From positions 124,001 to 188,000 of the forward strand of contig JAAFIQ010000001.1 of the NCBI GenBank assembly GCA_013298715.1: a stretch of DNA of 64,000 nucleotides, written 5' to 3'. Both the position numbers and the translations under genes were made by a program. Source of the DNA: Bacteroidota bacterium. GTDB lineage: Bacteria > Bacteroidota > Bacteroidia > B-17B0 > Aurantibacillaceae. Positions 1-64,000 of the stretch are shown in pieces. A model generated the notes under the pieces. The model was not told the DNA's origin and ran no database searches. It worked only from the letters and a program-made list of their open reading frames with translations. The number at the start of each line of letters is the position of its first letter. Position 1 is the first letter of the stretch.

Positions 1-1028
1 CCAGTAACAGGAAACAAATTTACAGCTACAGCCATGTTTACCAAGGCTTGAAACACAAGACTAAACGAAAGACCAACGGCGACAAATCCACCAAATGGTT
101 TATCATTACTTCGTAAAATTCTTATTCCTCTAAACAATAAAATCATATATAAAAAGAGAAGTACAAACCCTATTAACAAACCGTACTCTTCTATAATAAT
201 TGCATATATAAAATCGGAAGAAGCTTGAGGTAAAAAAGCACGTTGGGTACTATTACCAGGTCCTTTACCAATAACGCCACCACTTGCAATTGCAATTTTT
301 GCTTGTTCACTTTGATAATTACTTTTAGAATCACCGTTAGAAAAATTCTCAATCCGCGCATGCCACGTTGGTCCACGACCTCCTGGGATTGTATCTGGAG
401 AATACCATATCCAAGTAAAAAATAGTGCTGCACTTAAAATACAAATGCCTAAAATCTTCAATAATATTTTATAATGTACTCCACCAAAAAACATTAACAT
501 CAAGCAATTAAAAAATAAGATAGAAGCGGTAGAAAAATTTGCTGGCAAGATTAATGCACAAATAACCCCAATTGGTAAAATTAAATGTTTAATTACAGAT
601 TTTAAATCAACTAACTCTTTTCCCTTAATGGCAAGTATTCTGGCCACATAAACAATAAGCATTAATTTTGCTAAATCGGAGGTTTGAAAGGTCAGTTTAA
701 GTCCTGGAATTTCTACCCAACGTTCTGCGCCTCCAGCACTAACCCCGCCAAATAAAGTATAAATCAACAAGGGTATACATAAAAACAATCCAATTTGTGA
801 CACCTTGCTGAAGATTGTATATTTAAAGCGATGAACGAGGTAAGCTACAAAAAAACCAATACCAATAAAAATTACCTGTTTAATTAAATAAAATTCTGAA
901 TTACCTTGTTGAAATTTATGCGCCAATGTAACCACAGCACTATACACAACAAGTATAGAAAGTAACGACAATAAAAACATAATTGCCCAAATTACTTTAT
1001 CTCCTTTTAAATAATTAAAAATGTTCAT
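1..1028 (-). CDS. ftsW: FtsW, septal peptidoglycan glycosyltransferase (partial, C-terminus beyond the left edge)
   Basis: About 342 residues are visible from the ATG at 1028; the frame is still open at base 1. FtsW is the SEDS-family lipid II polymerase of the division septum and works with the transpeptidase FtsI in the inner membrane. I read many hydrophobic segments and the SEDS signature GKGPGNSTQ, followed by FLPQASSDFIYAIIIEEYG. The latter is the conserved loop that separates FtsW/RodA/SpoVE proteins from other membrane proteins. The gene is the last visible one of the dcw cluster and lies about 70 bp downstream of murD, the usual position of ftsW. RodA is the alternative, but the position after murD favours FtsW. 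The stop codon and probably murG lie outside the window. Confidence 0.95.
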   Translation of the reverse strand, partial: MNIFNYLKGDKVIWAIMFLLSLLSILVVYSAVVTLAHKFQQGNSEFYLIKQVIFIGIGFFVAYLVHRFKYTIFSKVSQIGLFLCIPLLIYTLFGGVSAGGAERWVEIPGLKLTFQTSDLAKLMLIVYVARILAIKGKELVDLKSVIKHLILPIGVICALILPANFSTASILFFNCLMLMFFGGVHYKILLKILGICILSAALFFTWIWYSPDTIPGGRGPTWHARIENFSNGDSKSNYQSEQAKIAIASGGVIGKGPGNSTQRAFLPQASSDFIYAIIIEEYGLLIGFVLLFLYMILLFRGIRILRSNDKPFGGFVAVGLSFSLVFQALVNMAVAVNLFPVT

Positions 1029-1096
1029 TGCTTAAATTTTTGAGTCGTCGAAACAGTTCAAGAAAATCTTAAACAATTTGCAACTGGTTAAACAAA

Positions 1097-2452
1097 TTAA
1101 ATTGAACGCACAGCTGCTTTGAATTGTAAGCCTCTCTCTTCGTAGTTTTTAAATAAATCAAAACTTGCACACGCTGGAGACAACAAAATTGCTTCGCCTT
1201 TTTTTGCAATTTTATAAGATGTAGCTACTGCATCGTTCGCGTTATCAGTTTCAACAATAAGCTCAACAACGTCTTTAAAAGCTTTAATGATTTTTTTGTT
1301 GTCTTTTCCTAAACATACAATGGCTTTTACTTTGCTTTTAACAATCTCTGTTAGCTCATTGTAGTCGTTACCTTTATCTTGTCCGCCGCAAATCCAAATA
1401 ACTGGTTTTTGCATGCTTTCAAGGGCATACCACGTAGAGTTTACATTGGTTGCTTTGCTATCGTTAATAAACTCTATGCCATTAATACTGGCAACAAATT
1501 CTAAACGATGTTCGATATTCTGAAAATCTTGTAAGCTCTCGCGAATAATTTCGCGACGAACATTTACAATACTGGCTGCTAGTGAGGCCGCCATGCTGTT
1601 GTAAACATTGTGTTTACCTTGCAGCGCTAATTGCTCAATTGTCATAATTAAGGGTTGTTGGTTTTGGTTTGGTTTGTAATTAAGGGTTATTTGGTTGTTG
1701 GTTAAAAATGCTCCATCACCATTAATTGGTTGTTTAATGCTGAATGGAATATGTGTTGCATTAACTATTTTATGTTGTTGCATGTAGGTGTTTATGGCTT
1801 CATCATCGGCGCAATACACGAAATAGTTTTGTTTACCTTGGTTTTGAGTTATTCTAAATTTTGATGCTACATAGTTTTCAAATTTGTAATCGTATCTATC
1901 TAAATGATCGGGGGTGATATTTAAAAGCACTGCTATATCAGCTGTAAACTTATACATCCCATCTAACTGAAAGCTACTTAGTTCTAAAACATAGTAATCG
2001 AAATTTTCTGTTGCAACTTGGTAAGCAAAACTCTTTCCAATATTGCCTCCTAGCCCAACATTGTAACCAGCTTTTTTTAGTATGTGATACGTAAGAAGTG
2101 TTGTAGTTGTTTTGCCATTACTACCAGTAATACAAATTTTTGTTGCATTTGTATACCTTGCAGCAAATTCAATCTCTGAAATTACAGCTGTGTTGTTTTG
2201 TATTAATTTTTGTACTATCTCTGCTTTGTCAGGAATACCAGGGCTTTTAATAACCTCAACAGCATTTAAAATTTTTCCCTCGGTATGTGTTCCTTCTTCA
2301 AACAAAATATTTTCCTTTTGTAAAACTGTTTTATATTTTTCTTGTATTAGACCTTTATCACTTACAAAAACATCATAGCCTTTCTGTTTTGCAAGTATTG
2401 CACTTCCAATTCCGCTTTCGCCGCTACCAAGTATTACAAGCCTTTTATTCAC
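1097..2452 (-). CDS. murD: UDP-N-acetylmuramoyl-L-alanine--D-glutamate ligase MurD
   Basis: This 451-aa cytoplasmic Mur ligase adds D-glutamate to UDP-MurNAc-L-Ala using ATP. The N-terminal Rossmann-like domain begins with a glycine-rich stretch (GSGESGIG, residues 9-16). The ATP-binding loop TGSNGKTTT lies near residues 109-117, and the C-terminal domain keeps the Mur-ligase pattern ending LLSPACASFDLF. Length matches the family (about 440-450). Its ATG overlaps the last base of the mraY stop, so the two are probably translationally coupled. The order mraY-murD-ftsW is the classical dcw order. No anomaly was seen. Confidence 0.97.
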   Translation of the reverse strand: MNKRLVILGSGESGIGSAILAKQKGYDVFVSDKGLIQEKYKTVLQKENILFEEGTHTEGKILNAVEVIKSPGIPDKAEIVQKLIQNNTAVISEIEFAARYTNATKICITGSNGKTTTTLLTYHILKKAGYNVGLGGNIGKSFAYQVATENFDYYVLELSSFQLDGMYKFTADIAVLLNITPDHLDRYDYKFENYVASKFRITQNQGKQNYFVYCADDEAINTYMQQHKIVNATHIPFSIKQPINGDGAFLTNNQITLNYKPNQNQQPLIMTIEQLALQGKHNVYNSMAASLAASIVNVRREIIRESLQDFQNIEHRLEFVASINGIEFINDSKATNVNSTWYALESMQKPVIWICGGQDKGNDYNELTEIVKSKVKAIVCLGKDNKKIIKAFKDVVELIVETDNANDAVATSYKIAKKGEAILLSPACASFDLFKNYEERGLQFKAAVRSI

Positions 2453-3717
2453 TATCTTAACTTCAGTGTTACAAATGTTAGTACTGCCAACATAATTCCA
2501 ATAATAAAAAAGCGCATCACAATTTTAGATTCGTGAAAACCAACTTTTTGATAATGGTGGTGCAATGGTGCCATTTTAAATAAACGATGCGTTTGAGCAT
2601 ATTCAAGTCCACGACGTTTCTTCTGGTATTTGAAATAATAAACCTGTAGTATAACAGAAATATTTTCAACTAAAAACACACCACATAAAATTGGTATTAG
2701 TAATTCTTTACGTATAGCAATGGCGTAAACCGCAATTATACCGCCAATTGCAAGACTTCCAGTATCGCCCATAAATACTTGAGCTGGAAAAGAATTATAC
2801 CATAAGAAACCAATACACGCGCCAATAAAGGCGGCCATAAATACCACCAACTCTCCGGAGTTTGGTATATACATTATATTGAGGTAATCGGCAAAAATTG
2901 TATTTCCCGAAACATAAGCCAGTATGCCAAGTACCACGCCAATTATAGCGCTGGTGCCAGCTGCTAAGCCATCTATGCCATCAGTAATATTTGCACCATT
3001 ACTTACTGCCGTTACAATAATTATTACCATAGGTATAAATATTAACCAGCCATATTTTGTACAATCATTACATGCCCATGAAATAAAAGAACCGTAATCT
3101 AATTCGTTATTTTTGAAAAATGGAATTGTTGTTTTTAAAGTCTTAGTAGGTTTTTCAGAGTACGTAGGGATTTTTAATTCCTTTTGCGCGTTTGGATTAT
3201 AACTCGCCCATAATTGTTTTTCATTATGCGTTAAACGTTCTCTAATTACAACATCAGGATGAAAATAAAATACGCAACCTACAATTAATCCAATGCCAAC
3301 TTGACCAATGATTTTAAATTTTCCTTGTAAACCTTCTTTATTCTTTTTAAAAACTTTTATGTAATCGTCAATAAAACCAATACCTCCCAACCATATTGTA
3401 GAGATAATCATCAAAACTATGTATACATTTAAAACTTTTGCAAATAATACGGTTGGAATTAATATTGCTGCAAGAATAATAATACCACCCATTGTAGGTG
3501 TACCAGCTTTTTTATTTTGTCCTTCTAAACCAAGTTCGCGAATGGTTTCACCAATTTGTTTTCTGCGAATAAACTCAATAATACGTTTTCCAAAAATTAA
3601 AGAAATAATTAAGGACGTAATTAATGCCAAAGCGGCTCTAAACGAAATGTATTGGAAAGCCCCAGCACCAGGGAAATCAAAAACTTTATCTAAATATTGA
3701 AATAAATAATATAACAT
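2452..3717 (-). CDS. mraY: Phospho-N-acetylmuramoyl-pentapeptide-transferase MraY
   Basis: MraY transfers phospho-MurNAc-pentapeptide to undecaprenyl phosphate, making lipid I at the inner face of the cytoplasmic membrane. The 421-aa protein is rich in membrane segments. It contains the catalytic/Mg-binding motifs around [20 protein letters not shown] and FMGDTGSLA, and the family C-terminal histidine motif PLHHHYQ. It is about 60 residues longer than the E. coli enzyme. The extra residues form a polar insert after the HPDVV stretch (roughly residues 155-215), which I believe is usual for Bacteroidota MraY. The start overlaps the last base of the murE stop, and the stop overlaps the murD start. 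Confidence 0.97.
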
Positions 3718-5180
3718 TATATGTCTAGTGCTTTTATGGTTTCTTTTAAAATTTCTAAATCATCAAAATCGTGCTTTACACCATTAATCTCTTGGTATTT
3801 CTCGTGCCCTTTACCTGCAATTAAAATTATATCTCCTGGATTGCTGAATTGACAAGCTGCTTTAATGGCTTCTTTTCTATCAGCAATTCTTAATGTTTTT
3901 TTTGCATCAACTGGGTTTATTCCTTTTTGCATTTGGTTTAAAATCTCTTCAGGATCTTCGGTACGCGGATTATCTGAAGTTAAAATAACTTTATTGCTGT
4001 ACTCGCATGCAATTGCTGCCATTATTGGGCGCTTACCAGCATCTCTATCCCCACCACAACCTACAAGTGTTATAACATTTTCATTGCCCCCTCGTAAATC
4101 TTTAATAGTTTCTAAAACATTTTTTAAAGCATCTGGGGTATGCGCGTAATCTACAATTCCTATTACTCCTTTCGGCGATTTTACATATTGAAATCTACCT
4201 TCAACTGAATTTAAATTACTTAATGCAGTTAAAACATTTGTTTTGTTTTGCTTCAGTAACACCGCAGTTGCGTATACAGCCATAACATTGTATGCATTAA
4301 ATGTGCCAATTAACTTTACCCATACCTCTTGGTTATCAATACTAAGCAACAAACCCGTTAAATGATTTTCTATTAACCTACATTTAAAATCAGCTACAGA
4401 TTGTAAAGCATAGGTATAACGAATGGATTTGGTGTTTTGCAACATTACTATTCCGTTTCTATCATCCTTATTTACTAGAGAGAATGCATCGTTTGATAAA
4501 ACATCGAAGAAACGTTTTTTTGCCTTTATATATTCATCGAATGTTTTATGATAATCTAAATGATCGTGAGTGATGTTTGTAAATACTGCGCCCACAAAAT
4601 GAATTCCTGCAATTCGATTCTGAACCACAGCGTGAGAACTAACTTCCATAAAAGCATACTCGCAGCCTTGCTCCACCATAGTGTGCAATAATTCGTTTAA
4701 AGAAATTGCATCAGGGGTGGTATGTGTTGAAGGGATTACAGTTGTATTAATTTTATTTTGAACAGTTGATAAGAGTCCGACAGAATAACCAAGTGCTTTA
4801 AATAAATTGAATAACAGAGTAACGGTGGTTGTTTTTCCATTGGTACCTGTAACGCCAACCAATTTTAATTTCTCTGAGGGATTTTCATAATAATTACATG
4901 CAATTATTCCTAATGAGTAAGAAGCGTCAGTAACTTTTACATAGGTAACAGCTTCGTTTTTCGAACTTGGTATTTCTTCGCACACAATAGCAATAGCACC
5001 TGCTTCAACTGCTTTATCTATAAACTGATGTCCATCAACACTCGTTCCTTTTGTTGCAATAAACAGCGAATCTTTGCGAACCTTACGCGAATCAAACGTA
5101 ATATTTGAAATAGCAATATGCGTAGAACCGATTACTTCTTCTAACCTAACTTTGTATAATATGTCGCTTAATAGTTTCAA
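3717..5180 (-). CDS. murE: UDP-N-acetylmuramoyl-L-alanyl-D-glutamate--2,6-diaminopimelate ligase MurE
   Basis: MurE adds the third residue of the stem peptide. The 487-aa protein has the ATP-binding loop [10 protein letters not shown] (residues 110-119) and the C-terminal motif DNPR within [11 protein letters not shown]. In characterised MurE proteins DNPR marks meso-diaminopimelate rather than lysine specificity, so a meso-DAP peptidoglycan is inferred, as expected for a Gram-negative bacterium. The central domain carries the STHTTPD stretch that contacts the UMAG substrate. It sits 4 bp after ftsI and overlaps mraY by one base, within one dcw transcription unit. Confidence 0.96.
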
Positions 5181-5184
5181 AATT

Positions 5185-7317
5185 TTAGCTAAGAGTTAAT
5201 ACTATTTTATTTCCTTTTGCAAATTTTTGTCCTGCTTCAATACTTTGTTTTTTAACTGATCCAAATCCTTCAATCTTAACATAAACGCCATTATTTTCTA
5301 AAAGATACATAGCATCTTTAGCCGATAGGCCAGTTAAATTTGGCATTATGCCTTTTCTTAATTGTCCTTCTAAATTAACTGCTAACAAACCTATGCGGGC
5401 AGTATCTTTAACGCTTTTAGAAACATAACCTTCTGTATCTCTTGCTGAATAAGGTAAAGAAAGCGTGTTGGCTAATTGTTGTAATTCGTTAGATTTTGTT
5501 GTGATTACATTTGGGACATTAGTTAATAATTTTTGCCCGTTATTAACAGGTTGTAAAAAATCTAAACTATTTGAATATACTTTTTCGGCAATTTCTTTAA
5601 ATACAGGCCCTGCAACCAATCCGCCATAATAATTTCCTTTTGTTGGATTATTGATTACTACGATGCAAGTATATAAAGGATTATCCGCAGGGAAGTATCC
5701 AACAAATGACGCTTGATATGAAACGCTTGCGTGATCTCCGTTAACAGAGTAAATCCCATTTTTAGCAATTTGAGCAGTACCTGTTTTTCCACCAACTTTA
5801 AAGGCTGTAATGTTTAAACCTTTACCAGAGCCATTCTTAACAACACCTTCCATTAATAGTTTTGCTTTTGCTACTGTGCTTTGTTTCACTATTTGTTCAT
5901 CAATAACCTCAGTACCAAATTTTTTAATGGTAACGTTGTTTGATTTTATTTCGCTAACAAAACGCGGACGCACCATTTTACCGTTGTTAGCAATTGCATT
6001 ATAAAGTGTAAGTGTATGTAATGGCGTTAACATACTTTCGTAACCAATACTAAGCCAAGGCAGGGTAGTGCCATACCAATCGCGGTCTTTAACTTGCTTT
6101 ATGCGAGGAACTCCTTCACCAGGAATAGTAAGTCCTAATTTTTCATTCATGTGAAACGAATTTATTTTAGCAACAAATTGTTTCGGATTTTTTGAAAAAT
6201 ACTTAGTTACTATTTTACTTATTCCAACATTGGAAGATGTTTCGAAAGCTCTTTGTACCGTAATTACAGGCTCAGCAGGAGGATGCGCATCCTTCATTTT
6301 TCTATCGTAGTACATACATTCGCCATTTCCTACTTGTATTTTTTCATCCAACGAAATGTTATACTCATCTATAGTTGCTAATAAAGAGGCCAGTTTGAAA
6401 GTAGAACCTGGTTCCGTTGGATAAGCTAAGGCGTAATTGTAATTCTCTGTATAAGAAAGTCCTGTATCGCGTTTGTTTTTAGTGAGATTTGTAATTGCTT
6501 TTATAGCTCCAGTTTTTACTTCCATTAACACAGCGCAACCATGTGTTGCCTCATTTGCTATTAGTGCTTTTAACAATGCCGCTTGCGCCACATCTTGAAT
6601 ATTAACATCAAGTGTTGTATATAAATCGCAACCTGGCTTTGGTTCTACTTCGTTTTCATCATTAATTGGTCGCCACACATCGCCAGCAATTTTTTGCATT
6701 AAGCGCTTACCACCAGTACCTTTTAATGTACTGTCAAATGCGCCTTCTAATCCAACTGGTTTAATTCCAGGCCTAGCTAATCCAATAGTACGTGCCGCTA
6801 ATGATTGAAATGGCCTTTCACGACGATTGGTTTGTATAGTAACTAATCCACCACGTTTTCCTTTTCTAAAAATTGGAAATTGTTTCAACGTTTGTAAATC
6901 TTTATAAGAAACATTTCGTTTTAAAACTACATATCGGTCTTTATCATTCCTAGCCTTATTTAAAATTTTTAAATATTCTTTTGGTCTTTTATCCTGAAAA
7001 AGCATACTGAGCTTTAACGCTAACGAATCTCTATTAGCTTTATAAAATGCTTTATCAATACTTGGTGCGTTAATATCTACTGCAACTTCGTAAAATGGTA
7101 AACTAGTTGCTAATAGTGCACCGTTGGCGTCAAAAATATTTCCACGCACAGCTTCCATTTCAAAAACCCTGGTGGTAAAGGCTTCTGCTTTATCGCGCCA
7201 CTCTTGTCCTTGTACAAATTGTATTACACAAATGCGGTAAAGTATTGCCAAGGCAAACACACACATTGCAACATAAGCAATGTAAGTACGTGTAAGTATG
7301 GTTTTTTTATTCTCCAC
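5185..7317 (-). CDS. ftsI: Penicillin-binding protein FtsI/PBP3-type septal transpeptidase with C-terminal PASTA domain
   Basis: This class B PBP cross-links septal peptidoglycan in the periplasm and is anchored by one N-terminal membrane segment (about residues 12-33). The transpeptidase motifs are complete: S305-T-F-K308 (serine nucleophile), S361-S-N363 and K511-T-G-T514. The last 60 or so residues (from about MPNLTG) form one PASTA-like domain, so the protein is longer (710 aa) than E. coli FtsI. A PASTA tail is known in many Bacteroidota and Gram-positive homologues. The start overlaps the 3' end of the ftsL-like gene by 11 bp, which suggests coupled translation of the FtsL-FtsI partners. 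Confidence 0.95.
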   Translation of the reverse strand: MENKKTILTRTYIAYVAMCVFALAILYRICVIQFVQGQEWRDKAEAFTTRVFEMEAVRGNIFDANGALLATSLPFYEVAVDINAPSIDKAFYKANRDSLALKLSMLFQDKRPKEYLKILNKARNDKDRYVVLKRNVSYKDLQTLKQFPIFRKGKRGGLVTIQTNRRERPFQSLAARTIGLARPGIKPVGLEGAFDSTLKGTGGKRLMQKIAGDVWRPINDENEVEPKPGCDLYTTLDVNIQDVAQAALLKALIANEATHGCAVLMEVKTGAIKAITNLTKNKRDTGLSYTENYNYALAYPTEPGSTFKLASLLATIDEYNISLDEKIQVGNGECMYYDRKMKDAHPPAEPVITVQRAFETSSNVGISKIVTKYFSKNPKQFVAKINSFHMNEKLGLTIPGEGVPRIKQVKDRDWYGTTLPWLSIGYESMLTPLHTLTLYNAIANNGKMVRPRFVSEIKSNNVTIKKFGTEVIDEQIVKQSTVAKAKLLMEGVVKNGSGKGLNITAFKVGGKTGTAQIAKNGIYSVNGDHASVSYQASFVGYFPADNPLYTCIVVINNPTKGNYYGGLVAGPVFKEIAEKVYSNSLDFLQPVNNGQKLLTNVPNVITTKSNELQQLANTLSLPYSARDTEGYVSKSVKDTARIGLLAVNLEGQLRKGIMPNLTGLSAKDAMYLLENNGVYVKIEGFGSVKKQSIEAGQKFAKGNKIVLTLS

Positions 7318-7774
7318 TTGTTGTCTTTAAATTTAATTCAGTACTATCTACCTTAATTTTATAAGGTGGTACAACAGATTCTTTTAACCCAATTTTTTCG
7401 GCAGCCTTTGCAACCTCACTTTGCTTACTGGCAAACATTAATTCGCTTTTGGTTGAAATATACTCAGTTCTAAGTTCTTTTAATTCGTTTGATATTTTAT
7501 TTACTTCTCTTATTTTTCCATCTGCGTAATATCCATTTGCTATGTAAAAAATTGCTACAAAAGCGAGGAAAATTATGTATGGTAAATTTTTTAATGTTTT
7601 TTCGCTTGTTAAAAACGTTCCGCTAAACACAGCAGATAAGCCTTTTGCAAGCACACCCTTTTTGCGTGGTTTTGCCAATTTTTCTTCTTTATTACGCACA
7701 ACTTGCTCCACAACTTCTTGCTCTTGCTCGAGGGCTTCTGTTTGAACGGGTATGTCTCTATATTTATTTGGCAC
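7307..7774 (-). CDS. ftsL: FtsL-like single-pass division protein
   Basis: The 155-aa protein has a charged cytoplasmic N-terminus, one hydrophobic segment (about residues 67-82, YIIFLAFVAIFYIANGY) and a periplasmic part with coiled-coil character (KISNELKELRTEYISTKSEL). Sequence similarity of FtsL is always low. The call rests on topology, the coiled coil and position between rsmH and ftsI, where ftsL normally sits. In Bacteroidota such proteins are often labelled FtsL-like. Its N-terminal tail of about 65 residues is longer than in E. coli FtsL and contains a run of Glu/Gln. The role as a scaffold for the FtsQLB-FtsWI complex is inferred. Confidence 0.8.
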   Translation of the reverse strand: MPNKYRDIPVQTEALEQEQEVVEQVVRNKEEKLAKPRKKGVLAKGLSAVFSGTFLTSEKTLKNLPYIIFLAFVAIFYIANGYYADGKIREVNKISNELKELRTEYISTKSELMFASKQSEVAKAAEKIGLKESVVPPYKIKVDSTELNLKTTSGE

Positions 7775-7819
7775 TTTTTTGTTTTCTAATTTTATTCTTT
7801 TTCTGTTTTATTACTTCTG

Positions 7820-8725
7820 TTATATTTTTTCAGCTACTCTCAATTTTGCACTTCGAGCGCGCGTGTTATTTTTAATTTCTTCTTCTGTAGGTACAATTGG
7901 TTTTGCTGTTAAATTCTTGAATACTTTCTTTACCGTTCCATAAATCATATCCTTTTCTTCAACACCATTTACATTTCCTGTTTTAATAATATTTTTAACT
8001 AACCTATCTTCTAAGCTATGGTATGATATAACTACTAGCCTTCCACCTTCATCAAGTATATCAAGACACTGGCCCAAACAATCACTCAACACTTCTAGCT
8101 CTTGGTTTACCTCTATTCTTAATGCTTGAAAAATTTTAGCTAAAAATTTATGTTCTTCAAACTTAGGTGTGTAAGGTTTAATTACTTCCTTTAAATCATT
8201 TGTTGTTTCAATAGATTTTAGTTCGCGTTGATTTACAATGTGCGCTGCAATCTTATGCGGGTTTTGAATTTCGGCATAGGTTTTAAAAATAAATGTGAGT
8301 TGTTTTGCATCGTACTCATTAATTATTTTTTTTGCGCTTAATTCATTTGTTTGATTCATCCGCATATCCAAGGCTGCATCAAACCTAATAGAGAAGCCAC
8401 GTTCTGCTTCATCAAACTGATGCGATGATACACCAAGGTCTCCAAGGATACCATCTACTTTAGTAACACCATACAAACGTAAGTACTTTTTTAAGAATTT
8501 AAAGTTGCGTGGTATTAATGTAAAGCGTTCATCATTCAATTTGTTTTTTTGAGCATCCGCATCTTGATCAAAAGCAAACAATTTTCCTTCTTGATTTAAG
8601 TGTCTCAAAATTTCTTTTGAATGGCCACCTCCACCAAAGGTTAAATCAATATAAACGCCATTGGGTTTGATGTTTAAATTATTAATACAATCATGTAAAA
8701 GAACGGCCGTGTGATAACTATTCAT
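7820..8725 (-). CDS. rsmH: 16S rRNA (cytosine(1402)-N(4))-methyltransferase RsmH (MraW)
   Basis: RsmH methylates N4 of C1402 in 16S rRNA with S-adenosylmethionine. The protein shows the SAM-binding motif DLTFGGGGHS near its N-terminus, the DLGVSSHQFD motif and VISYHSLEDR, all hallmarks of the family. I chose the ATG at 8725 (MNSYHTAVLL) because family members start just before this conserved segment. An in-frame ATG at 8737 would add four residues. Either start overlaps the 3' end of mraZ (8 or 20 bp), consistent with coupling. The product is about 300 aa, normal for the family. Confidence 0.95.
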   Translation of the reverse strand: MNSYHTAVLLHDCINNLNIKPNGVYIDLTFGGGGHSKEILRHLNQEGKLFAFDQDADAQKNKLNDERFTLIPRNFKFLKKYLRLYGVTKVDGILGDLGVSSHQFDEAERGFSIRFDAALDMRMNQTNELSAKKIINEYDAKQLTFIFKTYAEIQNPHKIAAHIVNQRELKSIETTNDLKEVIKPYTPKFEEHKFLAKIFQALRIEVNQELEVLSDCLGQCLDILDEGGRLVVISYHSLEDRLVKNIIKTGNVNGVEEKDMIYGTVKKVFKNLTAKPIVPTEEEIKNNTRARSAKLRVAEKI

Positions 8726-9191
8726 TATCATCAACATCGTTAAAATTTATTCCTCCTAAAACTTCTTGAGATAATTTATCCATATCTAACTCTTGATTTA
8801 AGAATTCGTTGTATAGCCCTTTATCCCAAAGTTCAATCACATTATTACTTCCTAAAACTTTCAAATCAGAAGCAATAGCCGCGTAATCTGTTAGTGCTTT
8901 TGGTAACAACAATCTTCCTGAACTATCTGCTTCAACATTTGTGGCGCCACCTGTAAATTTTCTTACAAACACATCGTTTGCTTTTATTAAGCGATTTAGC
9001 TTACTCAATTTTTTATTAAGTTTTTCCCACTCATGAATTGGGTATAGCACTAAACATTTTTGATGTAAGTTTCTATTAATAACAAAGCCTTTGTCGAATA
9101 ATTTTTCCAATTGCTTGCGCAAATCCACAGGAAACATAAAGCGTCCCTTTGCATCTACTTTGCAATCGTATTCTCCAATTAAGGTTGTCAT
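8718..9191 (-). CDS. mraZ: MraZ, transcriptional regulator of the dcw cluster
   Basis: MraZ is an AbrB-fold DNA-binding protein that in E. coli and Mycoplasma represses or modulates its own dcw operon by binding short direct repeats upstream of mraZ. The 157-aa protein has the two SpoVT/AbrB-like halves, each with the family DxxGR signature: CKVDAKGRFMFP near the N-terminus and VEADSSGRLLLP around residues 85-96. It is first in the dcw operon and its own upstream region carries four matching decamers (9231-9270), so autoregulation is likely. Confidence 0.96.
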   Translation of the reverse strand: MTTLIGEYDCKVDAKGRFMFPVDLRKQLEKLFDKGFVINRNLHQKCLVLYPIHEWEKLNKKLSKLNRLIKANDVFVRKFTGGATNVEADSSGRLLLPKALTDYAAIASDLKVLGSNNVIELWDKGLYNEFLNQELDMDKLSQEVLGGINFNDVDDNE

Positions 9192-9213
9192 TATCTGATT
9201 ATTAGCGATTTAG

Positions 9214-9221
9214 CAAAAATA
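9214..9221 (-). promoter_or_regulatory. Bacteroidota-type -7 element of the mraZ/dcw promoter
   Basis: On the minus strand this reads TATTTTTG, a match to the Bacteroidota sigma-A -7 consensus TAnnTTTG, 22 bp upstream of the mraZ ATG. The -33 element would fall inside the decamer array. I see no clear TTTG there, which would suit a regulated promoter. Confidence 0.55.
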
Positions 9222-9230
9222 GTTAAATTA

Positions 9231-9270
9231 TTACCACATTTTACCACTTTATGCCATTTTTTACCACATT
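9231..9270 (-). promoter_or_regulatory. Probable MraZ operator: four tandem decamers upstream of mraZ
   Basis: Read on the minus strand, four consecutive decamers are AATGTGGTAA, AAAATGGCAT, AAAGTGGTAA and AATGTGGTAA. Their TGG cores lie exactly 10 bp apart. Published MraZ boxes are TGGG/GTGG-type repeats with the same 10-bp period, so this is a good candidate operator. It ends 9 bp upstream of a TAnnTTTG promoter element and 39 bp upstream of the mraZ ATG, where bound MraZ would cover the -33 region. A further isolated TGCCA lies at 9280-9284. Binding itself is inferred. Confidence 0.82.
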
Positions 9271-9439
9271 GTTGAAAAAATGGCAGTTATTAACAGTGTT
9301 AGTATCAACTATTTAACTTATATTGATTTTTGAAAAATAAAGTGTATCCTTTGTGTGAGCAAGGATACAGATGAAAAATTGAGAAATAAAAAAGATGTTT
9401 CTTTAAAAAAAGAAATTTAGGATATTAACAATAAGGCTA

Positions 9440-9447
9440 TAAATTTG
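9440..9447 (+). promoter_or_regulatory. -7 promoter element for the acyltransferase gene
   Basis: TAAATTTG matches TAnnTTTG 10 bp upstream of the ATG at 9458, implying a very short 5' leader. The -33 position shows only a weak TTTA, so the call is tentative. Confidence 0.4.
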
Positions 9448-9457
9448 CGGATTAATT

Positions 9458-10309
9458 ATGTCTGTAAAAAAGTATATTGATGTAGAGAAAGTTTTGCGTG
9501 AAAAATTGAAAGGTAAGTTTAAATTTTTGCCAAATTTTTTAGTGCTCTGGTTGAAGAATAAGCTACATGAAGATGAGATTAATGCTGGCATGGTGCATTT
9601 GGATAAGTTTGAAGGGCTAACGTTTAATAAAGAAGTATTAAAATTTTTTAATGTAAAAGTAGAATGCTATGGATTAGAAAATGTGCCAAAAAGTGGAGGA
9701 ATTATTGTAGCATCTAACCACCCGCTAGGTGGTTTAGACGGAATGGCATTAATACAAGCGGTAGGTGATGTGCGTGAAGATGTGCGTTTTATTGTGAACG
9801 ATGTATTAAAAAATATAAAAAACTATGGCGATGTTTTTGTGGGTGTGAACAAAGTTGGTAATGTAAAAAGTCGTGGTAGTTTGCAAACGGTAGAACAAGT
9901 TTATTCTACAGAAAGCGCCATACTAATTTTTCCGAGTGGATTGGTGAGTCGTAAATTCCCAGACGGGATAAGGGATTTGCCTTGGAATAAAAGTTTTATA
10001 AATAAATCAATTAAATACAACAAACCAATAGTGCCTGTTTTTATTGAAGGAGAGAACTCTAAGTTTTTTTACAATTTTGCCAAATGGCGCAAAAAATTTG
10101 GTATAAAAGCAAATATAGAAATGTTGTTTTTGCCAGATGAAATGTTTAAACAAAAAGGAAACACCATTAAAATACACTTTGGAAAAATTATTGAACCTAG
10201 TGTTTTTTACACAGAGCGCACACCACAAGAATGGACAGAAATTATGTACAAGTATTGTTACAGCGATAGTATAAAAAATGGTGTCAAATTAATTGAATTT
10301 GCACGGTGA
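9458..10309 (+). CDS. PlsC-like glycerolipid/aminolipid O-acyltransferase
   Basis: The 283-aa protein belongs to the lysophospholipid acyltransferase superfamily. It shows the catalytic block NHPLGGLDG (residues about 88-96) and downstream blocks IFPSGLVSR and KPIVPVFIEG. The spacing is H-x5-D rather than the canonical H-x4-D of PlsC. This NHPLGGLDG form is one I associate with Bacteroidota acyltransferases, including those thought to O-acylate ornithine or glycine lipids. Substrate is therefore uncertain: lysophosphatidate or a lyso-aminolipid. No membrane span is obvious apart from a hydrophobic patch near residues 25-32. It is transcribed toward DUF2480 and the two stops are 2 bp apart. 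Confidence 0.8.
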   Translation: MSVKKYIDVEKVLREKLKGKFKFLPNFLVLWLKNKLHEDEINAGMVHLDKFEGLTFNKEVLKFFNVKVECYGLENVPKSGGIIVASNHPLGGLDGMALIQAVGDVREDVRFIVNDVLKNIKNYGDVFVGVNKVGNVKSRGSLQTVEQVYSTESAILIFPSGLVSRKFPDGIRDLPWNKSFINKSIKYNKPIVPVFIEGENSKFFYNFAKWRKKFGIKANIEMLFLPDEMFKQKGNTIKIHFGKIIEPSVFYTERTPQEWTEIMYKYCYSDSIKNGVKLIEFAR

Positions 10310-10311
10310 TT

Positions 10312-10818
10312 TTATCTCTTTTTATAAAGCGGTACTGTGCTGCAAGGTTCGCCATACATAATGCTTTTGGCAACTGGCTTTAAAAAATTAGTAAGTTGTA
10401 TGTATGCATTTTTTGGTACATCAATTTTTCCGCAACCTTTTATAACAACACGTTTGTCTATATAGTCGTTTTGATTTATTTTTTGGAATGCTTCTTCAAA
10501 CAAAATTGTTTCCAATTCATTTAAGTTTCCAAAAACTACTTTTTTTGCAAACGGTTCAAGCTCCAATGCAAGCAACATGAATGCCCAAGTTGGAACAATA
10601 GCATCATTAGTACATGTTAATGCAACAAATTTATCTTGATACACGCGCCAATTATTCGTTTTTAAAAAATCTCTAAACTCTTTTTCTTTTAAAATTAATT
10701 CATGAAACAGCAAAGGCTTTATGTCAAATAAAACACGTTCACCAGCCAAATAATATTCTTCCAAATCAATTGTAACGATTCCACTTGAGGCTACTTTATT
10801 TGTTATTTCATTTTCCAT
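10312..10818 (-). CDS. DUF2480 family protein (last gene of the SUF operon)
   Basis: A 168-aa soluble protein that I recognise as DUF2480 from the N-terminal VTIDLEEYYLAGERVLFDIKP block and the C-terminal RVVIKGCGKIDVP and ITNFLKP-like pattern. Its biochemical role is unknown. In Bacteroidota this family commonly follows the SUF genes, and here it lies 38 bp after the DUF59/sufT-like gene on the same strand, so a link to Fe-S assembly or repair is inferred. It carries Cys residues in CGKIDVP and EPCSTVP that could bind metal, which is speculation. Confidence 0.85.
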   Translation of the reverse strand: MENEITNKVASSGIVTIDLEEYYLAGERVLFDIKPLLFHELILKEKEFRDFLKTNNWRVYQDKFVALTCTNDAIVPTWAFMLLALELEPFAKKVVFGNLNELETILFEEAFQKINQNDYIDKRVVIKGCGKIDVPKNAYIQLTNFLKPVAKSIMYGEPCSTVPLYKKR

Positions 10819-10856
10819 ATAATTATTAAAAACTATTCTGCTTCTGTAAGGTTTTA

Positions 10857-11186
10857 TTACATAAACCCAAGCTCCAATTGTGCTACTTCACTCATCATTT
10901 CTTTTTCCCAAGGCGGTTCAAAAGTAAGTTTTAAATCAACACTTTTTATATTTGGTAATAATTGTAATTTACTTTTAACATCGGCTGGCAAACTCTCTGC
11001 TACGGGGCAGTTGGGCGATGTAAGCGTCATTACAACATTTAGATGATTATCCTCTAATAACTCTAACTCATACATTAAACCAAGTTCCCAAATATCAACA
11101 GGAATTTCAGGATCGAAACAGGTTTTTATTTCGTCGATTATGCGTTGCATTAATTCGGTGTCTGTTGTTTTTATTATTGCGGGCAT
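10857..11186 (-). CDS. sufT: SufT-like DUF59 (MIP18 family) Fe-S assembly protein
   Basis: This 109-aa protein is a single MIP18/DUF59 domain. It has the family core: I-x-x-CFDPEIPVDIWELGLMYEL near the N-terminus and the conserved loop TSPNCPVAESL (about residues 57-67) with its cysteine. SufT proteins help mature Fe-S proteins and lie in SUF operons in many bacteria. It is 12 bp downstream of sufE, which supports the assignment. Phenylacetate-degradation PaaD is the other DUF59 family, but the context excludes it. Confidence 0.88.
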   Translation of the reverse strand: MPAIIKTTDTELMQRIIDEIKTCFDPEIPVDIWELGLMYELELLEDNHLNVVMTLTSPNCPVAESLPADVKSKLQLLPNIKSVDLKLTFEPPWEKEMMSEVAQLELGFM

Positions 11187-11198
11187 TTGTAATAGTTT

Positions 11199-11624
11199 TT
11201 ATTGTGGCTCATTATTTAATTGTTGTGCATCTTTTTTCATTCTTTCAATCATACTTACCAAACCGTTGGCGCGTGTAGGACTCAAATGTTCTATCAGTCC
11301 AATCTTTTTAATAAATCCTAATTCTGCGTTCAAAATTTCTGTTGCTGATTGATTACTAAGCACTCTTATCATTAACGCTACCATACCTTTAGTTATAATC
11401 GCATCACTATCTGCGGTGAAGTTAATTTTATTATCTTGTTGTTCAGAATGCAACCATACTCGGCTTTGGCAACCTTTAATTATTTTATCTTCCGTTTTAA
11501 ATTCTTCTTTAATTTTTGGTAGAGATTTTCCTAGATCAATTAAATGCTCGTACTTGGCTTCCCAATCGTCTCCAAAGATTTCAAATTCTTCAATTATTTC
11601 GTTTTCTATTTCGCTAATTGTCAT
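11199..11624 (-). CDS. sufE: SufE, sulfur-acceptor partner of cysteine desulfurase SufS
   Basis: SufE takes persulfide sulfur from SufS and passes it to the SufBCD scaffold. The 141-aa protein has the conserved active-site cysteine C52 in the motif IIKGCQSRVWL and the C-terminal SPTRANGLVSM helix typical of SufE. It starts 1 bp downstream of sufS. Length is normal (about 140). Confidence 0.96.
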   Translation of the reverse strand: MTISEIENEIIEEFEIFGDDWEAKYEHLIDLGKSLPKIKEEFKTEDKIIKGCQSRVWLHSEQQDNKINFTADSDAIITKGMVALMIRVLSNQSATEILNAELGFIKKIGLIEHLSPTRANGLVSMIERMKKDAQQLNNEPQ

Positions 11625-11625
11625 T

Positions 11626-12843
11626 TTAAGATAACATTTGAATTACTTTTTTTAACTTCTCAATAAAAAAATCTATTTCAGTTCTTGTATTATAAATTGC
11701 AAACGAAATTCTTATTGTACCTTGAATTCCTAAACAGTGCATTAAAGGTTGTGTGCAATGATGACCCGTGCGGACAGCTATTCCGTATTTATCTAACAAA
11801 GTACCAACATCAAACGGATGCTGATTTTTTACATTAAAAGAAATTACACCTGCTTTTATTTCTGCTCTGCCATAAATTTCAACTTCTGGTATTTCTTCTA
11901 ATTTTTTTTGAGCGTATTGCACCAAATCTAGTTCGTGGTTATAGATTGTATCGATTTTAATTTCGTTTATAAAATTTATTGCTTCTGCAAAACCAATAGC
12001 GCCACTAATATTAGGTGTACCGGGTTCAAAACGCAAAGCTCCTTCGGCATATTCTGTTTTATCGAAACTAACGGTTTTGATAGTTCCGCCACCAGTTTTA
12101 GATATTGGTAAATTTTGTAGCCATTTTTCGCTCATGCATAACATGCCAATACCTGTGGGTCCGTATATTTTGTGTGCGCTTGCTACAAAAAAATCTACAT
12201 CTAATTTTTGTAAGTCAATTGCCATGTGCGGTGCGGATTGTGCGCCATCAACTACAAGAACTAAATTGTATTTTTTTGCAAGAGTAGAAATTTTTTCAAT
12301 ATCAGTAATTAGTCCTAGCGTATTACTTACATGAGCGATTGCAATTACCTTGGTTTTATTTGTTATTAAAGATTCTAATTTATCTAAATCTAATTGTTGA
12401 TTTTCTAATAAAGGAATTATTTTTAAAGTTCCATTATTACGTTCTGCCCACAACTGCCAAGGTAAAATGTTTGAATGGTGTTCGTAGGAAGATAAAATAA
12501 TTTCATCGCCATTATTTAAAACGCCATTTGCCAAACCTTGTGCAATAATATTTATGCTATCTGTTGTTCCTGAAGTAAAGATTAATTGCTGAGGGTTTTC
12601 AATATTAAAATAATTGGCAATTGTTGTACGTGCATTTTCAAATTGTTCGGTTGCAGTTCTGCTAAGTGTATGAACACCGCGGTGAATATTTGAGTTTGAA
12701 GTTTTGTAATAATTTGAAATTGTATCAATTACCCTAATTGGTTTTTGGCTAGTGGCGCCATTATCAAAATAAATTAGTTGATTACCATTTATTTTTTGGT
12801 TAAGAATTGGGAATTGATTACGTATTTCGTTTATATTAAGCAT
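11626..12843 (-). CDS. sufS: Cysteine desulfurase SufS
   Basis: SufS is a PLP-dependent type II cysteine desulfurase that frees sulfur from cysteine as a persulfide. The 405-aa protein shows the PLP lysine K225 in SAHKIYGPTG, the upstream HVSNTLG and VDGAQSAPH blocks, and the catalytic cysteine C363 in RTGHHCTQPLMHC. The RTGHHCxQP loop identifies SufS rather than IscS. Its ATG overlaps the last base of the upstream Fic gene stop (TAATG). Confidence 0.97.
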   Translation of the reverse strand: MLNINEIRNQFPILNQKINGNQLIYFDNGATSQKPIRVIDTISNYYKTSNSNIHRGVHTLSRTATEQFENARTTIANYFNIENPQQLIFTSGTTDSINIIAQGLANGVLNNGDEIILSSYEHHSNILPWQLWAERNNGTLKIIPLLENQQLDLDKLESLITNKTKVIAIAHVSNTLGLITDIEKISTLAKKYNLVLVVDGAQSAPHMAIDLQKLDVDFFVASAHKIYGPTGIGMLCMSEKWLQNLPISKTGGGTIKTVSFDKTEYAEGALRFEPGTPNISGAIGFAEAINFINEIKIDTIYNHELDLVQYAQKKLEEIPEVEIYGRAEIKAGVISFNVKNQHPFDVGTLLDKYGIAVRTGHHCTQPLMHCLGIQGTIRISFAIYNTRTEIDFFIEKLKKVIQMLS

Positions 12844-13616
12844 TAATTTTGTAATGAATATGGAAGCATTAGAAGAAATGGAAGGGCTTTGTTGTAATCA
12901 CATGAATAGTAATCAAAACCAATAGATAAATTTTTATAATAATCATTTCTATTTTCAAAATAAAATTTTTCTGATTCTATCATCCAAGCCTTTTCAAAAA
13001 TAAAATGACTTAAAAACCACTTCTCCAATAATCTTCCTGCACGGCCATTTCCGTCATTAAACGGATGTAATTTTTCAAAGACTAAATGTACCAAAGCTGC
13101 ATAATAAAAAATCTGATGTAGGTTTAATTCTTGATTTAATAAAAAATCAATCTCTTTAAAAAATTTATCAAATTCTTTTTTTAATTCTATAGCATCGATT
13201 GCAACATAAACAACTCCAGATTTACCTCCAATTACTACATTTCCTTTTCGGATTTTTCCTTGAAATGAAGGAATTAAAAATTGCTTAGATAGAATTTTAT
13301 GAGCCTGCAAAAATGTTTTTTTTGTGAGCTCGTTCTTTTTACCAAATTGATAAGCAGCTACTAAATCATTTATCTCTTTAATCTCTTTGGTTTCTTTTAA
13401 TGCTTTACTTGATGTGTATTTCAAAAATGAATCTAGGCTAGTTGTGTTGCCCTCAATATTAGAAGAATAAGCAGAGGCAGAAGCCTCGTAGAAATCGAAA
13501 TTAAACGGTAATTCCACTTTTTTTTGATTATTTATATTAGTAAGCAAATCAAAATCTATTGAATTTTTATAAGATTCAAACAAATCAACATTTAATATTG
13601 TTAACTCTTTAAACAC
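12843..13616 (-). CDS. Fic family protein inserted between sufD and sufS
   Basis: Fic proteins usually transfer AMP from ATP to a target hydroxyl. The complete Fic motif HPFNDGNGRAGR spans residues 184-195. An N-terminal SSNIEG (residues 51-56) matches the class II inhibitory motif (S/T)xxxE(G/N), which blocks ATP binding in cis, so the enzyme is predicted to be self-inhibited. The frame starts with GTG directly after the sufD stop (TAA-GTG), and there is no ATG for most of the protein. The stop overlaps the sufS ATG. No DNA-binding domain is apparent. Its target and any relation to Fe-S assembly are unknown. Confidence 0.92.
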   Translation of the reverse strand: MFKELTILNVDLFESYKNSIDFDLLTNINNQKKVELPFNFDFYEASASAYSSNIEGNTTSLDSFLKYTSSKALKETKEIKEINDLVAAYQFGKKNELTKKTFLQAHKILSKQFLIPSFQGKIRKGNVVIGGKSGVVYVAIDAIELKKEFDKFFKEIDFLLNQELNLHQIFYYAALVHLVFEKLHPFNDGNGRAGRLLEKWFLSHFIFEKAWMIESEKFYFENRNDYYKNLSIGFDYYSCDYNKALPFLLMLPYSLQN

Positions 13617-14888
13617 TTAAATCAAATTCAATTTTTGTTCTACCAAATTTTTTAACGATTCAATTTTAATTTTATCAATTACTTCACCAGCAAATGCGTT
13701 TAGTAATAATTTTTTTGCGCTTTCTTTCCCAATACCACGCGCATGTAAATAAAACATAGCTTCTTCTTCAATTTTTCCAGTTGAAGTTCCGTGTGAACAT
13801 TTTACATCGTCGGCATAAATTTCTAATTGAGGTTTTGTGTTAATGGTTGCATCATCGCTCAATAAAATATTTTTGCTACTTTGGTAAGCATTTGTTTTTT
13901 GAGCATCTTTTCTAACGTAAATTTTTCCGTTAAAAACACCCGTGCTTTTATCATCAATAATTCCTTTGTACAGTTCGTTACTTTCACAATGCGGCATTTG
14001 ATGATCCATTAAGGTATGATTATCTACTAGCTGTGTACCGTTAGTTTTAAATAAACCATTTAAGTGCGCTTCGCAGTTTGAATCCGCTAAAACCACATTG
14101 TGATTATTACGCACAAGCTGCCCACTTAATGTAATTGTTGTGTTATTATAATTAGCGTGCTTGCTTACTTTCACTTGATTAGTAACAACAGCGTAACCAT
14201 TTTCTTTTTCATCTTGAATGGTATAACATTCTAGCTTGGCATTTGTAGCTAAAAACTTTTCGCTCACAAAATTGGTAAAAGCTTTTGCATTACTAAGATT
14301 TATTTGATGTTCAATAATAGTTGCGTCTGCACCTTCTTGTAACTCAATTATATTTCGTGTATTAATAATGCTTTCTGCACTAACAGAATTAATATATAAA
14401 ATATGAATAGGAATTTGTAAAGCAGTGTTTTTTTGCACTTGCAAATGAAAACCATTTCCTGAAAAAGCGGTATTTAAAGCTATAAAGGAGTCACTTTCTA
14501 CATTGGCAATTGAAGCTATCATCTGCTTTGTTTCACTATCTGCGTTATTAAACGCACTTATGTGCAAACCTTTGAGGATTATTTTATCACTTAATTCCTC
14601 TGAATAATTTCCATTTACAACAACAATAGTAATTGTATCTTCCAGTTTATATTCTGAAATAGTTTTTACTTCTGAGAATTGTTGTGATATATTTTTAAAT
14701 TCTTTTTTAAGAATGGCATCTACATTACAATATTTATAATCTTCATGTTTATTGGTGGGTATCCCTTTTTCTTCTAAAAAAAATAAAGCCTTTGTTAGAG
14801 CTGTATCATTAATAAAATTAACTTTTCCGGCACTTGACGAAATTTTTTCGATGAGCAATTGGGCAGTATGTGTTTTTTCTACTATCAT
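13617..14888 (-). CDS. sufD: SufD, subunit of the SufBCD Fe-S scaffold
   Basis: SufD pairs with SufB on the SufC ATPase dimer to build Fe-S clusters. The 423-aa protein has a variable N-terminus and the conserved beta-helix core ending in DDVKCSHGTSTGKI and EEEAMFYLHARGI. The histidine and cysteine of KCSHGTS belong to the SufB-SufD interface in E. coli. It starts 1 bp downstream of the DUF2442 gene and ends exactly where the Fic gene begins. Confidence 0.95.
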   Translation of the reverse strand: MIVEKTHTAQLLIEKISSSAGKVNFINDTALTKALFFLEEKGIPTNKHEDYKYCNVDAILKKEFKNISQQFSEVKTISEYKLEDTITIVVVNGNYSEELSDKIILKGLHISAFNNADSETKQMIASIANVESDSFIALNTAFSGNGFHLQVQKNTALQIPIHILYINSVSAESIINTRNIIELQEGADATIIEHQINLSNAKAFTNFVSEKFLATNAKLECYTIQDEKENGYAVVTNQVKVSKHANYNNTTITLSGQLVRNNHNVVLADSNCEAHLNGLFKTNGTQLVDNHTLMDHQMPHCESNELYKGIIDDKSTGVFNGKIYVRKDAQKTNAYQSSKNILLSDDATINTKPQLEIYADDVKCSHGTSTGKIEEEAMFYLHARGIGKESAKKLLLNAFAGEVIDKIKIESLKNLVEQKLNLI

Positions 14889-14889
14889 G

Positions 14890-15138
14890 TTATGCGTTTT
14901 TGTATAATGAATCCGGACAAAAATCTAAGCCATTATCCCAATATATTGTTTCCCATTCTGGGTGTAGTAAAACAGTTTTAAAATATTCTTTATTTAATAA
15001 TTTTAAATATTTACTATCTGGTGTTGTGGCTTTGCTTTTTAATTTTTGCTCAAAATCAATCCATTTTATTTCATTATTATCAAATAAAATATTTAATTTA
15101 AAGTCAGAAATTTCTAATATTTTTTTTATCGTTCTCAT
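14890..15138 (-). CDS. DUF2442 family protein, partner of DUF4160
   Basis: An 82-aa protein starting at the ATG at 15138, which overlaps the stop of the DUF4160 gene (TAATG). A longer in-frame reading starting at 15195 would run through the DUF4160 gene and is unlikely. The sequence resembles DUF2442 in the pattern LNILFDNNEIKWIDF and the C-terminal WDNGLDFCPDSLY. DUF2442 genes commonly neighbour DUF4160 genes and the pair is widely suspected to be a toxin-antitoxin module; this is association, not proof. It lies inside the SUF operon between sufC and sufD. Confidence 0.8.
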   Translation of the reverse strand: MRTIKKILEISDFKLNILFDNNEIKWIDFEQKLKSKATTPDSKYLKLLNKEYFKTVLLHPEWETIYWDNGLDFCPDSLYKNA

Positions 15139-15401
15139 TATTGCAAAGGGTTTATTTTTACCAAATTTGGATTTTCTTTTTGAGACTCTATCCAATTTAA
15201 CTCAAGTTCTTCTCTATGAAGTTCCGCCCATGCCTGTACCAACCTCAGTTGCTTTAACGGCAATTCACCTTCTAAAACATTTCCATTAGAAATTAGTATT
15301 AATGCTTTGAATTCATTGTAACGAATATGAAAATGAGGCGGGTTATGGTCATCCGCATACATAGTAATGATAATTCCAAAAAATCTACAAATTTCAGGCA
15401 T
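15138..15401 (-). CDS. DUF4160 family protein, putative toxin-antitoxin component
   Basis: This 87-aa protein has the DUF4160 signature: MPEICRFFGIIITMYADDHNPPHFHIRY at its N-terminus is summarised by its key elements YADDH, N-PPHFH and the downstream LPLKQLRLVQAW. I chose the ATG at 15401, 4 bp after sufC. A TTG at 15413 would overlap sufC by 8 bp. The histidine-rich HNPPHFHIR segment could be catalytic or metal binding, but no activity is established. It is coupled to DUF2442 through TAATG. Confidence 0.82.
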   Translation of the reverse strand: MPEICRFFGIIITMYADDHNPPHFHIRYNEFKALILISNGNVLEGELPLKQLRLVQAWAELHREELELNWIESQKENPNLVKINPLQ

Positions 15402-15405
15402 AATT

Positions 15406-16164
15406 TTAATCAACTAATTCAAATTGTTTTTTAATCTCGTCGTAACCCTTTTCTTCGAGCTCTAACGCTAATTCTTTCCCACCACTTTTTACAATTTTAC
15501 CTTTATACAAAATATGTACAAAATCTGGAACAATATGCTCTAACAAACGTTGGTAGTGCGTAATAACAATGTAAGCGTTTTCTTTGGTTTTTAGTTTGTT
15601 TACTCCGCTAGCAACAATGCGCAAAGCATCAATATCTAATCCACTATCAGTTTCATCTAAGATTGCCAATTTAGGTTCAAGCATTGCCATTTGAAAAATC
15701 TCATTACGTTTTTTTTCGCCACCGCTAAAGCCTTCGTTAACACTGCGTCCGGTTAGTTTACCATCTAACTCCACTAATTTTTGTTTTTCTTTTACTAAAG
15801 CTAAAAAATCTTTTGCTGGCATTTCTTCTTTGCCATGATAGGCTCTAATTTCGTTTATAGCCGTTTTTAAAAAATTAATGTTGCTTACTCCAGGTATTTC
15901 TACAGGATATTGAAATGCTAAAAACAAACCTTCGCGCGCTCTATCTTCTGCACTCATTTCTAGCAGTTCTTTACCATTAAATGTTACTTCTCCTTGCGTA
16001 ATTTCATAATCTTCTCTACCAGCTAAGACGCTTGACAGAGTTGATTTTCCAGACCCATTTGGTCCCATTATTGCGTGAACTTCGCCAGCTTTTACTTCTA
16101 AATTAATACCACGCAAAATTTCTTTTCCATCAATTGATGCGTTTAGGTTTTTTATTGTTATCAT
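15406..16164 (-). CDS. sufC: SufC, ATPase subunit of the SufBCD complex
   Basis: SufC is a cytosolic ABC-type ATPase that drives conformational change in SufB-SufD. The 252-aa protein has Walker A GPNGSGKST (residues 34-42), the ABC signature FSGGEKKR and Walker B LAILDETDSGLD. It starts inside the 3' end of the RhuM-Fic gene with a 4-bp ATGA overlap. Confidence 0.97.
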   Translation of the reverse strand: MITIKNLNASIDGKEILRGINLEVKAGEVHAIMGPNGSGKSTLSSVLAGREDYEITQGEVTFNGKELLEMSAEDRAREGLFLAFQYPVEIPGVSNINFLKTAINEIRAYHGKEEMPAKDFLALVKEKQKLVELDGKLTGRSVNEGFSGGEKKRNEIFQMAMLEPKLAILDETDSGLDIDALRIVASGVNKLKTKENAYIVITHYQRLLEHIVPDFVHILYKGKIVKSGGKELALELEEKGYDEIKKQFELVD

Positions 16165-17027
16165 TTATTGTTGATTAAATTGATGATTAATTTTATAAAT
16201 AGTTCTTTATCATTAGGATTACTTTGCGCGACTAATAATGCCAAAGCAACTAATCCGTTATCGTTAATTTTTATTTGATTGTTTTTATTAAGGTGATATT
16301 TATTTTTTTCTAAAAACCAAACAAATAAAAATGCACCTATGCGTTTGTTACCATCACTAAACGGATGGTTTTTTATAATTAAATATAATAAATTAGCAGC
16401 TTGTTCTTCAATACTTGAGTATAAATATTGCCCATCAAAGGTTTGTAAAATATTTCCTAATATCCCTTTAAAGCTATCATCTTTTTCGTTACCAAATAAG
16501 TTGCCAATTTCATCTGTAATACTTAACTGTTTTTTTAAACCTTCAATTGCAAATTTAGCTTCGTTATATTTTATCTCATAAACAATAATTGATGTAAGAT
16601 TGTCCTCACCTAAACTATTTGAATCGAATTTATTTAAAAGTATAAATGATGAAGTATAATTTGATAAAATATTCAGCAACCCTTCTATTTCTTTTTGTGA
16701 AATAGTTTCATCTATTTTTGTATCGGAAATTATTTTTACAATTTGTTCGAGTTGTTTTAAACGCTCATTATTAATCGCTTTACCCTTTACTAAATAATCA
16801 GTTAATCGCTTGGTTGCCCATTGCCTAAATTGGGTACCTCGCTTTGATTTTACACGGTATCCTACTGATATGATAACATCTAAGTTATAAAAATATGACG
16901 GTTTGTCAGAAAAGTCGGGATTTCCGACTTTTCTCCTAACAAGCGATTTATCCAATTCACCTTCTTGAAAAATGTGGCTAATATGTTCATTTACAGTGGT
17001 TCTGCCCCGCTCAAAAAGCAAACCCAT
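16161..17027 (-). CDS. RhuM-Fic/Doc fusion protein, possible start-codon defect
   Basis: From the ATG at 17027 the protein has 288 aa: an N-terminal RhuM-like (virulence RhuM) region with NEHISHIFQEGEL and the helix-rich RQWATKRLTDYL, a linker, and a C-terminal Fic/Doc domain with HPFSDGNKRIGAFLF (catalytic H221). RhuM-like domains normally begin some 30 residues earlier. The same frame stays open up to 17126 and encodes that missing segment (IFTSADNQIEL, ETVWLTAEQMG), but contains no ATG, GTG or TTG. An ATA at 17123 sits where the family's initiator would be. The gene may use ATA, start internally with a shortened domain, or be inactive. It lies between sufB and sufC and ends in a 4-bp overlap with sufC. 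Confidence 0.82.
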   Translation of the reverse strand: MGLLFERGRTTVNEHISHIFQEGELDKSLVRRKVGNPDFSDKPSYFYNLDVIISVGYRVKSKRGTQFRQWATKRLTDYLVKGKAINNERLKQLEQIVKIISDTKIDETISQKEIEGLLNILSNYTSSFILLNKFDSNSLGEDNLTSIIVYEIKYNEAKFAIEGLKKQLSITDEIGNLFGNEKDDSFKGILGNILQTFDGQYLYSSIEEQAANLLYLIIKNHPFSDGNKRIGAFLFVWFLEKNKYHLNKNNQIKINDNGLVALALLVAQSNPNDKELFIKLIINLINNK

Positions 17028-17167
17028 CTGCTCAGCAGTTAACCATACCGTTTCCTCATCAAAATTTACTTTTAATTCAATTTGATTATCAGCCGATGTA
17101 AATATTTCTATTTGCGATTCTATTTTTTAATTTTGTTAGTTAAGAAATCACCATTCCAATTTATAAT

Positions 17168-18622
17168 TTATCCTACTGAGCCCTCTAAAGAAATAGCCAA
17201 CAATTTTTGTGCTTCTACTGCAAATTCCATTGGCAATTTATTTAATACTTCTTTGCAATAGCCATTTACAATTAAGGCAATGGCTTTTTCATTATCAATG
17301 CCACGTTGTTTGCAATAAAATAATTGATCTTCTCCAATTTTACTGGTTGTGGCTTCGTGCTCTACAATGCCTGTTTTGTCTTTAATTTCAATGTAAGGAA
17401 ATGTGTGTGCTCCACATTTATCGCCCATTAACAAACTATCGCATTGACTAAAGTTCCGAGCATTGGTGGCACCTTTACGCACCTGCACCAACCCTCTGTA
17501 ACTATTGTTACTAAAGCCTGCACTTATTCCTTTTGAAATTATGGTTGAGCGCGAGTTTTTACCAATATGAATCATTTTGGTGCCAGTATCTGCTTCTTGT
17601 TTATTGTTTGTAACTGCAACCGAATAAAATTCACCAACCGAATTGTTTCCTTTTAAAATTACTGAAGGATATTTCCATGTAATAGCAGAGCCTGTTTCTA
17701 CTTGGGTCCAGCTAATTTTTGAATTATCTTCTAAACAAATACCACGCTTAGTAACAAAATTATAAATGCCGCCTTTACCATCTTTATCACCTGGATACCA
17801 GTTTTGTACCGTGCTGTATTTTACCTCAGCATCTTTGTGAGATATTATCTCTACCACCGCTGCGTGTAATTGATTTTCATCACGTTGTGGCGCGGTACAA
17901 CCTTCTAAATAAGAAACATACGAGCCTTCATCAGCAACAATCAATGTGCGCTCAAACTGCCCTGTACCGCTTGAATTAATACGGAAATATGTTGACAATT
18001 CCATAGGACAACGCACTCCCTTTGGTATATAACAAAACGAACCATCGCTAAATACGGCCGCATTTAAAGCTGCGTAATAATTATCGGTGTAGGGCACAAC
18101 CATGCCCATGTATTTTTTTATAAGTTCAGGGTGTTCTTGCACAGCTTCGCTAAACGAACAAAAAATAATTCCTTTTTCTAAAAGTGTTTCTCTAAATGTT
18201 GTTTTTACTGAAACACTGTCAAACACAGCATCTACAGCAATGTTAGATTGCACACCTGATAAGCGTTTTTGTTCTTCTAGACTAATGCCAAGCTTTGCAA
18301 AGGTTTTTAGAAGTTCAGGATCAACTTCATCCAAACTTTTTAATTCGGGTTTTACTTTTGGAGCAGAGTAATAGCTAATGTTTTGAAAATCGATTTTTGG
18401 ATACGGTAAATGTGCCCAATTGTTTGGTTCTGCCATGGTTTGCCAATGACGGAAAGCTTTAAGGCGCGATTCCAACATCCACTCGGGTTCGTTTTTCTTT
18501 TTTGATAATGCGGCAACTACAGCCTCGTTTAAGCCTGGAGCAAAGGTTTCGGTGTCAATATCCGTTATAAAACCCCACTCGTAATCTTTATTAATATGTT
18601 CTTGTAATACTTCGTTTGCCAT
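17168..18622 (-). CDS. sufB: SufB, scaffold subunit of the SufBCD complex
   Basis: SufB is the main site of Fe-S cluster assembly in the SUF system. The 484-aa protein carries blocks typical of Suf[36 protein letters not shown], and near the C-terminus [17 protein letters not shown] and [17 protein letters not shown]. The cysteine in [10 protein letters not shown] matches the conserved SufB cysteine that helps hold the nascent cluster. It begins 2 bp after the nucleotidyltransferase gene. Confidence 0.97.
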
Positions 18623-18624
18623 TT

Positions 18625-19095
18625 TTAAATCCTGTAAAATTTTTTTAATTGTTCTGCGTCAATAATATCTTTGGGCCTTCTAGATTGCTCTTTTTCACTA
18701 ATTAGCGTGTTAATGTGTACTACTTTTATTTCAACATCAGTGGCTAATTTAAAATTGTTTGCCATGTGATAGCATTCTTCAAAATTTTCTTTCTTAAAAA
18801 ATTGCATTTCACTCATTAAATCAATTCGTATTCCATTATCTAACATTATCTCCGAATAACCTGCAATAAAAGGTAAATTCATATAAACCTCTGCACCTTC
18901 AATTCCATATTTTTTTAGAGCTTTAATAAAATTTATTCTGTTCTCTTTTGTGTCATCAATCCAAATGTCAATATCACCAGTTGTTCTATTAAATCCATGA
19001 TAGTTTACTGCTAAGCCACCAACTAAAATAAACTTTACATTTTCAGAAAAAAGGCTTTTAAAAAATAAAATTATTTCTTCCTCAAACAAATCCAT
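18625..19095 (-). CDS. Nucleotidyltransferase-fold protein (AbiEii/DUF6036-like)
   Basis: The 156-aa protein has the polymerase-beta superfamily pattern: [11 protein letters not shown] (the hG-G start), GDIDIWID with two aspartates, and a third aspartate in [10 protein letters not shown]. The compact form, followed by a C-terminal [11 protein letters not shown], is typical of AbiEii/DUF6036-type nucleotidyltransferases. Some of these are toxins of type IV-like toxin-antitoxin systems. Its ATG overlaps the stop of the 61-aa gene upstream (TAATG), which makes that gene the natural partner candidate. Location between sufA and sufB is unusual. Toxicity is not shown by the sequence. Confidence 0.8.
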
Positions 19096-19280
19096 TACTT
19101 CCTAATAATAATTCCTTTTTTAAATGTTGATTTATCTTTTTGCGAAAACATTAAACCTAATCTCATTAGCTTAAACGCTTTATTTATTCGTTCGCTATAT
19201 GATAAATTAAAATCTTCAATCAACCGTTGTTCATTAATTTCGTTAATAATGGCATTGTTATGAATTATAATTTGTGCCAT
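19095..19280 (-). CDS. Small protein (61 aa) coupled to the nucleotidyltransferase gene
   Basis: I do not recognise the family. Starting at the ATG at 19280 (MAQIIIHN), 2 bp after the sufA-type stop, the product has 61 aa; a longer reading from 19313 would run back over sufA and is unlikely. It is mostly helical, with a basic C-terminus (KKGIIIRK) and a conserved-looking segment LSYSERINKAFKLMRLG. This segment resembles the short partner proteins that precede many Bacteroidota nucleotidyltransferases. A regulatory or antitoxin role is inferred only from the TAATG junction with the next gene. Confidence 0.65.
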   Translation of the reverse strand: MAQIIIHNNAIINEINEQRLIEDFNLSYSERINKAFKLMRLGLMFSQKDKSTFKKGIIIRK

Positions 19281-19282
19281 TT

Positions 19283-19609
19283 TTAAACTGAAAATGATTC
19301 TCCACAACCGCATGTGCGGTTGGCATTAGGATTATTAAACACAAAGCCTTTACCATTTAAGCCACCGGTGTATTCCAACTCAGTTCCTACCAAATACAAA
19401 AAGCTTTTTCTATCTACCACAATTTTAATCCCCTTGTCTTCAAATTCTTGGTCTCCGTCCTTTTTTACACTATCAAATTCAAGTTTATAAGATAAACCAG
19501 AGCAACCACCGCCTTCAACTCCAACTCTAATAAAAGCGCCTTCAGGTTGGTTCTCTTCCCTCATTAAATTAAGGGCATGATTTTTTGCATTTTCGCTAAC
19601 CGTAATCAT
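19283..19609 (-). CDS. sufA: A-type Fe-S carrier/scaffold (SufA/IscA/ErpA family)
   Basis: A-type proteins receive Fe-S clusters from the scaffold and deliver them to apo-proteins. The 108-aa protein has all three conserved cysteines: C36 in GGGCSGLSY and C100/C102 in CGCGESFSV. It is the first gene of the SUF operon. Assignment as SufA rests on context; by sequence IscA or ErpA is equally possible. Confidence 0.93.
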   Translation of the reverse strand: MITVSENAKNHALNLMREENQPEGAFIRVGVEGGGCSGLSYKLEFDSVKKDGDQEFEDKGIKIVVDRKSFLYLVGTELEYTGGLNGKGFVFNNPNANRTCGCGESFSV

Positions 19610-19646
19610 AATTTGTTGATTTTAAGTTATTTATATTCTATTCTTA

Positions 19647-19663
19647 ATTAGATTAATTCTAAT
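19647..19663 (-). promoter_or_regulatory. Inverted repeat in the SUF operon leader, candidate operator
   Basis: ATTAGA-TTAAT-TCTAAT is a perfect 6-bp inverted repeat with a 5-bp spacer. It lies 8 bp downstream of the predicted -7 element, across or just after the predicted transcription start, a repressor-like position. The regulator is unknown. An Rrf2/IscR-type or Fur-type factor would fit the pathway, but the sequence is not a clear match to either consensus. Confidence 0.45.
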
Positions 19664-19670
19664 CTCATTA

Positions 19671-19678
19671 CAAAGATA
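19671..19678 (-). promoter_or_regulatory. -7 element of the SUF operon promoter
   Basis: Read on the minus strand this is TATCTTTG, a match to TAnnTTTG, about 60 bp upstream of the sufA-type ATG. No convincing -33 TTTG is present 19-20 bp further upstream, so activity may depend on a regulator. Confidence 0.5.
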
Positions 19679-19786
19679 CCCTTTTTATGGTATATTTTAT
19701 AAAATATAAACATTAAAAATGTAAAAAGTGTTTAAAAAAGTATTGTTCTATTTTGTAAAAAGTAAGACCTTTACGAAAAATAACCT

Positions 19787-20602
19787 ATGAAAAAACTTCT
19801 TTTATCAATACTTGTAATGTTTAGTTGCTTAATTAACGGACAAAAACTAGACACTTTAAATTTGTATTATCTTAATAACAGTCCGTTTGCATATGAAGAA
19901 AATGGTGCTGCCACTGGTTTAGAGGTAGATATTATCAAGGAATATGCATCATGGTTAAAAACTAAAAAGAATACAACTGTTCATCTGAACTTTAAAGCAT
20001 TTAATAATTTTGATGAGCTTTATTCGGCAGTTAAAAAAGGTGGTTCAAAAGTAATAGGCCTTAGCTCAGCAACTATTAAGGAAGACCGAGAAAAAGAGGT
20101 TGATTTTAGTCCTGCCTATTTAAAAAATACCACATTATTGGTTACTAATGGAAGTGTACCAACGCTTAAAAATAATTCAAAAGAAGAGATAACTAAATGT
20201 TTAGCAAATTTAGAGGCTGTAACGGTTGAAAACAGTACTTATTCTGGCTACTTAAATAGTTTAAAGAAAAATGCCTTACCAAATTTAAAAATAAATACAG
20301 TTTCTAAAATTAGCGATATAACAAGCCAAATAGCAGATAATGCTAAAATGTTTGGTTATGTTGACGTAGTTAACTTTTGGTACTATATCAAAAATAATTC
20401 TACCAAATATTTAAAAATTCAAAAAGTATTAAGCAACAATAGCGAGAGTTTTGGATTTTTAATGCCGAAAAATGGTTTAAACAAAAATTTAATTAACGAG
20501 TTTTTTGAAAGTGGTTTTGGTTTTACATCAACAAAAAATTACCACCAAATTTTAGAAAAATATTTGAGCTACGAAGTTTTACAAAGTGTAGAAATTGAAT
20601 AA
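19787..20602 (+). CDS. Periplasmic solute-binding protein, family 3 type (orphan, copy 1)
   Basis: The 271-aa protein has a signal peptide (LLLSILVMFSCLINGQ). The rest resembles family 3 extracellular solute-binding proteins: TGLEVDIIKEYASWL near the N-terminus, then EKEVDFSPAYLKNTTLLVTN, and FGYVDVVNFWYYI in the second lobe. These proteins bind amino acids or similar small ligands. There is no ABC permease or ATPase nearby, so it may act in sensing or have a non-transport role. A paralogue follows at 20759 after a terminator. Ligand unknown. Confidence 0.8.
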   Translation: MKKLLLSILVMFSCLINGQKLDTLNLYYLNNSPFAYEENGAATGLEVDIIKEYASWLKTKKNTTVHLNFKAFNNFDELYSAVKKGGSKVIGLSSATIKEDREKEVDFSPAYLKNTTLLVTNGSVPTLKNNSKEEITKCLANLEAVTVENSTYSGYLNSLKKNALPNLKINTVSKISDITSQIADNAKMFGYVDVVNFWYYIKNNSTKYLKIQKVLSNNSESFGFLMPKNGLNKNLINEFFESGFGFTSTKNYHQILEKYLSYEVLQSVEIE

Positions 20603-20624
20603 TTTTGTTTTAGAGATGAGTGAA

Positions 20625-20660
20625 AAAAGGGCGGCTTTTTACAAGCTGCTCTTTTCTTTT
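20625..20660 (+). terminator. Rho-independent terminator after the first solute-binding protein gene
   Basis: AAAAGGGCGGCTT (20625-20637) pairs with AAGCTGCTCTTTT (20643-20655) through 13 positions, two of them G-T wobbles, around a TTTAC loop. A T-rich tail follows. The copy 2 gene downstream is therefore probably transcribed from its own promoter. Confidence 0.75.
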
Positions 20661-20758
20661 TCTTAAAAATTTATAATTCCTTATTAACAAAGTCTTGCTT
20701 ATAAACTTTTTATTGAAAATTCAGTATAACCGTTATTCCAACTAACTTTATAAATTAA

Positions 20759-21565
20759 TTGAAATTAAAAACTTTTATAATTATTACCTTTTTAATTCTT
20801 TGGAATGCTATTTATTCTCAAGATACCATTAATATTAACTTCTTTATAAGTCAGCCTTTTTGTACAAACAACAACAATACACCAGGAGGATTAGAAATTG
20901 ACATTATCAATGATTATTTATTATGGCTCAAGGTTAATAAAAAACAAAATATTGCAGTAAAATATAATCCATTTACAGATTTTAATGAATTCTACAGCAA
21001 AACTAAAAGCAGCAACAAAAATACGATTGGCCTTGGCTCAGTTTCTATTACTCAAGAAAGGCAAAAAGAAGTTGATTTTACGGTTGGCTACATAAAAAAC
21101 GTAGCCTTTTGTATAACCAATGGAAACGCTGCTGACATTAAAACCAAAGCCCAAGGTGAGATTGTAAAAACATTAAATATTATGTCGGCTATTACAATTA
21201 GCAACACTTCTTTAGAAAAACATTGCATTGAGTTAAAAAAAACTTTTTTACCTGAACTTAAAATTAAATACTTAGCTACATCTACAGATATACTAAATGA
21301 ATTAGCAAAAAACGTTTTAAGTTTTGGGTATGTTGATGCTGTAGATTTTTGGTTTTATTTGAAAGCTAACCCAAGCAAATTTTTAAAAATGCAACGTGTT
21401 TTAAACCAATCAAAAGATGTTCTAGGCTTTGTATTACCTAAAGGAAGTATTCATAAAACGCAGTTCAACGAATTTTTTACCGCCTACAAAACAGGTAAAA
21501 ATTACCGCAACTTGTTAGAAAAATATTTGGGCAGTTACATGACTCAAAACCTTGCCGTGAACTAA
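20759..21565 (+). CDS. Periplasmic solute-binding protein, family 3 type (orphan, copy 2)
   Basis: This 268-aa paralogue of the preceding gene starts with TTG. No ATG lies in frame before the conserved part, and TTG places a good signal peptide (FIIITFLILWNAIYSQ) at the N-terminus. Shared blocks include GGLEIDIINDYLLWLK, QKEVDFTVGYIKN and FGYVDAVDFWFYLK, each matching the equivalent block of copy 1. The pair arose by tandem duplication and has diverged widely. No transport components adjoin it. Confidence 0.78.
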   Translation: MKLKTFIIITFLILWNAIYSQDTININFFISQPFCTNNNNTPGGLEIDIINDYLLWLKVNKKQNIAVKYNPFTDFNEFYSKTKSSNKNTIGLGSVSITQERQKEVDFTVGYIKNVAFCITNGNAADIKTKAQGEIVKTLNIMSAITISNTSLEKHCIELKKTFLPELKIKYLATSTDILNELAKNVLSFGYVDAVDFWFYLKANPSKFLKMQRVLNQSKDVLGFVLPKGSIHKTQFNEFFTAYKTGKNYRNLLEKYLGSYMTQNLAVN

Positions 21566-21602
21566 TTTTTTTATTCCAGAGTTATCACTATTTTTACGAT
21601 GT

Positions 21603-22190
21603 ATGCAAAAAATTACTGAAATAAAAGAGTATTATACAGTTAAACGCAAAGAGAATGTAAATGGCGTAACTACAGAAGTAGAAAAAAAACTCACTCGTTT
21701 TAAAGATGTAAATACGGTTTCAGGCTGGCCAAGATTTGGGCATTACCTTTTGGATTATATCTGTTTTGCCATTTTTAGTTTTATAGTTTGGGCAATTATA
21801 GGTGTAATTTTGGCATTAATGGGTTATGCTTATTTAATTGATGACGAAGGTGGATTTGAAATTATTGCCCGCATAATTAATTGGCTAGTTTTATTTCCTA
21901 CCTATTATATAATTTTTGAAAGCTCAATGGGAAGCTCATTAGGCAAAGCAATTATGGGAAGGGTAGTAGTAGATGAATATGGAAACAAGCCAAGCTTTAG
22001 TCAAATAATAAAACGCTCCTTTTCACGAGCTGTACCTTTTGAAGCATTCTCGTGCTTAGGCGAAAGAGGATGGCATGATAACTGGAGCGACACATACGTT
22101 TTAAGAAAAAAAGATTTAGAAGATTTAAAACTTGCAATTAAAATTAACAACCTTTCCGCAGAATTACCAAACACTCCTGATACGTTATGA
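21603..22190 (+). CDS. RDD family membrane protein
   Basis: A 195-aa inner-membrane protein with the RDD signature: PRFGHYLLDYICF at the start of the first hydrophobic segment, a second hydrophobic segment near residues 96-112, and the hallmark SLGKAIMGRVVVDEYGNKPSF loop, summarised as G-K-x-x-x-G-R. RDD proteins are poorly characterised, with some linked to ion transport. It starts about 37 bp after copy 2 of the solute-binding protein and overlaps the DUF3109 gene by 4 bp. Function is unknown. Confidence 0.88.
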   Translation: MQKITEIKEYYTVKRKENVNGVTTEVEKKLTRFKDVNTVSGWPRFGHYLLDYICFAIFSFIVWAIIGVILALMGYAYLIDDEGGFEIIARIINWLVLFPTYYIIFESSMGSSLGKAIMGRVVVDEYGNKPSFSQIIKRSFSRAVPFEAFSCLGERGWHDNWSDTYVLRKKDLEDLKLAIKINNLSAELPNTPDTL

Positions 22191-22768
22191 TAGCAATTAA
22201 AGACACATTAATAAGTGAAAATGTATTGGAAAAAAAATTTGTATGTGATTTGAATGCCTGCAAAGGAGAATGCTGTGTAGCAGGCGACAGCGGCGCTCCA
22301 TTAGATAAAGACGAATTAACAATAATTGATTCAATACTTCCAAAAGTAAAGCCATACATGCGTAAAGAAGGAATTGCAGCAGTAAAAAAACATGGCTCAT
22401 ACGTGGTAGATGGCGATGGCGATTACACAACCACATTAGTTAGTGAAGGTGCAGAATGCGCCTTTGTTTTTTTTGATGAGAATAAGATTGCAAAATGTGC
22501 CATTGAACAAGCCTATTTAGATAAAGTGATAGATTGGCAAAAACCTATTAGCTGCCATTTATACCCAATTAGAATAAGCAAATTAAAAACCTACGAAGCA
22601 GTAAATTACCATAGTTGGAGCGTTTGCAAACCCGCCTGCGCGTGTGGTAAAAAATTAGATGTACCCGTTTACAAATTTTTAAAAGCTCCATTAGTTCGCA
22701 AATATGGAAAAGAATGGTACAAAGAATTAGAAAAAAGTGCAGAAATTTATTTAAAGAAAAATAAGTAA
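22187..22768 (+). CDS. DUF3109 family cysteine-rich protein
   Basis: This 193-aa protein carries the DUF3109 N-terminal motif CNLNACKGECC, then GDSGAPLDKDEL, a central CAIEQAYLD with ISCHLYPIRI, and CKPACACGKK. The spaced cysteines resemble the YkgJ/zinc- or iron-chelating families, so metal binding, possibly an Fe-S or zinc site, is likely but unproven. Its ATG overlaps the RDD gene stop by 4 bp (ATGA). It is common in Bacteroidota; role unknown. Confidence 0.88.
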   Translation: MIAIKDTLISENVLEKKFVCDLNACKGECCVAGDSGAPLDKDELTIIDSILPKVKPYMRKEGIAAVKKHGSYVVDGDGDYTTTLVSEGAECAFVFFDENKIAKCAIEQAYLDKVIDWQKPISCHLYPIRISKLKTYEAVNYHSWSVCKPACACGKKLDVPVYKFLKAPLVRKYGKEWYKELEKSAEIYLKKNK

Positions 22769-22777
22769 CTTACAAAA

Positions 22778-23710
22778 ATGAATAAAATTTTAATTACTGG
22801 CAGTAACGGTTTACTTGGTCAAAAATTGGTTTATAAACTAAGAAACAAAACCAATATTAAGTGCATTGCCACCGCCAGAGGCGAAAACAGATTACTTGCT
22901 AAGGATGGTTACGAGTATGCAACACTAGATATTACCAACAGAAATAACGTAGAAGAAATTTTTTCGACCTATTTGCCTGATGTTGTAATAAACACTGCTG
23001 CTATGACAAACGTAGACGCCTGTGAAACAGATAAAGAGAATTGTTGGGCAATGAATGTAAACGCCCTTGATTATCAAGTTTCAGTTTTAGAAAATTTAAA
23101 ACAACACAACCCAAATTACAATCCTCACTTTATTCATTTAAGTACCGATTTTATTTTTGATGGCACTCACGGACCTCTTGATGAACAAGCAATCCCAAAT
23201 CCACTTAGCTATTACGCCGAAAGTAAGCTAGCAGCCGAAGTGATTGTACAAAAAAGTAATTTACATTGGGCAATTGCTCGTACAGTGCTTGTTTACGGCA
23301 TTGTAGACAATATGAGCAGAAACAATATTGTTTTGTGGGTGAAACAAAATTTAGAACAAGGCAAAGTTATTAATGTAGTAGATGACCAATTCAGAACACC
23401 AACCCTTGCAGAAGATTTAGCCGATGGCTGTATCTTAATTGCCGAAAAAAAGGCGCAAGGCATTTATAATATTAGTGGAAAAGATTTTTATAGCATATTA
23501 GAATTGGCGCAAGTTGTGGCTGATTACTACAAATTAGATAAATCACTAATAAAACCGAGCAAGAGTGCAGACATTAAACAACCTGCCAAACGCCCGCCAA
23601 TTACAGGTTTTATTATTGATAAGGCGAAAAATGAACTAGGTTACAGTCCGCATAGTTTTGTAGAAGGAATACAGCTATTAGAAGAGCAAATTAAATTAAT
23701 AAACAAATAG
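22778..23710 (+). CDS. dTDP-4-dehydrorhamnose reductase-like (RmlD) SDR protein
   Basis: A 310-aa extended short-chain dehydrogenase. It has the nucleotide-binding GSNGLLGQKL near residues 7-16, a VVINTAAMTNVDACE block, STDFIFDG, and the catalytic YYAESKLAAE with Tyr-x3-Lys. These blocks match RmlD. No rmlA, rmlB or rmlC adjoins it, so the substrate may be a different NDP-sugar or other ligand. It lies 9 bp after DUF3109 and upstream of a polysaccharide flippase gene. Confidence 0.85.
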   Translation: MNKILITGSNGLLGQKLVYKLRNKTNIKCIATARGENRLLAKDGYEYATLDITNRNNVEEIFSTYLPDVVINTAAMTNVDACETDKENCWAMNVNALDYQVSVLENLKQHNPNYNPHFIHLSTDFIFDGTHGPLDEQAIPNPLSYYAESKLAAEVIVQKSNLHWAIARTVLVYGIVDNMSRNNIVLWVKQNLEQGKVINVVDDQFRTPTLAEDLADGCILIAEKKAQGIYNISGKDFYSILELAQVVADYYKLDKSLIKPSKSADIKQPAKRPPITGFIIDKAKNELGYSPHSFVEGIQLLEEQIKLINK

Positions 23711-23794
23711 AGTTTACATAACTTAGTTAATATCTTAGCATTTCTAGCACTAACACAATAATCTTTTTACCTAATTTTAGTTATTAAAATTTAG

Positions 23795-25282
23795 GTGTCA
23801 AATCCATTAAAAAAATTAGCAAGTCAAACAGTAATTTATGGTTTGGGTAGTATTTTACCTCGTATCATAAACTACTTATTTTCATTAGCGCTTACCTATA
23901 TTTTTAAAACGCCTTCGGATTTGGCTTCTAACACCATGTTTTACGCTTATATAAGTTTTGCCAATATCATTTTTACTTATGGCATGGAAACAGCCTTTTT
24001 TAATTTTTCAAATAGATTAGAAGACAAAAATAAAGTATACTCTACCGCACTGATTTCGCATTTATGTAGCACCTTGTTCTTTACCTTACTAATTATTCTT
24101 TGTTCAAATCCAGTTGCTCGGTTAATTGATTATCCTGATAACAGCAATTTTGTTATATGGTGTGTGTTAATTGTAGCGACAGATACCATCACTGCTCTAC
24201 CATCTGCTCGATTGAGGTTGAACAACCAAGCTAAAAAATTCGCCCTACTAAAAATTACCAATGTTATTGTATACTTAGTAATTAGTATTTTTTATTTGGT
24301 ATTTTGCAAAAACGCTTTCGAAAAAAATGAAACTGGGTTCTTAGCTGCCTGCTACAATCCCTCTATTGGAGTAGGTTACGCCTTTCTTGCACAATTAGTT
24401 GCAAACTTGGCTAATATTTTATTTCTCAGAAAAGAGTTTACCGGCTTTGCATTCACATTCGATTATCAGTTATTTAAAAAATTATTCAAATATGCGTGGC
24501 CATTACTAATTTTAGGCTTAGCAGGCATGGTAAACGAAACATTTGACAGATTGATAATTGCCTATCTTTTGCCCGAAGACATTGCTAAAACAGAAGTTGG
24601 TATATACGGCGCCTGCTACAAAATTTCGATACTTATGACAATTTTTATACAGGCATTCAAATATGCTGCCGAACCATTTTTTTTCAATAAAGGCAAAGAT
24701 AAAAATTCTAAACTCTTAAATGCCCTAGTAATGAAATACTTTGTTATTTTTTGTTGTGTTATTTTTTTATTTACAACTTTAAATTTAGATATCATTAAAT
24801 ACGCCATAAGTAGCGAATACAGAATTGGTATTAAAGTAGCCCCCATTTTATTACTCGCAAATTTATTTTTGGGTGTGTTCTTAAATTTATCTATTTGGTA
24901 CAAACTTACGGGGCAAACTAAATTTGGTGCGGTTGTTACAATTATTGGAGCGGTTATTACACTTATTATCAATTTTAAATTTATACCAACATACAGTTAC
25001 ATGGCAGCGGCATGGGCAACCTTTGTAGCCTATTTATTTATGATGATTATTTCGTATTTTTTAGGAAAAAAATATTACCCAATCAACTACAATTTAAGAG
25101 CTATTGGTGTTTTCTTTTTCTTAGCCTTAGGCTTTTACTTTTTATCATTCCTTTGGCAAAGTTTGTCGAGTACAATTTTAAAACTACTACTAAACAACTT
25201 ATTATTTATTTTGTACTTGTATTTGTTTTATAAACTCGAATTTAATAACCTAAAAAAAATTAAGAGCAGTGATTTCAGTTAA
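23795..25282 (+). CDS. Polysaccharide/lipid-linked oligosaccharide flippase (MATE/MurJ-like superfamily)
   Basis: This 495-aa protein has about 12-14 hydrophobic segments and the N-terminal pattern [22 protein letters not shown] seen in Bacteroidota polysaccharide-biosynthesis proteins. It contains [12 protein letters not shown], which resembles the conserved segment of the flippase family. It most likely moves a lipid-linked glycan across the inner membrane. The frame starts with GTG, fitting the conserved N-terminus exactly. It overlaps dut by 14 bp. Confidence 0.85.
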
Positions 25283-25706
25283 CGTTATAAATAAAAGCAA
25301 ACACCAATTACCGTCCTATGCTACCGCACTAGCAGCAGGATTGGATTTAAGAGCAAATATTTCAGACGCAATAATATTGAAACCAATGCAACGCATACTA
25401 GTAGAAACAGGTTTGTATATTGAATTACCAGCTGGTTACGAAGCTCAAATTCGCCCAAGAAGCGGACTTGCTTTTAAAAACGGAATTACTGTTTTAAATT
25501 CGCCTGGCACAATTGATGCTGATTACAGAGGCGAGGTAAAAGTATTACTTATAAATTTATCTGATACCGATTTTGAAATTAAAGATGGGGAACGCATTGC
25601 GCAAATGGTGATTGCCAAACACGAGCAATTAAATTGGGTTGAAGTGAATGATTTAAATGAAAGTAAGCGAGGCGCTGGAGGCTTTGGTAGTACTGGGAAA
25701 ATTTAG
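25269..25706 (+). CDS. dut: Deoxyuridine 5'-triphosphate nucleotidohydrolase (dUTPase)
   Basis: Dut converts dUTP to dUMP and pyrophosphate, keeping uracil out of DNA. The 145-aa protein has the five trimeric dUTPase motifs: AAGLDLRA, the PRSGLA motif, [20 protein letters not shown] and the C-terminal [10 protein letters not shown]. It starts with GTG inside the 3' end of the flippase gene and has normal length. Confidence 0.96.
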
Positions 25707-26305
25707 CCCTTTTTGACCTTATCCTTATTATTATATAGGGCTTGTTCAATAACCAAAAAAGGCAATAATTGCAAAGCTCTTAATAAAAATCATTTGCAAA
25801 GTGAAATCATACAAAAGCAAATAAATTCTTAAAAAAGACCTACTCTAAAATTTATTGAAAGTAATTAGGGTCTACTCGAATATTAAAAAAATTAACAATA
25901 GCAAGGCTGGATTGAAAAAATTAAAAAATAATCCGCAGGGGTAAATATTACAAATGCTAGTAAGTCTATAAAAAAAGCTTTGCATTAAAATTGACAAATA
26001 TTGCCGCTTTTTATGAATTTTGATTGATGACGGATTTTGTGCGCTGGCCAGTCGCCACGCGGAGCTAGGAAGGCGAGAATTAATTTTTCTTAGAAAATTC
26101 ATCGAGGGGGCTTGTCGTTTTTTTATTTTGCTAACAAAAAGTAATCGTGGCAAAATAAAAATTACGTCGATTGAATTTTCAAAAAAAATTAAGTGCGGGT
26201 GGGCATTCGCGGCGACTTGATTTTTTTGGTACTTTTTTTATTTAAGAAAAAAAGTAGAAAAAGAAAAATTGCTGAGTTTATGAGGAGATGCTAAATAAAC
26301 TTAAT
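25707..26305. other. Gene-free stretch with a structured repeat element
   Basis: No supportable gene is present. The first 300 bp after dut are AT-rich without clear structure. From 26050 to 26262 lies the two-hairpin element described separately. Two predicted frames inside it (26020-26220 plus, 25872-26153 minus) are rejected because they follow the inverted repeats and show no protein-like pattern. Confidence 0.7.
26050..26256. repeat. Structured intergenic element, copy A (nested inverted repeats plus 3' hairpin)
   Basis: Three arm pairs nest in one another: AGTCGCC (26050-26056) with GGCGACT (26211-26217); GAAAATTC-A-TCGA (26093-26105) with TCGA-TT-GAATTTTC (26167-26180); and TTTTTATTTTGC (26120-26131) with GCAAAATAAAAA (26150-26161). 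A second hairpin follows: TACTTTTTTT (26230-26239) with AAAAAAAGTA (26247-26256). The link between the two hairpins reads CTTGATTTTTT, identical to copy B near 33900. It lies between the convergent ends of dut and the DUF5522 gene. Confidence 0.7.
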
Positions 26306-26479
26306 TCAATCTTTTTTCCCCTCTACCCTACCCGTTTTTTTATTATACCCAAACGGACAATGCTTACACCCACTTTTGCAACAATGGCCGCGTTTTAAAT
26401 GGTACTTTTCAGTAAATACCTTAAACCCCTCTTTGTTGTAATAAAAATCATCGGGTTCAAGATTAGAAGCAGTAAACAT
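26306..26479 (-). CDS. DUF5522 family small cysteine-rich protein
   Basis: A 57-aa protein starting MFTASNLEPDDFYYN and carrying a tight cysteine cluster CCKSGCKHCPFGY. I recognise this as DUF5522, a family of very short Bacteroidota proteins with a C-C-x-S-G-C-x-H-C-P motif, found both alone and fused to other domains. Four cysteines and one histidine in ten residues suggest a zinc or Fe-S site. Function is unknown. The stop is 98 bp upstream on the sequence from no other gene; it is convergent with dut and about 100 bp from the redoxin gene. It is short enough to be missed by length cut-offs. Confidence 0.85.
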   Translation of the reverse strand: MFTASNLEPDDFYYNKEGFKVFTEKYHLKRGHCCKSGCKHCPFGYNKKTGRVEGKKD

Positions 26480-26578
26480 AACTAAGAAAAAAATTTTAAG
26501 AAACGAAATTAACTATAATATTTCACTGTTAAGGAACTTACTTTATAGTTAGTTAATTAAGTTAAAACAAGAATAAAT

Positions 26579-27196
26579 TTATTCAACACGCTTTATTGTA
26601 CAGCCAATAGATTTTGTTTCTTGCAAACTTGGTGTACCACCTTTAATCAACGCATTCAATGCATCTTTTAAATAATTTGCTTTTACTGCGCCTGCATCTT
26701 TTACATTATCATCAATAGCCCCTTTATAAATAAGTGAAGTACTGTTAAATAAAAAACACTGTGGCGTGCGTGTGGCCCCAAAAGCATTTGCCACACTACT
26801 TTTTACATCTACAACATAATTGCAATTTAAATTTTGTGCATTATAATATTTTACCATCTCATCAAAACTATCGTCTTCTGAACGTTGGGCCTCGTTGCTG
26901 TTTATTAATATACAACCAATTTCATTTTTACTACAAAATTCGGCTGCTTCTTTTATACGCAATTCACTTAACTTTACATACGGACAAGTATTGCAACTAA
27001 AAATAACCAACAAACCTTTAGCTTTTTTTGCATCGTTTAAACTCACCTCTTTTCCAGAAACATCTTTCATTTTAAGGTTAGCTTCGGGTAAAGGAGCATT
27101 AAGCCCTAATTCGTTTATTGGTTTAAAAAATACAAACGAAAGCATTACCAAACAAACAGGTATAAGCACAAAAGACAATGATAAAATTCTTTTCAT
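26579..27196 (-). CDS. Thioredoxin-fold redoxin (AhpC/TSA-like), exported
   Basis: The 205-aa protein has an N-terminal hydrophobic segment (about residues 6-24) that acts as a signal or anchor, then a redoxin domain. The CxxC motif is SCNTCPYVK (about residues 68-76), followed by INSNEAQR and RTPQCFLF. The cis-proline site TPQ is in the family's usual place. Homologues are annotated as thioredoxin family or redoxin proteins. It may reduce periplasmic disulfides or peroxides; substrate unknown. It is a single-gene unit, transcribed opposite to the T9SS gene at 27442. Confidence 0.82.
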   Translation of the reverse strand: MKRILSLSFVLIPVCLVMLSFVFFKPINELGLNAPLPEANLKMKDVSGKEVSLNDAKKAKGLLVIFSCNTCPYVKLSELRIKEAAEFCSKNEIGCILINSNEAQRSEDDSFDEMVKYYNAQNLNCNYVVDVKSSVANAFGATRTPQCFLFNSTSLIYKGAIDDNVKDAGAVKANYLKDALNALIKGGTPSLQETKSIGCTIKRVE

Positions 27197-27441
27197 AAAT
27201 GTTAAAATTAAAATTAACTTTCTACGAAATTAAACTAAAAAAACATAAACTCATACTAAGTTTTTGTTAATATCGACAAAATTAGATACAAAGTCTGCTC
27301 ATTTTATTAACGTTTTCTTAATTATTTATAGAACTAAAAAAAACAAATTTGGCTTAAATTTGGAGTTTCAAAATTAATTGTGAAATCCTTGACGGTTTTT
27401 AACCTGAAACCATAGTTAATTAAAATTTAAAAATATATAAA

Positions 27442-28503
27442 ATGAGAAAGCTAGGATTATGCATTCTGATTTTAATTCTTAACGCAAAACTTGAAGGGCA
27501 AATTTCAAGCTCGGGATGTAATTTAAACGGTGGCATGAGTTTAGGTAATCTTTGTAACAATGGTTGCTTATCGGGCTGCGATTTAACTGCATACAACCCC
27601 TTCGGAACCCCGCAGTGTAATGGGACTCAAATTACCGGCGACTGCTCTCCTGCCCAAACAATTAGTACCTCATACACAATACCAGCAGGCTGTACAGCAA
27701 ATGGCACTGCTGAATTTAGGCCTAGAATAGGTTGTGGGTCATCTGGTGCAGATGCTGGAGACTTTTTGCAAGTATCTGGCACTGGAGGAACTTCTACTGG
27801 ACTACCTTATAATCAAGTTGGCGCAAGTAACGCAAATTTAACTTCAACATTTACAAAAACCGGTGGTACTTTATTGATAACATGTATCGCGAACAGAAGA
27901 GATGAAATTGTAACTTGGACTATAACACTTAGTGGCACATGCGGTCCAAACTGTAATCAAGTATTACCTATAACTCTTACCGAGTTTAATGCAATTCCAA
28001 ATGAAGGTTATATAAACCTAAAATGGTTCATAGCTACAGAATACAATGTAGAAAGTTATACCGTGGAGAAAAGTACCGATGGTTTAAATTTTAAAGAAGT
28101 TGCTACTGTAAAATCAATAGCAGCGGAAGCGGGTGGGAATAATTTAGCGTATAGCGCTTCAGATTATTCGCCTGAAAACGGCATTAATTATTACAGATTA
28201 AGCCATAAAGAAAAAAGTGGTGAAATAATTTATAGCAAAACCATATTACTAAACTACAATCAAAAATCAAACCAAAAAGTATGGGTAAATCAAACAGAAA
28301 GCGATGTAATTATTAGTTACGAAAATTATTTTAAAGCAAAACAATTTTATTTATGTGACGCAAATGGTAAAATAATAAAACCATTTGTAAGCAATATTGA
28401 TGTAAATTACACAATTATAAACAAAAACACACTCCCAAAAGGTCTTTACGTACTTAGATCTAACGAAGGAAATATGGTTCCACAAAAAATTTTAATTAAT
28501 TAA
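27442..28503 (+). CDS. Secreted T9SS cargo protein with C-terminal type A-like sorting domain
   Basis: The 353-aa protein begins with a signal peptide (LGLCILILILNAKLEGQ). Its N-terminal half is rich in glycine, serine and cysteine (SSSGCNLNG, GCLSGCDLT, CGPNCNQ), so disulfides are likely. From residue 175 a segment LPITLTEFNA begins the fibronectin-like region that precedes T9SS sorting signals. The C-terminus GLYVL plus QKILIN fits a short type A sorting domain. The protein should cross the outer membrane by T9SS and stay on the surface or be released. The next gene starts 1 bp downstream, so the two form an operon. Function unknown. Confidence 0.75.
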   Translation: MRKLGLCILILILNAKLEGQISSSGCNLNGGMSLGNLCNNGCLSGCDLTAYNPFGTPQCNGTQITGDCSPAQTISTSYTIPAGCTANGTAEFRPRIGCGSSGADAGDFLQVSGTGGTSTGLPYNQVGASNANLTSTFTKTGGTLLITCIANRRDEIVTWTITLSGTCGPNCNQVLPITLTEFNAIPNEGYINLKWFIATEYNVESYTVEKSTDGLNFKEVATVKSIAAEAGGNNLAYSASDYSPENGINYYRLSHKEKSGEIIYSKTILLNYNQKSNQKVWVNQTESDVIISYENYFKAKQFYLCDANGKIIKPFVSNIDVNYTIINKNTLPKGLYVLRSNEGNMVPQKILIN

Positions 28504-28504
28504 T

Positions 28505-31042
28505 ATGAAAAAAATTATTTTACTTTTTATACTTTACATTTCAACCTTACTAAAAACGAATGCTCAATGTTTTGAAATACAAAGTATTTTGGTTGATGCG
28601 TGTGATGGAGGAAACGAAGGTCAGAATGAAATGGTAACTTTTTCTGTTGGAGCTACTCCATTAAATGTTGCCGATTTAACGTGCGCATGGCCAAATACTA
28701 TGAACCCTTGGTTAGGAATTTGTCAAAATACGCTTACTGCCGCCATTATTTCTTCAATTAACTCAAGCATTACAGCTTGTGGTTTATTACAAGAACCTGT
28801 AGGTGGGGTATTACCTGCCAACAGTAAAGTGCTTCTTATTACAAGTACTGCTATGAATCCATCAGCACAAAGCTTCGCAAATCTTTCTGAAACTTTAACT
28901 GTTATTTTTCAATGTCCTGGAAATACTTCAGGTCATTTTGCAAATTTTAATTCGAGTACAACACCTTCTGTAGCTTTAAGAACATTAACAATGACCTTTA
29001 GTAATCCTTCTAATTGCAATGATGCCGTAACGTATAGCAGAAATCAACTTTTAAATGCCTCACAAGTTCCAGGTGCAGGAGACGGAGGTGCAGTAAACTT
29101 TGACGCTGCTGGAACTCCTACTTACGTAAATTCAGGCTGCGCAGTACCAGTGCAACCACTAAACATTTCAGTAAATACTTCGAGTCTTAATTGCCAAGGT
29201 TCGGCTATCACCTTAACTTCTAATGTTACAGGAGGGGCTTACAGTTTTATTTCATGGACAGGAGGAAACGGTACATTTTCAAATACCACTACAACCATTA
29301 CATTAAACACCTACACGCCTAGTCTTGGAGAATCAGGAGTAGTTACCTTATCTGCTACAGCCTCTAGAACCTGCGCTGGAGGAGGACAAACCGCTAACAC
29401 TATTTATACAATCGCAATTACTCCCAATCCCACTTTAAGTATTAACACCAATTCATTTAACATTTGTGGTCCACAAAACGCAACATTTGTGGCGAGTAGT
29501 AACTCTGCAAATTCTTTTACTTGGAGCACAGGCGCTACAACCAGTTCTGTTTCTGTTTCACCCACAAGCACAACAGTCTACAGCGTTAGCGCCTCTAATG
29601 TTTGTGGTGTATCAGCTCCACTTACGGTTACAGTAAATGCAACACCTTTAAACACATTAAGTATTACTAGCACAACAACAAGTTTATGTGCCGGTACTTC
29701 TGCCACAATTACGGCAAGTTCTGCAACTGGCAATTATAACTGGAATACAGGAGCCACAACGAATTCAATTGTTGTAACACCAACTGCTACTACATTATAC
29801 AGTTTAACATCTACGGGTTGCAATACTGTAAGCGCACTACAAACCATAACAATTATTCCAAACCCAACTTTAACTTTAAACACCAACTCATTCAATATCT
29901 GCGGCTCACAAAACGCTACCATTACCGCACTTAGCAGCACTGGTAATTACACTTGGAGTAATGGTACAAACACAAGCAGCATTGTTACAAATGTAGCTGG
30001 TATATATACCGTTTCTACTTCTAATTCCTGCACAAATATTGCAAGAACAGCAACTGTAATAGTTGGAGCAGCTCCTCAAATTAATTTAACAAGCACATCG
30101 CCCTCTATTTGTGCAGGTCAAACCGCAACCATAACGCTCTCTGGCAGCACAGGAACAATAAATTGGAATACAGGCGAAACCACAAGCGCTATTACCGTTA
30201 CCAACAGTAGCGTATATACCGCAACTTTAACAAACAATTGCGGAACTACTTCAAGCGTAATTACTATAGGCTCAATAGCTTTACCAGCAATTGCAATTAC
30301 ACCCTCATCTACTCTTTTTTGTGTAGGAGAAACTGCCACTTTATCTACTTCTGCGGTTCCATTAACGTATAGTTTAAATTGGTCTGGTCCGGGCATTACA
30401 CCGCCAATTAACACCAATACCTTGCAAGTAGCAAGCGGTGGCATTTACACACTTAGCGCTACTGATGCGGTATCTGGCTGTTCGGCTAGTTTTACAACAC
30501 AAGTTAATACAATACAAATAAATCCATTTTTTATTAGTAATCCTACAACGGGTTCAGCGCCACTAAATGTAAATTTCAACAATCAAACAACTGGTGCTAA
30601 TCAATACAATTGGAATTTAGGTAACGGCAATACAGATAATAATTTTAATTCGAGTGCAATTTACAATACTCCCGGAATCTATACAGTTGCGCTTGCTGCA
30701 AATCAAGACAATCTGTGTGCAAAAACGTATACTTTTGAAATTACAGTTACACAAGGCTTAGGCGAAGTGCCAGAAGTTTTTACACCGAACGGCGATAATT
30801 TTAACGATTTTTTTGTAGTAAAAGGTCTGGAAAATTATACCAACAATGAATTGCAAATTTTTAACCGTTGGGGCAACTTAGTTTATACAAAAAAATCGTA
30901 TAAAAATGATTGGAATGGTATGCCAAACGCTCCTGGCAAAACTGGAACAAGCAAGTTGCCAGCCGGTACTTATTACGTAATTTTAAATTATGGCGATGAG
31001 AAACTGCCAGTTTACAAAGGCTTTGTTCAGTTAGCCTATTAA
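28505..31042 (+). CDS. T9SS type B cargo protein with Ig-like repeats and PKD domain
   Basis: This 845-aa protein has a signal peptide, then an N-terminal module opening CFEIQSILVDACDGG that I recognise from many Bacteroidota surface proteins. Four or more Ig-like repeats of about 60-75 residues follow, each with a C-x-G-x-x-A-T-x-T type start and an NTGATT-like turn. Next is a PKD-like domain (VNFNNQTTGANQYNWNLG), then a type B ('gliding motility-associated') C-terminal domain: VFTPNGDNFNDFF and FNRWGNLVY. It is predicted to be exported by T9SS to the cell surface. Adhesion or gliding is possible but not shown. Confidence 0.85.
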   Translation: MKKIILLFILYISTLLKTNAQCFEIQSILVDACDGGNEGQNEMVTFSVGATPLNVADLTCAWPNTMNPWLGICQNTLTAAIISSINSSITACGLLQEPVGGVLPANSKVLLITSTAMNPSAQSFANLSETLTVIFQCPGNTSGHFANFNSSTTPSVALRTLTMTFSNPSNCNDAVTYSRNQLLNASQVPGAGDGGAVNFDAAGTPTYVNSGCAVPVQPLNISVNTSSLNCQGSAITLTSNVTGGAYSFISWTGGNGTFSNTTTTITLNTYTPSLGESGVVTLSATASRTCAGGGQTANTIYTIAITPNPTLSINTNSFNICGPQNATFVASSNSANSFTWSTGATTSSVSVSPTSTTVYSVSASNVCGVSAPLTVTVNATPLNTLSITSTTTSLCAGTSATITASSATGNYNWNTGATTNSIVVTPTATTLYSLTSTGCNTVSALQTITIIPNPTLTLNTNSFNICGSQNATITALSSTGNYTWSNGTNTSSIVTNVAGIYTVSTSNSCTNIARTATVIVGAAPQINLTSTSPSICAGQTATITLSGSTGTINWNTGETTSAITVTNSSVYTATLTNNCGTTSSVITIGSIALPAIAITPSSTLFCVGETATLSTSAVPLTYSLNWSGPGITPPINTNTLQVASGGIYTLSATDAVSGCSASFTTQVNTIQINPFFISNPTTGSAPLNVNFNNQTTGANQYNWNLGNGNTDNNFNSSAIYNTPGIYTVALAANQDNLCAKTYTFEITVTQGLGEVPEVFTPNGDNFNDFFVVKGLENYTNNELQIFNRWGNLVYTKKSYKNDWNGMPNAPGKTGTSKLPAGTYYVILNYGDEKLPVYKGFVQLAY
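29424..29925 (+). repeat. Internal DNA-level duplication inside the Ig-like repeat region
   Basis: A block at about 29424-29488 recurs at about 29858-29925, roughly 434 bp later. In translation the copies are LSINTNSFNICGPQNAT and LTLNTNSFNICGSQNAT. They are the most alike of the Ig-like repeats and suggest a recent internal duplication or gene conversion. Confidence 0.6.
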
Positions 31043-31109
31043 AAACGCACTGTTAAAACTCTGTTACTTTTTCTAATTTTTGAGTTGTATTATTTACCAA
31101 TTTAGTTAG

Positions 31110-33692
31110 GTGGATACTACACAACCTGAAATAAAAAAACCCTTCTACAAAAAAATAGTAAAATTTATTTTGTGGTTATTTATTTGCTTTGTTTTACTAC
31201 TTGGCATTGGGGTAGGTTTGGTTGTAATTTATGAAGATGAAATTAAAGCATCTATAATTAAAGAATTAAACAAAAACTTAAATGCCGAAGTAAGAATCAA
31301 TCCTGAAAATATTGATGTAACCTTAATTTCTACCTTTCCGCATTGCAGTTTATTATTTAAAAATGTGTTAATGTTAGAGGCAACAAAAAACAAACAGAAA
31401 GACACTTTACTTTTCACAAAAGAATTAAATTTATTTTTTAACGCAAAAAATATTTACGACAAAAAATACTCTATCAAAAAAATTAAGCTAAGTCAATCAA
31501 AAGTTTTTATAAAAGAATACAAAAACGGTACAAATAATTATACGTTTTGGAAATCATCATCAACCGCTCAAAAAAACGATAGTCTTTCCTTCCAACTCGA
31601 AAGTATTTTGGTTGACGATTGCAGTTTCAGCTATTCTAATCAACAGTCAAAAATAAAATCGCAATTACATTTTAGAACTATTGATTTTGCAGGAATGTTT
31701 GGCGCTTCTAATTACGATTTACAAACCAACACCAATTTTGAATTAAAATTTTTAACCCAAAACAAAAAAAGTATTCTTAAAAATAAAAATTGCACCGCAA
31801 ACATAAATTTACAAGTAGATAACAATTACTACAAATTAAAGAACGTAGTATTTACCTTAAATAAAATGCAGTTTGATTTAAGTGGCATGTTTAACTACAA
31901 AGATTCGCTAACACAAGCAAATATTAACTTTAAAGGCACCGAATTAGATATAGCCTCAGTACTTTCGCTACTGCCCGATAAACACAAAGAAAAAATTAAC
32001 GATTACAAAAGCGAAGGCAATTTTTATGTTTCAGGAAACTATGATTATGTTAATTCTAAAAACAAAAATTTAACCATGAATTTTGGGATAAAAAATTCAA
32101 CAGTAAATTATACGCCAAAAAATATTTCGTTAACAGAATTAAATTTACAAGGCGAACTACTCATTGCGAATAATCAAAATTACCTTAAATTAAAAAACAT
32201 TAGTGCCAATCTCCTTGGAGATAAGTTAAATGGCGATTTTGAGTTGACTAATTTTGATGATCCTTATGTGAAAACAAAACTTCAAACCGAAGTTAATCTA
32301 GAAAATGTAAATAATTTTTGGCCAATAGATACGATAAAAAATATTTCAGGTAAAATAAAAATTAACAGCAACTTAGAAGGAAAAATTGAACAGATAAAAA
32401 ACAATATTGCTTCAACTAATGTAAACTTAAGCCTTGATGCGGCAATTGTAAACTTAAAAGTACTTTTTATTAAAAGTAAAGATACGTTGTCTATTAAAAC
32501 TTGCGATTTGCTTGCATTAGACAGAGACATCACCATAAAAAATTTATCTTTTACAAAAAGAAAATCAGATTTATTAATTAACGGCAAAATGCCAAAACTA
32601 TTTAATTACATAACAAACAAAAACTCTGAATTAATGATTGAAGGTGATTTGCAAAGCAATAAAATTTATTTAAACGATTTTATAGAAACCGCAAACACTA
32701 GTGCTGCTTCATCATCAGTACAACTAATTCCAGGGAATATTGATTTAAAATTAACCACAACTATTAAAAATTTTTATTACAAGAAGTTTGAAGCCACTAA
32801 TATTACTGGCGAATTAGGTATCAAAAACAAAAAAGCAATTTTAACCGATTTAAAATTTAATACCCTACAAGGCGAAGCCACTGCAGATATTTTTGCTGAT
32901 AACACAAAATCTGAAGTTGATATTGTTCTACAAAGCAATTTTAAATCCATAAATACACAACAACTTTTTACTGCTTTCGAAAACTTTGGTCAAACTACAT
33001 TGCAAGATAAAAACATAAAAGGTTACATAACTAGCTCTTTAAATTTAAAAACAAAACTTCATCCAAATTTAGTTCTAAATGAAAAAACAATTGAGGCTGA
33101 ATGTGACTTATTAATTAATCGTGGCGAATTAATTGATTTTAAACCATTGCTTAGTCTGGCAAAATTTGTTGACATTAGTGAATTACTGCGCATAAAATTT
33201 TCTACCCTACAAAGTAAGATAAGTATAGCAAACAGCGCTATTACTTTTCCTAAAACAGAAATAAACAATTCAGCGCTTAATATAATTTCTAGTGGCACGC
33301 ATTGGTTTAATAATAACATTGACTACCATTTACAACTTAAAATTAGCGAATTACTCGCAAAAAAAAATAAACCAAACAACGAGTTTGGACCAATTGAAAA
33401 TGATAAGGAAAATAAACGTTGTGCCTTTATACTTATGACCGGAACTATTGATAATCCAATAATTAAGTACGATAGAAAAGGCTTGAAAGAAAAAATTAAA
33501 ACCGATATTAAAGAAGAAAAACAAAATTTAAAAAACATTTTAAAAGAAGAATTTAATTTCTTTAAAAAAGACAGTACCAAACAAACTACAAACAAAGCCA
33601 ATCAGCATTTTGAGTTACAAAAACCAAACAATAAATCGAACAAAAAACCGTTAGAACAGAAACAAGAAAAAGTAGATGACGATGATTTTTAA
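31110..33692 (+). CDS. AsmA-like envelope protein
   Basis: The 860-aa protein has one N-terminal membrane segment (about residues 15-38, FILWLFICFVLLLGIGVGLVV) followed by a long beta-rich periplasmic part. The segment after the anchor, LNKNLNAEVRINPENIDVTLISTFPHCSLLFKNV, has the typical AsmA/TamB-type opening, with E-V-x-I-x-P and F-P-x-x-S-L. The C-terminal region (from about SELLRIKFSTLQS) matches the AsmA C-terminal repeat. The tail is charged and of low complexity. AsmA-like proteins are bridge-like lipid transport or outer-membrane assembly factors. It starts with GTG at 31110, and no ATG precedes the hydrophobic anchor. Confidence 0.82.
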   Translation: MDTTQPEIKKPFYKKIVKFILWLFICFVLLLGIGVGLVVIYEDEIKASIIKELNKNLNAEVRINPENIDVTLISTFPHCSLLFKNVLMLEATKNKQKDTLLFTKELNLFFNAKNIYDKKYSIKKIKLSQSKVFIKEYKNGTNNYTFWKSSSTAQKNDSLSFQLESILVDDCSFSYSNQQSKIKSQLHFRTIDFAGMFGASNYDLQTNTNFELKFLTQNKKSILKNKNCTANINLQVDNNYYKLKNVVFTLNKMQFDLSGMFNYKDSLTQANINFKGTELDIASVLSLLPDKHKEKINDYKSEGNFYVSGNYDYVNSKNKNLTMNFGIKNSTVNYTPKNISLTELNLQGELLIANNQNYLKLKNISANLLGDKLNGDFELTNFDDPYVKTKLQTEVNLENVNNFWPIDTIKNISGKIKINSNLEGKIEQIKNNIASTNVNLSLDAAIVNLKVLFIKSKDTLSIKTCDLLALDRDITIKNLSFTKRKSDLLINGKMPKLFNYITNKNSELMIEGDLQSNKIYLNDFIETANTSAASSSVQLIPGNIDLKLTTTIKNFYYKKFEATNITGELGIKNKKAILTDLKFNTLQGEATADIFADNTKSEVDIVLQSNFKSINTQQLFTAFENFGQTTLQDKNIKGYITSSLNLKTKLHPNLVLNEKTIEAECDLLINRGELIDFKPLLSLAKFVDISELLRIKFSTLQSKISIANSAITFPKTEINNSALNIISSGTHWFNNNIDYHLQLKISELLAKKNKPNNEFGPIENDKENKRCAFILMTGTIDNPIIKYDRKGLKEKIKTDIKEEKQNLKNILKEEFNFFKKDSTKQTTNKANQHFELQKPNNKSNKKPLEQKQEKVDDDDF

Positions 33693-34042
33693 AGTTATAA
33701 ACATTGAACGATTCGATTAGTTTGCGAAAATCATTCTCAATAATACTATATTAAACCACTAACTAAAGATGCTTGTAAATTATTATTGAGTATAACTACA
33801 CACAGGTGCGGCAGCGACTGGCGATTTGGTGTGAACCCAGACTTTTTTCCGCCGAGCAGGGCAGACTGTGCGAAAAAAAAGGCAGGGTTGGCAAATCGCC
33901 TTGATTTTTTGTTTCTTTTTCATCAAGGAAAAAGAAATTAAAAAAATTCCATTTTCTAAATAAATCATCTATCACTTTTTAAGTTTGTTTTTAATTTTCA
34001 ACAATAAAAATCAGTTTAATTTTCTTAGCTTAGTAAAACTTT
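33693..34042. other. Gene-free stretch between the AsmA-like and kinase genes
   Basis: The 350 bp hold no supportable gene. They contain copy B of the two-hairpin element (33820-33937) and AT-rich flanks. A predicted minus-strand frame across it (33783-33968) is rejected. The local G+C content of 33801-33900 is well above the surrounding sequence. Confidence 0.7.
33820..33937. repeat. Structured intergenic element, copy B
   Basis: The main hairpin has an outer arm GGCGATTTG (33820-33828) pairing with CAAATCGCC (33892-33900). Inside are AACCC (33834-33838) with GGGTT (33885-33889), and CTTTTTT (33842-33848) with AAAAAAG (33875-33881). Then comes CTTGATTTTTT and a second perfect 10-bp hairpin, TTTCTTTTTC (33912-33921) with GAAAAAGAAA (33928-33937), loop ATCAAG. 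Layout and linker match copy A at 26050-26256. Confidence 0.7.
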
Positions 34043-35545
34043 ATGAACATTTACCATAAAAAACAACAATGGAAACTATTTTTAGCGCTATTCGCTATCA
34101 TTATTGTTGCTTTATCTTTATGGTACACCAACGATTTGGTAAAACGTATAGCATCTGAAGAACGTCAAAAAGCAAAGCTCTGGGCTGAGGCAGTGCAAAA
34201 AAAAGCCAAGCTTGTTAAGTTTACCAATGAATTATTTGAGAAAATAAAATCTGAAGAGCGCAAAAAAGCGGAGTTGTACGCTCAAGCTACACGCCAATTA
34301 AACAGCGATTTGCAAGACATTAATTTTGTTTTAAAAGTGTTGCAAGAAAATACAACTGTACCTGTAATTCTTACAAATGAAAAAGATGAAATTCTAATTT
34401 CAAGAAATTTAGATTCAACAAAGGAAAAAGATAAATCCTATTTAAAAGAACAATTGTCGTTAATGAAAAATTTGTATCCTCCAGTTGAAATTGAGGTGTA
34501 TAATGGAATAAAACAACGCTTATACCATAAAGATAGCAAGGTATTTACAAATATTAAATTGGTTTTTGATAGTTTAATAAAATCGTTTATTAGCGAGGTA
34601 GCAGTAAACTCAGCGGGTGTGCCAGTTGTATTTATAAATCATGATCAAGATAGTGTAATAGAATCGGGTAAAATAGACCCTCAAGAAATCAGTACACCAG
34701 TACAATTAAAAAACAAATTAAAAGAACTTTCTTCTCAAAATCCACCAATAGAAATTGATTTAGGCTCTGGACAAACCAATTACATTTTTTATGCAGAAAG
34801 TGATTTACTTACGCAACTAAAATTTTATCCCTATGTACAATTTGGCGTCATCGGATTTTTTTTACTAATTGCCTATTTGTTATTTAGCACTGCGCGCAAA
34901 GCAGAGCAAGATCAGGTTTGGGTAGGCATGAGTAAAGAAACAGCGCATCAACTCGGCACACCTTTATCTTCGCTTATGGCTTGGAACGAACATTTAAAAA
35001 GTATTAATGTAGATGAAAGTGTGGTAAATGAAATGCAGCACGATATAAAACGCTTACACACAATAACGGATAGATTTAGTAAAATTGGTTCGCAACCAAC
35101 CTTGGTTTCAGAAAACATAAGTACGGTTTTAACCAACGCCATAAATTATTTAAAAAATAGAACTTCGCGCAACGTTAGTTACCATTTGCAATTGCCAGAA
35201 GCAGAAGTTAACGCGCAATTATGTGTGCCACTTTTTGAATGGGTAATTGAAAATATTTGTAAAAACGCAGTAGATGCCATGGATGGTAAAGGAAGCATTA
35301 CAATTTCTTTAAAAGAAATTCCAGAATACATTTACATAAACATAACCGATACTGGAAAAGGAATTTCAAAATCAAAATTTAAAACCGTGTTTGAGCCTGG
35401 CTTTACTACCAAAACCCGCGGTTGGGGCTTAGGTTTGAGTTTATGTAAACGTATTATAGAAAATTACCATCAAGGAAAAATTTACGTACTAAATAGTGAA
35501 GCTAATGTTGGTACTACTTTTAGAATTGAAATTAAACGTGGGTGA
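34043..35545 (+). CDS. Membrane-bound sensor histidine kinase with duplicated sensor region
   Basis: The 500-aa protein has two membrane segments (about residues 11-28 and 265-281) enclosing a sensor region, then HisKA and HATPase domains. The phospho-accepting histidine is H302 in ETAHQLGTPLSS. The N box has ENICKNAVDAMDG, and the G boxes are DTGKGIS and GWGLGLSLCK. The sensor region begins with a repeated coiled-coil motif (SEERQKAKLWAEA, SEERKKAELYAQA). Two similar segments then start VPVILTNEKDE and VPVVFINHDQD and each end in a PP-x-EI motif. No response regulator lies next to it, so it is an orphan kinase. Confidence 0.87.
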   Translation: MNIYHKKQQWKLFLALFAIIIVALSLWYTNDLVKRIASEERQKAKLWAEAVQKKAKLVKFTNELFEKIKSEERKKAELYAQATRQLNSDLQDINFVLKVLQENTTVPVILTNEKDEILISRNLDSTKEKDKSYLKEQLSLMKNLYPPVEIEVYNGIKQRLYHKDSKVFTNIKLVFDSLIKSFISEVAVNSAGVPVVFINHDQDSVIESGKIDPQEISTPVQLKNKLKELSSQNPPIEIDLGSGQTNYIFYAESDLLTQLKFYPYVQFGVIGFFLLIAYLLFSTARKAEQDQVWVGMSKETAHQLGTPLSSLMAWNEHLKSINVDESVVNEMQHDIKRLHTITDRFSKIGSQPTLVSENISTVLTNAINYLKNRTSRNVSYHLQLPEAEVNAQLCVPLFEWVIENICKNAVDAMDGKGSITISLKEIPEYIYINITDTGKGISKSKFKTVFEPGFTTKTRGWGLGLSLCKRIIENYHQGKIYVLNSEANVGTTFRIEIKRG

Positions 35546-35587
35546 GTTTATAACTCAGAAAAAACTATTGATTAATTCTTGATGATA

Positions 35588-35743
35588 CTTCTCGATACGC
35601 TTTTCTACATTGTTTTCACTACAAAGAAAAGCTACTCGAAGGGACTACGAAAATGAGGAATTATAACATTAGTCGCTTCGAGTAAATTTTTTTAGTAGAT
35701 GTGTATGCTACAACTGCCTATTTAAAAAAATTGTATCGAGAAG
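35588..35743. repeat. Nested inverted repeat downstream of the sensor kinase gene
   Basis: Outer arms CTTCTCGATAC (35588-35598) and GTATCGAGAAG (35733-35743) are perfect 11-bp complements. Inside, ACTCGAAG (35634-35641) and CTTCGAGT (35676-35683) form a second 8-bp pair. The 156-bp element sits in the 267-bp gap between the stops of the kinase and der genes. It could be a small MITE-like element or a bidirectional terminator. Target-site duplications are not evident. Confidence 0.6.
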
Positions 35744-35812
35744 GGAATATAGATAAATCCTTGTTTCCTCTTAGCTCTTAAACAAATGAACTACTTACAA
35801 TTTGTATTAGCA

Positions 35813-37120
35813 TCAAACCTTCTTCCTAACACTCACCACCAAAGGCACGCCACTAAAATCGTATTCTTCGCGAATTTTATTTTCAATAAAGCGTTTGTAG
35901 TTTTCTTGTACGTATTGTGGCAAATTGCAATACAAAATAAATAGTGCCTCGCCTTTTAATTGTGTGGTGTATTTTATTTTAATATCCTTTCCTTTCATTG
36001 ATGGCGGCGGATAGTTTTCAATCAATGGCAATAAAAAGTCATTCAATTTACGTGTTGGTATATGTTTCGTTTTATTTTCGTAAACGTACATTACCACTTC
36101 AACGGCTTTCATAATACGTTGTTTATCCAATACCGAAATAAAAATTATAGGAATATCTCTAAAGGGTGCTATACGTTCTCTAATACGGTCTTCGTATTCT
36201 TTGGCAGTTTTGGTATCTTTTTCTACCAGGTCCCATTTGTTAACAATAATGGCAAGCCCTTTACGGTTTTTTTCAACTAAAGTTAAAATACTTAAATCTT
36301 GTGCTTCAATCCCACTGGTTGCATCAATCATTAGCAAACACACATCGCAACTCTCTATTGCTCTTATGGTACGCATTACGCTATAAAATTCTAAATCTTC
36401 GTGTACCTTCGCTTTTTTGCGCATGCCAGCGGTATCAATCAACCAAAAATCGTATCCAAATTTATTATAGCGTGTGTTAATTGTATCTCTGGTGGTGCCT
36501 GCAATATCAGTTACTATGGTTCTTTCCTCACCTAACAAGGCGTTGGTTAAACTACTTTTTCCAACATTAGGCCGGCCAACAATGGCTATTTTAGGAATAT
36601 CTGCCTGGTCTAAAGCGCCTTCCTCTTTAGGTAAAATTTCCATTAAGGCATCTAACATATCGCCTGTGCCAGAGCCAGTTGCAGCGCTTACTGGGTAGAT
36701 CTCTCCCAAACCAAATCTATAAAACTCTGCCGAATTATGCGCTCTACTATGGTTATCCGATTTATTAGCAACCACCACTACTTTTTTTCCGCTTTTACGG
36801 ATAAGGTTTGCAACCTCTGCATCATACTCTGTTAATCCTTCTTCCACATCTACCACAAACAAAAGTGCAGTACTTTCATCAATTGCAATTTTAACTTGTT
36901 TGGCAATTTCGCCTTCAAAAATATCATCGCTTCCTTTAATGTAGCCCCCAGTATCAATAAGGCTAAACTCAGTGCCATTCCACTCACTTTTGCCATAATG
37001 TCTATCACGTGTAACACCAGCAACGGCATCAACAATCGCTTGTCTGGTTTCGGTAAGGCGATTAAATAAGGTAGATTTTCCTACGTTGGGTCTTCCAACA
37101 ATGGCAACTATATTAGGCAT
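35813..37120 (-). CDS. der: Ribosome biogenesis GTPase Der (EngA)
   Basis: Der is an essential GTPase with two tandem G domains, required for 50S assembly. The 435-aa protein contains two P-loops, [12 protein letters not shown] (residues 8-19) and [12 protein letters not shown] (about 181-192), each with DTGG/DTAG and NKSD/NKWD motifs. A C-terminal KH-like domain of about 80 residues follows. No gene lies beside it in operon arrangement; transcription converges with the kinase gene. Length is typical. Confidence 0.97.
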
Positions 37121-37181
37121 AAGGGTGCAAAGGTAGTAAAAAAGGTGTAATAGTAAAGTTGTAAAAAATGTTCATTTGTTG

Positions 37182-37189
37182 TATATTTG
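37182..37189 (+). promoter_or_regulatory. -7 promoter element directly upstream of the 1,366-aa T9SS protein gene
   Basis: TATATTTG matches TAnnTTTG and lies 20 bp after a TTG (37159-37161), a correct -33/-7 spacing. The predicted transcription start falls next to the ATG at 37195, so the mRNA may be leaderless or nearly so. Confidence 0.5.
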
Positions 37190-37194
37190 AATGT

Positions 37195-40100
37195 ATGCAT
37201 TTTTATCGCCAATTAATTTTACTGGTATTAGCAACCAATTTCTATTTTGGGCAAACCAAACCTGAAATTATTACACCACAATTAAAAGGCAGCATAAAGT
37301 TTACTGAAAATTTGGGGCAATGGGATAAAAGTGTTTTGTTTAAAGGCAGTTTTTCTAATGGCGCTGTGTTTATTCAAAACGATGGGCTAATGCTTAACTT
37401 CTTAAACAATAACCAGCTTCATAATTTTCATGGAAAAAATATTAGCCCTGATGAATTTAAAAACCTCAAATCGAAAGGGCATGCCATAAAAGTAAAATTT
37501 GAAAATGCTAAGGTTCCTACTATTACCAAATTTCAAATGGGGAATGATTACGAAAACTTTTTTTTAGATAATGATAAATCGAAATGGAAAAGTAATGTAA
37601 AAAATTACAAACAAGTTTTTTTAAATGAAATTTACAACGGTATAGATTACGAGATTTTAGCAGATGGGAGAGGCGTTAAGTACAATTACAGAGTAAAACC
37701 ACAAGCAGACCCGAATCAAATAGTTGTAAATTATATTGGCGCTAATAAAATAGATTTAGATAATGGGGTACTAAAAATTAAATTAGCTTTTAAAGAAATT
37801 TGGGAACAAAAACCATACACCTATCAATTAATTAATGGCAAAGTGGTAGAAGTGGCCTCCGCTTATAAATTGCAGAACAACCGTGTAAGTTTTATTTTCC
37901 CGAACGGTTACAACAAAAATTACGAATTAATAATTGACCCGCAATTGGTTTTCTCTGCACAATTAGGTAGCACATCTGATAATTTTGGAATGACTGCCAC
38001 CTATGATAATGTAGGACACTTATATTCTGGTGGAATGATTTATGGTACAAATTTGCCTGCATCAACAGGCGCTTACGATAATAGTTTTAATAATCCAGGA
38101 GGCTATGGCAGATGCGATGTTTTTATTAGTAAATTTTCGCCTAGTGGCAACTCACTTTTGTTCTCTACTTATTTAGGCGGCTCTCAACAAGAAGCCGTTA
38201 CCAGTTTAATTTTAGACTATTCGGGTAATTTATGTTTGTATGGAAGTACCTCTTCTCCGAACTTCCCAATGCTCAATAACTCAGCCTACTCCCTATTTAA
38301 AGGCGGGCCAACAATAGGTTTCCTTGATAATGGAATTATTCACTGTGGCGGGAGCGATATTTTCGTTGCCAAGATTAATCCAACAGGAACAAATCTACTA
38401 GCTAGTACATTTTATGGTGGAACTCATAATGATGGCGTAAATTATTTAACAGGTACAGTTTCTATTTCTTTAGGTGGAGGGTCAGGCGCATGTCAAGATC
38501 CTTTCCCGAGCACAGGTTATGACTCACTTGTTATGAACTATGGCGATCAATTTAGAGGGGAAATTCAAGTAGATAATCAAAATAATATCTACATCACAAG
38601 CTCTACGCGATCTTCGGATATTCCTATGGTCGGCGGTTTTGATAATACGATTAATGGAGGCCAGGATGCAGTAGTTGCTAAATTTAACACCAATTTATCG
38701 AGCTTGATTTATAGTAGCTTTATTGGAGGCTCGCAAAACGATTGCGGCAACTCCATTTATGTAACTAACGTTGGTGAGGCTTACGTTAGTGGCGGAACAT
38801 GTAGCTCTAACCTACTCGGCACACAAAACGGCGTTGAGCCCAGTTACAAGGGCGGTAAATCGGATGGCTTTGTTTACAGAATTTCTGCTAATGGTAGTAA
38901 TATAATTAACGCTACTTATGTTGGCACAACTGATTATGACAACTCTTTTTTTGTAACAGGTGATAAAAAAGGCAAAGTTTATATTTACGGACAATCCTAT
39001 GGCAATATACCTGTTCAATCAGCAATCACTTCAACTGCTGGAATTTTCAGTGTTCCTAACACGCATCAATTTATTATTTGCTTTACAAAAAATTTAAACT
39101 CCTATTACTTTTCAACCGTGTTTGGCAAAAAAACAATCCCCGAAGTGGATATTTCGCCTACAGCATTTGCGGTTGATGTTTGCGGTAACATCTATCTTTC
39201 TGGTTGGGGAGGAGGATTAATTACTAACACTGTTGCAATGACTGGAATGCCCACTTTTAGCGCTATACCCGGTTTTTCAACTACCACAGGCTTCGATTTT
39301 TATTTAATGGCTTTAGATTCTAATGCTACCAATTTAGTATTTGGTTCTTATTTTGGAGGTCCCCAAAGTAGTGAACATGTCGATGGTGGCACTTCCAGAT
39401 TTGATCCACAAGGTAAGATTTATCAATCCGTGTGTGCAGGGTGCGGTACATTTGATGATTTTCCAATCACACCAAATACGTATCCGTGCAATATTCCAGG
39501 GTTTTGTCCACCTGGTCCCAATATATCAAACAATTGTAACAATGGTGTTTTTAAAATTGATTTTCAGCTAAAACAATCAGTCTCCACAATTAATACCAAT
39601 ACGGTGTCGGGTTGCTTACCACTTACAATAAGCTTTACTAATGCTACTGCTCCAACAAGTACACTAGCTAGTTTTATTTGGTATTATGGTAATGGGCAAA
39701 CAAACACAACAACAATTAATCCTGTGGTTACTTTTACCAATCCAGGAACTTATACTGTTTCATTGGTGGTTAAAGACCCAACCTCGTGTAATTTAAAAGA
39801 TAGCGCTATTACGTTTATCACCGTTTACCCTAAACCCTCGCCATCATTTACACTCAACACGTCGCCTTGCTCTAACACCATTTCAACAATAAATGGTTCT
39901 ACTGGTAACTTTAGTACTACACCTTATTTATGGAATTTTGGACCAAGTACCTCAACACTTACAAACCCTAGTTACACCTACAACACAAATGGTGCTTACA
40001 ATGTTACACTTACGGTTACTGATGTTAATGGTTGTACCAATGCTACTGTTGCTCCAATTTCTATTTTTAATTTTTCTCCGGGTGTGGTGGCGGGTAACAC

Positions 40101-41295
40101 TATTTGTCGAGGTTTTAGTGCCAACCTCAACGCAAGTGGTGGCACAAATTATACTTGGACTCCTAGTAGTACGCTAAACAACACTGCTAGTGCAACGCCT
40201 ATTGCTAACCCAACTACAACATCAATTTACACGGTGATAATTTTAAATAACACGCCAGGTTATAATTGTGTAAAAACATTAACTACCGAGGTTATTGTAA
40301 ATCCTAAGCCTACTTCTGCTTTCACGGCAACGTATAATCCTTGCGGTGGTGGTGCTTACTTCTACGATCAATCCAGCTCAAATGTTACAGCCTGGCAATG
40401 GAGCCTAACAGCAGGCGTTACAAGTACGGTGCAAAATCCTTATCATTTTTATCCTGTAGGTGGCACTCACACAGTAACACTAATTTCGAGTACACAATTT
40501 GGATGTAAAGATACATCGGATTTAGTTGTAAACATAGCAGTACCTCCTGTTTTATCAATCAACCAAGCAAGTATTATTTGCAATGGGCAACGGGCTATAC
40601 TGGCTGCTAGTGGTGGCACAGCATACGCTTGGAGTCCTACAGCAACATTAAGTCAAACCAATACAGCAACTACCTTTGCCACACCAACCATTAGCACGCA
40701 ATATTCTGTTGTTATAACCACGGCAGATGGCTGTGCATTCTTATTAACTACCAATGTTACTGTTACCTATCCGTCAAGCATTCCAGTGCTTGCTACAGCC
40801 AGCCCAAGCAATATTGTTACTGGCGAAACTACAACACTCATCTTTTATGGCGACCCTGGTGCCTTGGTGCAGTGGTTCCCGCAAAATACTACCCCTACCA
40901 CAGGCTACACCGTTACTGCTATGCCAGATAGGCCAACAACCTATACAGCCATTGCAAGCTATGGCAAATGTAAAGAAGATGCCCGTGTTTTTGTAGACGT
41001 ATTTTTACCAGGTTGCATTGATAAAGATGTGTTTATACCAAACACATTTACACCAAACGGCGATGGACAAAACGATATTTTATTTGTACGCGGCTTAAAA
41101 GTAGATGTGGTGTATTTTGCTGTGTATAACCGTTGGGGCGAATTGGTATTTGAGACAAATGATAAAACTAAAGGCTGGGACGGCATATACCGCAGCAAAC
41201 CAGCAGATGTAGGCGTATTTGGCTGGTATTTAAAAGTAAAATGTTTTAATGGCGAAGAAACCTTTAAAAAAGGAAATGTAACCTTAATAAGATAA
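37195..41295 (+). CDS. Giant T9SS type B cargo protein with SBBP and PKD repeats
   Basis: From the ATG at 37195 (MHFYRQLILLVLATN) the product has 1,366 aa. I prefer this start because it gives a clean signal peptide; an ATG at 37168 adds nine residues and precedes the predicted promoter. The N-terminal part opens KFTENLGQWDKSVLFKG, the start of the DUF7948-type region that precedes SBBP beta-propeller repeats. Several SBBP-like blocks with GG-S-x-x-D or STYLGGS motifs follow (to about residue 770). Then come PKD domains (TVSLVVKDPTSC, FTYNTNGAYNVTLTV-like) and finally a type B sorting domain, TFTPNGDGQNDILF with YNRWGELVF. Surface exposure by T9SS is predicted. It is large, repeat-rich and probably an adhesin, but no binding partner is known. 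Confidence 0.87.
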   Translation: MHFYRQLILLVLATNFYFGQTKPEIITPQLKGSIKFTENLGQWDKSVLFKGSFSNGAVFIQNDGLMLNFLNNNQLHNFHGKNISPDEFKNLKSKGHAIKVKFENAKVPTITKFQMGNDYENFFLDNDKSKWKSNVKNYKQVFLNEIYNGIDYEILADGRGVKYNYRVKPQADPNQIVVNYIGANKIDLDNGVLKIKLAFKEIWEQKPYTYQLINGKVVEVASAYKLQNNRVSFIFPNGYNKNYELIIDPQLVFSAQLGSTSDNFGMTATYDNVGHLYSGGMIYGTNLPASTGAYDNSFNNPGGYGRCDVFISKFSPSGNSLLFSTYLGGSQQEAVTSLILDYSGNLCLYGSTSSPNFPMLNNSAYSLFKGGPTIGFLDNGIIHCGGSDIFVAKINPTGTNLLASTFYGGTHNDGVNYLTGTVSISLGGGSGACQDPFPSTGYDSLVMNYGDQFRGEIQVDNQNNIYITSSTRSSDIPMVGGFDNTINGGQDAVVAKFNTNLSSLIYSSFIGGSQNDCGNSIYVTNVGEAYVSGGTCSSNLLGTQNGVEPSYKGGKSDGFVYRISANGSNIINATYVGTTDYDNSFFVTGDKKGKVYIYGQSYGNIPVQSAITSTAGIFSVPNTHQFIICFTKNLNSYYFSTVFGKKTIPEVDISPTAFAVDVCGNIYLSGWGGGLITNTVAMTGMPTFSAIPGFSTTTGFDFYLMALDSNATNLVFGSYFGGPQSSEHVDGGTSRFDPQGKIYQSVCAGCGTFDDFPITPNTYPCNIPGFCPPGPNISNNCNNGVFKIDFQLKQSVSTINTNTVSGCLPLTISFTNATAPTSTLASFIWYYGNGQTNTTTINPVVTFTNPGTYTVSLVVKDPTSCNLKDSAITFITVYPKPSPSFTLNTSPCSNTISTINGSTGNFSTTPYLWNFGPSTSTLTNPSYTYNTNGAYNVTLTVTDVNGCTNATVAPISIFNFSPGVVAGNTICRGFSANLNASGGTNYTWTPSSTLNNTASATPIANPTTTSIYTVIILNNTPGYNCVKTLTTEVIVNPKPTSAFTATYNPCGGGAYFYDQSSSNVTAWQWSLTAGVTSTVQNPYHFYPVGGTHTVTLISSTQFGCKDTSDLVVNIAVPPVLSINQASIICNGQRAILAASGGTAYAWSPTATLSQTNTATTFATPTISTQYSVVITTADGCAFLLTTNVTVTYPSSIPVLATASPSNIVTGETTTLIFYGDPGALVQWFPQNTTPTTGYTVTAMPDRPTTYTAIASYGKCKEDARVFVDVFLPGCIDKDVFIPNTFTPNGDGQNDILFVRGLKVDVVYFAVYNRWGELVFETNDKTKGWDGIYRSKPADVGVFGWYLKVKCFNGEETFKKGNVTLIR

Positions 41296-41376
41296 CGGCT
41301 TGCAGGTGAGCGCTAAATTGATAAATAAATCAAATTTTTATGAAGAAAAATCTATAAAATTTCCATTTAGAATTTT

Positions 41377-42558
41377 ATGAAACCAACACAATATTTTCTA
41401 CTTATTAGTTTATTAAGCAATGCCCTTTTTGCTCAAAAATTACCCATAAACAACTATTCTATTGTAGATAAAAAAGCTTTACAAATACCAGATTCATTAA
41501 CTAAAAGTACAGAATCACTTGCTCGTTATTTTTCGAATAGTTTCCAAACTGATAAAGATAAATCAAGGGCAATTTTTATTTGGATTGCTTCAACTATAGA
41601 ATACGACATTGCAAATATGTTTGCTCTAAATTTTTATGAAAAAAAAGAAAATAAAATAGCGAAACCTTTAAAAACTAAAAAAGGAATTTGCGAAAATTAT
41701 GCTCAACTCTTTACCGATATATGTGAAAAAGTTGGAATTAAATCTTTTGTGATTGAAGGCTATACAAAACAGAATGGATTTGCGGATTACATACCACATG
41801 CATGGAGCGCCGCATTAATTGATAGTACTTGGTTTCTTTTTGATCCCACCTGGGGTTCTGGTTATGTAAATAATGGAAAGTTTATTAAAAAAATTAATAA
41901 TGAATATTATAAATCAAATCCAAGTACCCTTATCAAATCACACATGCCATTTGACTATTTATGGCAATTTTTAAATTATCCAATTACGAATCAAGAGTTT
42001 TTAGAAGGTAAAATACAGCAAAATCAAAACAAGCAATTTTTTAGCTTTAAAGATTCTTTGTTGACATATCAAAAGCTAAATCATCAAGAACAATTAATCT
42101 CGGCAGCTGAACGAATTGAAAAAAACGGCATCAAAAATTCGCTAATTTTTGATAGACTTCAACACTTAAAATTAGAGATTGAAACTGAAAAGCAAAATAA
42201 ATCTATAAACCTTTATAATTCGGCAATTATTGACTATAATGAATCTATTAGGCTTTTAAATGAATTCATTAATTACAGAAATAAACAATTTAATCCTAAA
42301 AAAACGGATTTAGAAATACAGAGTATGTTAGATAGTGTAAGCACAAAAGTTACTGAAGCAAAAAATAAAGTAAACTCTGTTACAAGTAATGATGCGAACA
42401 TATTAAATATGATAAAACAATTTACAAAATCTATTGAAGATGTTTCAAAGCAAACCAATGAGCAACAAGATTGGTTAAAAATGTACTTTAGCAAAAGTAA
42501 ATCAGGAAGAAAATCTATGTTTTACAAAGTAACTTGGTTCGGTATTCCCTTGAACTAA
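41377..42558 (+). CDS. Transglutaminase-like domain protein, exported
   Basis: The 393-aa protein has a signal peptide (FLLISLLSNALFAQ) and a transglutaminase/protease-like core with Cys105 (KKGICENYAQ), His141 (PHAWSAAL) and Asp156 (FDPTWGSGY). The catalytic triad is complete, so cysteine-protease or transglutaminase-like activity is plausible. The C-terminal half (from about residue 230) is helical and charged with no recognised domain. No neighbour helps to assign a role: upstream is a T9SS protein on the same strand, downstream a convergent gene. Confidence 0.82.
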   Translation: MKPTQYFLLISLLSNALFAQKLPINNYSIVDKKALQIPDSLTKSTESLARYFSNSFQTDKDKSRAIFIWIASTIEYDIANMFALNFYEKKENKIAKPLKTKKGICENYAQLFTDICEKVGIKSFVIEGYTKQNGFADYIPHAWSAALIDSTWFLFDPTWGSGYVNNGKFIKKINNEYYKSNPSTLIKSHMPFDYLWQFLNYPITNQEFLEGKIQQNQNKQFFSFKDSLLTYQKLNHQEQLISAAERIEKNGIKNSLIFDRLQHLKLEIETEKQNKSINLYNSAIIDYNESIRLLNEFINYRNKQFNPKKTDLEIQSMLDSVSTKVTEAKNKVNSVTSNDANILNMIKQFTKSIEDVSKQTNEQQDWLKMYFSKSKSGRKSMFYKVTWFGIPLN

Positions 42559-42607
42559 AAATTACTCTTCACGAACTTAATTTTATTCGAAATTTTTAAA
42601 CTCAAAA

Positions 42608-43207
42608 CTACTTCTTCTCCTTCGCCCAAATTTTATAATCATTTTGTTGTTCTATTTTAAAAGCCGATGGGCGGCGTAGCGGCTCGCAGGGTTTCAGGCT
42701 TTCATAACAGTCTGCGGGCAACTGCTGATAAAGTTGTGTCCCTTTTGTTTTCCAGGCAATCATGTCATCACTTACATCTTTAACTGCTTTTGCGGGGTTA
42801 CCAACTATCACTTTTCTTTTTTCGAATTTAGTTTGGGCAGGTACAAAACTTAAGGCGCCAACTATGCATTCGTCGCCAATTTCCACATCGTCCATAATTA
42901 CACTATTCATGCCTATCAAGCAATTTTTTCCTAGGGTGGCGCCATGAATAATTGCGCCATGCCCTACATGCGCACTTTCTTTTAATAAAACTGTTGTTCC
43001 CGGGAACATGTGTATGGTACAATTTTCTTGAATGTTACATCCATCTTCAATAATAATCTGTCCCCAGTCGCCGCGAATTGCAGCACCTGGGCCAATATAC
43101 ACATCTTTACCAATTATAACATTTCCGGTAACGGTTGCGTTTGGATGAATAAATGCAGTTTTATGTATTACTGGCTTGTAGCCCTTAAACTCGAATATAT
43201 TTGCCAT
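42608..43207 (-). CDS. Gamma-carbonic anhydrase-like hexapeptide-repeat protein (PaaY/CaiE type)
   Basis: This 199-aa protein is a left-handed beta-helix with many hexapeptide repeats (GNVIIGKDVYIGPGAAIRG, then GATLGKNCLIGMNSVIMDDVEIG is the second run). The metal-binding histidines in HMFPGTT and HVGHGAIIHG match gamma-class carbonic anhydrases. The C-terminal block with YQQLPADCY and CEPLRRP resembles PaaY. Likely a zinc- or iron-dependent hydrolase or carbonic anhydrase; some homologues act as thioesterases. It reads divergently from the DNA polymerase gene. Confidence 0.87.
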   Translation of the reverse strand: MANIFEFKGYKPVIHKTAFIHPNATVTGNVIIGKDVYIGPGAAIRGDWGQIIIEDGCNIQENCTIHMFPGTTVLLKESAHVGHGAIIHGATLGKNCLIGMNSVIMDDVEIGDECIVGALSFVPAQTKFEKRKVIVGNPAKAVKDVSDDMIAWKTKGTQLYQQLPADCYESLKPCEPLRRPSAFKIEQQNDYKIWAKEKK

Positions 43208-43278
43208 AGGTATAAAGATACGGATTTAAGCGAAGTTTAAAAAAGTAATATATCCACCTTCAATTTTAAACACTTGAC

Positions 43279-43297
43279 CTTGGTTGACTTAACCAAG
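43279..43297. promoter_or_regulatory. Perfect 7-bp palindrome between divergent genes, candidate operator
   Basis: CTTGGTT-GACTT-AACCAAG is a perfect inverted repeat with a 5-bp spacer, in the 171-bp gap between the gamma-carbonic-anhydrase-like gene and the polymerase gene. It is 81 bp upstream of the polymerase ATG. It has the form of a dimeric regulator site, and its location next to a DnaE2-like polymerase makes DNA-damage control an attractive but unproven guess. It is not a known LexA box. Confidence 0.5.
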
Positions 43298-43378
43298 AAA
43301 ATTAGAATTAATAAAGTTCGCTACAATTTATAGCAAAAAGCTACTACAAAACATATTAACTTAGCTCTGTTAATTATT

Positions 43379-46324
43379 ATGCTCTTAAATTGCCATACCT
43401 ATTATAGTTTACATTACGGCACGCTAAGTATTGAAGAGCTTGTAGCCAGTGTTAAAGAAAATGGCTACAGCAGTTTTGTACTTACAGATGTAAATAATAC
43501 CTCGGCAGTTATTGATACTATAAGGCATTGCAAAGAACAACTCATAAAATGTTGCATTGGAGTAGATTTTAAAAATGGGGTAAATACTCTATACGTAATA
43601 ATTGCAAAAAATAACAAAGGCTTTTTTAATATCAATCAACATTTAAGCCATCACTTACATAACAATTTACCATTTCAAGCACAAGCCCCTGAGTTAAAAC
43701 ATTGTTATACCATTTACCCATTTGCTGCACAACCAACTTTTGCATTAAGAAAAAACGAGTTTATTGGCATTGCAGATTGGCAATTGGCAAACTTACCATT
43801 TTCTACACTTAATAAACTCACACACAAAATGGTAGTGCTACAACCTTTTACATTTAAAACAAAACAACACTTTAATGCGCACCGCTTATTGCGTGCTATT
43901 GATAATAATGAGTTGCTAAGTAAATTACAACCCGCACAACAGGCAAACGAAAAACACACCATTACCAAAGCACATGCTCTGTACAAAAGTTTTGCTGCCT
44001 ACCCACAAATTGTAAAAAACACCGAGCACATTTTAAAAAATTGTGGTGTTGATTTTGAGTATGGCAAACTTGCTAATAAAACATTAAAGTATTACACCAC
44101 TAGTTTAGAAAATGACATTGATTTATTAAGAACAGAAACCTATAAAAATTTAAGTTACCGCTACCCTACCGCCACAACAGAAGTTACAGAGCGCATTGAA
44201 AAAGAATTAAGTATAATTGAAAAAATGAATTTTGCCGCTTATTTTTTAATTAATTGGGATATTACAAGCTATGCGCGCAGCAGAGGTTTTGTGTATGTAG
44301 GCCGTGGTAGTGGGGCTAACAGTTTGGTAGCGTACTTACTACGTATTACTGATGTAGACCCTATTGACTTAGATTTATACTTTGAACGTTTTATAAACGA
44401 GCACCGCAACAACGCCCCCGATTTTGATATAGACTTTTCGTGGACAGATAGAGAGGAAATGACGCACTATATTTTTAATAGGTTTGGATACGAACGCACA
44501 GCTCTACTCGGCTCCTACAACACATTTCAGTTTGATGCAGTAACGCGCGATTTAGGAAAAGTATTTGGTTTGCCTCCCGCCGAGATTGATAAACTGCAAC
44601 GCACCCAAAACATAGAAGAGCTAGATAAACTGCAACGCCTGGTTGTAAAATATGCTAAGTTAATTCAAGGCTTCCCCAACCACTTAAGCATACACGCCAG
44701 CGGCATCTTAATTTCTGAAGAACCAATAAATACCTACTGCGCCACATTTATGCCGCCAAAAGGCTTTCCAACCACACAGTTTAGCATGCTAGAGGCAGAA
44801 GATATTGGCTTATTTAAATTTGATATTTTGAGTCAGCGAGGACTCGGGAAAATACACGATGCAGTAAAATTAGTAGAAGAAACACAGAATATAAAAATTG
44901 ATATACACAACATAAAAAAATTTAAAGCCGATGAAAAAATAAAAGCGCTTTTAAAAGTTGGTAAATGCATTGGTTGCTTTTATGTGGAGAGTCCAGCAAT
45001 GCGTATGCTGCTTGCAAAACTTAAAGCTGATGATTATTTGCGATTAGTAGCTGCAAGTTCAATTATTCGACCCGGAGTTTCACAAAGTGGTATGATGCGC
45101 GAATACATTGATAGGTATAGAAACGAAGAAAAACGAAAACAAGCACGCGAGCAATTGCCCGAGTTGTATGATATATTGCACGAAACGTATGGCGTTATGG
45201 TGTACCAAGAAGATGTGATAAAAGTAGCGCATTTGTTTGCTGATTTAAGCTTAGCAGAGGCCGATTACTTAAGGCGCGGCATGAGTTGGAAATTTAAACA
45301 ACGCAATGAGTTTTATAAAGTAAAAGAAAAATTTTATAACAATTGCTACAAAAAAAAGTACAAACAAACTATAATTGATGGTATTTGGAACCAAATAGAA
45401 AGTTTTGCGAATTTTGCTTTTGCCAAAGGACACTCTGCTAGCTATGCGGTAGAGAGTTATCAAGCCATGTATTTAAAAGCCTACTACCCTATTGAATATA
45501 TGGTTGCCACACTTAACAACGGTGGCGGATTTTATCGTAAAGAAATTTATTTGCATGAAGCACGCATGCACGGCGCAATTATTCATGCACCTTGCGTAAA
45601 CAATAGTAGTTTGTTATGCCAATTAAAAGATGTTATTATTTACTTAAGTTTTGGAATGATTGCAGAGCTTGAACATCAGGTTGCAGAAACAATAGTACAC
45701 GAACGAAACAAAAATGGCTTGTATAAAAACCTCGATGACTTTATAAAGCGAACCGGTACAAGCATTGAACAAACACAATTATTGATAAGAGCAGGTGCAT
45801 TTAATTTTACCAACAAAACAAAAAAAGAACTACTGTGGCACACCTATTTAAATCATAGTACAAAAAAACAAGCGCCGCAAGGATTGGAGTTGTTTGAAGT
45901 TGAAAAACCTAACTACGCACTTCCAACTCTAGAAAATAATAGTTTTGATAATGCTTTTGATGAACAAGAGTTATTTGGTTTTACATTATGTTCGCCGTTT
46001 GACATGGTAAAATCACCTATTAAAAATAAACTAGTAGCAATAGATTTACTTAGTAACATTAACAAAACAATAGAGATAGTTGCCTACTTGGTTACCACCA
46101 AACCTACACTCACAGCTAAAGGAGAAAAGATGAGTTTTGGTACTTTTTTAGATTTAGAAGGCGCTTGGGTTGATACCGTCCACTTCCCAAATGTATTAAA
46201 AACACATCCATTTCAAGGCCCAGGCTGTTATCGCATAATTGGAAAGGTAGAATGTGAGTATGATTTTGTGTATATAAACGTGAGTAGTTTTTATAGATTA
46301 ACAAGTTTAAATAGAACAGGATAA
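43379..46324 (+). CDS. DNA polymerase III alpha subunit, short second type (DnaE2/ImuC-like)
   Basis: The 981-aa protein is a C-family DNA polymerase. It opens with a PHP domain (LNCHTYYSLHYGTLSIEEL), then the palm with catalytic aspartates in PDFDIDFSW, upstream RGSGANSLVAYLL, fingers, a helix-hairpin-helix region and an OB-fold C-terminus (from about IEIVAYLVTTKP). Replicative Bacteroidota DnaE proteins are some 200-450 residues longer, so this is probably the accessory, error-prone type. The PHP opening keeps only part of the metal-binding pattern (C-H-T-Y-Y-S). Neither ImuA nor ImuB adjoins it. Confidence 0.88.
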   Translation: MLLNCHTYYSLHYGTLSIEELVASVKENGYSSFVLTDVNNTSAVIDTIRHCKEQLIKCCIGVDFKNGVNTLYVIIAKNNKGFFNINQHLSHHLHNNLPFQAQAPELKHCYTIYPFAAQPTFALRKNEFIGIADWQLANLPFSTLNKLTHKMVVLQPFTFKTKQHFNAHRLLRAIDNNELLSKLQPAQQANEKHTITKAHALYKSFAAYPQIVKNTEHILKNCGVDFEYGKLANKTLKYYTTSLENDIDLLRTETYKNLSYRYPTATTEVTERIEKELSIIEKMNFAAYFLINWDITSYARSRGFVYVGRGSGANSLVAYLLRITDVDPIDLDLYFERFINEHRNNAPDFDIDFSWTDREEMTHYIFNRFGYERTALLGSYNTFQFDAVTRDLGKVFGLPPAEIDKLQRTQNIEELDKLQRLVVKYAKLIQGFPNHLSIHASGILISEEPINTYCATFMPPKGFPTTQFSMLEAEDIGLFKFDILSQRGLGKIHDAVKLVEETQNIKIDIHNIKKFKADEKIKALLKVGKCIGCFYVESPAMRMLLAKLKADDYLRLVAASSIIRPGVSQSGMMREYIDRYRNEEKRKQAREQLPELYDILHETYGVMVYQEDVIKVAHLFADLSLAEADYLRRGMSWKFKQRNEFYKVKEKFYNNCYKKKYKQTIIDGIWNQIESFANFAFAKGHSASYAVESYQAMYLKAYYPIEYMVATLNNGGGFYRKEIYLHEARMHGAIIHAPCVNNSSLLCQLKDVIIYLSFGMIAELEHQVAETIVHERNKNGLYKNLDDFIKRTGTSIEQTQLLIRAGAFNFTNKTKKELLWHTYLNHSTKKQAPQGLELFEVEKPNYALPTLENNSFDNAFDEQELFGFTLCSPFDMVKSPIKNKLVAIDLLSNINKTIEIVAYLVTTKPTLTAKGEKMSFGTFLDLEGAWVDTVHFPNVLKTHPFQGPGCYRIIGKVECEYDFVYINVSSFYRLTSLNRTG

Positions 46325-46345
46325 AAGAAATAAAATCATAATTGT

Positions 46346-46353
46346 TATATTTG
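46346..46353 (+). promoter_or_regulatory. -7 promoter element of the response regulator/kinase operon
   Basis: TATATTTG matches TAnnTTTG 19 bp upstream of the GTG start at 46373 and just after the polymerase stop. No strong -33 element is seen. Confidence 0.45.
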
Positions 46354-46372
46354 GATTAATTCTAACCAGAGC

Positions 46373-46762
46373 GTGATTTCGAGAGATAAATATGAATTAA
46401 TCATTTTGATTGATGACAATGACAATACACTTTTCTTGAATAAAGACATAGTTGAAGATTTTTTTTTAAATCCTAAAATTATAACGTTCAACAACCCAAG
46501 TAAATTTTTATCAGAAATTACTGAATTGCAAAATGAATTTATAGGAAAATGGCTAGTTATAATGGATTTGAACATGCCAGAATATAGCGGCTACGAATTA
46601 ATTGAGCATTTAGAAGATAATGATTATGAGATGGAAAATATAGAAATTATTATTTTAACATCATCGAATGCAAAAGCAGATATTGAAAAATCTAAAGTTT
46701 ACCGCTCAATTATTGGTTATTTAAGTAAACCTATCAGCTTTAATAAATTAGAATTTGCGTAA
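46373..46762 (+). CDS. Single-domain response regulator
   Basis: A 129-aa receiver domain with no output domain. All key residues are present: Asp14 and Asp15 in LIDDND, the phosphorylation site Asp65 in MDLNMPEY, Thr96 in LTSSNA, and Lys119 in YLSKPIS. It starts with GTG. The hybrid sensor kinase downstream begins 13 bp later and is the obvious partner. Without an output domain it presumably acts by protein contact, like CheY, or in a phosphorelay. Confidence 0.9.
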   Translation: MISRDKYELIILIDDNDNTLFLNKDIVEDFFLNPKIITFNNPSKFLSEITELQNEFIGKWLVIMDLNMPEYSGYELIEHLEDNDYEMENIEIIILTSSNAKADIEKSKVYRSIIGYLSKPISFNKLEFA

Positions 46763-46775
46763 ACAATAGTAGTTA

Positions 46776-48413
46776 ATGATTACAAAAAACGTTTTAAGAT
46801 CCTACGTAGTTGCGCTTTCACTAATAATTTTACTTTTAACGATTGCGCAAGTTTTAGTTCAGTATTTTTTGGCGAAACAAAAAGACGATGCCACTATTGT
46901 TAACATAGCTGGCAGGCAGCGCATGTTAAGTCAAAAACTAACAAAACAACTAATATATCTCAACTACAATAAAGTTAATTCAAACTTTATTAATGAATTT
47001 AATAGCGACTTAAAACAATTTGCAATTTCGTACTTATTTGTTGAAGGAAAAACAACAATAAATTTAATTAATAACACTAATACAAAAAATCAAGAGCAAC
47101 TCATTAAGGATTTAAATCTTTCTTACAAGCCATTCATAAAGGCAATAAAAAATTATTTTATTTTGTCGCAAAAAAAAGATAGTGTGCTCATCGAAGTATT
47201 AAAACAAGAAAAAGAATTTTTACCCAAAATGAACGCTTTGGTAAACGAATATGAAAAAGAAAATACAGATAAAATAAATGAATTGAAACGCGTAGAGATA
47301 ATTTTATTTTTATTTACTTTTTTTGCTCTACTTTTTGAAATAATTATAATTTTTAATCCGCTATTCAGATCCTTGTATTTTAACAATAAATTGCTTGAAC
47401 AAACTTCAGAAATAACCAATACAGGAGGCTGGGAATATTCCGAAAAGACGGATCAATTCACACTTTCAAAACAAAGTGCTCGAATATTAGGTTTACAAAA
47501 AAAAATTATTTCAAAGCATGAATTTTGTGAACTAATTCATCAACAAGAATTTAAAAACCACTTTGAGTCAATAAACGATGCCGATGTAACACTTACCATT
47601 ACGGTTGATAAAAACACAAGGTGGATTTTGTTTACTAAAAAGAAAAATGAAAAATTAAACAAAGTATATGGCATTATAAAAGACATTACTGCCGAAAAGG
47701 AGAGCGATATTTACAAACAAAAACTCGAAGAAAAAAACGATAGTTTATTAAAACTAAATTATGGATTGACCCATGATATAAAAAATCATACCTCAAACGT
47801 AATTGGCCTAATAGGAATACTAAAAAAACATGAACAAAAAAAGAACTATGATAAATTGGAAGAAATCATTGAAAGAACAGAGTTTTCGGCACAACAACTT
47901 AATAATATTTTATCAGATTTTTTATACTTATCCCGAAGCAAAGATGATTTAGAAAAAAGTTTTAAGCAGTTAAATGAAGAAAAAATTAAAGAAGCACTCG
48001 AAGAAGAAATTGCATTCATTAAGCAAGAAAAACCTGTTTTTATTACTTACAAGTTTAATGTTGAAGATGTAATTTACAGTAACCACATTGTGAAAATAAT
48101 TTTGATAAATCTAGTTTCCAACTCAATAAAGTACTCAAAACCCAATCAGAATGCCCATGTTGATGTTTTAGTTACTAAAAGCGAAAAAAATTTATTAATT
48201 GAAGTAAAGGATAATGGAATAGGAATGGATTTAAAATCGCCACAAAACAAACTATTTACATTATTCGAACAGTTAGATTCTAGAACTGAAGGTTTTGGAA
48301 TTGGCCTGGCAATACTTAAAAAAATTGTTGACCAACAAAGTGGTAAAATAAAAGTAGAAAGCGAAATAGGTATTGGCACTACATTTAAAGTTTTTATACC
48401 TCTACAACAGTAA
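46776..48413 (+). CDS. Sensor histidine kinase with PilJ-type extracytoplasmic domain and PAS-like domain
   Basis: The 545-aa protein has two membrane segments (about residues 10-31 and 173-196) flanking a PilJ/NarX-like sensor with the motif NIAGRQRMLSQKL (43-55). A PAS-like domain follows (from about TGGWEYSEKTDQF). The HisKA domain has THDIKNHTSNVIG and the HATPase has NSIKYSKP, DNGIGMD and GFGIGLAI. The motif NIAGRQRMLSQ is shared by nitrate/nitrite NarX/NarQ and PilJ proteins, but the ligand is unknown here. The response regulator gene lies directly upstream. Confidence 0.88.
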   Translation: MITKNVLRSYVVALSLIILLLTIAQVLVQYFLAKQKDDATIVNIAGRQRMLSQKLTKQLIYLNYNKVNSNFINEFNSDLKQFAISYLFVEGKTTINLINNTNTKNQEQLIKDLNLSYKPFIKAIKNYFILSQKKDSVLIEVLKQEKEFLPKMNALVNEYEKENTDKINELKRVEIILFLFTFFALLFEIIIIFNPLFRSLYFNNKLLEQTSEITNTGGWEYSEKTDQFTLSKQSARILGLQKKIISKHEFCELIHQQEFKNHFESINDADVTLTITVDKNTRWILFTKKKNEKLNKVYGIIKDITAEKESDIYKQKLEEKNDSLLKLNYGLTHDIKNHTSNVIGLIGILKKHEQKKNYDKLEEIIERTEFSAQQLNNILSDFLYLSRSKDDLEKSFKQLNEEKIKEALEEEIAFIKQEKPVFITYKFNVEDVIYSNHIVKIILINLVSNSIKYSKPNQNAHVDVLVTKSEKNLLIEVKDNGIGMDLKSPQNKLFTLFEQLDSRTEGFGIGLAILKKIVDQQSGKIKVESEIGIGTTFKVFIPLQQ

Positions 48414-48426
48414 GAGTTTCTTTAAC

Positions 48427-48801
48427 CTACCTTTTTATTGCAGTAGCGTTTTTCTTTTTATAACTCAAAAATATCATTATTTGTCCAAGCTCCTCTTCTG
48501 TAACCGAACTATCGGTAAGCGCTTCAGAATGTTTTTTATTAGTTAATCGTAATTCATATCCCTTTAATTGCTCTGGAGTAAAATCAGGAATTATATATTT
48601 TCGCTTCTCTTTCTTAGTATGGCATTTGGCGCAATTCATGTTATAAAGAATATAACCCTTTTCACATTCCTTTTCATAATGTTGTTTAACGTGGGGTAAC
48701 ATCTCTGCCGGAAACTCATATTCTGCTTTTTGTATAACCACACAGGCAACCAAAATTGATAACAAAAAAAATGAAATTATAAATTGTTTAGTACGTGCCA
48801 T
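48427..48801 (-). CDS. Small c-type cytochrome lipoprotein
   Basis: The 124-aa protein has an N-terminal hydrophobic segment ending in a lipobox (ILVAC, Cys20) and one haem c motif, C57-A-K-C60-H61. A distal methionine ligand is not obvious, but IMIFLSYKK near the C-terminus offers one. It is probably lipid-anchored and passes electrons to or from the di-haem peroxidase upstream, with which it overlaps by 14 bp. That overlap implies joint expression. Confidence 0.85.
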   Translation of the reverse strand: MARTKQFIISFFLLSILVACVVIQKAEYEFPAEMLPHVKQHYEKECEKGYILYNMNCAKCHTKKEKRKYIIPDFTPEQLKGYELRLTNKKHSEALTDSSVTEEELGQIMIFLSYKKKNATAIKR

Positions 48802-50701
48802 TTACAATGCGTTTATTTAAAATTTTTGATTTTGATTTAGGTAATGAACTCGGTAGCGGCTCAAACGGGATAGCCTCTGTAAGACTTTGCATAAATGAAA
48901 CCAGTTGTTTAACCTCAGCTTTACTTAAGTGCAGCGAATCGCCAGATAGCGTTTGATTAGCAACCTTTAAACCTCTGCCTTGCCCGCCACCATTGTTATA
49001 AAACTCAACTACTTGTTCTAAATTATTAAAAACGCCGTTGTGCATGTAAGGCTTAGTTTTACTAATATTTTTTAGAGTACCTGTTCTAAACGCATTGCTG
49101 GTTTCTTCAGCTGGATTTATCTGATAACGCCCTAAATCCGAACTCAACTTTGAATAAACCGTATCTGCAGGCGTTCCAAGTACTTCAAACTCAGAGCCCA
49201 CATAGGGTGGCTTTACACCATTAAAATGCGGGGCAAAATGGCAAGTTGCACATTCTGCTTTGCTCATAAATAAATTAAAACCTTTAATTGCGTTACTATT
49301 CAATGGTTTGTTGTAATTGATAGCATCATCAAACGGAGCATAATAGTTACTAAATTTACCATAATATAATGTAACCGCCGAAGCTATATGCTCTATAGAA
49401 ACTTTAGGGTTAACCGGAGTAAGTTTGGCAAATTTTTCAAATGCGCTTTTATACTCTTTGCAACTCAAAACTTTTTTTAATAATTCGTTTTCATCACAGG
49501 CCATTTCAATTGGATTTGTTGCTACATCTTTCAATTGATTTTGAAGACTAATGTGTTTCCCATCTAACATTAATAAATGATTAAATTGAGCATTAACCAA
49601 ACTTGGCGCATTACGTGGCAACACATCTTTCCTATTAAATTGTAAAGCAGTTGTTTTTAATGTATCAGTAAAAAATTGGGTTGCGCTATGGCACGAGCCA
49701 CAACTACGCTCATTGTTTTTTGAGAGTATTGGGTCGTAAAATAACTGTTTCCCAATTGCTTCAATTTCTTTAAGAATAGCTTGATCGTATATTCTATGGA
49801 AAACACCTTTAGTACTTTGACCAGTGTATAAATTTTTATCAAAAATACTAAGTGTTTTGTTATTTAAACTGTAATCTACAAAACTACTGCTCACAATTTT
49901 ATATTTTTGAATATGGAGTTGATTTTTTTTAAAAAGCGGGTTAACGTAATTTTTAATAAATTCAAAGTGATTAAACTTTTCAAAATCAGTTGGCTGCTTG
50001 TAAACAAAGTCGAGCATGGCTTTGTGGTCAACTAAGTAATCATCGCTTAAAGCGTAATTTTGAAAAGATGTATTAAAGTAATTGTAAGTAGTGGTTGTTT
50101 GCTTTATTAAATGCTTTAATTCGGCAATTACAGAGTCGGTGTTCGGGCATTCAAAACCGGTGGTGTAAATGGCTGCCAAATTAAGTAAATACAACCTATT
50201 GGCAAGATAAAAATGCTCATGCCCCGAAAGGTGTTTTGTTATACTATCAGCTTTATAAACCTCAAGCCCCTTAGATATGCCGCTAAGTATATTTAACAAC
50301 GTATCTGCATTCACATCTTCCTCCAAATATAACTCTGCAAGTGTTAAACCTTTGCCAATTCTTTTGTAGGGTTTTTCAAATTTTTCAAATACCTCAGTTT
50401 CCCATTCAACAGGTAAAGGACCATTGATAAACTTGTAGGTGGTTGGCTCTAAATAGCGAAGCCAAAAATCGTTTTGTTTCAGTAATTTACGTAATGAGTG
50501 AATTCTAATTTTTACCAGATCAAGATCAATTTTAGATTTATTTTGTTGAACATAGATGTTCAATTGAAAACTTTCTTTTTGAAAATTTAATACCGATTCG
50601 GTGTAATAATTTTTATAGCTACTTTGATTGTTATTGGTACTGAATGAAAAACAAAGTACAAAAACTAAAACCAAGAAACAAAATACATAAAGTTTTTTCA
50701 T
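48788..50701 (-). CDS. Di-haem cytochrome c peroxidase (CcpA/MauG type) with N-terminal extension
   Basis: The 637-aa protein has an N-terminal signal/anchor (VFCFLVLVFVLCFSF) and about 280 residues of helical sequence with no recognised domain. The peroxidase part follows, with two haem-binding motifs: C334-G-S-C-H338 and C484-A-T-C-H488. The peroxidase part also has RNAPSLVNAQF and TGTLKNISKTKPYMHNGVF, both typical of the family. It reduces hydrogen peroxide, or, as in MauG, oxidises a protein residue. Length with the extension is longer than the usual 340-aa enzymes. It overlaps the small cytochrome gene. Confidence 0.9.
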   Translation of the reverse strand: MKKLYVFCFLVLVFVLCFSFSTNNNQSSYKNYYTESVLNFQKESFQLNIYVQQNKSKIDLDLVKIRIHSLRKLLKQNDFWLRYLEPTTYKFINGPLPVEWETEVFEKFEKPYKRIGKGLTLAELYLEEDVNADTLLNILSGISKGLEVYKADSITKHLSGHEHFYLANRLYLLNLAAIYTTGFECPNTDSVIAELKHLIKQTTTTYNYFNTSFQNYALSDDYLVDHKAMLDFVYKQPTDFEKFNHFEFIKNYVNPLFKKNQLHIQKYKIVSSSFVDYSLNNKTLSIFDKNLYTGQSTKGVFHRIYDQAILKEIEAIGKQLFYDPILSKNNERSCGSCHSATQFFTDTLKTTALQFNRKDVLPRNAPSLVNAQFNHLLMLDGKHISLQNQLKDVATNPIEMACDENELLKKVLSCKEYKSAFEKFAKLTPVNPKVSIEHIASAVTLYYGKFSNYYAPFDDAINYNKPLNSNAIKGFNLFMSKAECATCHFAPHFNGVKPPYVGSEFEVLGTPADTVYSKLSSDLGRYQINPAEETSNAFRTGTLKNISKTKPYMHNGVFNNLEQVVEFYNNGGGQGRGLKVANQTLSGDSLHLSKAEVKQLVSFMQSLTEAIPFEPLPSSLPKSKSKILNKRIVNGTY

Positions 50702-50725
50702 AGAATTAAGAACCTATTTAAACTC

Positions 50726-50758
50726 AAAAACAGACAGTTAGTTAAACTGTCTGTTTTT
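50726..50758 (-). terminator. Strong hairpin terminator after the PhoX-like gene
   Basis: AAAAACAGACAGTT (50726-50739) pairs perfectly with AACTGTCTGTTTTT (50745-50758), loop AGTTA. On the minus strand it lies 25 bp after the PhoX-like stop and ends in a T run. The symmetry would also allow termination on the plus strand. Confidence 0.85.
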
Positions 50759-50783
50759 ACAAAAGTACATTTATAAAACAAAA

Positions 50784-52895
50784 TTAATGAATTACATTAA
50801 GTTTTATAGATTTTTCTATAGTTTGAGATTTTACATGGATAAAATAGTTACCGCTTTTTAATTGAGCTGTCTCAAATTTTACTTCATTATCACCAATTAC
50901 TAAATTAACTTTTCTTGAGCTAATTAATTTTCCTGTTACATCAACAACTTGAATTGTAGCTGCATTGTTGTCTTGTGATTGAATTTTTAAAGTTGCACTT
51001 TCATCAGCAGGATTCGGATAAATTAAAATAACAGTTGAATTACCTGTATTTTGTTTTATACCCACAGTGCTTAATGTACCAGTACCTTCAACTTTAAAAT
51101 TATAAGTGCTTTCATCAAAATCATTGTTGTTGATATTTAACACTGCAGAACGTGTACCAGCTGCAGTTGGTAAAAATTGTAAGTTTAAAGTAGTAGAAGC
51201 GTTAGCAGCAATTGTAAATGGTGTACTCGGAGGAGTAACCAACGTAAATTCTGAAGCGTTTGCGCCAGTTACACTAAAGCTACTTACAGTTAATACACCA
51301 GGACCATTATTTGTAATAACAAATGGTTTAGTAGATGTTTGTGTTGTTTGAACATTACCATAATTGGTGTTGTTATTTAATGCCGTTGTAACTGCGTTAT
51401 TTGCAATTGCATTACTATTACCAGTTAAAGCAATTTCAGGATTTGAATTTGCAGTAAATGGATTGTAAACTAATAACATTTGTCCGCCTTCAACAATTGG
51501 AGATGGAATTGAATAATGTGCTTGATCAACTATCATCCACCAGCCAGCACCAAGGATTCCTTGCATGTCAATAGCACCAGATGCTTCTTCGTCTTGCGTT
51601 AAAAATTGCGGAGCACCACTTATAAATCTATTTGCATCGTGAGTTGTAACCAATGAAAATACATCTGTATCTACATTATAATTCCATTGTTTACCAAGGT
51701 GAGCGTTACCACCAACATCTTCTTGTAATAAAATGTTACCGTAGTTATCAAACCCTAAATTATCTAGCATTTGTTGTGTTTCAGTACCGTCTAATACAGC
51801 AGTAATTGTACCACCGTTTTCAGGGTTATTTATACTACTAAATGTAAGTCTGTATAAACGTGAAGGATTTCCGAAACCGTTGGTTGTAACAAAATAAAAA
51901 TTTGAAGGGTTGCGTGGATCCCATGCGCCATCTTCAGGGCGTAAAAACGAAGTAATTCCTAAATTGTTACTTTGTGTGTTTAATGAAGCGCCAGTAATAG
52001 CTGATACATCGCCTAAATTAACACAACTAAAAGTTGTGTTGGGTGAAGGAAATGTTCCATTTGATTCAGCAATCAAATTTGAAACAGCAATACCATAAAG
52101 GTTACCATTGGTTAAGCCAGCTCTTTCAATTTCACTTCCAGTATTTGTTTTTGTACCAACATACATATAAACTTGTCCGTTTAATGTAGCATCATCCATT
52201 CCAATTACAACAGTTTTGTTATTCTCCAATGGACGTGCACATTGGTTTTCACAAGAAAATCTTCCTAAACGAGGTAATTGATAAGATACTCCGGTGTTAG
52301 TTCCAGTAGCAACGTGAGCAAACATTCTACCTTCAGCTCCAGTTTCTTCACCATTCATAAAAATACGTTCAGTAGTTCCTAAACCTGTAGCACTGTTAAA
52401 AAATGCCTTAGTAGAAGGTAAGTCGCCAGAACAAAAACGACCAAAGCTTGCTAAAGTGCTTGAGTTTTGGGCATTATATGTTGTGTATCCATTGCCATTC
52501 CAAATATTTACATTCTGAATTAAATCAGTTCCACTAACCACCGCTAAAGTAGTTTTGTTGATTATCCATTTAGATAAAAATGCACCGTTAGAACCGTGTG
52601 CTCTAACTGCACCAACACCCGAACCAAATTCGTGGTTTAGTAAAAAAGTAAATGTACCATTACCATTATCGTAAGCGCCAGCACCATCAGGTATACCACA
52701 AAAGCTATATCCACCAATTGCCTCAGGCGCAGTTAATAATGACGTAACTGTTACGTTAGAAGCAGCAGGAAGTATGTAAGGTGATGAACCTGTACTTGGA
52801 CCAGTAACAACTGCTGTGTTGGTAATTTGAGCAGACAGACTTCCTACGAAGCTTAACGCACTCAGACTTAAAATTTTGTGTAAAGAGTTTTTCAT
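50784..52895 (-). CDS. PhoX-like (DUF839) secreted protein with choice-of-anchor D region and T9SS type A sorting domain
   Basis: The 703-aa protein has a signal peptide (LSLSALSFVGSLSA), a long region resembling PhoX/DUF839 proteins (GYSFCGIPDGAGAYDNGNGTF, then RPEDGAWDPRNPSNFYFVTT, and NILLQEDVGGN) and an ASPM-SPD-2-Hydin-like choice-of-anchor D domain around residues 525-605. A type A sorting domain with IYPNPADES and KSGNYFIHV ends the protein. PhoX proteins are calcium-iron phosphatases, but most T9SS homologues are not characterised, so I do not assign activity. It should be displayed outside the cell. Confidence 0.83.
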   Translation of the reverse strand: MKNSLHKILSLSALSFVGSLSAQITNTAVVTGPSTGSSPYILPAASNVTVTSLLTAPEAIGGYSFCGIPDGAGAYDNGNGTFTFLLNHEFGSGVGAVRAHGSNGAFLSKWIINKTTLAVVSGTDLIQNVNIWNGNGYTTYNAQNSSTLASFGRFCSGDLPSTKAFFNSATGLGTTERIFMNGEETGAEGRMFAHVATGTNTGVSYQLPRLGRFSCENQCARPLENNKTVVIGMDDATLNGQVYMYVGTKTNTGSEIERAGLTNGNLYGIAVSNLIAESNGTFPSPNTTFSCVNLGDVSAITGASLNTQSNNLGITSFLRPEDGAWDPRNPSNFYFVTTNGFGNPSRLYRLTFSSINNPENGGTITAVLDGTETQQMLDNLGFDNYGNILLQEDVGGNAHLGKQWNYNVDTDVFSLVTTHDANRFISGAPQFLTQDEEASGAIDMQGILGAGWWMIVDQAHYSIPSPIVEGGQMLLVYNPFTANSNPEIALTGNSNAIANNAVTTALNNNTNYGNVQTTQTSTKPFVITNNGPGVLTVSSFSVTGANASEFTLVTPPSTPFTIAANASTTLNLQFLPTAAGTRSAVLNINNNDFDESTYNFKVEGTGTLSTVGIKQNTGNSTVILIYPNPADESATLKIQSQDNNAATIQVVDVTGKLISSRKVNLVIGDNEVKFETAQLKSGNYFIHVKSQTIEKSIKLNVIH

Positions 52896-52920
52896 TGATT
52901 TGATAGTTTATAATTCAATT

Positions 52921-52928
52921 CAAAGCTA
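52921..52928 (-). promoter_or_regulatory. -7 element of the PhoX-like gene promoter
   Basis: On the minus strand this reads TAGCTTTG, a match to TAnnTTTG, 25 bp upstream of the ATG at 52895. A TTG lies 15 bp upstream, closer than the usual 19-20, so the -33 element is unclear. Confidence 0.5.
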
Positions 52929-53117
52929 CCCACTTTTAAACGGCAATAGGTTATATTGAAATTATGTTGATGTTAATTATTATATGATTTTTAATGTTTT
53001 AAATCAATTTATATGTTTTAATTTAACGTTCAAGAAAAACAAAGCTGCTTTTTTTATAACATTAAATTTACTTTAAATTGGATTGAAACCGAGTACAAAT
53101 ACGTTTTAGCTCAAATT

Positions 53118-56100
53118 CTAAGTTTGAATTAATTTTGCAATTTTTTCAAACACGTCTCGCGCTTTTTCTATTGATGTTACATCTTCAACATTTAACCACA
53201 ACCTGTTGTTTTGTTCTTTTAATTTACAACGGTTTGGGTATTTTTGGGCAAAGGCCAAGGCTGCAGTAAACATTGGGCTGGCAAAGTAATCGCTATCTTG
53301 TTTGCTTAAAAAGTAAGTTAACAGTTTTCCGTTTTTTAAAGTGAGTTTTTCAAAACCTAATTTCATTGCTTGCCAGCGCATACGCACCAGGCTTATTAAT
53401 TCTAAGGCTTCGTTTGGTATTGGGCCAAAACGGTCGCGCATGTTTTTTTCGTAAGTAGTTAAATCTTCTTCTTTGGTGATATTATCCAACTCGCGATACA
53501 GTAACAACCGTTCTGTTAAACTGCTCACATAAACCTCGGGAATTAGCAATTGCAAATCAGTTTCAATAACCGTTTCTTTTACAAATTGGCGACTAAAAAT
53601 TGTTTTGTCTAAACTGTTTCCATCTTCACCTACCGCATCTTTGTACCAATCTTCTTCTTTTAGTTCTTCCATGGCTTCGTTTAAAATTTTCATATAAGTG
53701 TCAAAGCCCATATCGTTTATAAAACCGCTTTGTTCTCCACCTAATAAATTTCCTGCGCCACGTATGTCTAAATCACGCATAGCTATTTGAAATCCGCTAC
53801 CTAAATCGCTAAAATCTACAATGGCTTTTAGGCGCTTGCGTGCTTCATCAGTTAATGCAATTTGCGGTGGGGCTAATAAATAACAGTAAGCACGCTTATT
53901 ACTACGCCCAACTCTGCCGCGCATTTGATGCAAATCGCTTAAACCAAAATTTTGAGCTTCGTTAATGATAATGGTGTTTGCATTGCTAATGTCTAAACCG
54001 CTCTCTATAATTGTTGTTGCGACTAACACATCGTAATCGCCCTCCATAAATCCAAGGAGTACATCTTCCAATTTATCACCTTCCATCTGTCCGTGGCCAA
54101 TTGCAATGCGGGCATCGGGTACAAGGCGTTGAATAATTCCTGCAACAACATTAATGTCACTTACTCTGTTATGTACAAAAAACACTTGTCCACCCCTACT
54201 TAATTCAGTTGCTACAGCATCTCTTACTAATTCTTCGCTAAAGGTGTGTAACTCAGTTTTTACAGGATAACGGTTTGGAGGCGGCGTGCTTATTACACTA
54301 AGGTCGCGGGCACCCATTAAGCTAAACTGCAAGGTGCGTGGAATTGGCGTTGCCGTAAGCGTTAACGTATCTACACTTGTTTTAAATGTTTTTAATTTAT
54401 CCTTTACTGTTACGCCGAATTTTTGTTCTTCATCAATTATCATTAAGCCTAAATCTTTAAACTTAACATCTTTACCAACAAGTTTGTGTGTTCCAATTAA
54501 AATATCAATTTTTCCTGAGGCTAATTTCTCTAATATTTCTTTAGTTTGTTTTGCGGTTTTAAAGCGATTAATGTATTCAACCGTGCAAGGCAAACGTTCT
54601 AAACGTGTTTTAAACGTTTTGTAATGTTGATATGCAAGAATTGTGGTAGGAACCAATACAGCTACCTGCTTACTATCGCATACTGCTTTAAAGGCGGCCC
54701 GCACGGCAATTTCTGTTTTACCAAAACCAACATCACCGCACACAAGTCTATCCATTGGGTGTGGGCGTTGCATATCCTTTTTTACGTCGGCTGTAACTTT
54801 TATTTGATCAACTGTGTCTTCATAAATAAAACTTGCTTCAAGTTCATGCTGTAAATAATTATCTTGTGGGAAAGAATGGCCAGGCTTAGCCTTGCGTTCA
54901 GCATATAACTTTATTAAATCAAAGGCAACTTTTTTTACATTGTTCTTGGTTTTTTGTTTAAGATTTTGCCAAGTGCTACTCCCTAATTTATCTACGCGTG
55001 GCACATGCCCCTCTTTACCACTGTATTTGCTAATGCGGTGCAGGGAATGGATACTAACGTATAACGAATCGTTATCTTTAAATAATAATTTTACACACTC
55101 TTGAATTTTACCATTGCTCGCAATTTTTTGTAAGCCTGCAAAACGTCCAATACCATGGTCAATATGTGTAACATAATCGCCAGGATTAAGCATCAAAATT
55201 TCTTTAATAGTAAATGCCTCGGCGCTTTTGTGCTTTACTTCTTTAAGCTTAAAGCGGTGATAGCGTTCAAAAATTTGATGATCGGTGTAAGCTGCAATTT
55301 TTAAGTTATTGTCAATAAATCCTTCGTGAAGATTTATAGGAATGTAGCTTATCAAAGAATCATAAGTGCGGTGGTCTTTCACCAACAAGTCATTAAAAAT
55401 CGAAATTAGCCGTTCGGCTTGTTTAGTATTATCGGTTAAAAAATAGTTTGTAAAACCTTTACTTTTATTTTCTTTTAGATGAGCAATTAATAATTCAAAA
55501 TTTTTGTTGAATGTTGGTTGAGGTTGTTGGCTAGTTACAAATTCTGATTTTTGTAAACGCGATTGGAGTCCGTATTCTATGCATTTAAAGTTTTGTAAAT
55601 CGCTTATGAACTCTTCAGCGTTTGCAAATAAACTACTTGGTTGCATTTGTGCAATCTCGCCATTATAGTTTTTATATTCGATTTCTGCCCTCTCAAATTT
55701 TTTATCGAATATATCGCAAGCATATTTTATATCCTCAATGAAAAGTTGTGTATTTAAGTTATTAAAGTAATTTAAAAGGAGTGCTTTGTCGTTTTTAAAT
55801 ACTTCTGAATTAATATTAGGAATAATTGTTACAAAATCAAAACTTGCAATCGAAAGTTGTGTGGATGGATTGAATGTATTAATTATTTCAACATCATTTC
55901 CAAACAATTCAATACGATAAGGGTATTCGTTAGCGAACGAATAGATATCAATAATTCCACCACGAACAGAGAATTGCCCTGGTTCATAAACAAAATCAAC
56001 ATGCTCAAAATTATAGGAGCTTAAAAATTCTTGAATAAAATCTATACTGAGTTTTTCATTCTTTTTAATTTGCAAGGTATTTGCAGCAAGTTGGGTTTGG

Positions 56101-56483
56101 ATGGTTACTTTTTCACATAAGGCCTGAGGGTAGGTTACAACAATGCCATTAAAACTGTCTTTGCTTAATAGATTTAAAACCTCAGCTCTTTCTTGAATAT
56201 TTGCATTTGTTGTTTTTTCTATCTGATAAGGCAACCGATAAGTTTCAGGAAAAAACAACACTTTATTATTAGGAATTAAATTTTCTAAATCATTTAATAA
56301 GTAAGCCGCTTTTTCTTTGTTGGAGCATACAATTAGGTGAGGTTTTTTAAAGTAAGAAAAGGTTGATTCTATAAATAAAGACAATGCACTCCCGTTTAAA
56401 CCTTGTATGTATTGATTCTTATTAAGGTTTATCTGACTAATTTGCCGATGAAATAGCCCTAAAAGCGGGTTATTTTTTAACAT
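53118..56483 (-). CDS. mfd: Transcription-repair coupling factor Mfd
   Basis: Mfd removes RNA polymerase stalled at DNA damage and recruits UvrA. The 1,121-aa protein has the UvrB-like N-terminal region, an RNA polymerase interaction domain (LNPGDYVTHIDHGIGRF), and RecG-like helicase motifs: Walker A GDVGFGKTEIA, DEEQKFG, TATPIPRTLQ and GRVGRSNKRAYC. A C-terminal TRCF domain completes it. All core motifs are intact. A Bacteroidota -7 element (TATTTTTG on the minus strand, 56491-56498) lies 7 bp upstream of the ATG, implying a very short leader. Confidence 0.97.
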   Translation of the reverse strand: MLKNNPLLGLFHRQISQINLNKNQYIQGLNGSALSLFIESTFSYFKKPHLIVCSNKEKAAYLLNDLENLIPNNKVLFFPETYRLPYQIEKTTNANIQERAEVLNLLSKDSFNGIVVTYPQALCEKVTIQTQLAANTLQIKKNEKLSIDFIQEFLSSYNFEHVDFVYEPGQFSVRGGIIDIYSFANEYPYRIELFGNDVEIINTFNPSTQLSIASFDFVTIIPNINSEVFKNDKALLLNYFNNLNTQLFIEDIKYACDIFDKKFERAEIEYKNYNGEIAQMQPSSLFANAEEFISDLQNFKCIEYGLQSRLQKSEFVTSQQPQPTFNKNFELLIAHLKENKSKGFTNYFLTDNTKQAERLISIFNDLLVKDHRTYDSLISYIPINLHEGFIDNNLKIAAYTDHQIFERYHRFKLKEVKHKSAEAFTIKEILMLNPGDYVTHIDHGIGRFAGLQKIASNGKIQECVKLLFKDNDSLYVSIHSLHRISKYSGKEGHVPRVDKLGSSTWQNLKQKTKNNVKKVAFDLIKLYAERKAKPGHSFPQDNYLQHELEASFIYEDTVDQIKVTADVKKDMQRPHPMDRLVCGDVGFGKTEIAVRAAFKAVCDSKQVAVLVPTTILAYQHYKTFKTRLERLPCTVEYINRFKTAKQTKEILEKLASGKIDILIGTHKLVGKDVKFKDLGLMIIDEEQKFGVTVKDKLKTFKTSVDTLTLTATPIPRTLQFSLMGARDLSVISTPPPNRYPVKTELHTFSEELVRDAVATELSRGGQVFFVHNRVSDINVVAGIIQRLVPDARIAIGHGQMEGDKLEDVLLGFMEGDYDVLVATTIIESGLDISNANTIIINEAQNFGLSDLHQMRGRVGRSNKRAYCYLLAPPQIALTDEARKRLKAIVDFSDLGSGFQIAMRDLDIRGAGNLLGGEQSGFINDMGFDTYMKILNEAMEELKEEDWYKDAVGEDGNSLDKTIFSRQFVKETVIETDLQLLIPEVYVSSLTERLLLYRELDNITKEEDLTTYEKNMRDRFGPIPNEALELISLVRMRWQAMKLGFEKLTLKNGKLLTYFLSKQDSDYFASPMFTAALAFAQKYPNRCKLKEQNNRLWLNVEDVTSIEKARDVFEKIAKLIQT

Positions 56484-56490
56484 ATGTCTA

Positions 56491-56498
56491 CAAAAATA
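56491..56498 (-). promoter_or_regulatory. -7 element upstream of mfd
   Basis: On the minus strand the sequence is TATTTTTG, a match to TAnnTTTG, only 7 bp before the mfd ATG. If real, mfd mRNA would be nearly leaderless. Confidence 0.4.
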
Positions 56499-56548
56499 GT
56501 CAACTTTGGTGTATTTTCTGATTCCGATAAATATTTAACATTAATATG

Positions 56549-56579
56549 TTGACAATGTTAAATTAATGTTGTATTTTTG
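56549..56579 (+). promoter_or_regulatory. Good Bacteroidota-type promoter for the T9SS gene at 56611
   Basis: A -33 TTG (56549-56551) is followed after exactly 20 bp by TATTTTTG (56572-56579), a -7 element of the TAnnTTTG type. The ATG at 56611 is 31 bp downstream. This is the clearest complete promoter in the window. Confidence 0.65.
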
Positions 56580-56610
56580 AAGTATAAAAAACCACTAAAC
56601 CGATTTAATA

Positions 56611-57357
56611 ATGAAAAAAATTCTACTCTCAATTTTCGCTTGTGTAAGTATCTACACATTTGCTCAACAGCCTGTATTTAGAATTGTTGAGTTAGTTGGA
56701 GGAAATCCAACAGTAAATGATGGCGCTACCTTTTACGTGTCCGTTTCTGGTGGAAACGTAAGTCAAAAATCTTATTCTATGACAAACTTAACGGCAAGCA
56801 CACTCACATTATCTGTTAGAAAGTTTGAAGACTTGATTAATACAGTTTCTATAAATGATTTAGCAGATGCCTATTATTGTACTGGCACTACATGTTATCC
56901 TTCTTCAACATTCAACAGTACGGTAAGTTTAGCTCCAAACCAAAGTATGCTATTTTATGCCGATTTAACGGAAGCTTCAGTAGCTGGACAATCTATTGTA
57001 AGGTATAGATTTTCAAATGCTTCAGTAAGTCAAAGTGTTACTTTATCAATTCGTTATAATGATCCTACTGTTGGAATTAAAGAGAATAACAAGGCAATCA
57101 AAGCGTTAAGCCTTTACCCTAATCCATGTAATGGATCAGCTACAACTGTAGAATTTAATTCTGCTGCAAGTATTGGTCAAACGCAACTAGTTGTTGTTAA
57201 CGCCTTAGGTGAAATTGTATCTAAAACAAATACAACAATTTTACAAGGCAATAATAAAATACAAATAAATACAGAAAGTTTGCAATCAGGTATTTATTTT
57301 ATTCGAATTGGTAATGATAATAATGCGCTAACAAAAAAATTAACAATAACAAAATAA
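56611..57357 (+). CDS. Small secreted T9SS type A cargo protein
   Basis: The 248-aa protein has a signal peptide (ILLSIFACVSIYTFAQ), a beta-rich middle of about 150 residues that I do not recognise, with CTGTTCYPSSTF in the middle, and a type A sorting domain: LSLYPNPCNGSATTVEF, then NALGEIVSKTNT and SGIYFIRIG. Export by T9SS is likely. It lies 11 bp upstream of the 634-aa T9SS gene and the two probably share the promoter at 56549. Confidence 0.8.
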   Translation: MKKILLSIFACVSIYTFAQQPVFRIVELVGGNPTVNDGATFYVSVSGGNVSQKSYSMTNLTASTLTLSVRKFEDLINTVSINDLADAYYCTGTTCYPSSTFNSTVSLAPNQSMLFYADLTEASVAGQSIVRYRFSNASVSQSVTLSIRYNDPTVGIKENNKAIKALSLYPNPCNGSATTVEFNSAASIGQTQLVVVNALGEIVSKTNTTILQGNNKIQINTESLQSGIYFIRIGNDNNALTKKLTITK

Positions 57358-57368
57358 CAAACACAAAT

Positions 57369-59273
57369 ATGAAAAAACAACTACTAGCACTAGCATTAGT
57401 TGCCTCAGCTGGCTTAACTAAAGCGCAAACCATTTTATGGTCTCAAGATTTTAATGCAGCTACTCCTCCAAACTTACCTGCTGGATGGATGCAAAACAAC
57501 GTGGACGGATTAACGGTAATTTCAAGTTTATCGACTTATAGTTTTGGAACCAATGCATGGGTTACCAGAACAGCAAGCTCAGTCGATCCAACTTGGACAT
57601 CTTATGGTAGGTCTGCGGTGAGTACTTCATGGTATTCTCCAGCTGGTGTTGCTAACGACTGGTTAATCAGCCCTCAATTCACTGCAACCGCAGGTTCATT
57701 TTTGAAATGGGAAGCCGTAGTTACTGACGCTAGCTTTGCTGATGGCTATCAAGTCTTAGTTTCTAACACAGGAACAGCAGTTGCGAATTTTACAGCTGTA
57801 TCAACAGTTGCAGCGGAGAATGACACTTGGACTTCACGATCTATCAGTTTAAATGCTTTTGCGGGACAATCAATTTATGTGGCATTTAGAAACAACTCTA
57901 ATGACAAGGATAGGTTGTTAGTAGATAATATTCAAGCAATTATTCCTGCGGCAAATGATGGCGCTGTAACATCAATAACTAGTGTTCAGCGTTACATGAC
58001 TCCGGGAAATACAACAATTGGCGGGGTATTTACGAATAATGGGGCAATAACTGCTACATCGGCTGTTATGAGCTATAGTGTTGATGGTGGAGCTCCAACT
58101 ACTCAAACTATTTCTTTTGCAGGTGTTAACTATTTCAATAATGCAAATTATTCTTTCACAGCTCCTGCTACTTTAGCAGCTGGTCCTCACACAATACAAG
58201 TGCAGGTTACAAGTGTAAATGGGGTTGCAGAAACTAACGTTACCAATGATATTGCAACAGTCATCGTTTACGTAGCAACACAAGCTCGCCCAAGAAATGC
58301 TTTAATTGAAGAGTTTACATCTTCAACATGTAATCCCTGCGCTTCATTAAATGCTAATTTTGACCCTCTACTTGCAACCAATGCTCCAAATACAGCTAGC
58401 GTGGTAAATGTTATTAAGTATCAAATGAACTGGCCTGGCTCAGGAAATGATCCTAGCTATAACCAACACGGATTTAAACGCCGTTCATTTTATGGTGTAT
58501 CTGGTATTCCAGATGCATTTGCAAATGGCAGAACTAATTTATCTGCGCACAATCAAGCAGAAATTAATGCAGCAATTGCAGAACCTGCTTGGGCAGATAT
58601 TAGTGCTAATTTAACTGCCGTTGGCTTGAACTTGGCTGGCACTGCCACAATTACTCCTTTCATTACTGTTAATGGTCCTGTTAGAGTATACCAATTATTT
58701 TTACAAGGTTTCTACAATTATCCAGCTGCTGTAACTTCACAAAAAAATTATTATCATGTGGCTCGTGTTATGAATCCAAACGGTGCTGGTGTGCCAGTTA
58801 ATGTTACTGCAGGGAATGCTTTCACGGTTAATTTTAATCACGCTGCAAACGTGGTTGCAACCCCAGCACAAAATAGCTTTAACTTTTGGACTAATAATCC
58901 AACAGTTGATTATGAATATGTAGTGTTTTTGCAAGATACCGTAAGCAAACACGTTCTAAATAGCGCTTCAGGGATGTTAGCAAATACCTCCGTAGGCTTA
59001 GTAAAATTAGAAAAAAATGAAACTATAGGTGTTTACCCAAATCCAACAAATAATGCGGCTACTATTGCTGTTAAATTAGAAAACGCAACGAAAGTTAACT
59101 TAGCAATATTTGATTTAACTGGTAAAGTGGTTTATTCAAAAAATGAAGAAGTTTTAGGTGTTGGTCACAATGAAATAACTATCGATACTGAAAAACTTAA
59201 TTCTGGAAGCTACATAGTTCAAGTAATAGCTGGAGACAAGAAAATGACTACGAAACTAATCATCACAAAGTAA
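57369..59273 (+). CDS. T9SS type A cargo protein with choice-of-anchor J and Omp28-like domains
   Basis: The 634-aa protein has a signal peptide, an N-terminal choice-of-anchor J domain with PAGWMQNNVDG and SPAGVANDWLISPQF, a central region, and an Omp28-related segment (ALIEEFTSSTCNPCASLN). The latter has a CNPC motif resembling a thioredoxin-fold active site. A type A sorting domain ends the protein (IGVYPNPTNNAAT and SGSYIVQVIAG). Its exposure on the cell surface is predicted; redox activity is possible from CNPC but not shown. A strong terminator follows 22 bp after the stop. Confidence 0.83.
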   Translation: MKKQLLALALVASAGLTKAQTILWSQDFNAATPPNLPAGWMQNNVDGLTVISSLSTYSFGTNAWVTRTASSVDPTWTSYGRSAVSTSWYSPAGVANDWLISPQFTATAGSFLKWEAVVTDASFADGYQVLVSNTGTAVANFTAVSTVAAENDTWTSRSISLNAFAGQSIYVAFRNNSNDKDRLLVDNIQAIIPAANDGAVTSITSVQRYMTPGNTTIGGVFTNNGAITATSAVMSYSVDGGAPTTQTISFAGVNYFNNANYSFTAPATLAAGPHTIQVQVTSVNGVAETNVTNDIATVIVYVATQARPRNALIEEFTSSTCNPCASLNANFDPLLATNAPNTASVVNVIKYQMNWPGSGNDPSYNQHGFKRRSFYGVSGIPDAFANGRTNLSAHNQAEINAAIAEPAWADISANLTAVGLNLAGTATITPFITVNGPVRVYQLFLQGFYNYPAAVTSQKNYYHVARVMNPNGAGVPVNVTAGNAFTVNFNHAANVVATPAQNSFNFWTNNPTVDYEYVVFLQDTVSKHVLNSASGMLANTSVGLVKLEKNETIGVYPNPTNNAATIAVKLENATKVNLAIFDLTGKVVYSKNEEVLGVGHNEITIDTEKLNSGSYIVQVIAGDKKMTTKLIITK

Positions 59274-59295
59274 TTCGCAAATTTTCTAATTTTTT

Positions 59296-59329
59296 AAAGA
59301 GGCTCTCAAATAAGAGCCTCTTTTTTTTT
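59296..59329 (+). terminator. Rho-independent terminator after the 634-aa T9SS gene
   Basis: AAAGAGGCTCT (59296-59306) pairs perfectly with AGAGCCTCTTT (59313-59323), loop CAAATA, followed by a T run to 59329. Located 22 bp after the stop codon. Confidence 0.92.
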
Positions 59330-59469
59330 GCTTTGAGTCCAAGAAAAGAATTTGTTTATGTGGGATGAGCTCAAACTCAAAAGTTTAAACATAGGATTCA
59401 ATCATTAGAGCCTCTGCAAACTTGCATTTCTAAATAAAAAATCTCAAATTTATGTTTTACATATTTTAA

Positions 59470-61482
59470 TTGAAAATTAAACGCCTCATATTTTTATTGT
59501 CAATTTTTAGTGCGTTGGCTTCAAACAGCACTAACCGAGATTCACTTCAAAAAATAATTATTACGCAACAAGTCGCAGATACACTTATATTTTCAGCCTA
59601 TTACGATTTGGCCTGGGATAATATCTATGAAAATCCGGATACTGCATACACCCTTGCTAAGCGCGCCTTTCTATTCATAAAACGAAAAAATTTAATTCGT
59701 TACCAGCCAAAAATTACCAACTTAATGGGTGCTTGTTTTCAAGTAAAAGGAGATTTTCTAAAAGCAATAGAATATTACCAACAATCTTTAAAGTTTGGTG
59801 AAAACACAAAAGATGATAAAACAATATTGGTGGCGTACGGTAATATAGGTGCGCTTTATACACAGCTAGGTCAGAGTGAAAAAGCATTAGAAATGAGCTT
59901 AAAAAGTTTGGCAATTGCTGAAAAAAATAATTACGAAGATAAGTTAGCAAGCATACAAAACAACTTATCTATTTTATATAACAACTTTAGAAATTACGAA
60001 AAATCATTAAGTTATGGTTTAAAATCATTAGCACTTTATAAAAAATACAACGATAAAAACGGGCAATCGTCTTCATTAGGAAATATTGGCACAAGTTATT
60101 TTTCTTTAAAAAATTTAGATAAGGCACTTGAATACTACAATCAAAGTTATCAATTAAGTAAAGAAATTGGTAACACACGTGAAGAGGCAACAGCTGCAAT
60201 TGATATTGCACAAGTTTACAAAGAGAAAAATAATTTTAGAGAATCTATTGCTTATTATAAAAAAGCAGAAAAAATTGCAGAAGAGACAGAAGAGCTCGAT
60301 GTTTTAAGTCAGGTATATCAAGGTTTGTATGAGTGCGAAAAAGCAACCAAACAATACGAAAAGGCTTTGCTTTCTTACGAAAAGTTTATGACAATTTTTA
60401 GGGAATTGAATAAAGAAAAAAATCTTGAAGAGGTAAATAAAAAAGCAATTGAGTTTGAGTTTAATAAGCGCTCGGTGCGCGATAGTATTGCGAATGCAGA
60501 TAAACAAAAAATAACTGATGCAAAACTAGAAGCAAATAAAGCCCAAATACAAAAAGATAAAATTTTAAAAATGGCTTTAGGCTTTGGTCTTGCTCTGTTT
60601 TTAGTATTTGTAATTATTATTTTAAACAGATTAAATATTATTAGAAAACAAAAACAAATTATTGAAGATAAAAACCAACAAACACAAATACAAAAAGAAG
60701 AAATTGAAATCAAAAACAAAGAAATACTAGATTCAATTAATTATGCCAAACGGATTCAGGATGGTTTACTAGCAAACCTTGTTTCTTTGGAAAAGAATTT
60801 TGGAAAAGAAAATTTCTTTATTTTATTTCTCCCAAAAGATATTGTTAGCGGCGATTTTTATTGGAGTACAGAAGTAACAACACCTCAAAAGGAAGAATTA
60901 TTTTACTTTGCCTGTTGCGATAGCACGGGCCATGGTGTACCTGGCGCCTTTATGAGTCTATTAAACATGTCGTTGTTAAGCGAGGCAATTAAAGAAGAAG
61001 ATTTGTACAACCCAAGCGAAGTTTTTAACCACATTCGAAAACGTTTGATACAAACCATTGGTTCTGGCGGACAACAAGATGGATTTGATGGTACGCTATT
61101 ATGTATTAATAAAACTAACAAAAGAATTACTTATGCCTCAGCAAATAACGGAGGGTTATTAATTAAAAAAGATAAAACGTGTATTGAACTTGATTATAAT
61201 AAAATGCCAGTAGGCAAAGGTATAAAAACAGAAAATTTTATTACACATGAGTTGGAATATAATAAAGGCGATACACTTTATTTATACACAGATGGTTATG
61301 CCGACCAATTTGGTGGACCAAAAGGTAAAAAATTTAAGTACAAACAATTGCTTGATTCTTTAATAGCAATGCAATCAGCAAAATTTATTGAACAAGAAAA
61401 TCAACTGAAACAAATTCATAATGATTGGAAGTTTGAACGAGAACAGGTAGATGACATTTTAATACTTGGAATAAAACTCTAA
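59470..61482 (+). CDS. TPR-SpoIIE (PP2C-type) protein phosphatase, membrane-bound
   Basis: The 670-aa protein starts with TTG and a signal-like segment (LIFLLSIFSALASN). Six or so tetratricopeptide repeats follow (ALEYYNQSYQLSKEIG is one), then one membrane segment (about 368-386), a coiled coil, and a C-terminal SpoIIE/PP2C serine phosphatase domain. Metal-binding aspartates are in VSGDFYW, CDSTGHGVPGAFM and YTDGYADQFGG. The domain should dephosphorylate a serine/threonine-phosphorylated partner such as an anti-sigma factor antagonist. The partner is not encoded nearby. Its likely promoter lies within 59330-59469, but I see no clean match. Confidence 0.88.
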   Translation: MKIKRLIFLLSIFSALASNSTNRDSLQKIIITQQVADTLIFSAYYDLAWDNIYENPDTAYTLAKRAFLFIKRKNLIRYQPKITNLMGACFQVKGDFLKAIEYYQQSLKFGENTKDDKTILVAYGNIGALYTQLGQSEKALEMSLKSLAIAEKNNYEDKLASIQNNLSILYNNFRNYEKSLSYGLKSLALYKKYNDKNGQSSSLGNIGTSYFSLKNLDKALEYYNQSYQLSKEIGNTREEATAAIDIAQVYKEKNNFRESIAYYKKAEKIAEETEELDVLSQVYQGLYECEKATKQYEKALLSYEKFMTIFRELNKEKNLEEVNKKAIEFEFNKRSVRDSIANADKQKITDAKLEANKAQIQKDKILKMALGFGLALFLVFVIIILNRLNIIRKQKQIIEDKNQQTQIQKEEIEIKNKEILDSINYAKRIQDGLLANLVSLEKNFGKENFFILFLPKDIVSGDFYWSTEVTTPQKEELFYFACCDSTGHGVPGAFMSLLNMSLLSEAIKEEDLYNPSEVFNHIRKRLIQTIGSGGQQDGFDGTLLCINKTNKRITYASANNGGLLIKKDKTCIELDYNKMPVGKGIKTENFITHELEYNKGDTLYLYTDGYADQFGGPKGKKFKYKQLLDSLIAMQSAKFIEQENQLKQIHNDWKFEREQVDDILILGIKL

Positions 61483-61529
61483 ACAAAAAATAATTTAAAA
61501 TTTCTTATGGAATTTTAAATCCCTTATCA

Positions 61530-61569
61530 TCTTAATTTAAAAAGAAGTAAAAACTCTCTTAAATTAAGA
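61530..61569 (+). promoter_or_regulatory. Long inverted repeat directly upstream of the MG2-domain gene
   Basis: TCTTAATTTAA (61530-61540) and TTAAATTAAGA (61559-61569) are perfect 11-bp complements around an 18-nt loop. The right arm ends 3 bp before the ATG at 61573, so an RNA hairpin here could cover the translation start region, or the arms could be an operator. AT-only arms make chance occurrence more likely than for a mixed sequence. Confidence 0.4.
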
Positions 61570-61572
61570 AAT

Positions 61573-64000
61573 ATGAAAACGTCAAATAACTCCTTCAAAA
61601 AAATCACCAAGGCTACGTTAGTTACGGCTTTGGCACTTGGTACTTGCTCATTTATTATTACAGGTTTGCCTAAAATTACTAATCAAACCAATTCAATCAT
61701 TCAGCAAGTCAGCAAAAAATTAAATCTCTTTAATGAAAAGTATCCACAAGAGGCAATTTATATTCAAACCGATAAAACTTTATTTGAACCTGGTGATAAT
61801 ATTTGGATTGCAGGGTACTTAAAAAATGCGCAAACATTAACAAATGAAACTAAAAGCGGAATAGTAAATTTAGAATTAATAAATCCAAAAGGAGGGATTG
61901 AAAAAAAATTATCTGTAATTACTAAGAACGGAAAATTTTCGGCCGACTTCCAACTAAACGAAGATGAAGGTGGTGGATTGTATAAAGTTAAAGCATATAC
62001 CACGTATATGAAAAATTTCTCATCGGATGGAAACGATGTTCAATTTGAAAAAGAAATACAAGTACAAAATGTATTACTACCTAATTTAAAAATGAAACTC
62101 GATTTTGATAAAAAATCTTTCTCAGCAAACGAAGAAGTGGTAGCTAAGTTGTGCTTACAAACCAATGAAAACACCCCTTTGGTAAACCATCAATTAAAAT
62201 ATGTTGTTTCAATAAATGGAAATAAAATTGTAGAAAAAAATGATATTACAGATGAAGAAGGTATTAAGTTCATAAAATTTAATCTTCCAAAAAAGCTAAA
62301 AAGTACCGATGGTTTATTAAATATTATGATTCAATTTAACGGAACCACAGAAAGTGTTTCACGTTCAATTCCAATTTCATTAAACAACATTAAACTTGAT
62401 TTTTTTGCTGAAGGTGGAGAATTACTTTCGCAGTTCAATAATAATTTAGCATTCAGGGCAACAAACGAATTTGGCAAACCTGCCGATGTTACAGGCACCA
62501 TCTATAGTGCAAGTGGCGATAGCATCACTTCTTTTTCAAGTTTTCATAACGGGATGGGTTCATTTACTTTTATTCCAAAAAATAATACAAATTATTATGC
62601 AAAAATTACATCACCATTAATTGAAGATGTAAAATATAATTTGCCATCAGCTTTAAACCGTGGCTATAATTTATTAGTAAGCTCAACAGAAAATAATTTA
62701 AAGGTGAAAATAAACACAACTGAAGAAGAAAATTTATCTGTAATTACTCAAATTAGAGGAGCAATTGTAAACACAGCAACTTTAAGCACAAAAAATGGAA
62801 TTAACGAGTTAACAATACCTACCACCACTATGCCTATTGGTGTCGCACAAATTACAGTATTTGATGCTAAGGGAATTGCAAGAGCAGAGCGTTTGAGTTT
62901 TGTAAACAAACACAAACAACTTCAAATTAGTATTGAAACAGATAAAGAAAAGTATTTACCGCGCGAAAAAGTAAAACTTAACATACAAGTAAAAGATGAT
63001 AAAGGTTTGCCAATACCAGGAAACATTAGCCTTGCAGTTGTTAACGATCAACTCTTAAGCATGGCAGATGATAAACAAGCTAATATAGTTTCGCAATTAT
63101 TATTACAACAAGAAATAAAAGACAAAATTATTGAACCAAATTTTTATTTCGACAACAAAGAAGCTAAAGCAAATAAAGCCTTAGATTATTTATTACTAAC
63201 AAGTGGGTGGAGGAAATTTTCGTGGGAAAAAATTATAGCGGCAGAGCGAATACAAATGAACTACTTAGCTGAACAAACCATTTTTGCTGGTAAAGTTTTA
63301 GATGCATATACTGCAAAGCCAATTACTTCTGCTAAAATTACAATTAGTAATACGGAGCAATTAACAAGCGACATCAATGGTTCATTCTACATGAATAATT
63401 TAGATTTAACTGATGCAAAAAATATTCAAGTAAAAGCAGATGGCTACTACGCTTACAATACACCAATTTATAACTACAATCAAGAGTATATAGTGTATAT
63501 GTACCCTACTACTTATAAACAGTATAATAATTCCTCTATGAATGCTACTAGTAAATCTGTGCCAATGAGTGCTGGTGGTTTTGCAGAAAATAAACGAGCA
63601 GAAATAGCGAATGAAGATCTTGAGGCCATTGCAGATAAAGATTTTGCTGTGGTTGATTTAGTGAAAGCTGACGCAAGAGCAAAAATGCCATCACCTAAAA
63701 AAGAAATGGCAAAACCTGGTGCTTCAGAAAAAATTGTTGCAGTAAATGATAAGAAAAAAATTGATAAAAATGACAAAGAAGGAAACGTATTTAAAGCCGC
63801 GAATTTAGAAGAAGTGGAAATACAACATGTTGGTGCAAAAAGTAAATTTGTTGCAAATAACAGAAGTAAAAATTCACAAACTTATTACAGGGCCAAAACG
63901 TTTGCTGCGCCTGTTTACAAAGAAAATGAAACACCAGAGTATAGAAGTGATTTTAGAAATACCGTTTACTGGAATCCAAGTATTGATTTAGGTTATAACG
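61573..64000 (+). CDS. MG2-domain (alpha-2-macroglobulin-like) envelope protein (partial, C-terminus beyond right edge)
   Basis: About 809 residues are visible from the ATG at 61573. The N-terminus has a signal or anchor segment (ATLVTALALGTCSFIITGL), then AIYIQTDKTLFEPGDNIWIAGYL, the hallmark of the MG2 domain. Later blocks LDYLLLTSGWRKFSW, FAGKVLDAYTAKPITSAKI (carboxypeptidase-regulatory-like) and a lysine- and alanine-rich linker fit large Bacteroidota periplasmic MG2/TonB-plug-like proteins. The frame is open at the right edge, so the protein is longer than seen. Precise role unknown. Confidence 0.85.
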   Translation, partial: MKTSNNSFKKITKATLVTALALGTCSFIITGLPKITNQTNSIIQQVSKKLNLFNEKYPQEAIYIQTDKTLFEPGDNIWIAGYLKNAQTLTNETKSGIVNLELINPKGGIEKKLSVITKNGKFSADFQLNEDEGGGLYKVKAYTTYMKNFSSDGNDVQFEKEIQVQNVLLPNLKMKLDFDKKSFSANEEVVAKLCLQTNENTPLVNHQLKYVVSINGNKIVEKNDITDEEGIKFIKFNLPKKLKSTDGLLNIMIQFNGTTESVSRSIPISLNNIKLDFFAEGGELLSQFNNNLAFRATNEFGKPADVTGTIYSASGDSITSFSSFHNGMGSFTFIPKNNTNYYAKITSPLIEDVKYNLPSALNRGYNLLVSSTENNLKVKINTTEEENLSVITQIRGAIVNTATLSTKNGINELTIPTTTMPIGVAQITVFDAKGIARAERLSFVNKHKQLQISIETDKEKYLPREKVKLNIQVKDDKGLPIPGNISLAVVNDQLLSMADDKQANIVSQLLLQQEIKDKIIEPNFYFDNKEAKANKALDYLLLTSGWRKFSWEKIIAAERIQMNYLAEQTIFAGKVLDAYTAKPITSAKITISNTEQLTSDINGSFYMNNLDLTDAKNIQVKADGYYAYNTPIYNYNQEYIVYMYPTTYKQYNNSSMNATSKSVPMSAGGFAENKRAEIANEDLEAIADKDFAVVDLVKADARAKMPSPKKEMAKPGASEKIVAVNDKKKIDKNDKEGNVFKAANLEEVEIQHVGAKSKFVANNRSKNSQTYYRAKTFAAPVYKENETPEYRSDFRNTVYWNPSIDLGYN

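Follow-up and report, generated by a model that had tools for sequence, protein, structure and literature searches.

Dispersed structured repeats with a shared predicted pseudoknot tail in Bacteroidota

The closest described systems are the REP sequences and REPINs, which are moved by RAYT proteins (TnpA-REP, Y1 HUH) and for which 'atypical secondary structures' and TnpA-REP subclass 2.6 are known from Bacteroidetes. MITEs, BOX elements and the ENE elements, whose triple helix protects the 3' end of an mRNA, offer further comparisons. We analysed a window of 64,000 nucleotides from an Aurantibacillaceae genome (G000; the window is C1:124001-188000), in which an earlier note had singled out two large nested hairpin elements, copy A and copy B. 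We consider it probable that both are non-autonomous dispersed mobile repeats, and that they belong to a Bacteroidota-wide superfamily defined by its fold and by a shared, predicted pseudoknot tail.

Two structured elements in the window

Copy A had been described as three nested arm pairs of 7, 12 and 12 bp with a 10-bp hairpin behind them. On direct reading, the outer arms AGTCGCC (26050-26056) and GGCGACT (26211-26217), the perfect 12-bp inner arms and the tail hairpin (26230-26239 with 26247-26256) were present. The outer pairing extends to 10 nt at 90%, and the middle pair is longer and less perfect than claimed, with 26 nt at 77% (88% over a 17-nt stretch). The closing stem is followed on its 3' side by CTTGATTTTTTT and then by the hairpin. 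The RNA fold of copy A had a z of −3.8, equalled by 1 of 200 shuffles. Copy B consists of the arms GGCGATTTG and CAAATCGCC, inner arms, CTTGATTTTTTG and a hairpin (Table 1). Its DNA fold had a z of −6.1 (0 of 200 shuffles as good) and its RNA fold a z of −2.9 (3 of 200). The two copies had been taken for one architecture written in different letters. Their bodies proved to be of different types; common to both are the tail and, abutting it, a closing stem. The loop of copy B, ATCAAG, is complementary to its CTTGAT. In copy A, the loop ATTTAAG matches CTTGAT only in degenerate form, and the two pair imperfectly; a sister copy (L007) has ATCAAG. In each element, nested stems make up the body, and its closing stem abuts a conserved tail.

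The extent proposed for copy A, 26050-26256, covers the core only. Copy A is carried by a larger repeat, a MITE, because the repeat spans 25868-26291, has inverted-repeat ends and shows TAWWTA duplications in sister copies. The terminal inverted repeats begin with GGGTCTACTCG on the left and end with GAGTTTATGAGGAGATGC on the right. Among the five A copies readable at both ends, three had an exact 6-bp TAWWTA target duplication (L004, L006, L008), the window copy (L001) had one mismatch, and L043 showed nothing clear. A single mechanical ORF of 93 aa (25872-26153) was listed in the MITE. Neither the end matches in the same genome (up to 2 mismatches) nor the ORFs in five candidate regions of this draft assembly of 46 contigs revealed an autonomous relative with a transposase and the same ends.

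With copy A as the query, the window's own genome gave 18 match rows that make up ten long copies, namely the self match and nine at 76-89% identity, one copy being in two pieces. Shorter relatives (L045, L381, L380) miss parts of the body and keep the tail and the right part, in a comparison that leaves out the rows for L002. Copy B gave four matches, with one other long copy at 93% identity. Further copies, whose absence had been named beforehand as grounds for rejection, were thus found for both types, and covariance-model matches were found in relatives as well (see below). Small palindromic insertions were seen within A copies (GCCTGCC...GGCAGG in L007; AAATTATCC...GGATAATTT in L043 and L044). 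A second MITE family of about 250 bp (the TTAGGGTTCACTCAA family), related in its terminal repeat, is also common in the same genome. Its ends are long and near-identical (TTAGGGTTCACTCAAAA...); eight copies were read, and many more end matches were present (G000:C2:93280-93660, C11:25140-25530, C12:113250-113620 and others; L368-L375).

Copy A is intergenic, and the adjoining genes have opposite orientations; judging by the translations, one is dUTPase-like and the other thioredoxin-like. Copy B lies between two genes that, again from translations, resemble those for AsmA and a histidine kinase.

Table 1. Features of copies A and B in the window
Feature	Position	Strand	Basis
Copy A body (A-type), nested stems, AGTCGCC/GGCGACT closing	26040..26217	+	Arm search, alignment A1
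Copy A closing stem, 5' arm, AGTCGCCACG	26050..26059	+	5/9 helix pairs doubly compensated
Copy A middle stem, 5' arm	26080..26105	+	Arm search, covariation
Copy A inner stem, 5' arm, TTTTTATTTTGC	26120..26131	+	Arm search, covariation
Copy A inner stem, 3' arm, GCAAAATAAAAA	26150..26161	+	Arm search, covariation
Copy A middle stem, 3' arm	26167..26192	+	Arm search, covariation
Copy A closing stem, 3' arm; abuts tail, CT common to both	26208..26217	+	Arm search
Copy A tail: CTTGAT, T-run, GG, hairpin TACTTTTTTT/AAAAAAAGTA	26216..26256	+	Direct reading
MITE carrying copy A, 424 bp	25868..26291	+	Flank alignment of 10 genomic copies; ends, target duplications
TSD-like left flank TAATTA (right partner TAAATA, 26292-26297, one mismatch)	25862..25867	.	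Direct reading
Further, partial MITE left arm, immediately upstream of the copy A MITE	25731..25867	+	73% match to L004 left arm
Copy B element, B-type body and tail	33805..33942 (G000:C1:157805-157942)	+	Covariance model R1, E 3.0e-25 (R1 was built from 17 sequences, copy B, as L009, among them)
Copy B closing stem, 5' arm, GGCGATTTG	33820..33828	+	Arm search, alignments A2/A3
Copy B closing stem, 3' arm, CAAATCGCC	33892..33900	+	Arm search, alignments A2/A3
Copy B tail: CTTGAT (33900-33905), T-run and G (33906-33911)	33900..33937	+	Direct reading
Copy B tail hairpin: S2a, loop ATCAAG, S2b	33912-33921, 33922-33927, 33928-33937	+	Direct reading

Compensatory change, the folding strand and the tail

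The compensating changes that had been placed between copies A and B are real, and they lie within each body type, not between the two. In alignment A1 (15 A-type cores, with core ranges set by hand), 18 of the 43 pairs were doubly changed with pairing kept. The covariation score was 0.245, compared with 0.092 after shuffling, and it did not exceed 0.071 when the columns were slid by 1-3. In A2 (17 B-type elements), 18 of 31 pairs were doubly changed, a number reached by 5 of 500 shuffles; three of five measures lay above all 500 shuffles, and 254 of them reached the observed count of further pair types. For A3, 60 fetched regions and 20 earlier loci (80 sources) yielded 92 matches, nine of which repeat a sequence among the 17 copies used to build R1. 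In its 91 distinct B-type rows, 26 of 31 pairs were doubly changed, with a score of 0.549 against 0.187 after shuffling. All five pairing measures beat all 500 shuffles in A1 and A3, with related copies counted as independent here and throughout. Selection on the fold rather than on the letters, as the earlier note had proposed, is strongly supported by these alignments. B-type elements also have conserved motifs between the stems (GGTGCGAAC...GTTGG). Since the sequence is free to change while the shape and the tail are kept, the folded strand itself may do something.

Mismatches within the helices were uneven between the strands. On the tail strand of 186 cores, we counted 32 G-T against 15 A-C, 39 G-A against 11 C-T and 13 G-G against 2 C-C mismatches, and the same classes were even in 323 control stretches (36/35, 38/36 and 6/7). 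The ratio of GT/TG to AC/CA on the tail strand of A3 was 16:2 in the closing stem, 97:23 in the inner stem and 7:2 in the tail hairpin. In 24 stems around CTGTTTGAGC, a small early set, the direction was opposite (zero G-T, three A-C or C-A), and another early collection, since replaced, gave 27 G-T against 9 A-C with a random control that was also uneven (15 against 8). Because G-T mismatches exceed A-C mismatches on the tail strand, this (+) strand is, on balance, the single strand that folds. In typical structured RNA, wobble pairs are expected to be commoner than the 16 in 709 cells of the A3 closing stem, so single-stranded DNA is to be considered beside RNA.

This asymmetry bears on the idea that the elements are ordinary MITE palindromes, their structure a by-product of DDE transposon inverted repeats and their fold unselected. 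The A-type copies of this genome do lie within a MITE with terminal inverted repeats and target duplications, and 6 of 87 distinct B copies elsewhere have, within 60 nt to the right of the tail (up to 3 mismatches), a GAGTGAACCCTAA-like repeat, a MITE type also present in the window's own genome. However, the other 81 have no such repeat, the wholesale compensatory change with its conserved internal motifs speaks against it, and mismatches that are uneven between strands, with even controls, would not be predicted for a duplex palindrome. We regard this account as quite unlikely.

The general form of the tail is CTTGNN, a T-run, a G and then a hairpin with the loop N'N'CAAG. The (+) strand is predicted to fold as an H-type pseudoknot, with pairing between CTTGNN and the loop of the hairpin and with the intervening T/C tract as a third strand along the hairpin's A/G strand. 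Of 262 candidate tails, 240 had a loop complementary to CTTGNN, although the finder did not demand complementarity; most tails are AT/AT largely through the search pattern, which demands AT/AT and long T-runs. Among tails other than AT/AT, 29 of 51 were complementary (AC/GT 11, TC/GA 8, AA/TT 7, TT/AA 2, CT/AG 1), a number reached by 0 of 10,000 shuffles, and the 22 non-complementary ones include chance hairpins. Class-wide members had TGTC/GACA, TGCC/GGCA or TCTC/GAGA in place of the CTTG pairing. The pairing of CTTGNN with the loop is well supported by this covariation.

The length of the T-run equals the distance from the loop to the conserved hairpin G, minus one, in 271 of 303 tails (approximately 110 expected from the table margins), and this rule was kept in 95 of 115 tails from outside the search pattern. 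These 95 tails and the 29 complementary ones among the 51 other than AT/AT are the support for the tail that does not depend on the pattern. With a separate finder, 119 of 193 tails had the commonest offset (shuffled mean 61, maximum 81). A simple correlation between T-run and A-run was weak, as the stem boundary was placed badly; the length rule used fixed anchors. A C in the T/C tract faces a G in 25 of 34 cases in register, compared with 2 and 3 at slides of one (class I: 17 of 25, slides 2 and 2; class II: 8 of 9, slides 0 and 1). A T faces a G 18 times in register (nine in each class), which counts against a third strand. In 28 interrupted tails, the third-strand register was set against a direct repeat of the hairpin arm: the register gave the better fit in 10 (e.g., L221, L393, L401, L063, L100 and L470), the two tied in 10, and the direct repeat was superior in 8 (L397 among others). 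Here the direct repeat was allowed the best of three shifts, the third-strand register was fixed, and L281 is in both classes. The loop covariation and the register of the tract lead us to propose an H-type pseudoknot whose third strand would form U.A-U and C.G-C triples. We rate the triple helix as a good prediction, with a direct repeat as the origin of the T/C tract still in contention.

Distribution, position and inferred mobility

The part common to the matches in relatives is the tail CTTGATTTTTTTG and a hairpin with the loop ATCAAG, preceded by several body types. The exact tail pattern was found in 44 of 87 family genomes and its reversed form in 0 of 87. The collected loci, largely chosen for their tails, contained 213 tails against 2 in the reversed control (197 distinct, overlapping loci being counted twice). 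A scan of one genome per species gave at least 117 stretches with the tail pattern; among the 80 matches listed, we take 78 to be Bacteroidota by their names and the others to be a Fusobacteria MAG and Orenia. A phage origin was rejected, since only four stretches of viral contigs carry the tail pattern.

A covariance-model search was run with R1, built from the 17 B-type elements of A2. At E ≤ 1e-3, 71 of the 87 family genomes had B-type elements, with at least 37 copies each in G074 and G060 (up to 37 candidates were scored per genome). Across the class, 90 of 295 genomes and 58 of 155 genera had matches at E ≤ 1e-6 (up to 11 candidates were scored per genome); for some of the weaker class-wide matches, the tail with its hairpin may be the main basis. 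Rfam had no match above the gathering score in the window, and on 18 further tail loci it gave one Flavo-1 match, beside the element, and none on an element. Searches of the open PMC literature, which covered PMC3733652, PMC6006769, PMC9723704 and PMC5771137, brought up no description of these repeats, and the group is apparently undescribed.

Several loci had features of their own. In L302 (G011:C185:63000-72000), six tails are clustered within approximately 1.8 kb, with ordinary-looking genes on both sides. Several of the G074 copies (L203-L211, L307) have a further palindrome past the tail, like GATACTTTTGCAAAAGTATC, sometimes with CCCGATAGCTATCGGG inserted. Two of them with different bodies, L206 and L209, have a similar inserted module (GGGCTGAGCGTT...AACATTTTTAGCGAAGAGCCAG), pointing to module exchange between bodies. 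A body motif, CTGTTTGAGC...GCGAGTT, recurs in Flavobacterium, Chitinophagia, Pontibacter and other loci with freely varying closing stems, and would be a tandem G-A internal loop in RNA.

In 20 other genomes of the genus, the AsmA and histidine kinase genes that flank copy B are likewise neighbours, separated by 16-261 bp where the window's genome has 354 bp. A tail between these genes was present in 0 of the 20 syntenic relatives; one tail-like match lies further upstream, within the AsmA region (L324). In the 900 bp downstream of the dUTPase gene, 0 of 29 relatives had a tail, which is weaker evidence of absence because gene order is not kept there. Of the 87 distinct B copies, 51 had the left motif ATACGTTRGTAA, 13 more had TACGTCTNGG (up to 2 mismatches) and 23 had neither, so that the ends of B copies vary more than their fold does. 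To the right of the tail, their flanks were unrelated and no duplication was visible, both by eye. Tandem arrays are unfit to define the unit, as the repeat unit includes flank outside the element. No neighbouring gene family occurred in more than 6 tail loci.

The elements are mostly intergenic and not orientation-locked to genes. Nine of the 85 fetched B copies overlap a mechanical ORF of at least 90 aa; the other 76 lie between convergent (27) or divergent (5) genes or in tandem contexts on the same (24) or the opposite strand (20). Of 85 pattern-found tails, 83 lie outside and 2 inside ORFs of at least 100 aa, with 23 in convergent, 10 in divergent, 31 in tandem same-strand, 18 in tandem opposite-strand and 1 in an undetermined context.

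These counts bear on the idea of a cis-acting RNA module at the 3' ends of genes, either a terminator, as the earlier note had suggested, or a triple-helix stabiliser of the mRNA 3' end. A U-rich run directly after the closing stem, the strand asymmetry of a folded single strand and the predicted U.A-U triple helix would suit such a module, as would an upstream gene on the same strand at 54 of 83 pattern-found tails and 51 of 76 B copies, and the low number of B copies between divergent genes. In tandem contexts, however, elements lie with and against transcription in similar numbers (24 and 20; 31 and 18 for pattern-found tails). Their position is not kept either, with absence in all 20 relatives at the B site and all 29 downstream of dUTPase, and a simple scan, covering loops of 3-8 only, called no terminator at A or B. 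The terminator idea finds no support in these data, and a 3'-end module as a whole seems unlikely to us. A non-coding RNA reading is possible. A multi-copy family of trans-acting small RNAs would account for a structure conserved on one strand and for the inter-stem motifs of B-type elements (GGTGCGAAC...GTTGG), but some genomes hold tens of copies and the position was conserved at neither of the two sites tested, which makes such a family most improbable; a sigma-70-type scan is not informative for Bacteroidota.

The behaviour of the elements fits the structured REP-like repeat that had been suggested; the link to a RAYT was looked for and not found. Tails within 600 bp of each other were arranged 13 times tails-out, once tails-in and 11 times in tandem, a partly REPIN-like pattern, and the window's own genome has three PF01797 matches. 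On the other hand, no tail was found at these three loci, nor at the 49 places examined (29 given loci and 20 fetched) of the 103 PF01797 places listed from 61 family genomes. G074, with its many B-type copies, had no PF01797 match (93% complete), and the genome's own subclass-2.6-like gene is flanked by a different inverted repeat. One of the Y1 searches used a home-made profile from three of the genome's own proteins, which could miss distant Y1 genes. The REP foot GT[AG]G was not seen by eye at the closing stem of the window copies. We consider movement by a RAYT as REPs or REPINs to be improbable. The Y1 transposase gene in question (L050, G000:C4:7870-8088) has a YVHQNP motif, and its inverted repeats, around CACGAAAGGATTCGTG, are distinct from the A and B elements. 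Another Y1 ORF (L051, G000:C2:114-362) is cut by the contig end next to what we take, from its translation, to be a cas1-like gene. Two further ideas were rejected. Integron-like cassette arrays disagree with the mixed orientations of the clusters and the lack of recognisable cassette-like genes, and the stretches between outward tails that might have held an autonomous element (L063, L147) hold ordinary-looking, unrelated genes, judging by the translations.

The superfamily of structure-conserved dispersed repeats is real and abundant, and its members are most likely non-autonomous mobile elements. We hypothesize that the elements move, that an enzyme acting in trans recognises the folded single strand, RNA or ssDNA, and that the tail would be the handle for recognition or protection. 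The A-type copies of the window's own genome have, in addition, a MITE as their carrier, which brings inverted repeats of its own. A bolder version, which we hold to be unlikely, is a bacterial analogue of SINEs throughout Bacteroidota, in which unrelated bodies would share one 3' triple-helix pseudoknot as an RNA handle for a trans-acting enzyme that copies and inserts them; candidate enzymes are a reverse transcriptase or a single-strand transposase.

If mobility and the tail fold both hold, an abundant structured mobile repeat is spread through an entire bacterial class and plausibly through the phylum. With pseudoknot pairing and third-strand register kept as its letters change, the tail would be, in our judgement, an unusually clear and directly testable example of covariation in a bacterial triple helix, and it would point to an enzyme that recognises it. 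For annotation, such intergenic hairpins could be named rather than mistaken for terminators or chance.

Comparison with known systems

The BOX elements of Streptococcus are likewise modular, structured, intergenic and non-autonomous; the hosts here are Bacteroidota, and the likeness is one of description, not of BOX sequences. REP, BIME and REPIN sequences with their Y1 RAYT enzymes resemble the A and B elements as short, structured, intergenic multi-copy repeats that occur singly or in inverted pairs and for which a folded single strand is inferred. In contrast, the A and B elements have longer multi-stem bodies and a shared pseudoknot-like tail; by eye, the window copies showed no GT[AG]G foot, and no tail lay at the 49 of 103 listed Y1 places that were examined. 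U.A-U pseudoknots of the ENE and telomerase types have a U-rich strand on an A-U helix beside a pseudoknot, as is predicted here. The present tails belong to dispersed bacterial repeats, and their triple helix, possibly of DNA, is predicted from covariation only. The likeness to MITEs is direct for copy A, given its 424-bp element with terminal inverted repeats, TAWWTA-like target duplications and one mechanical ORF. The tailed structured unit differs from MITEs in that it also occurs without such repeats, as in 81 of 87 B copies, and in that selection acts on its fold.
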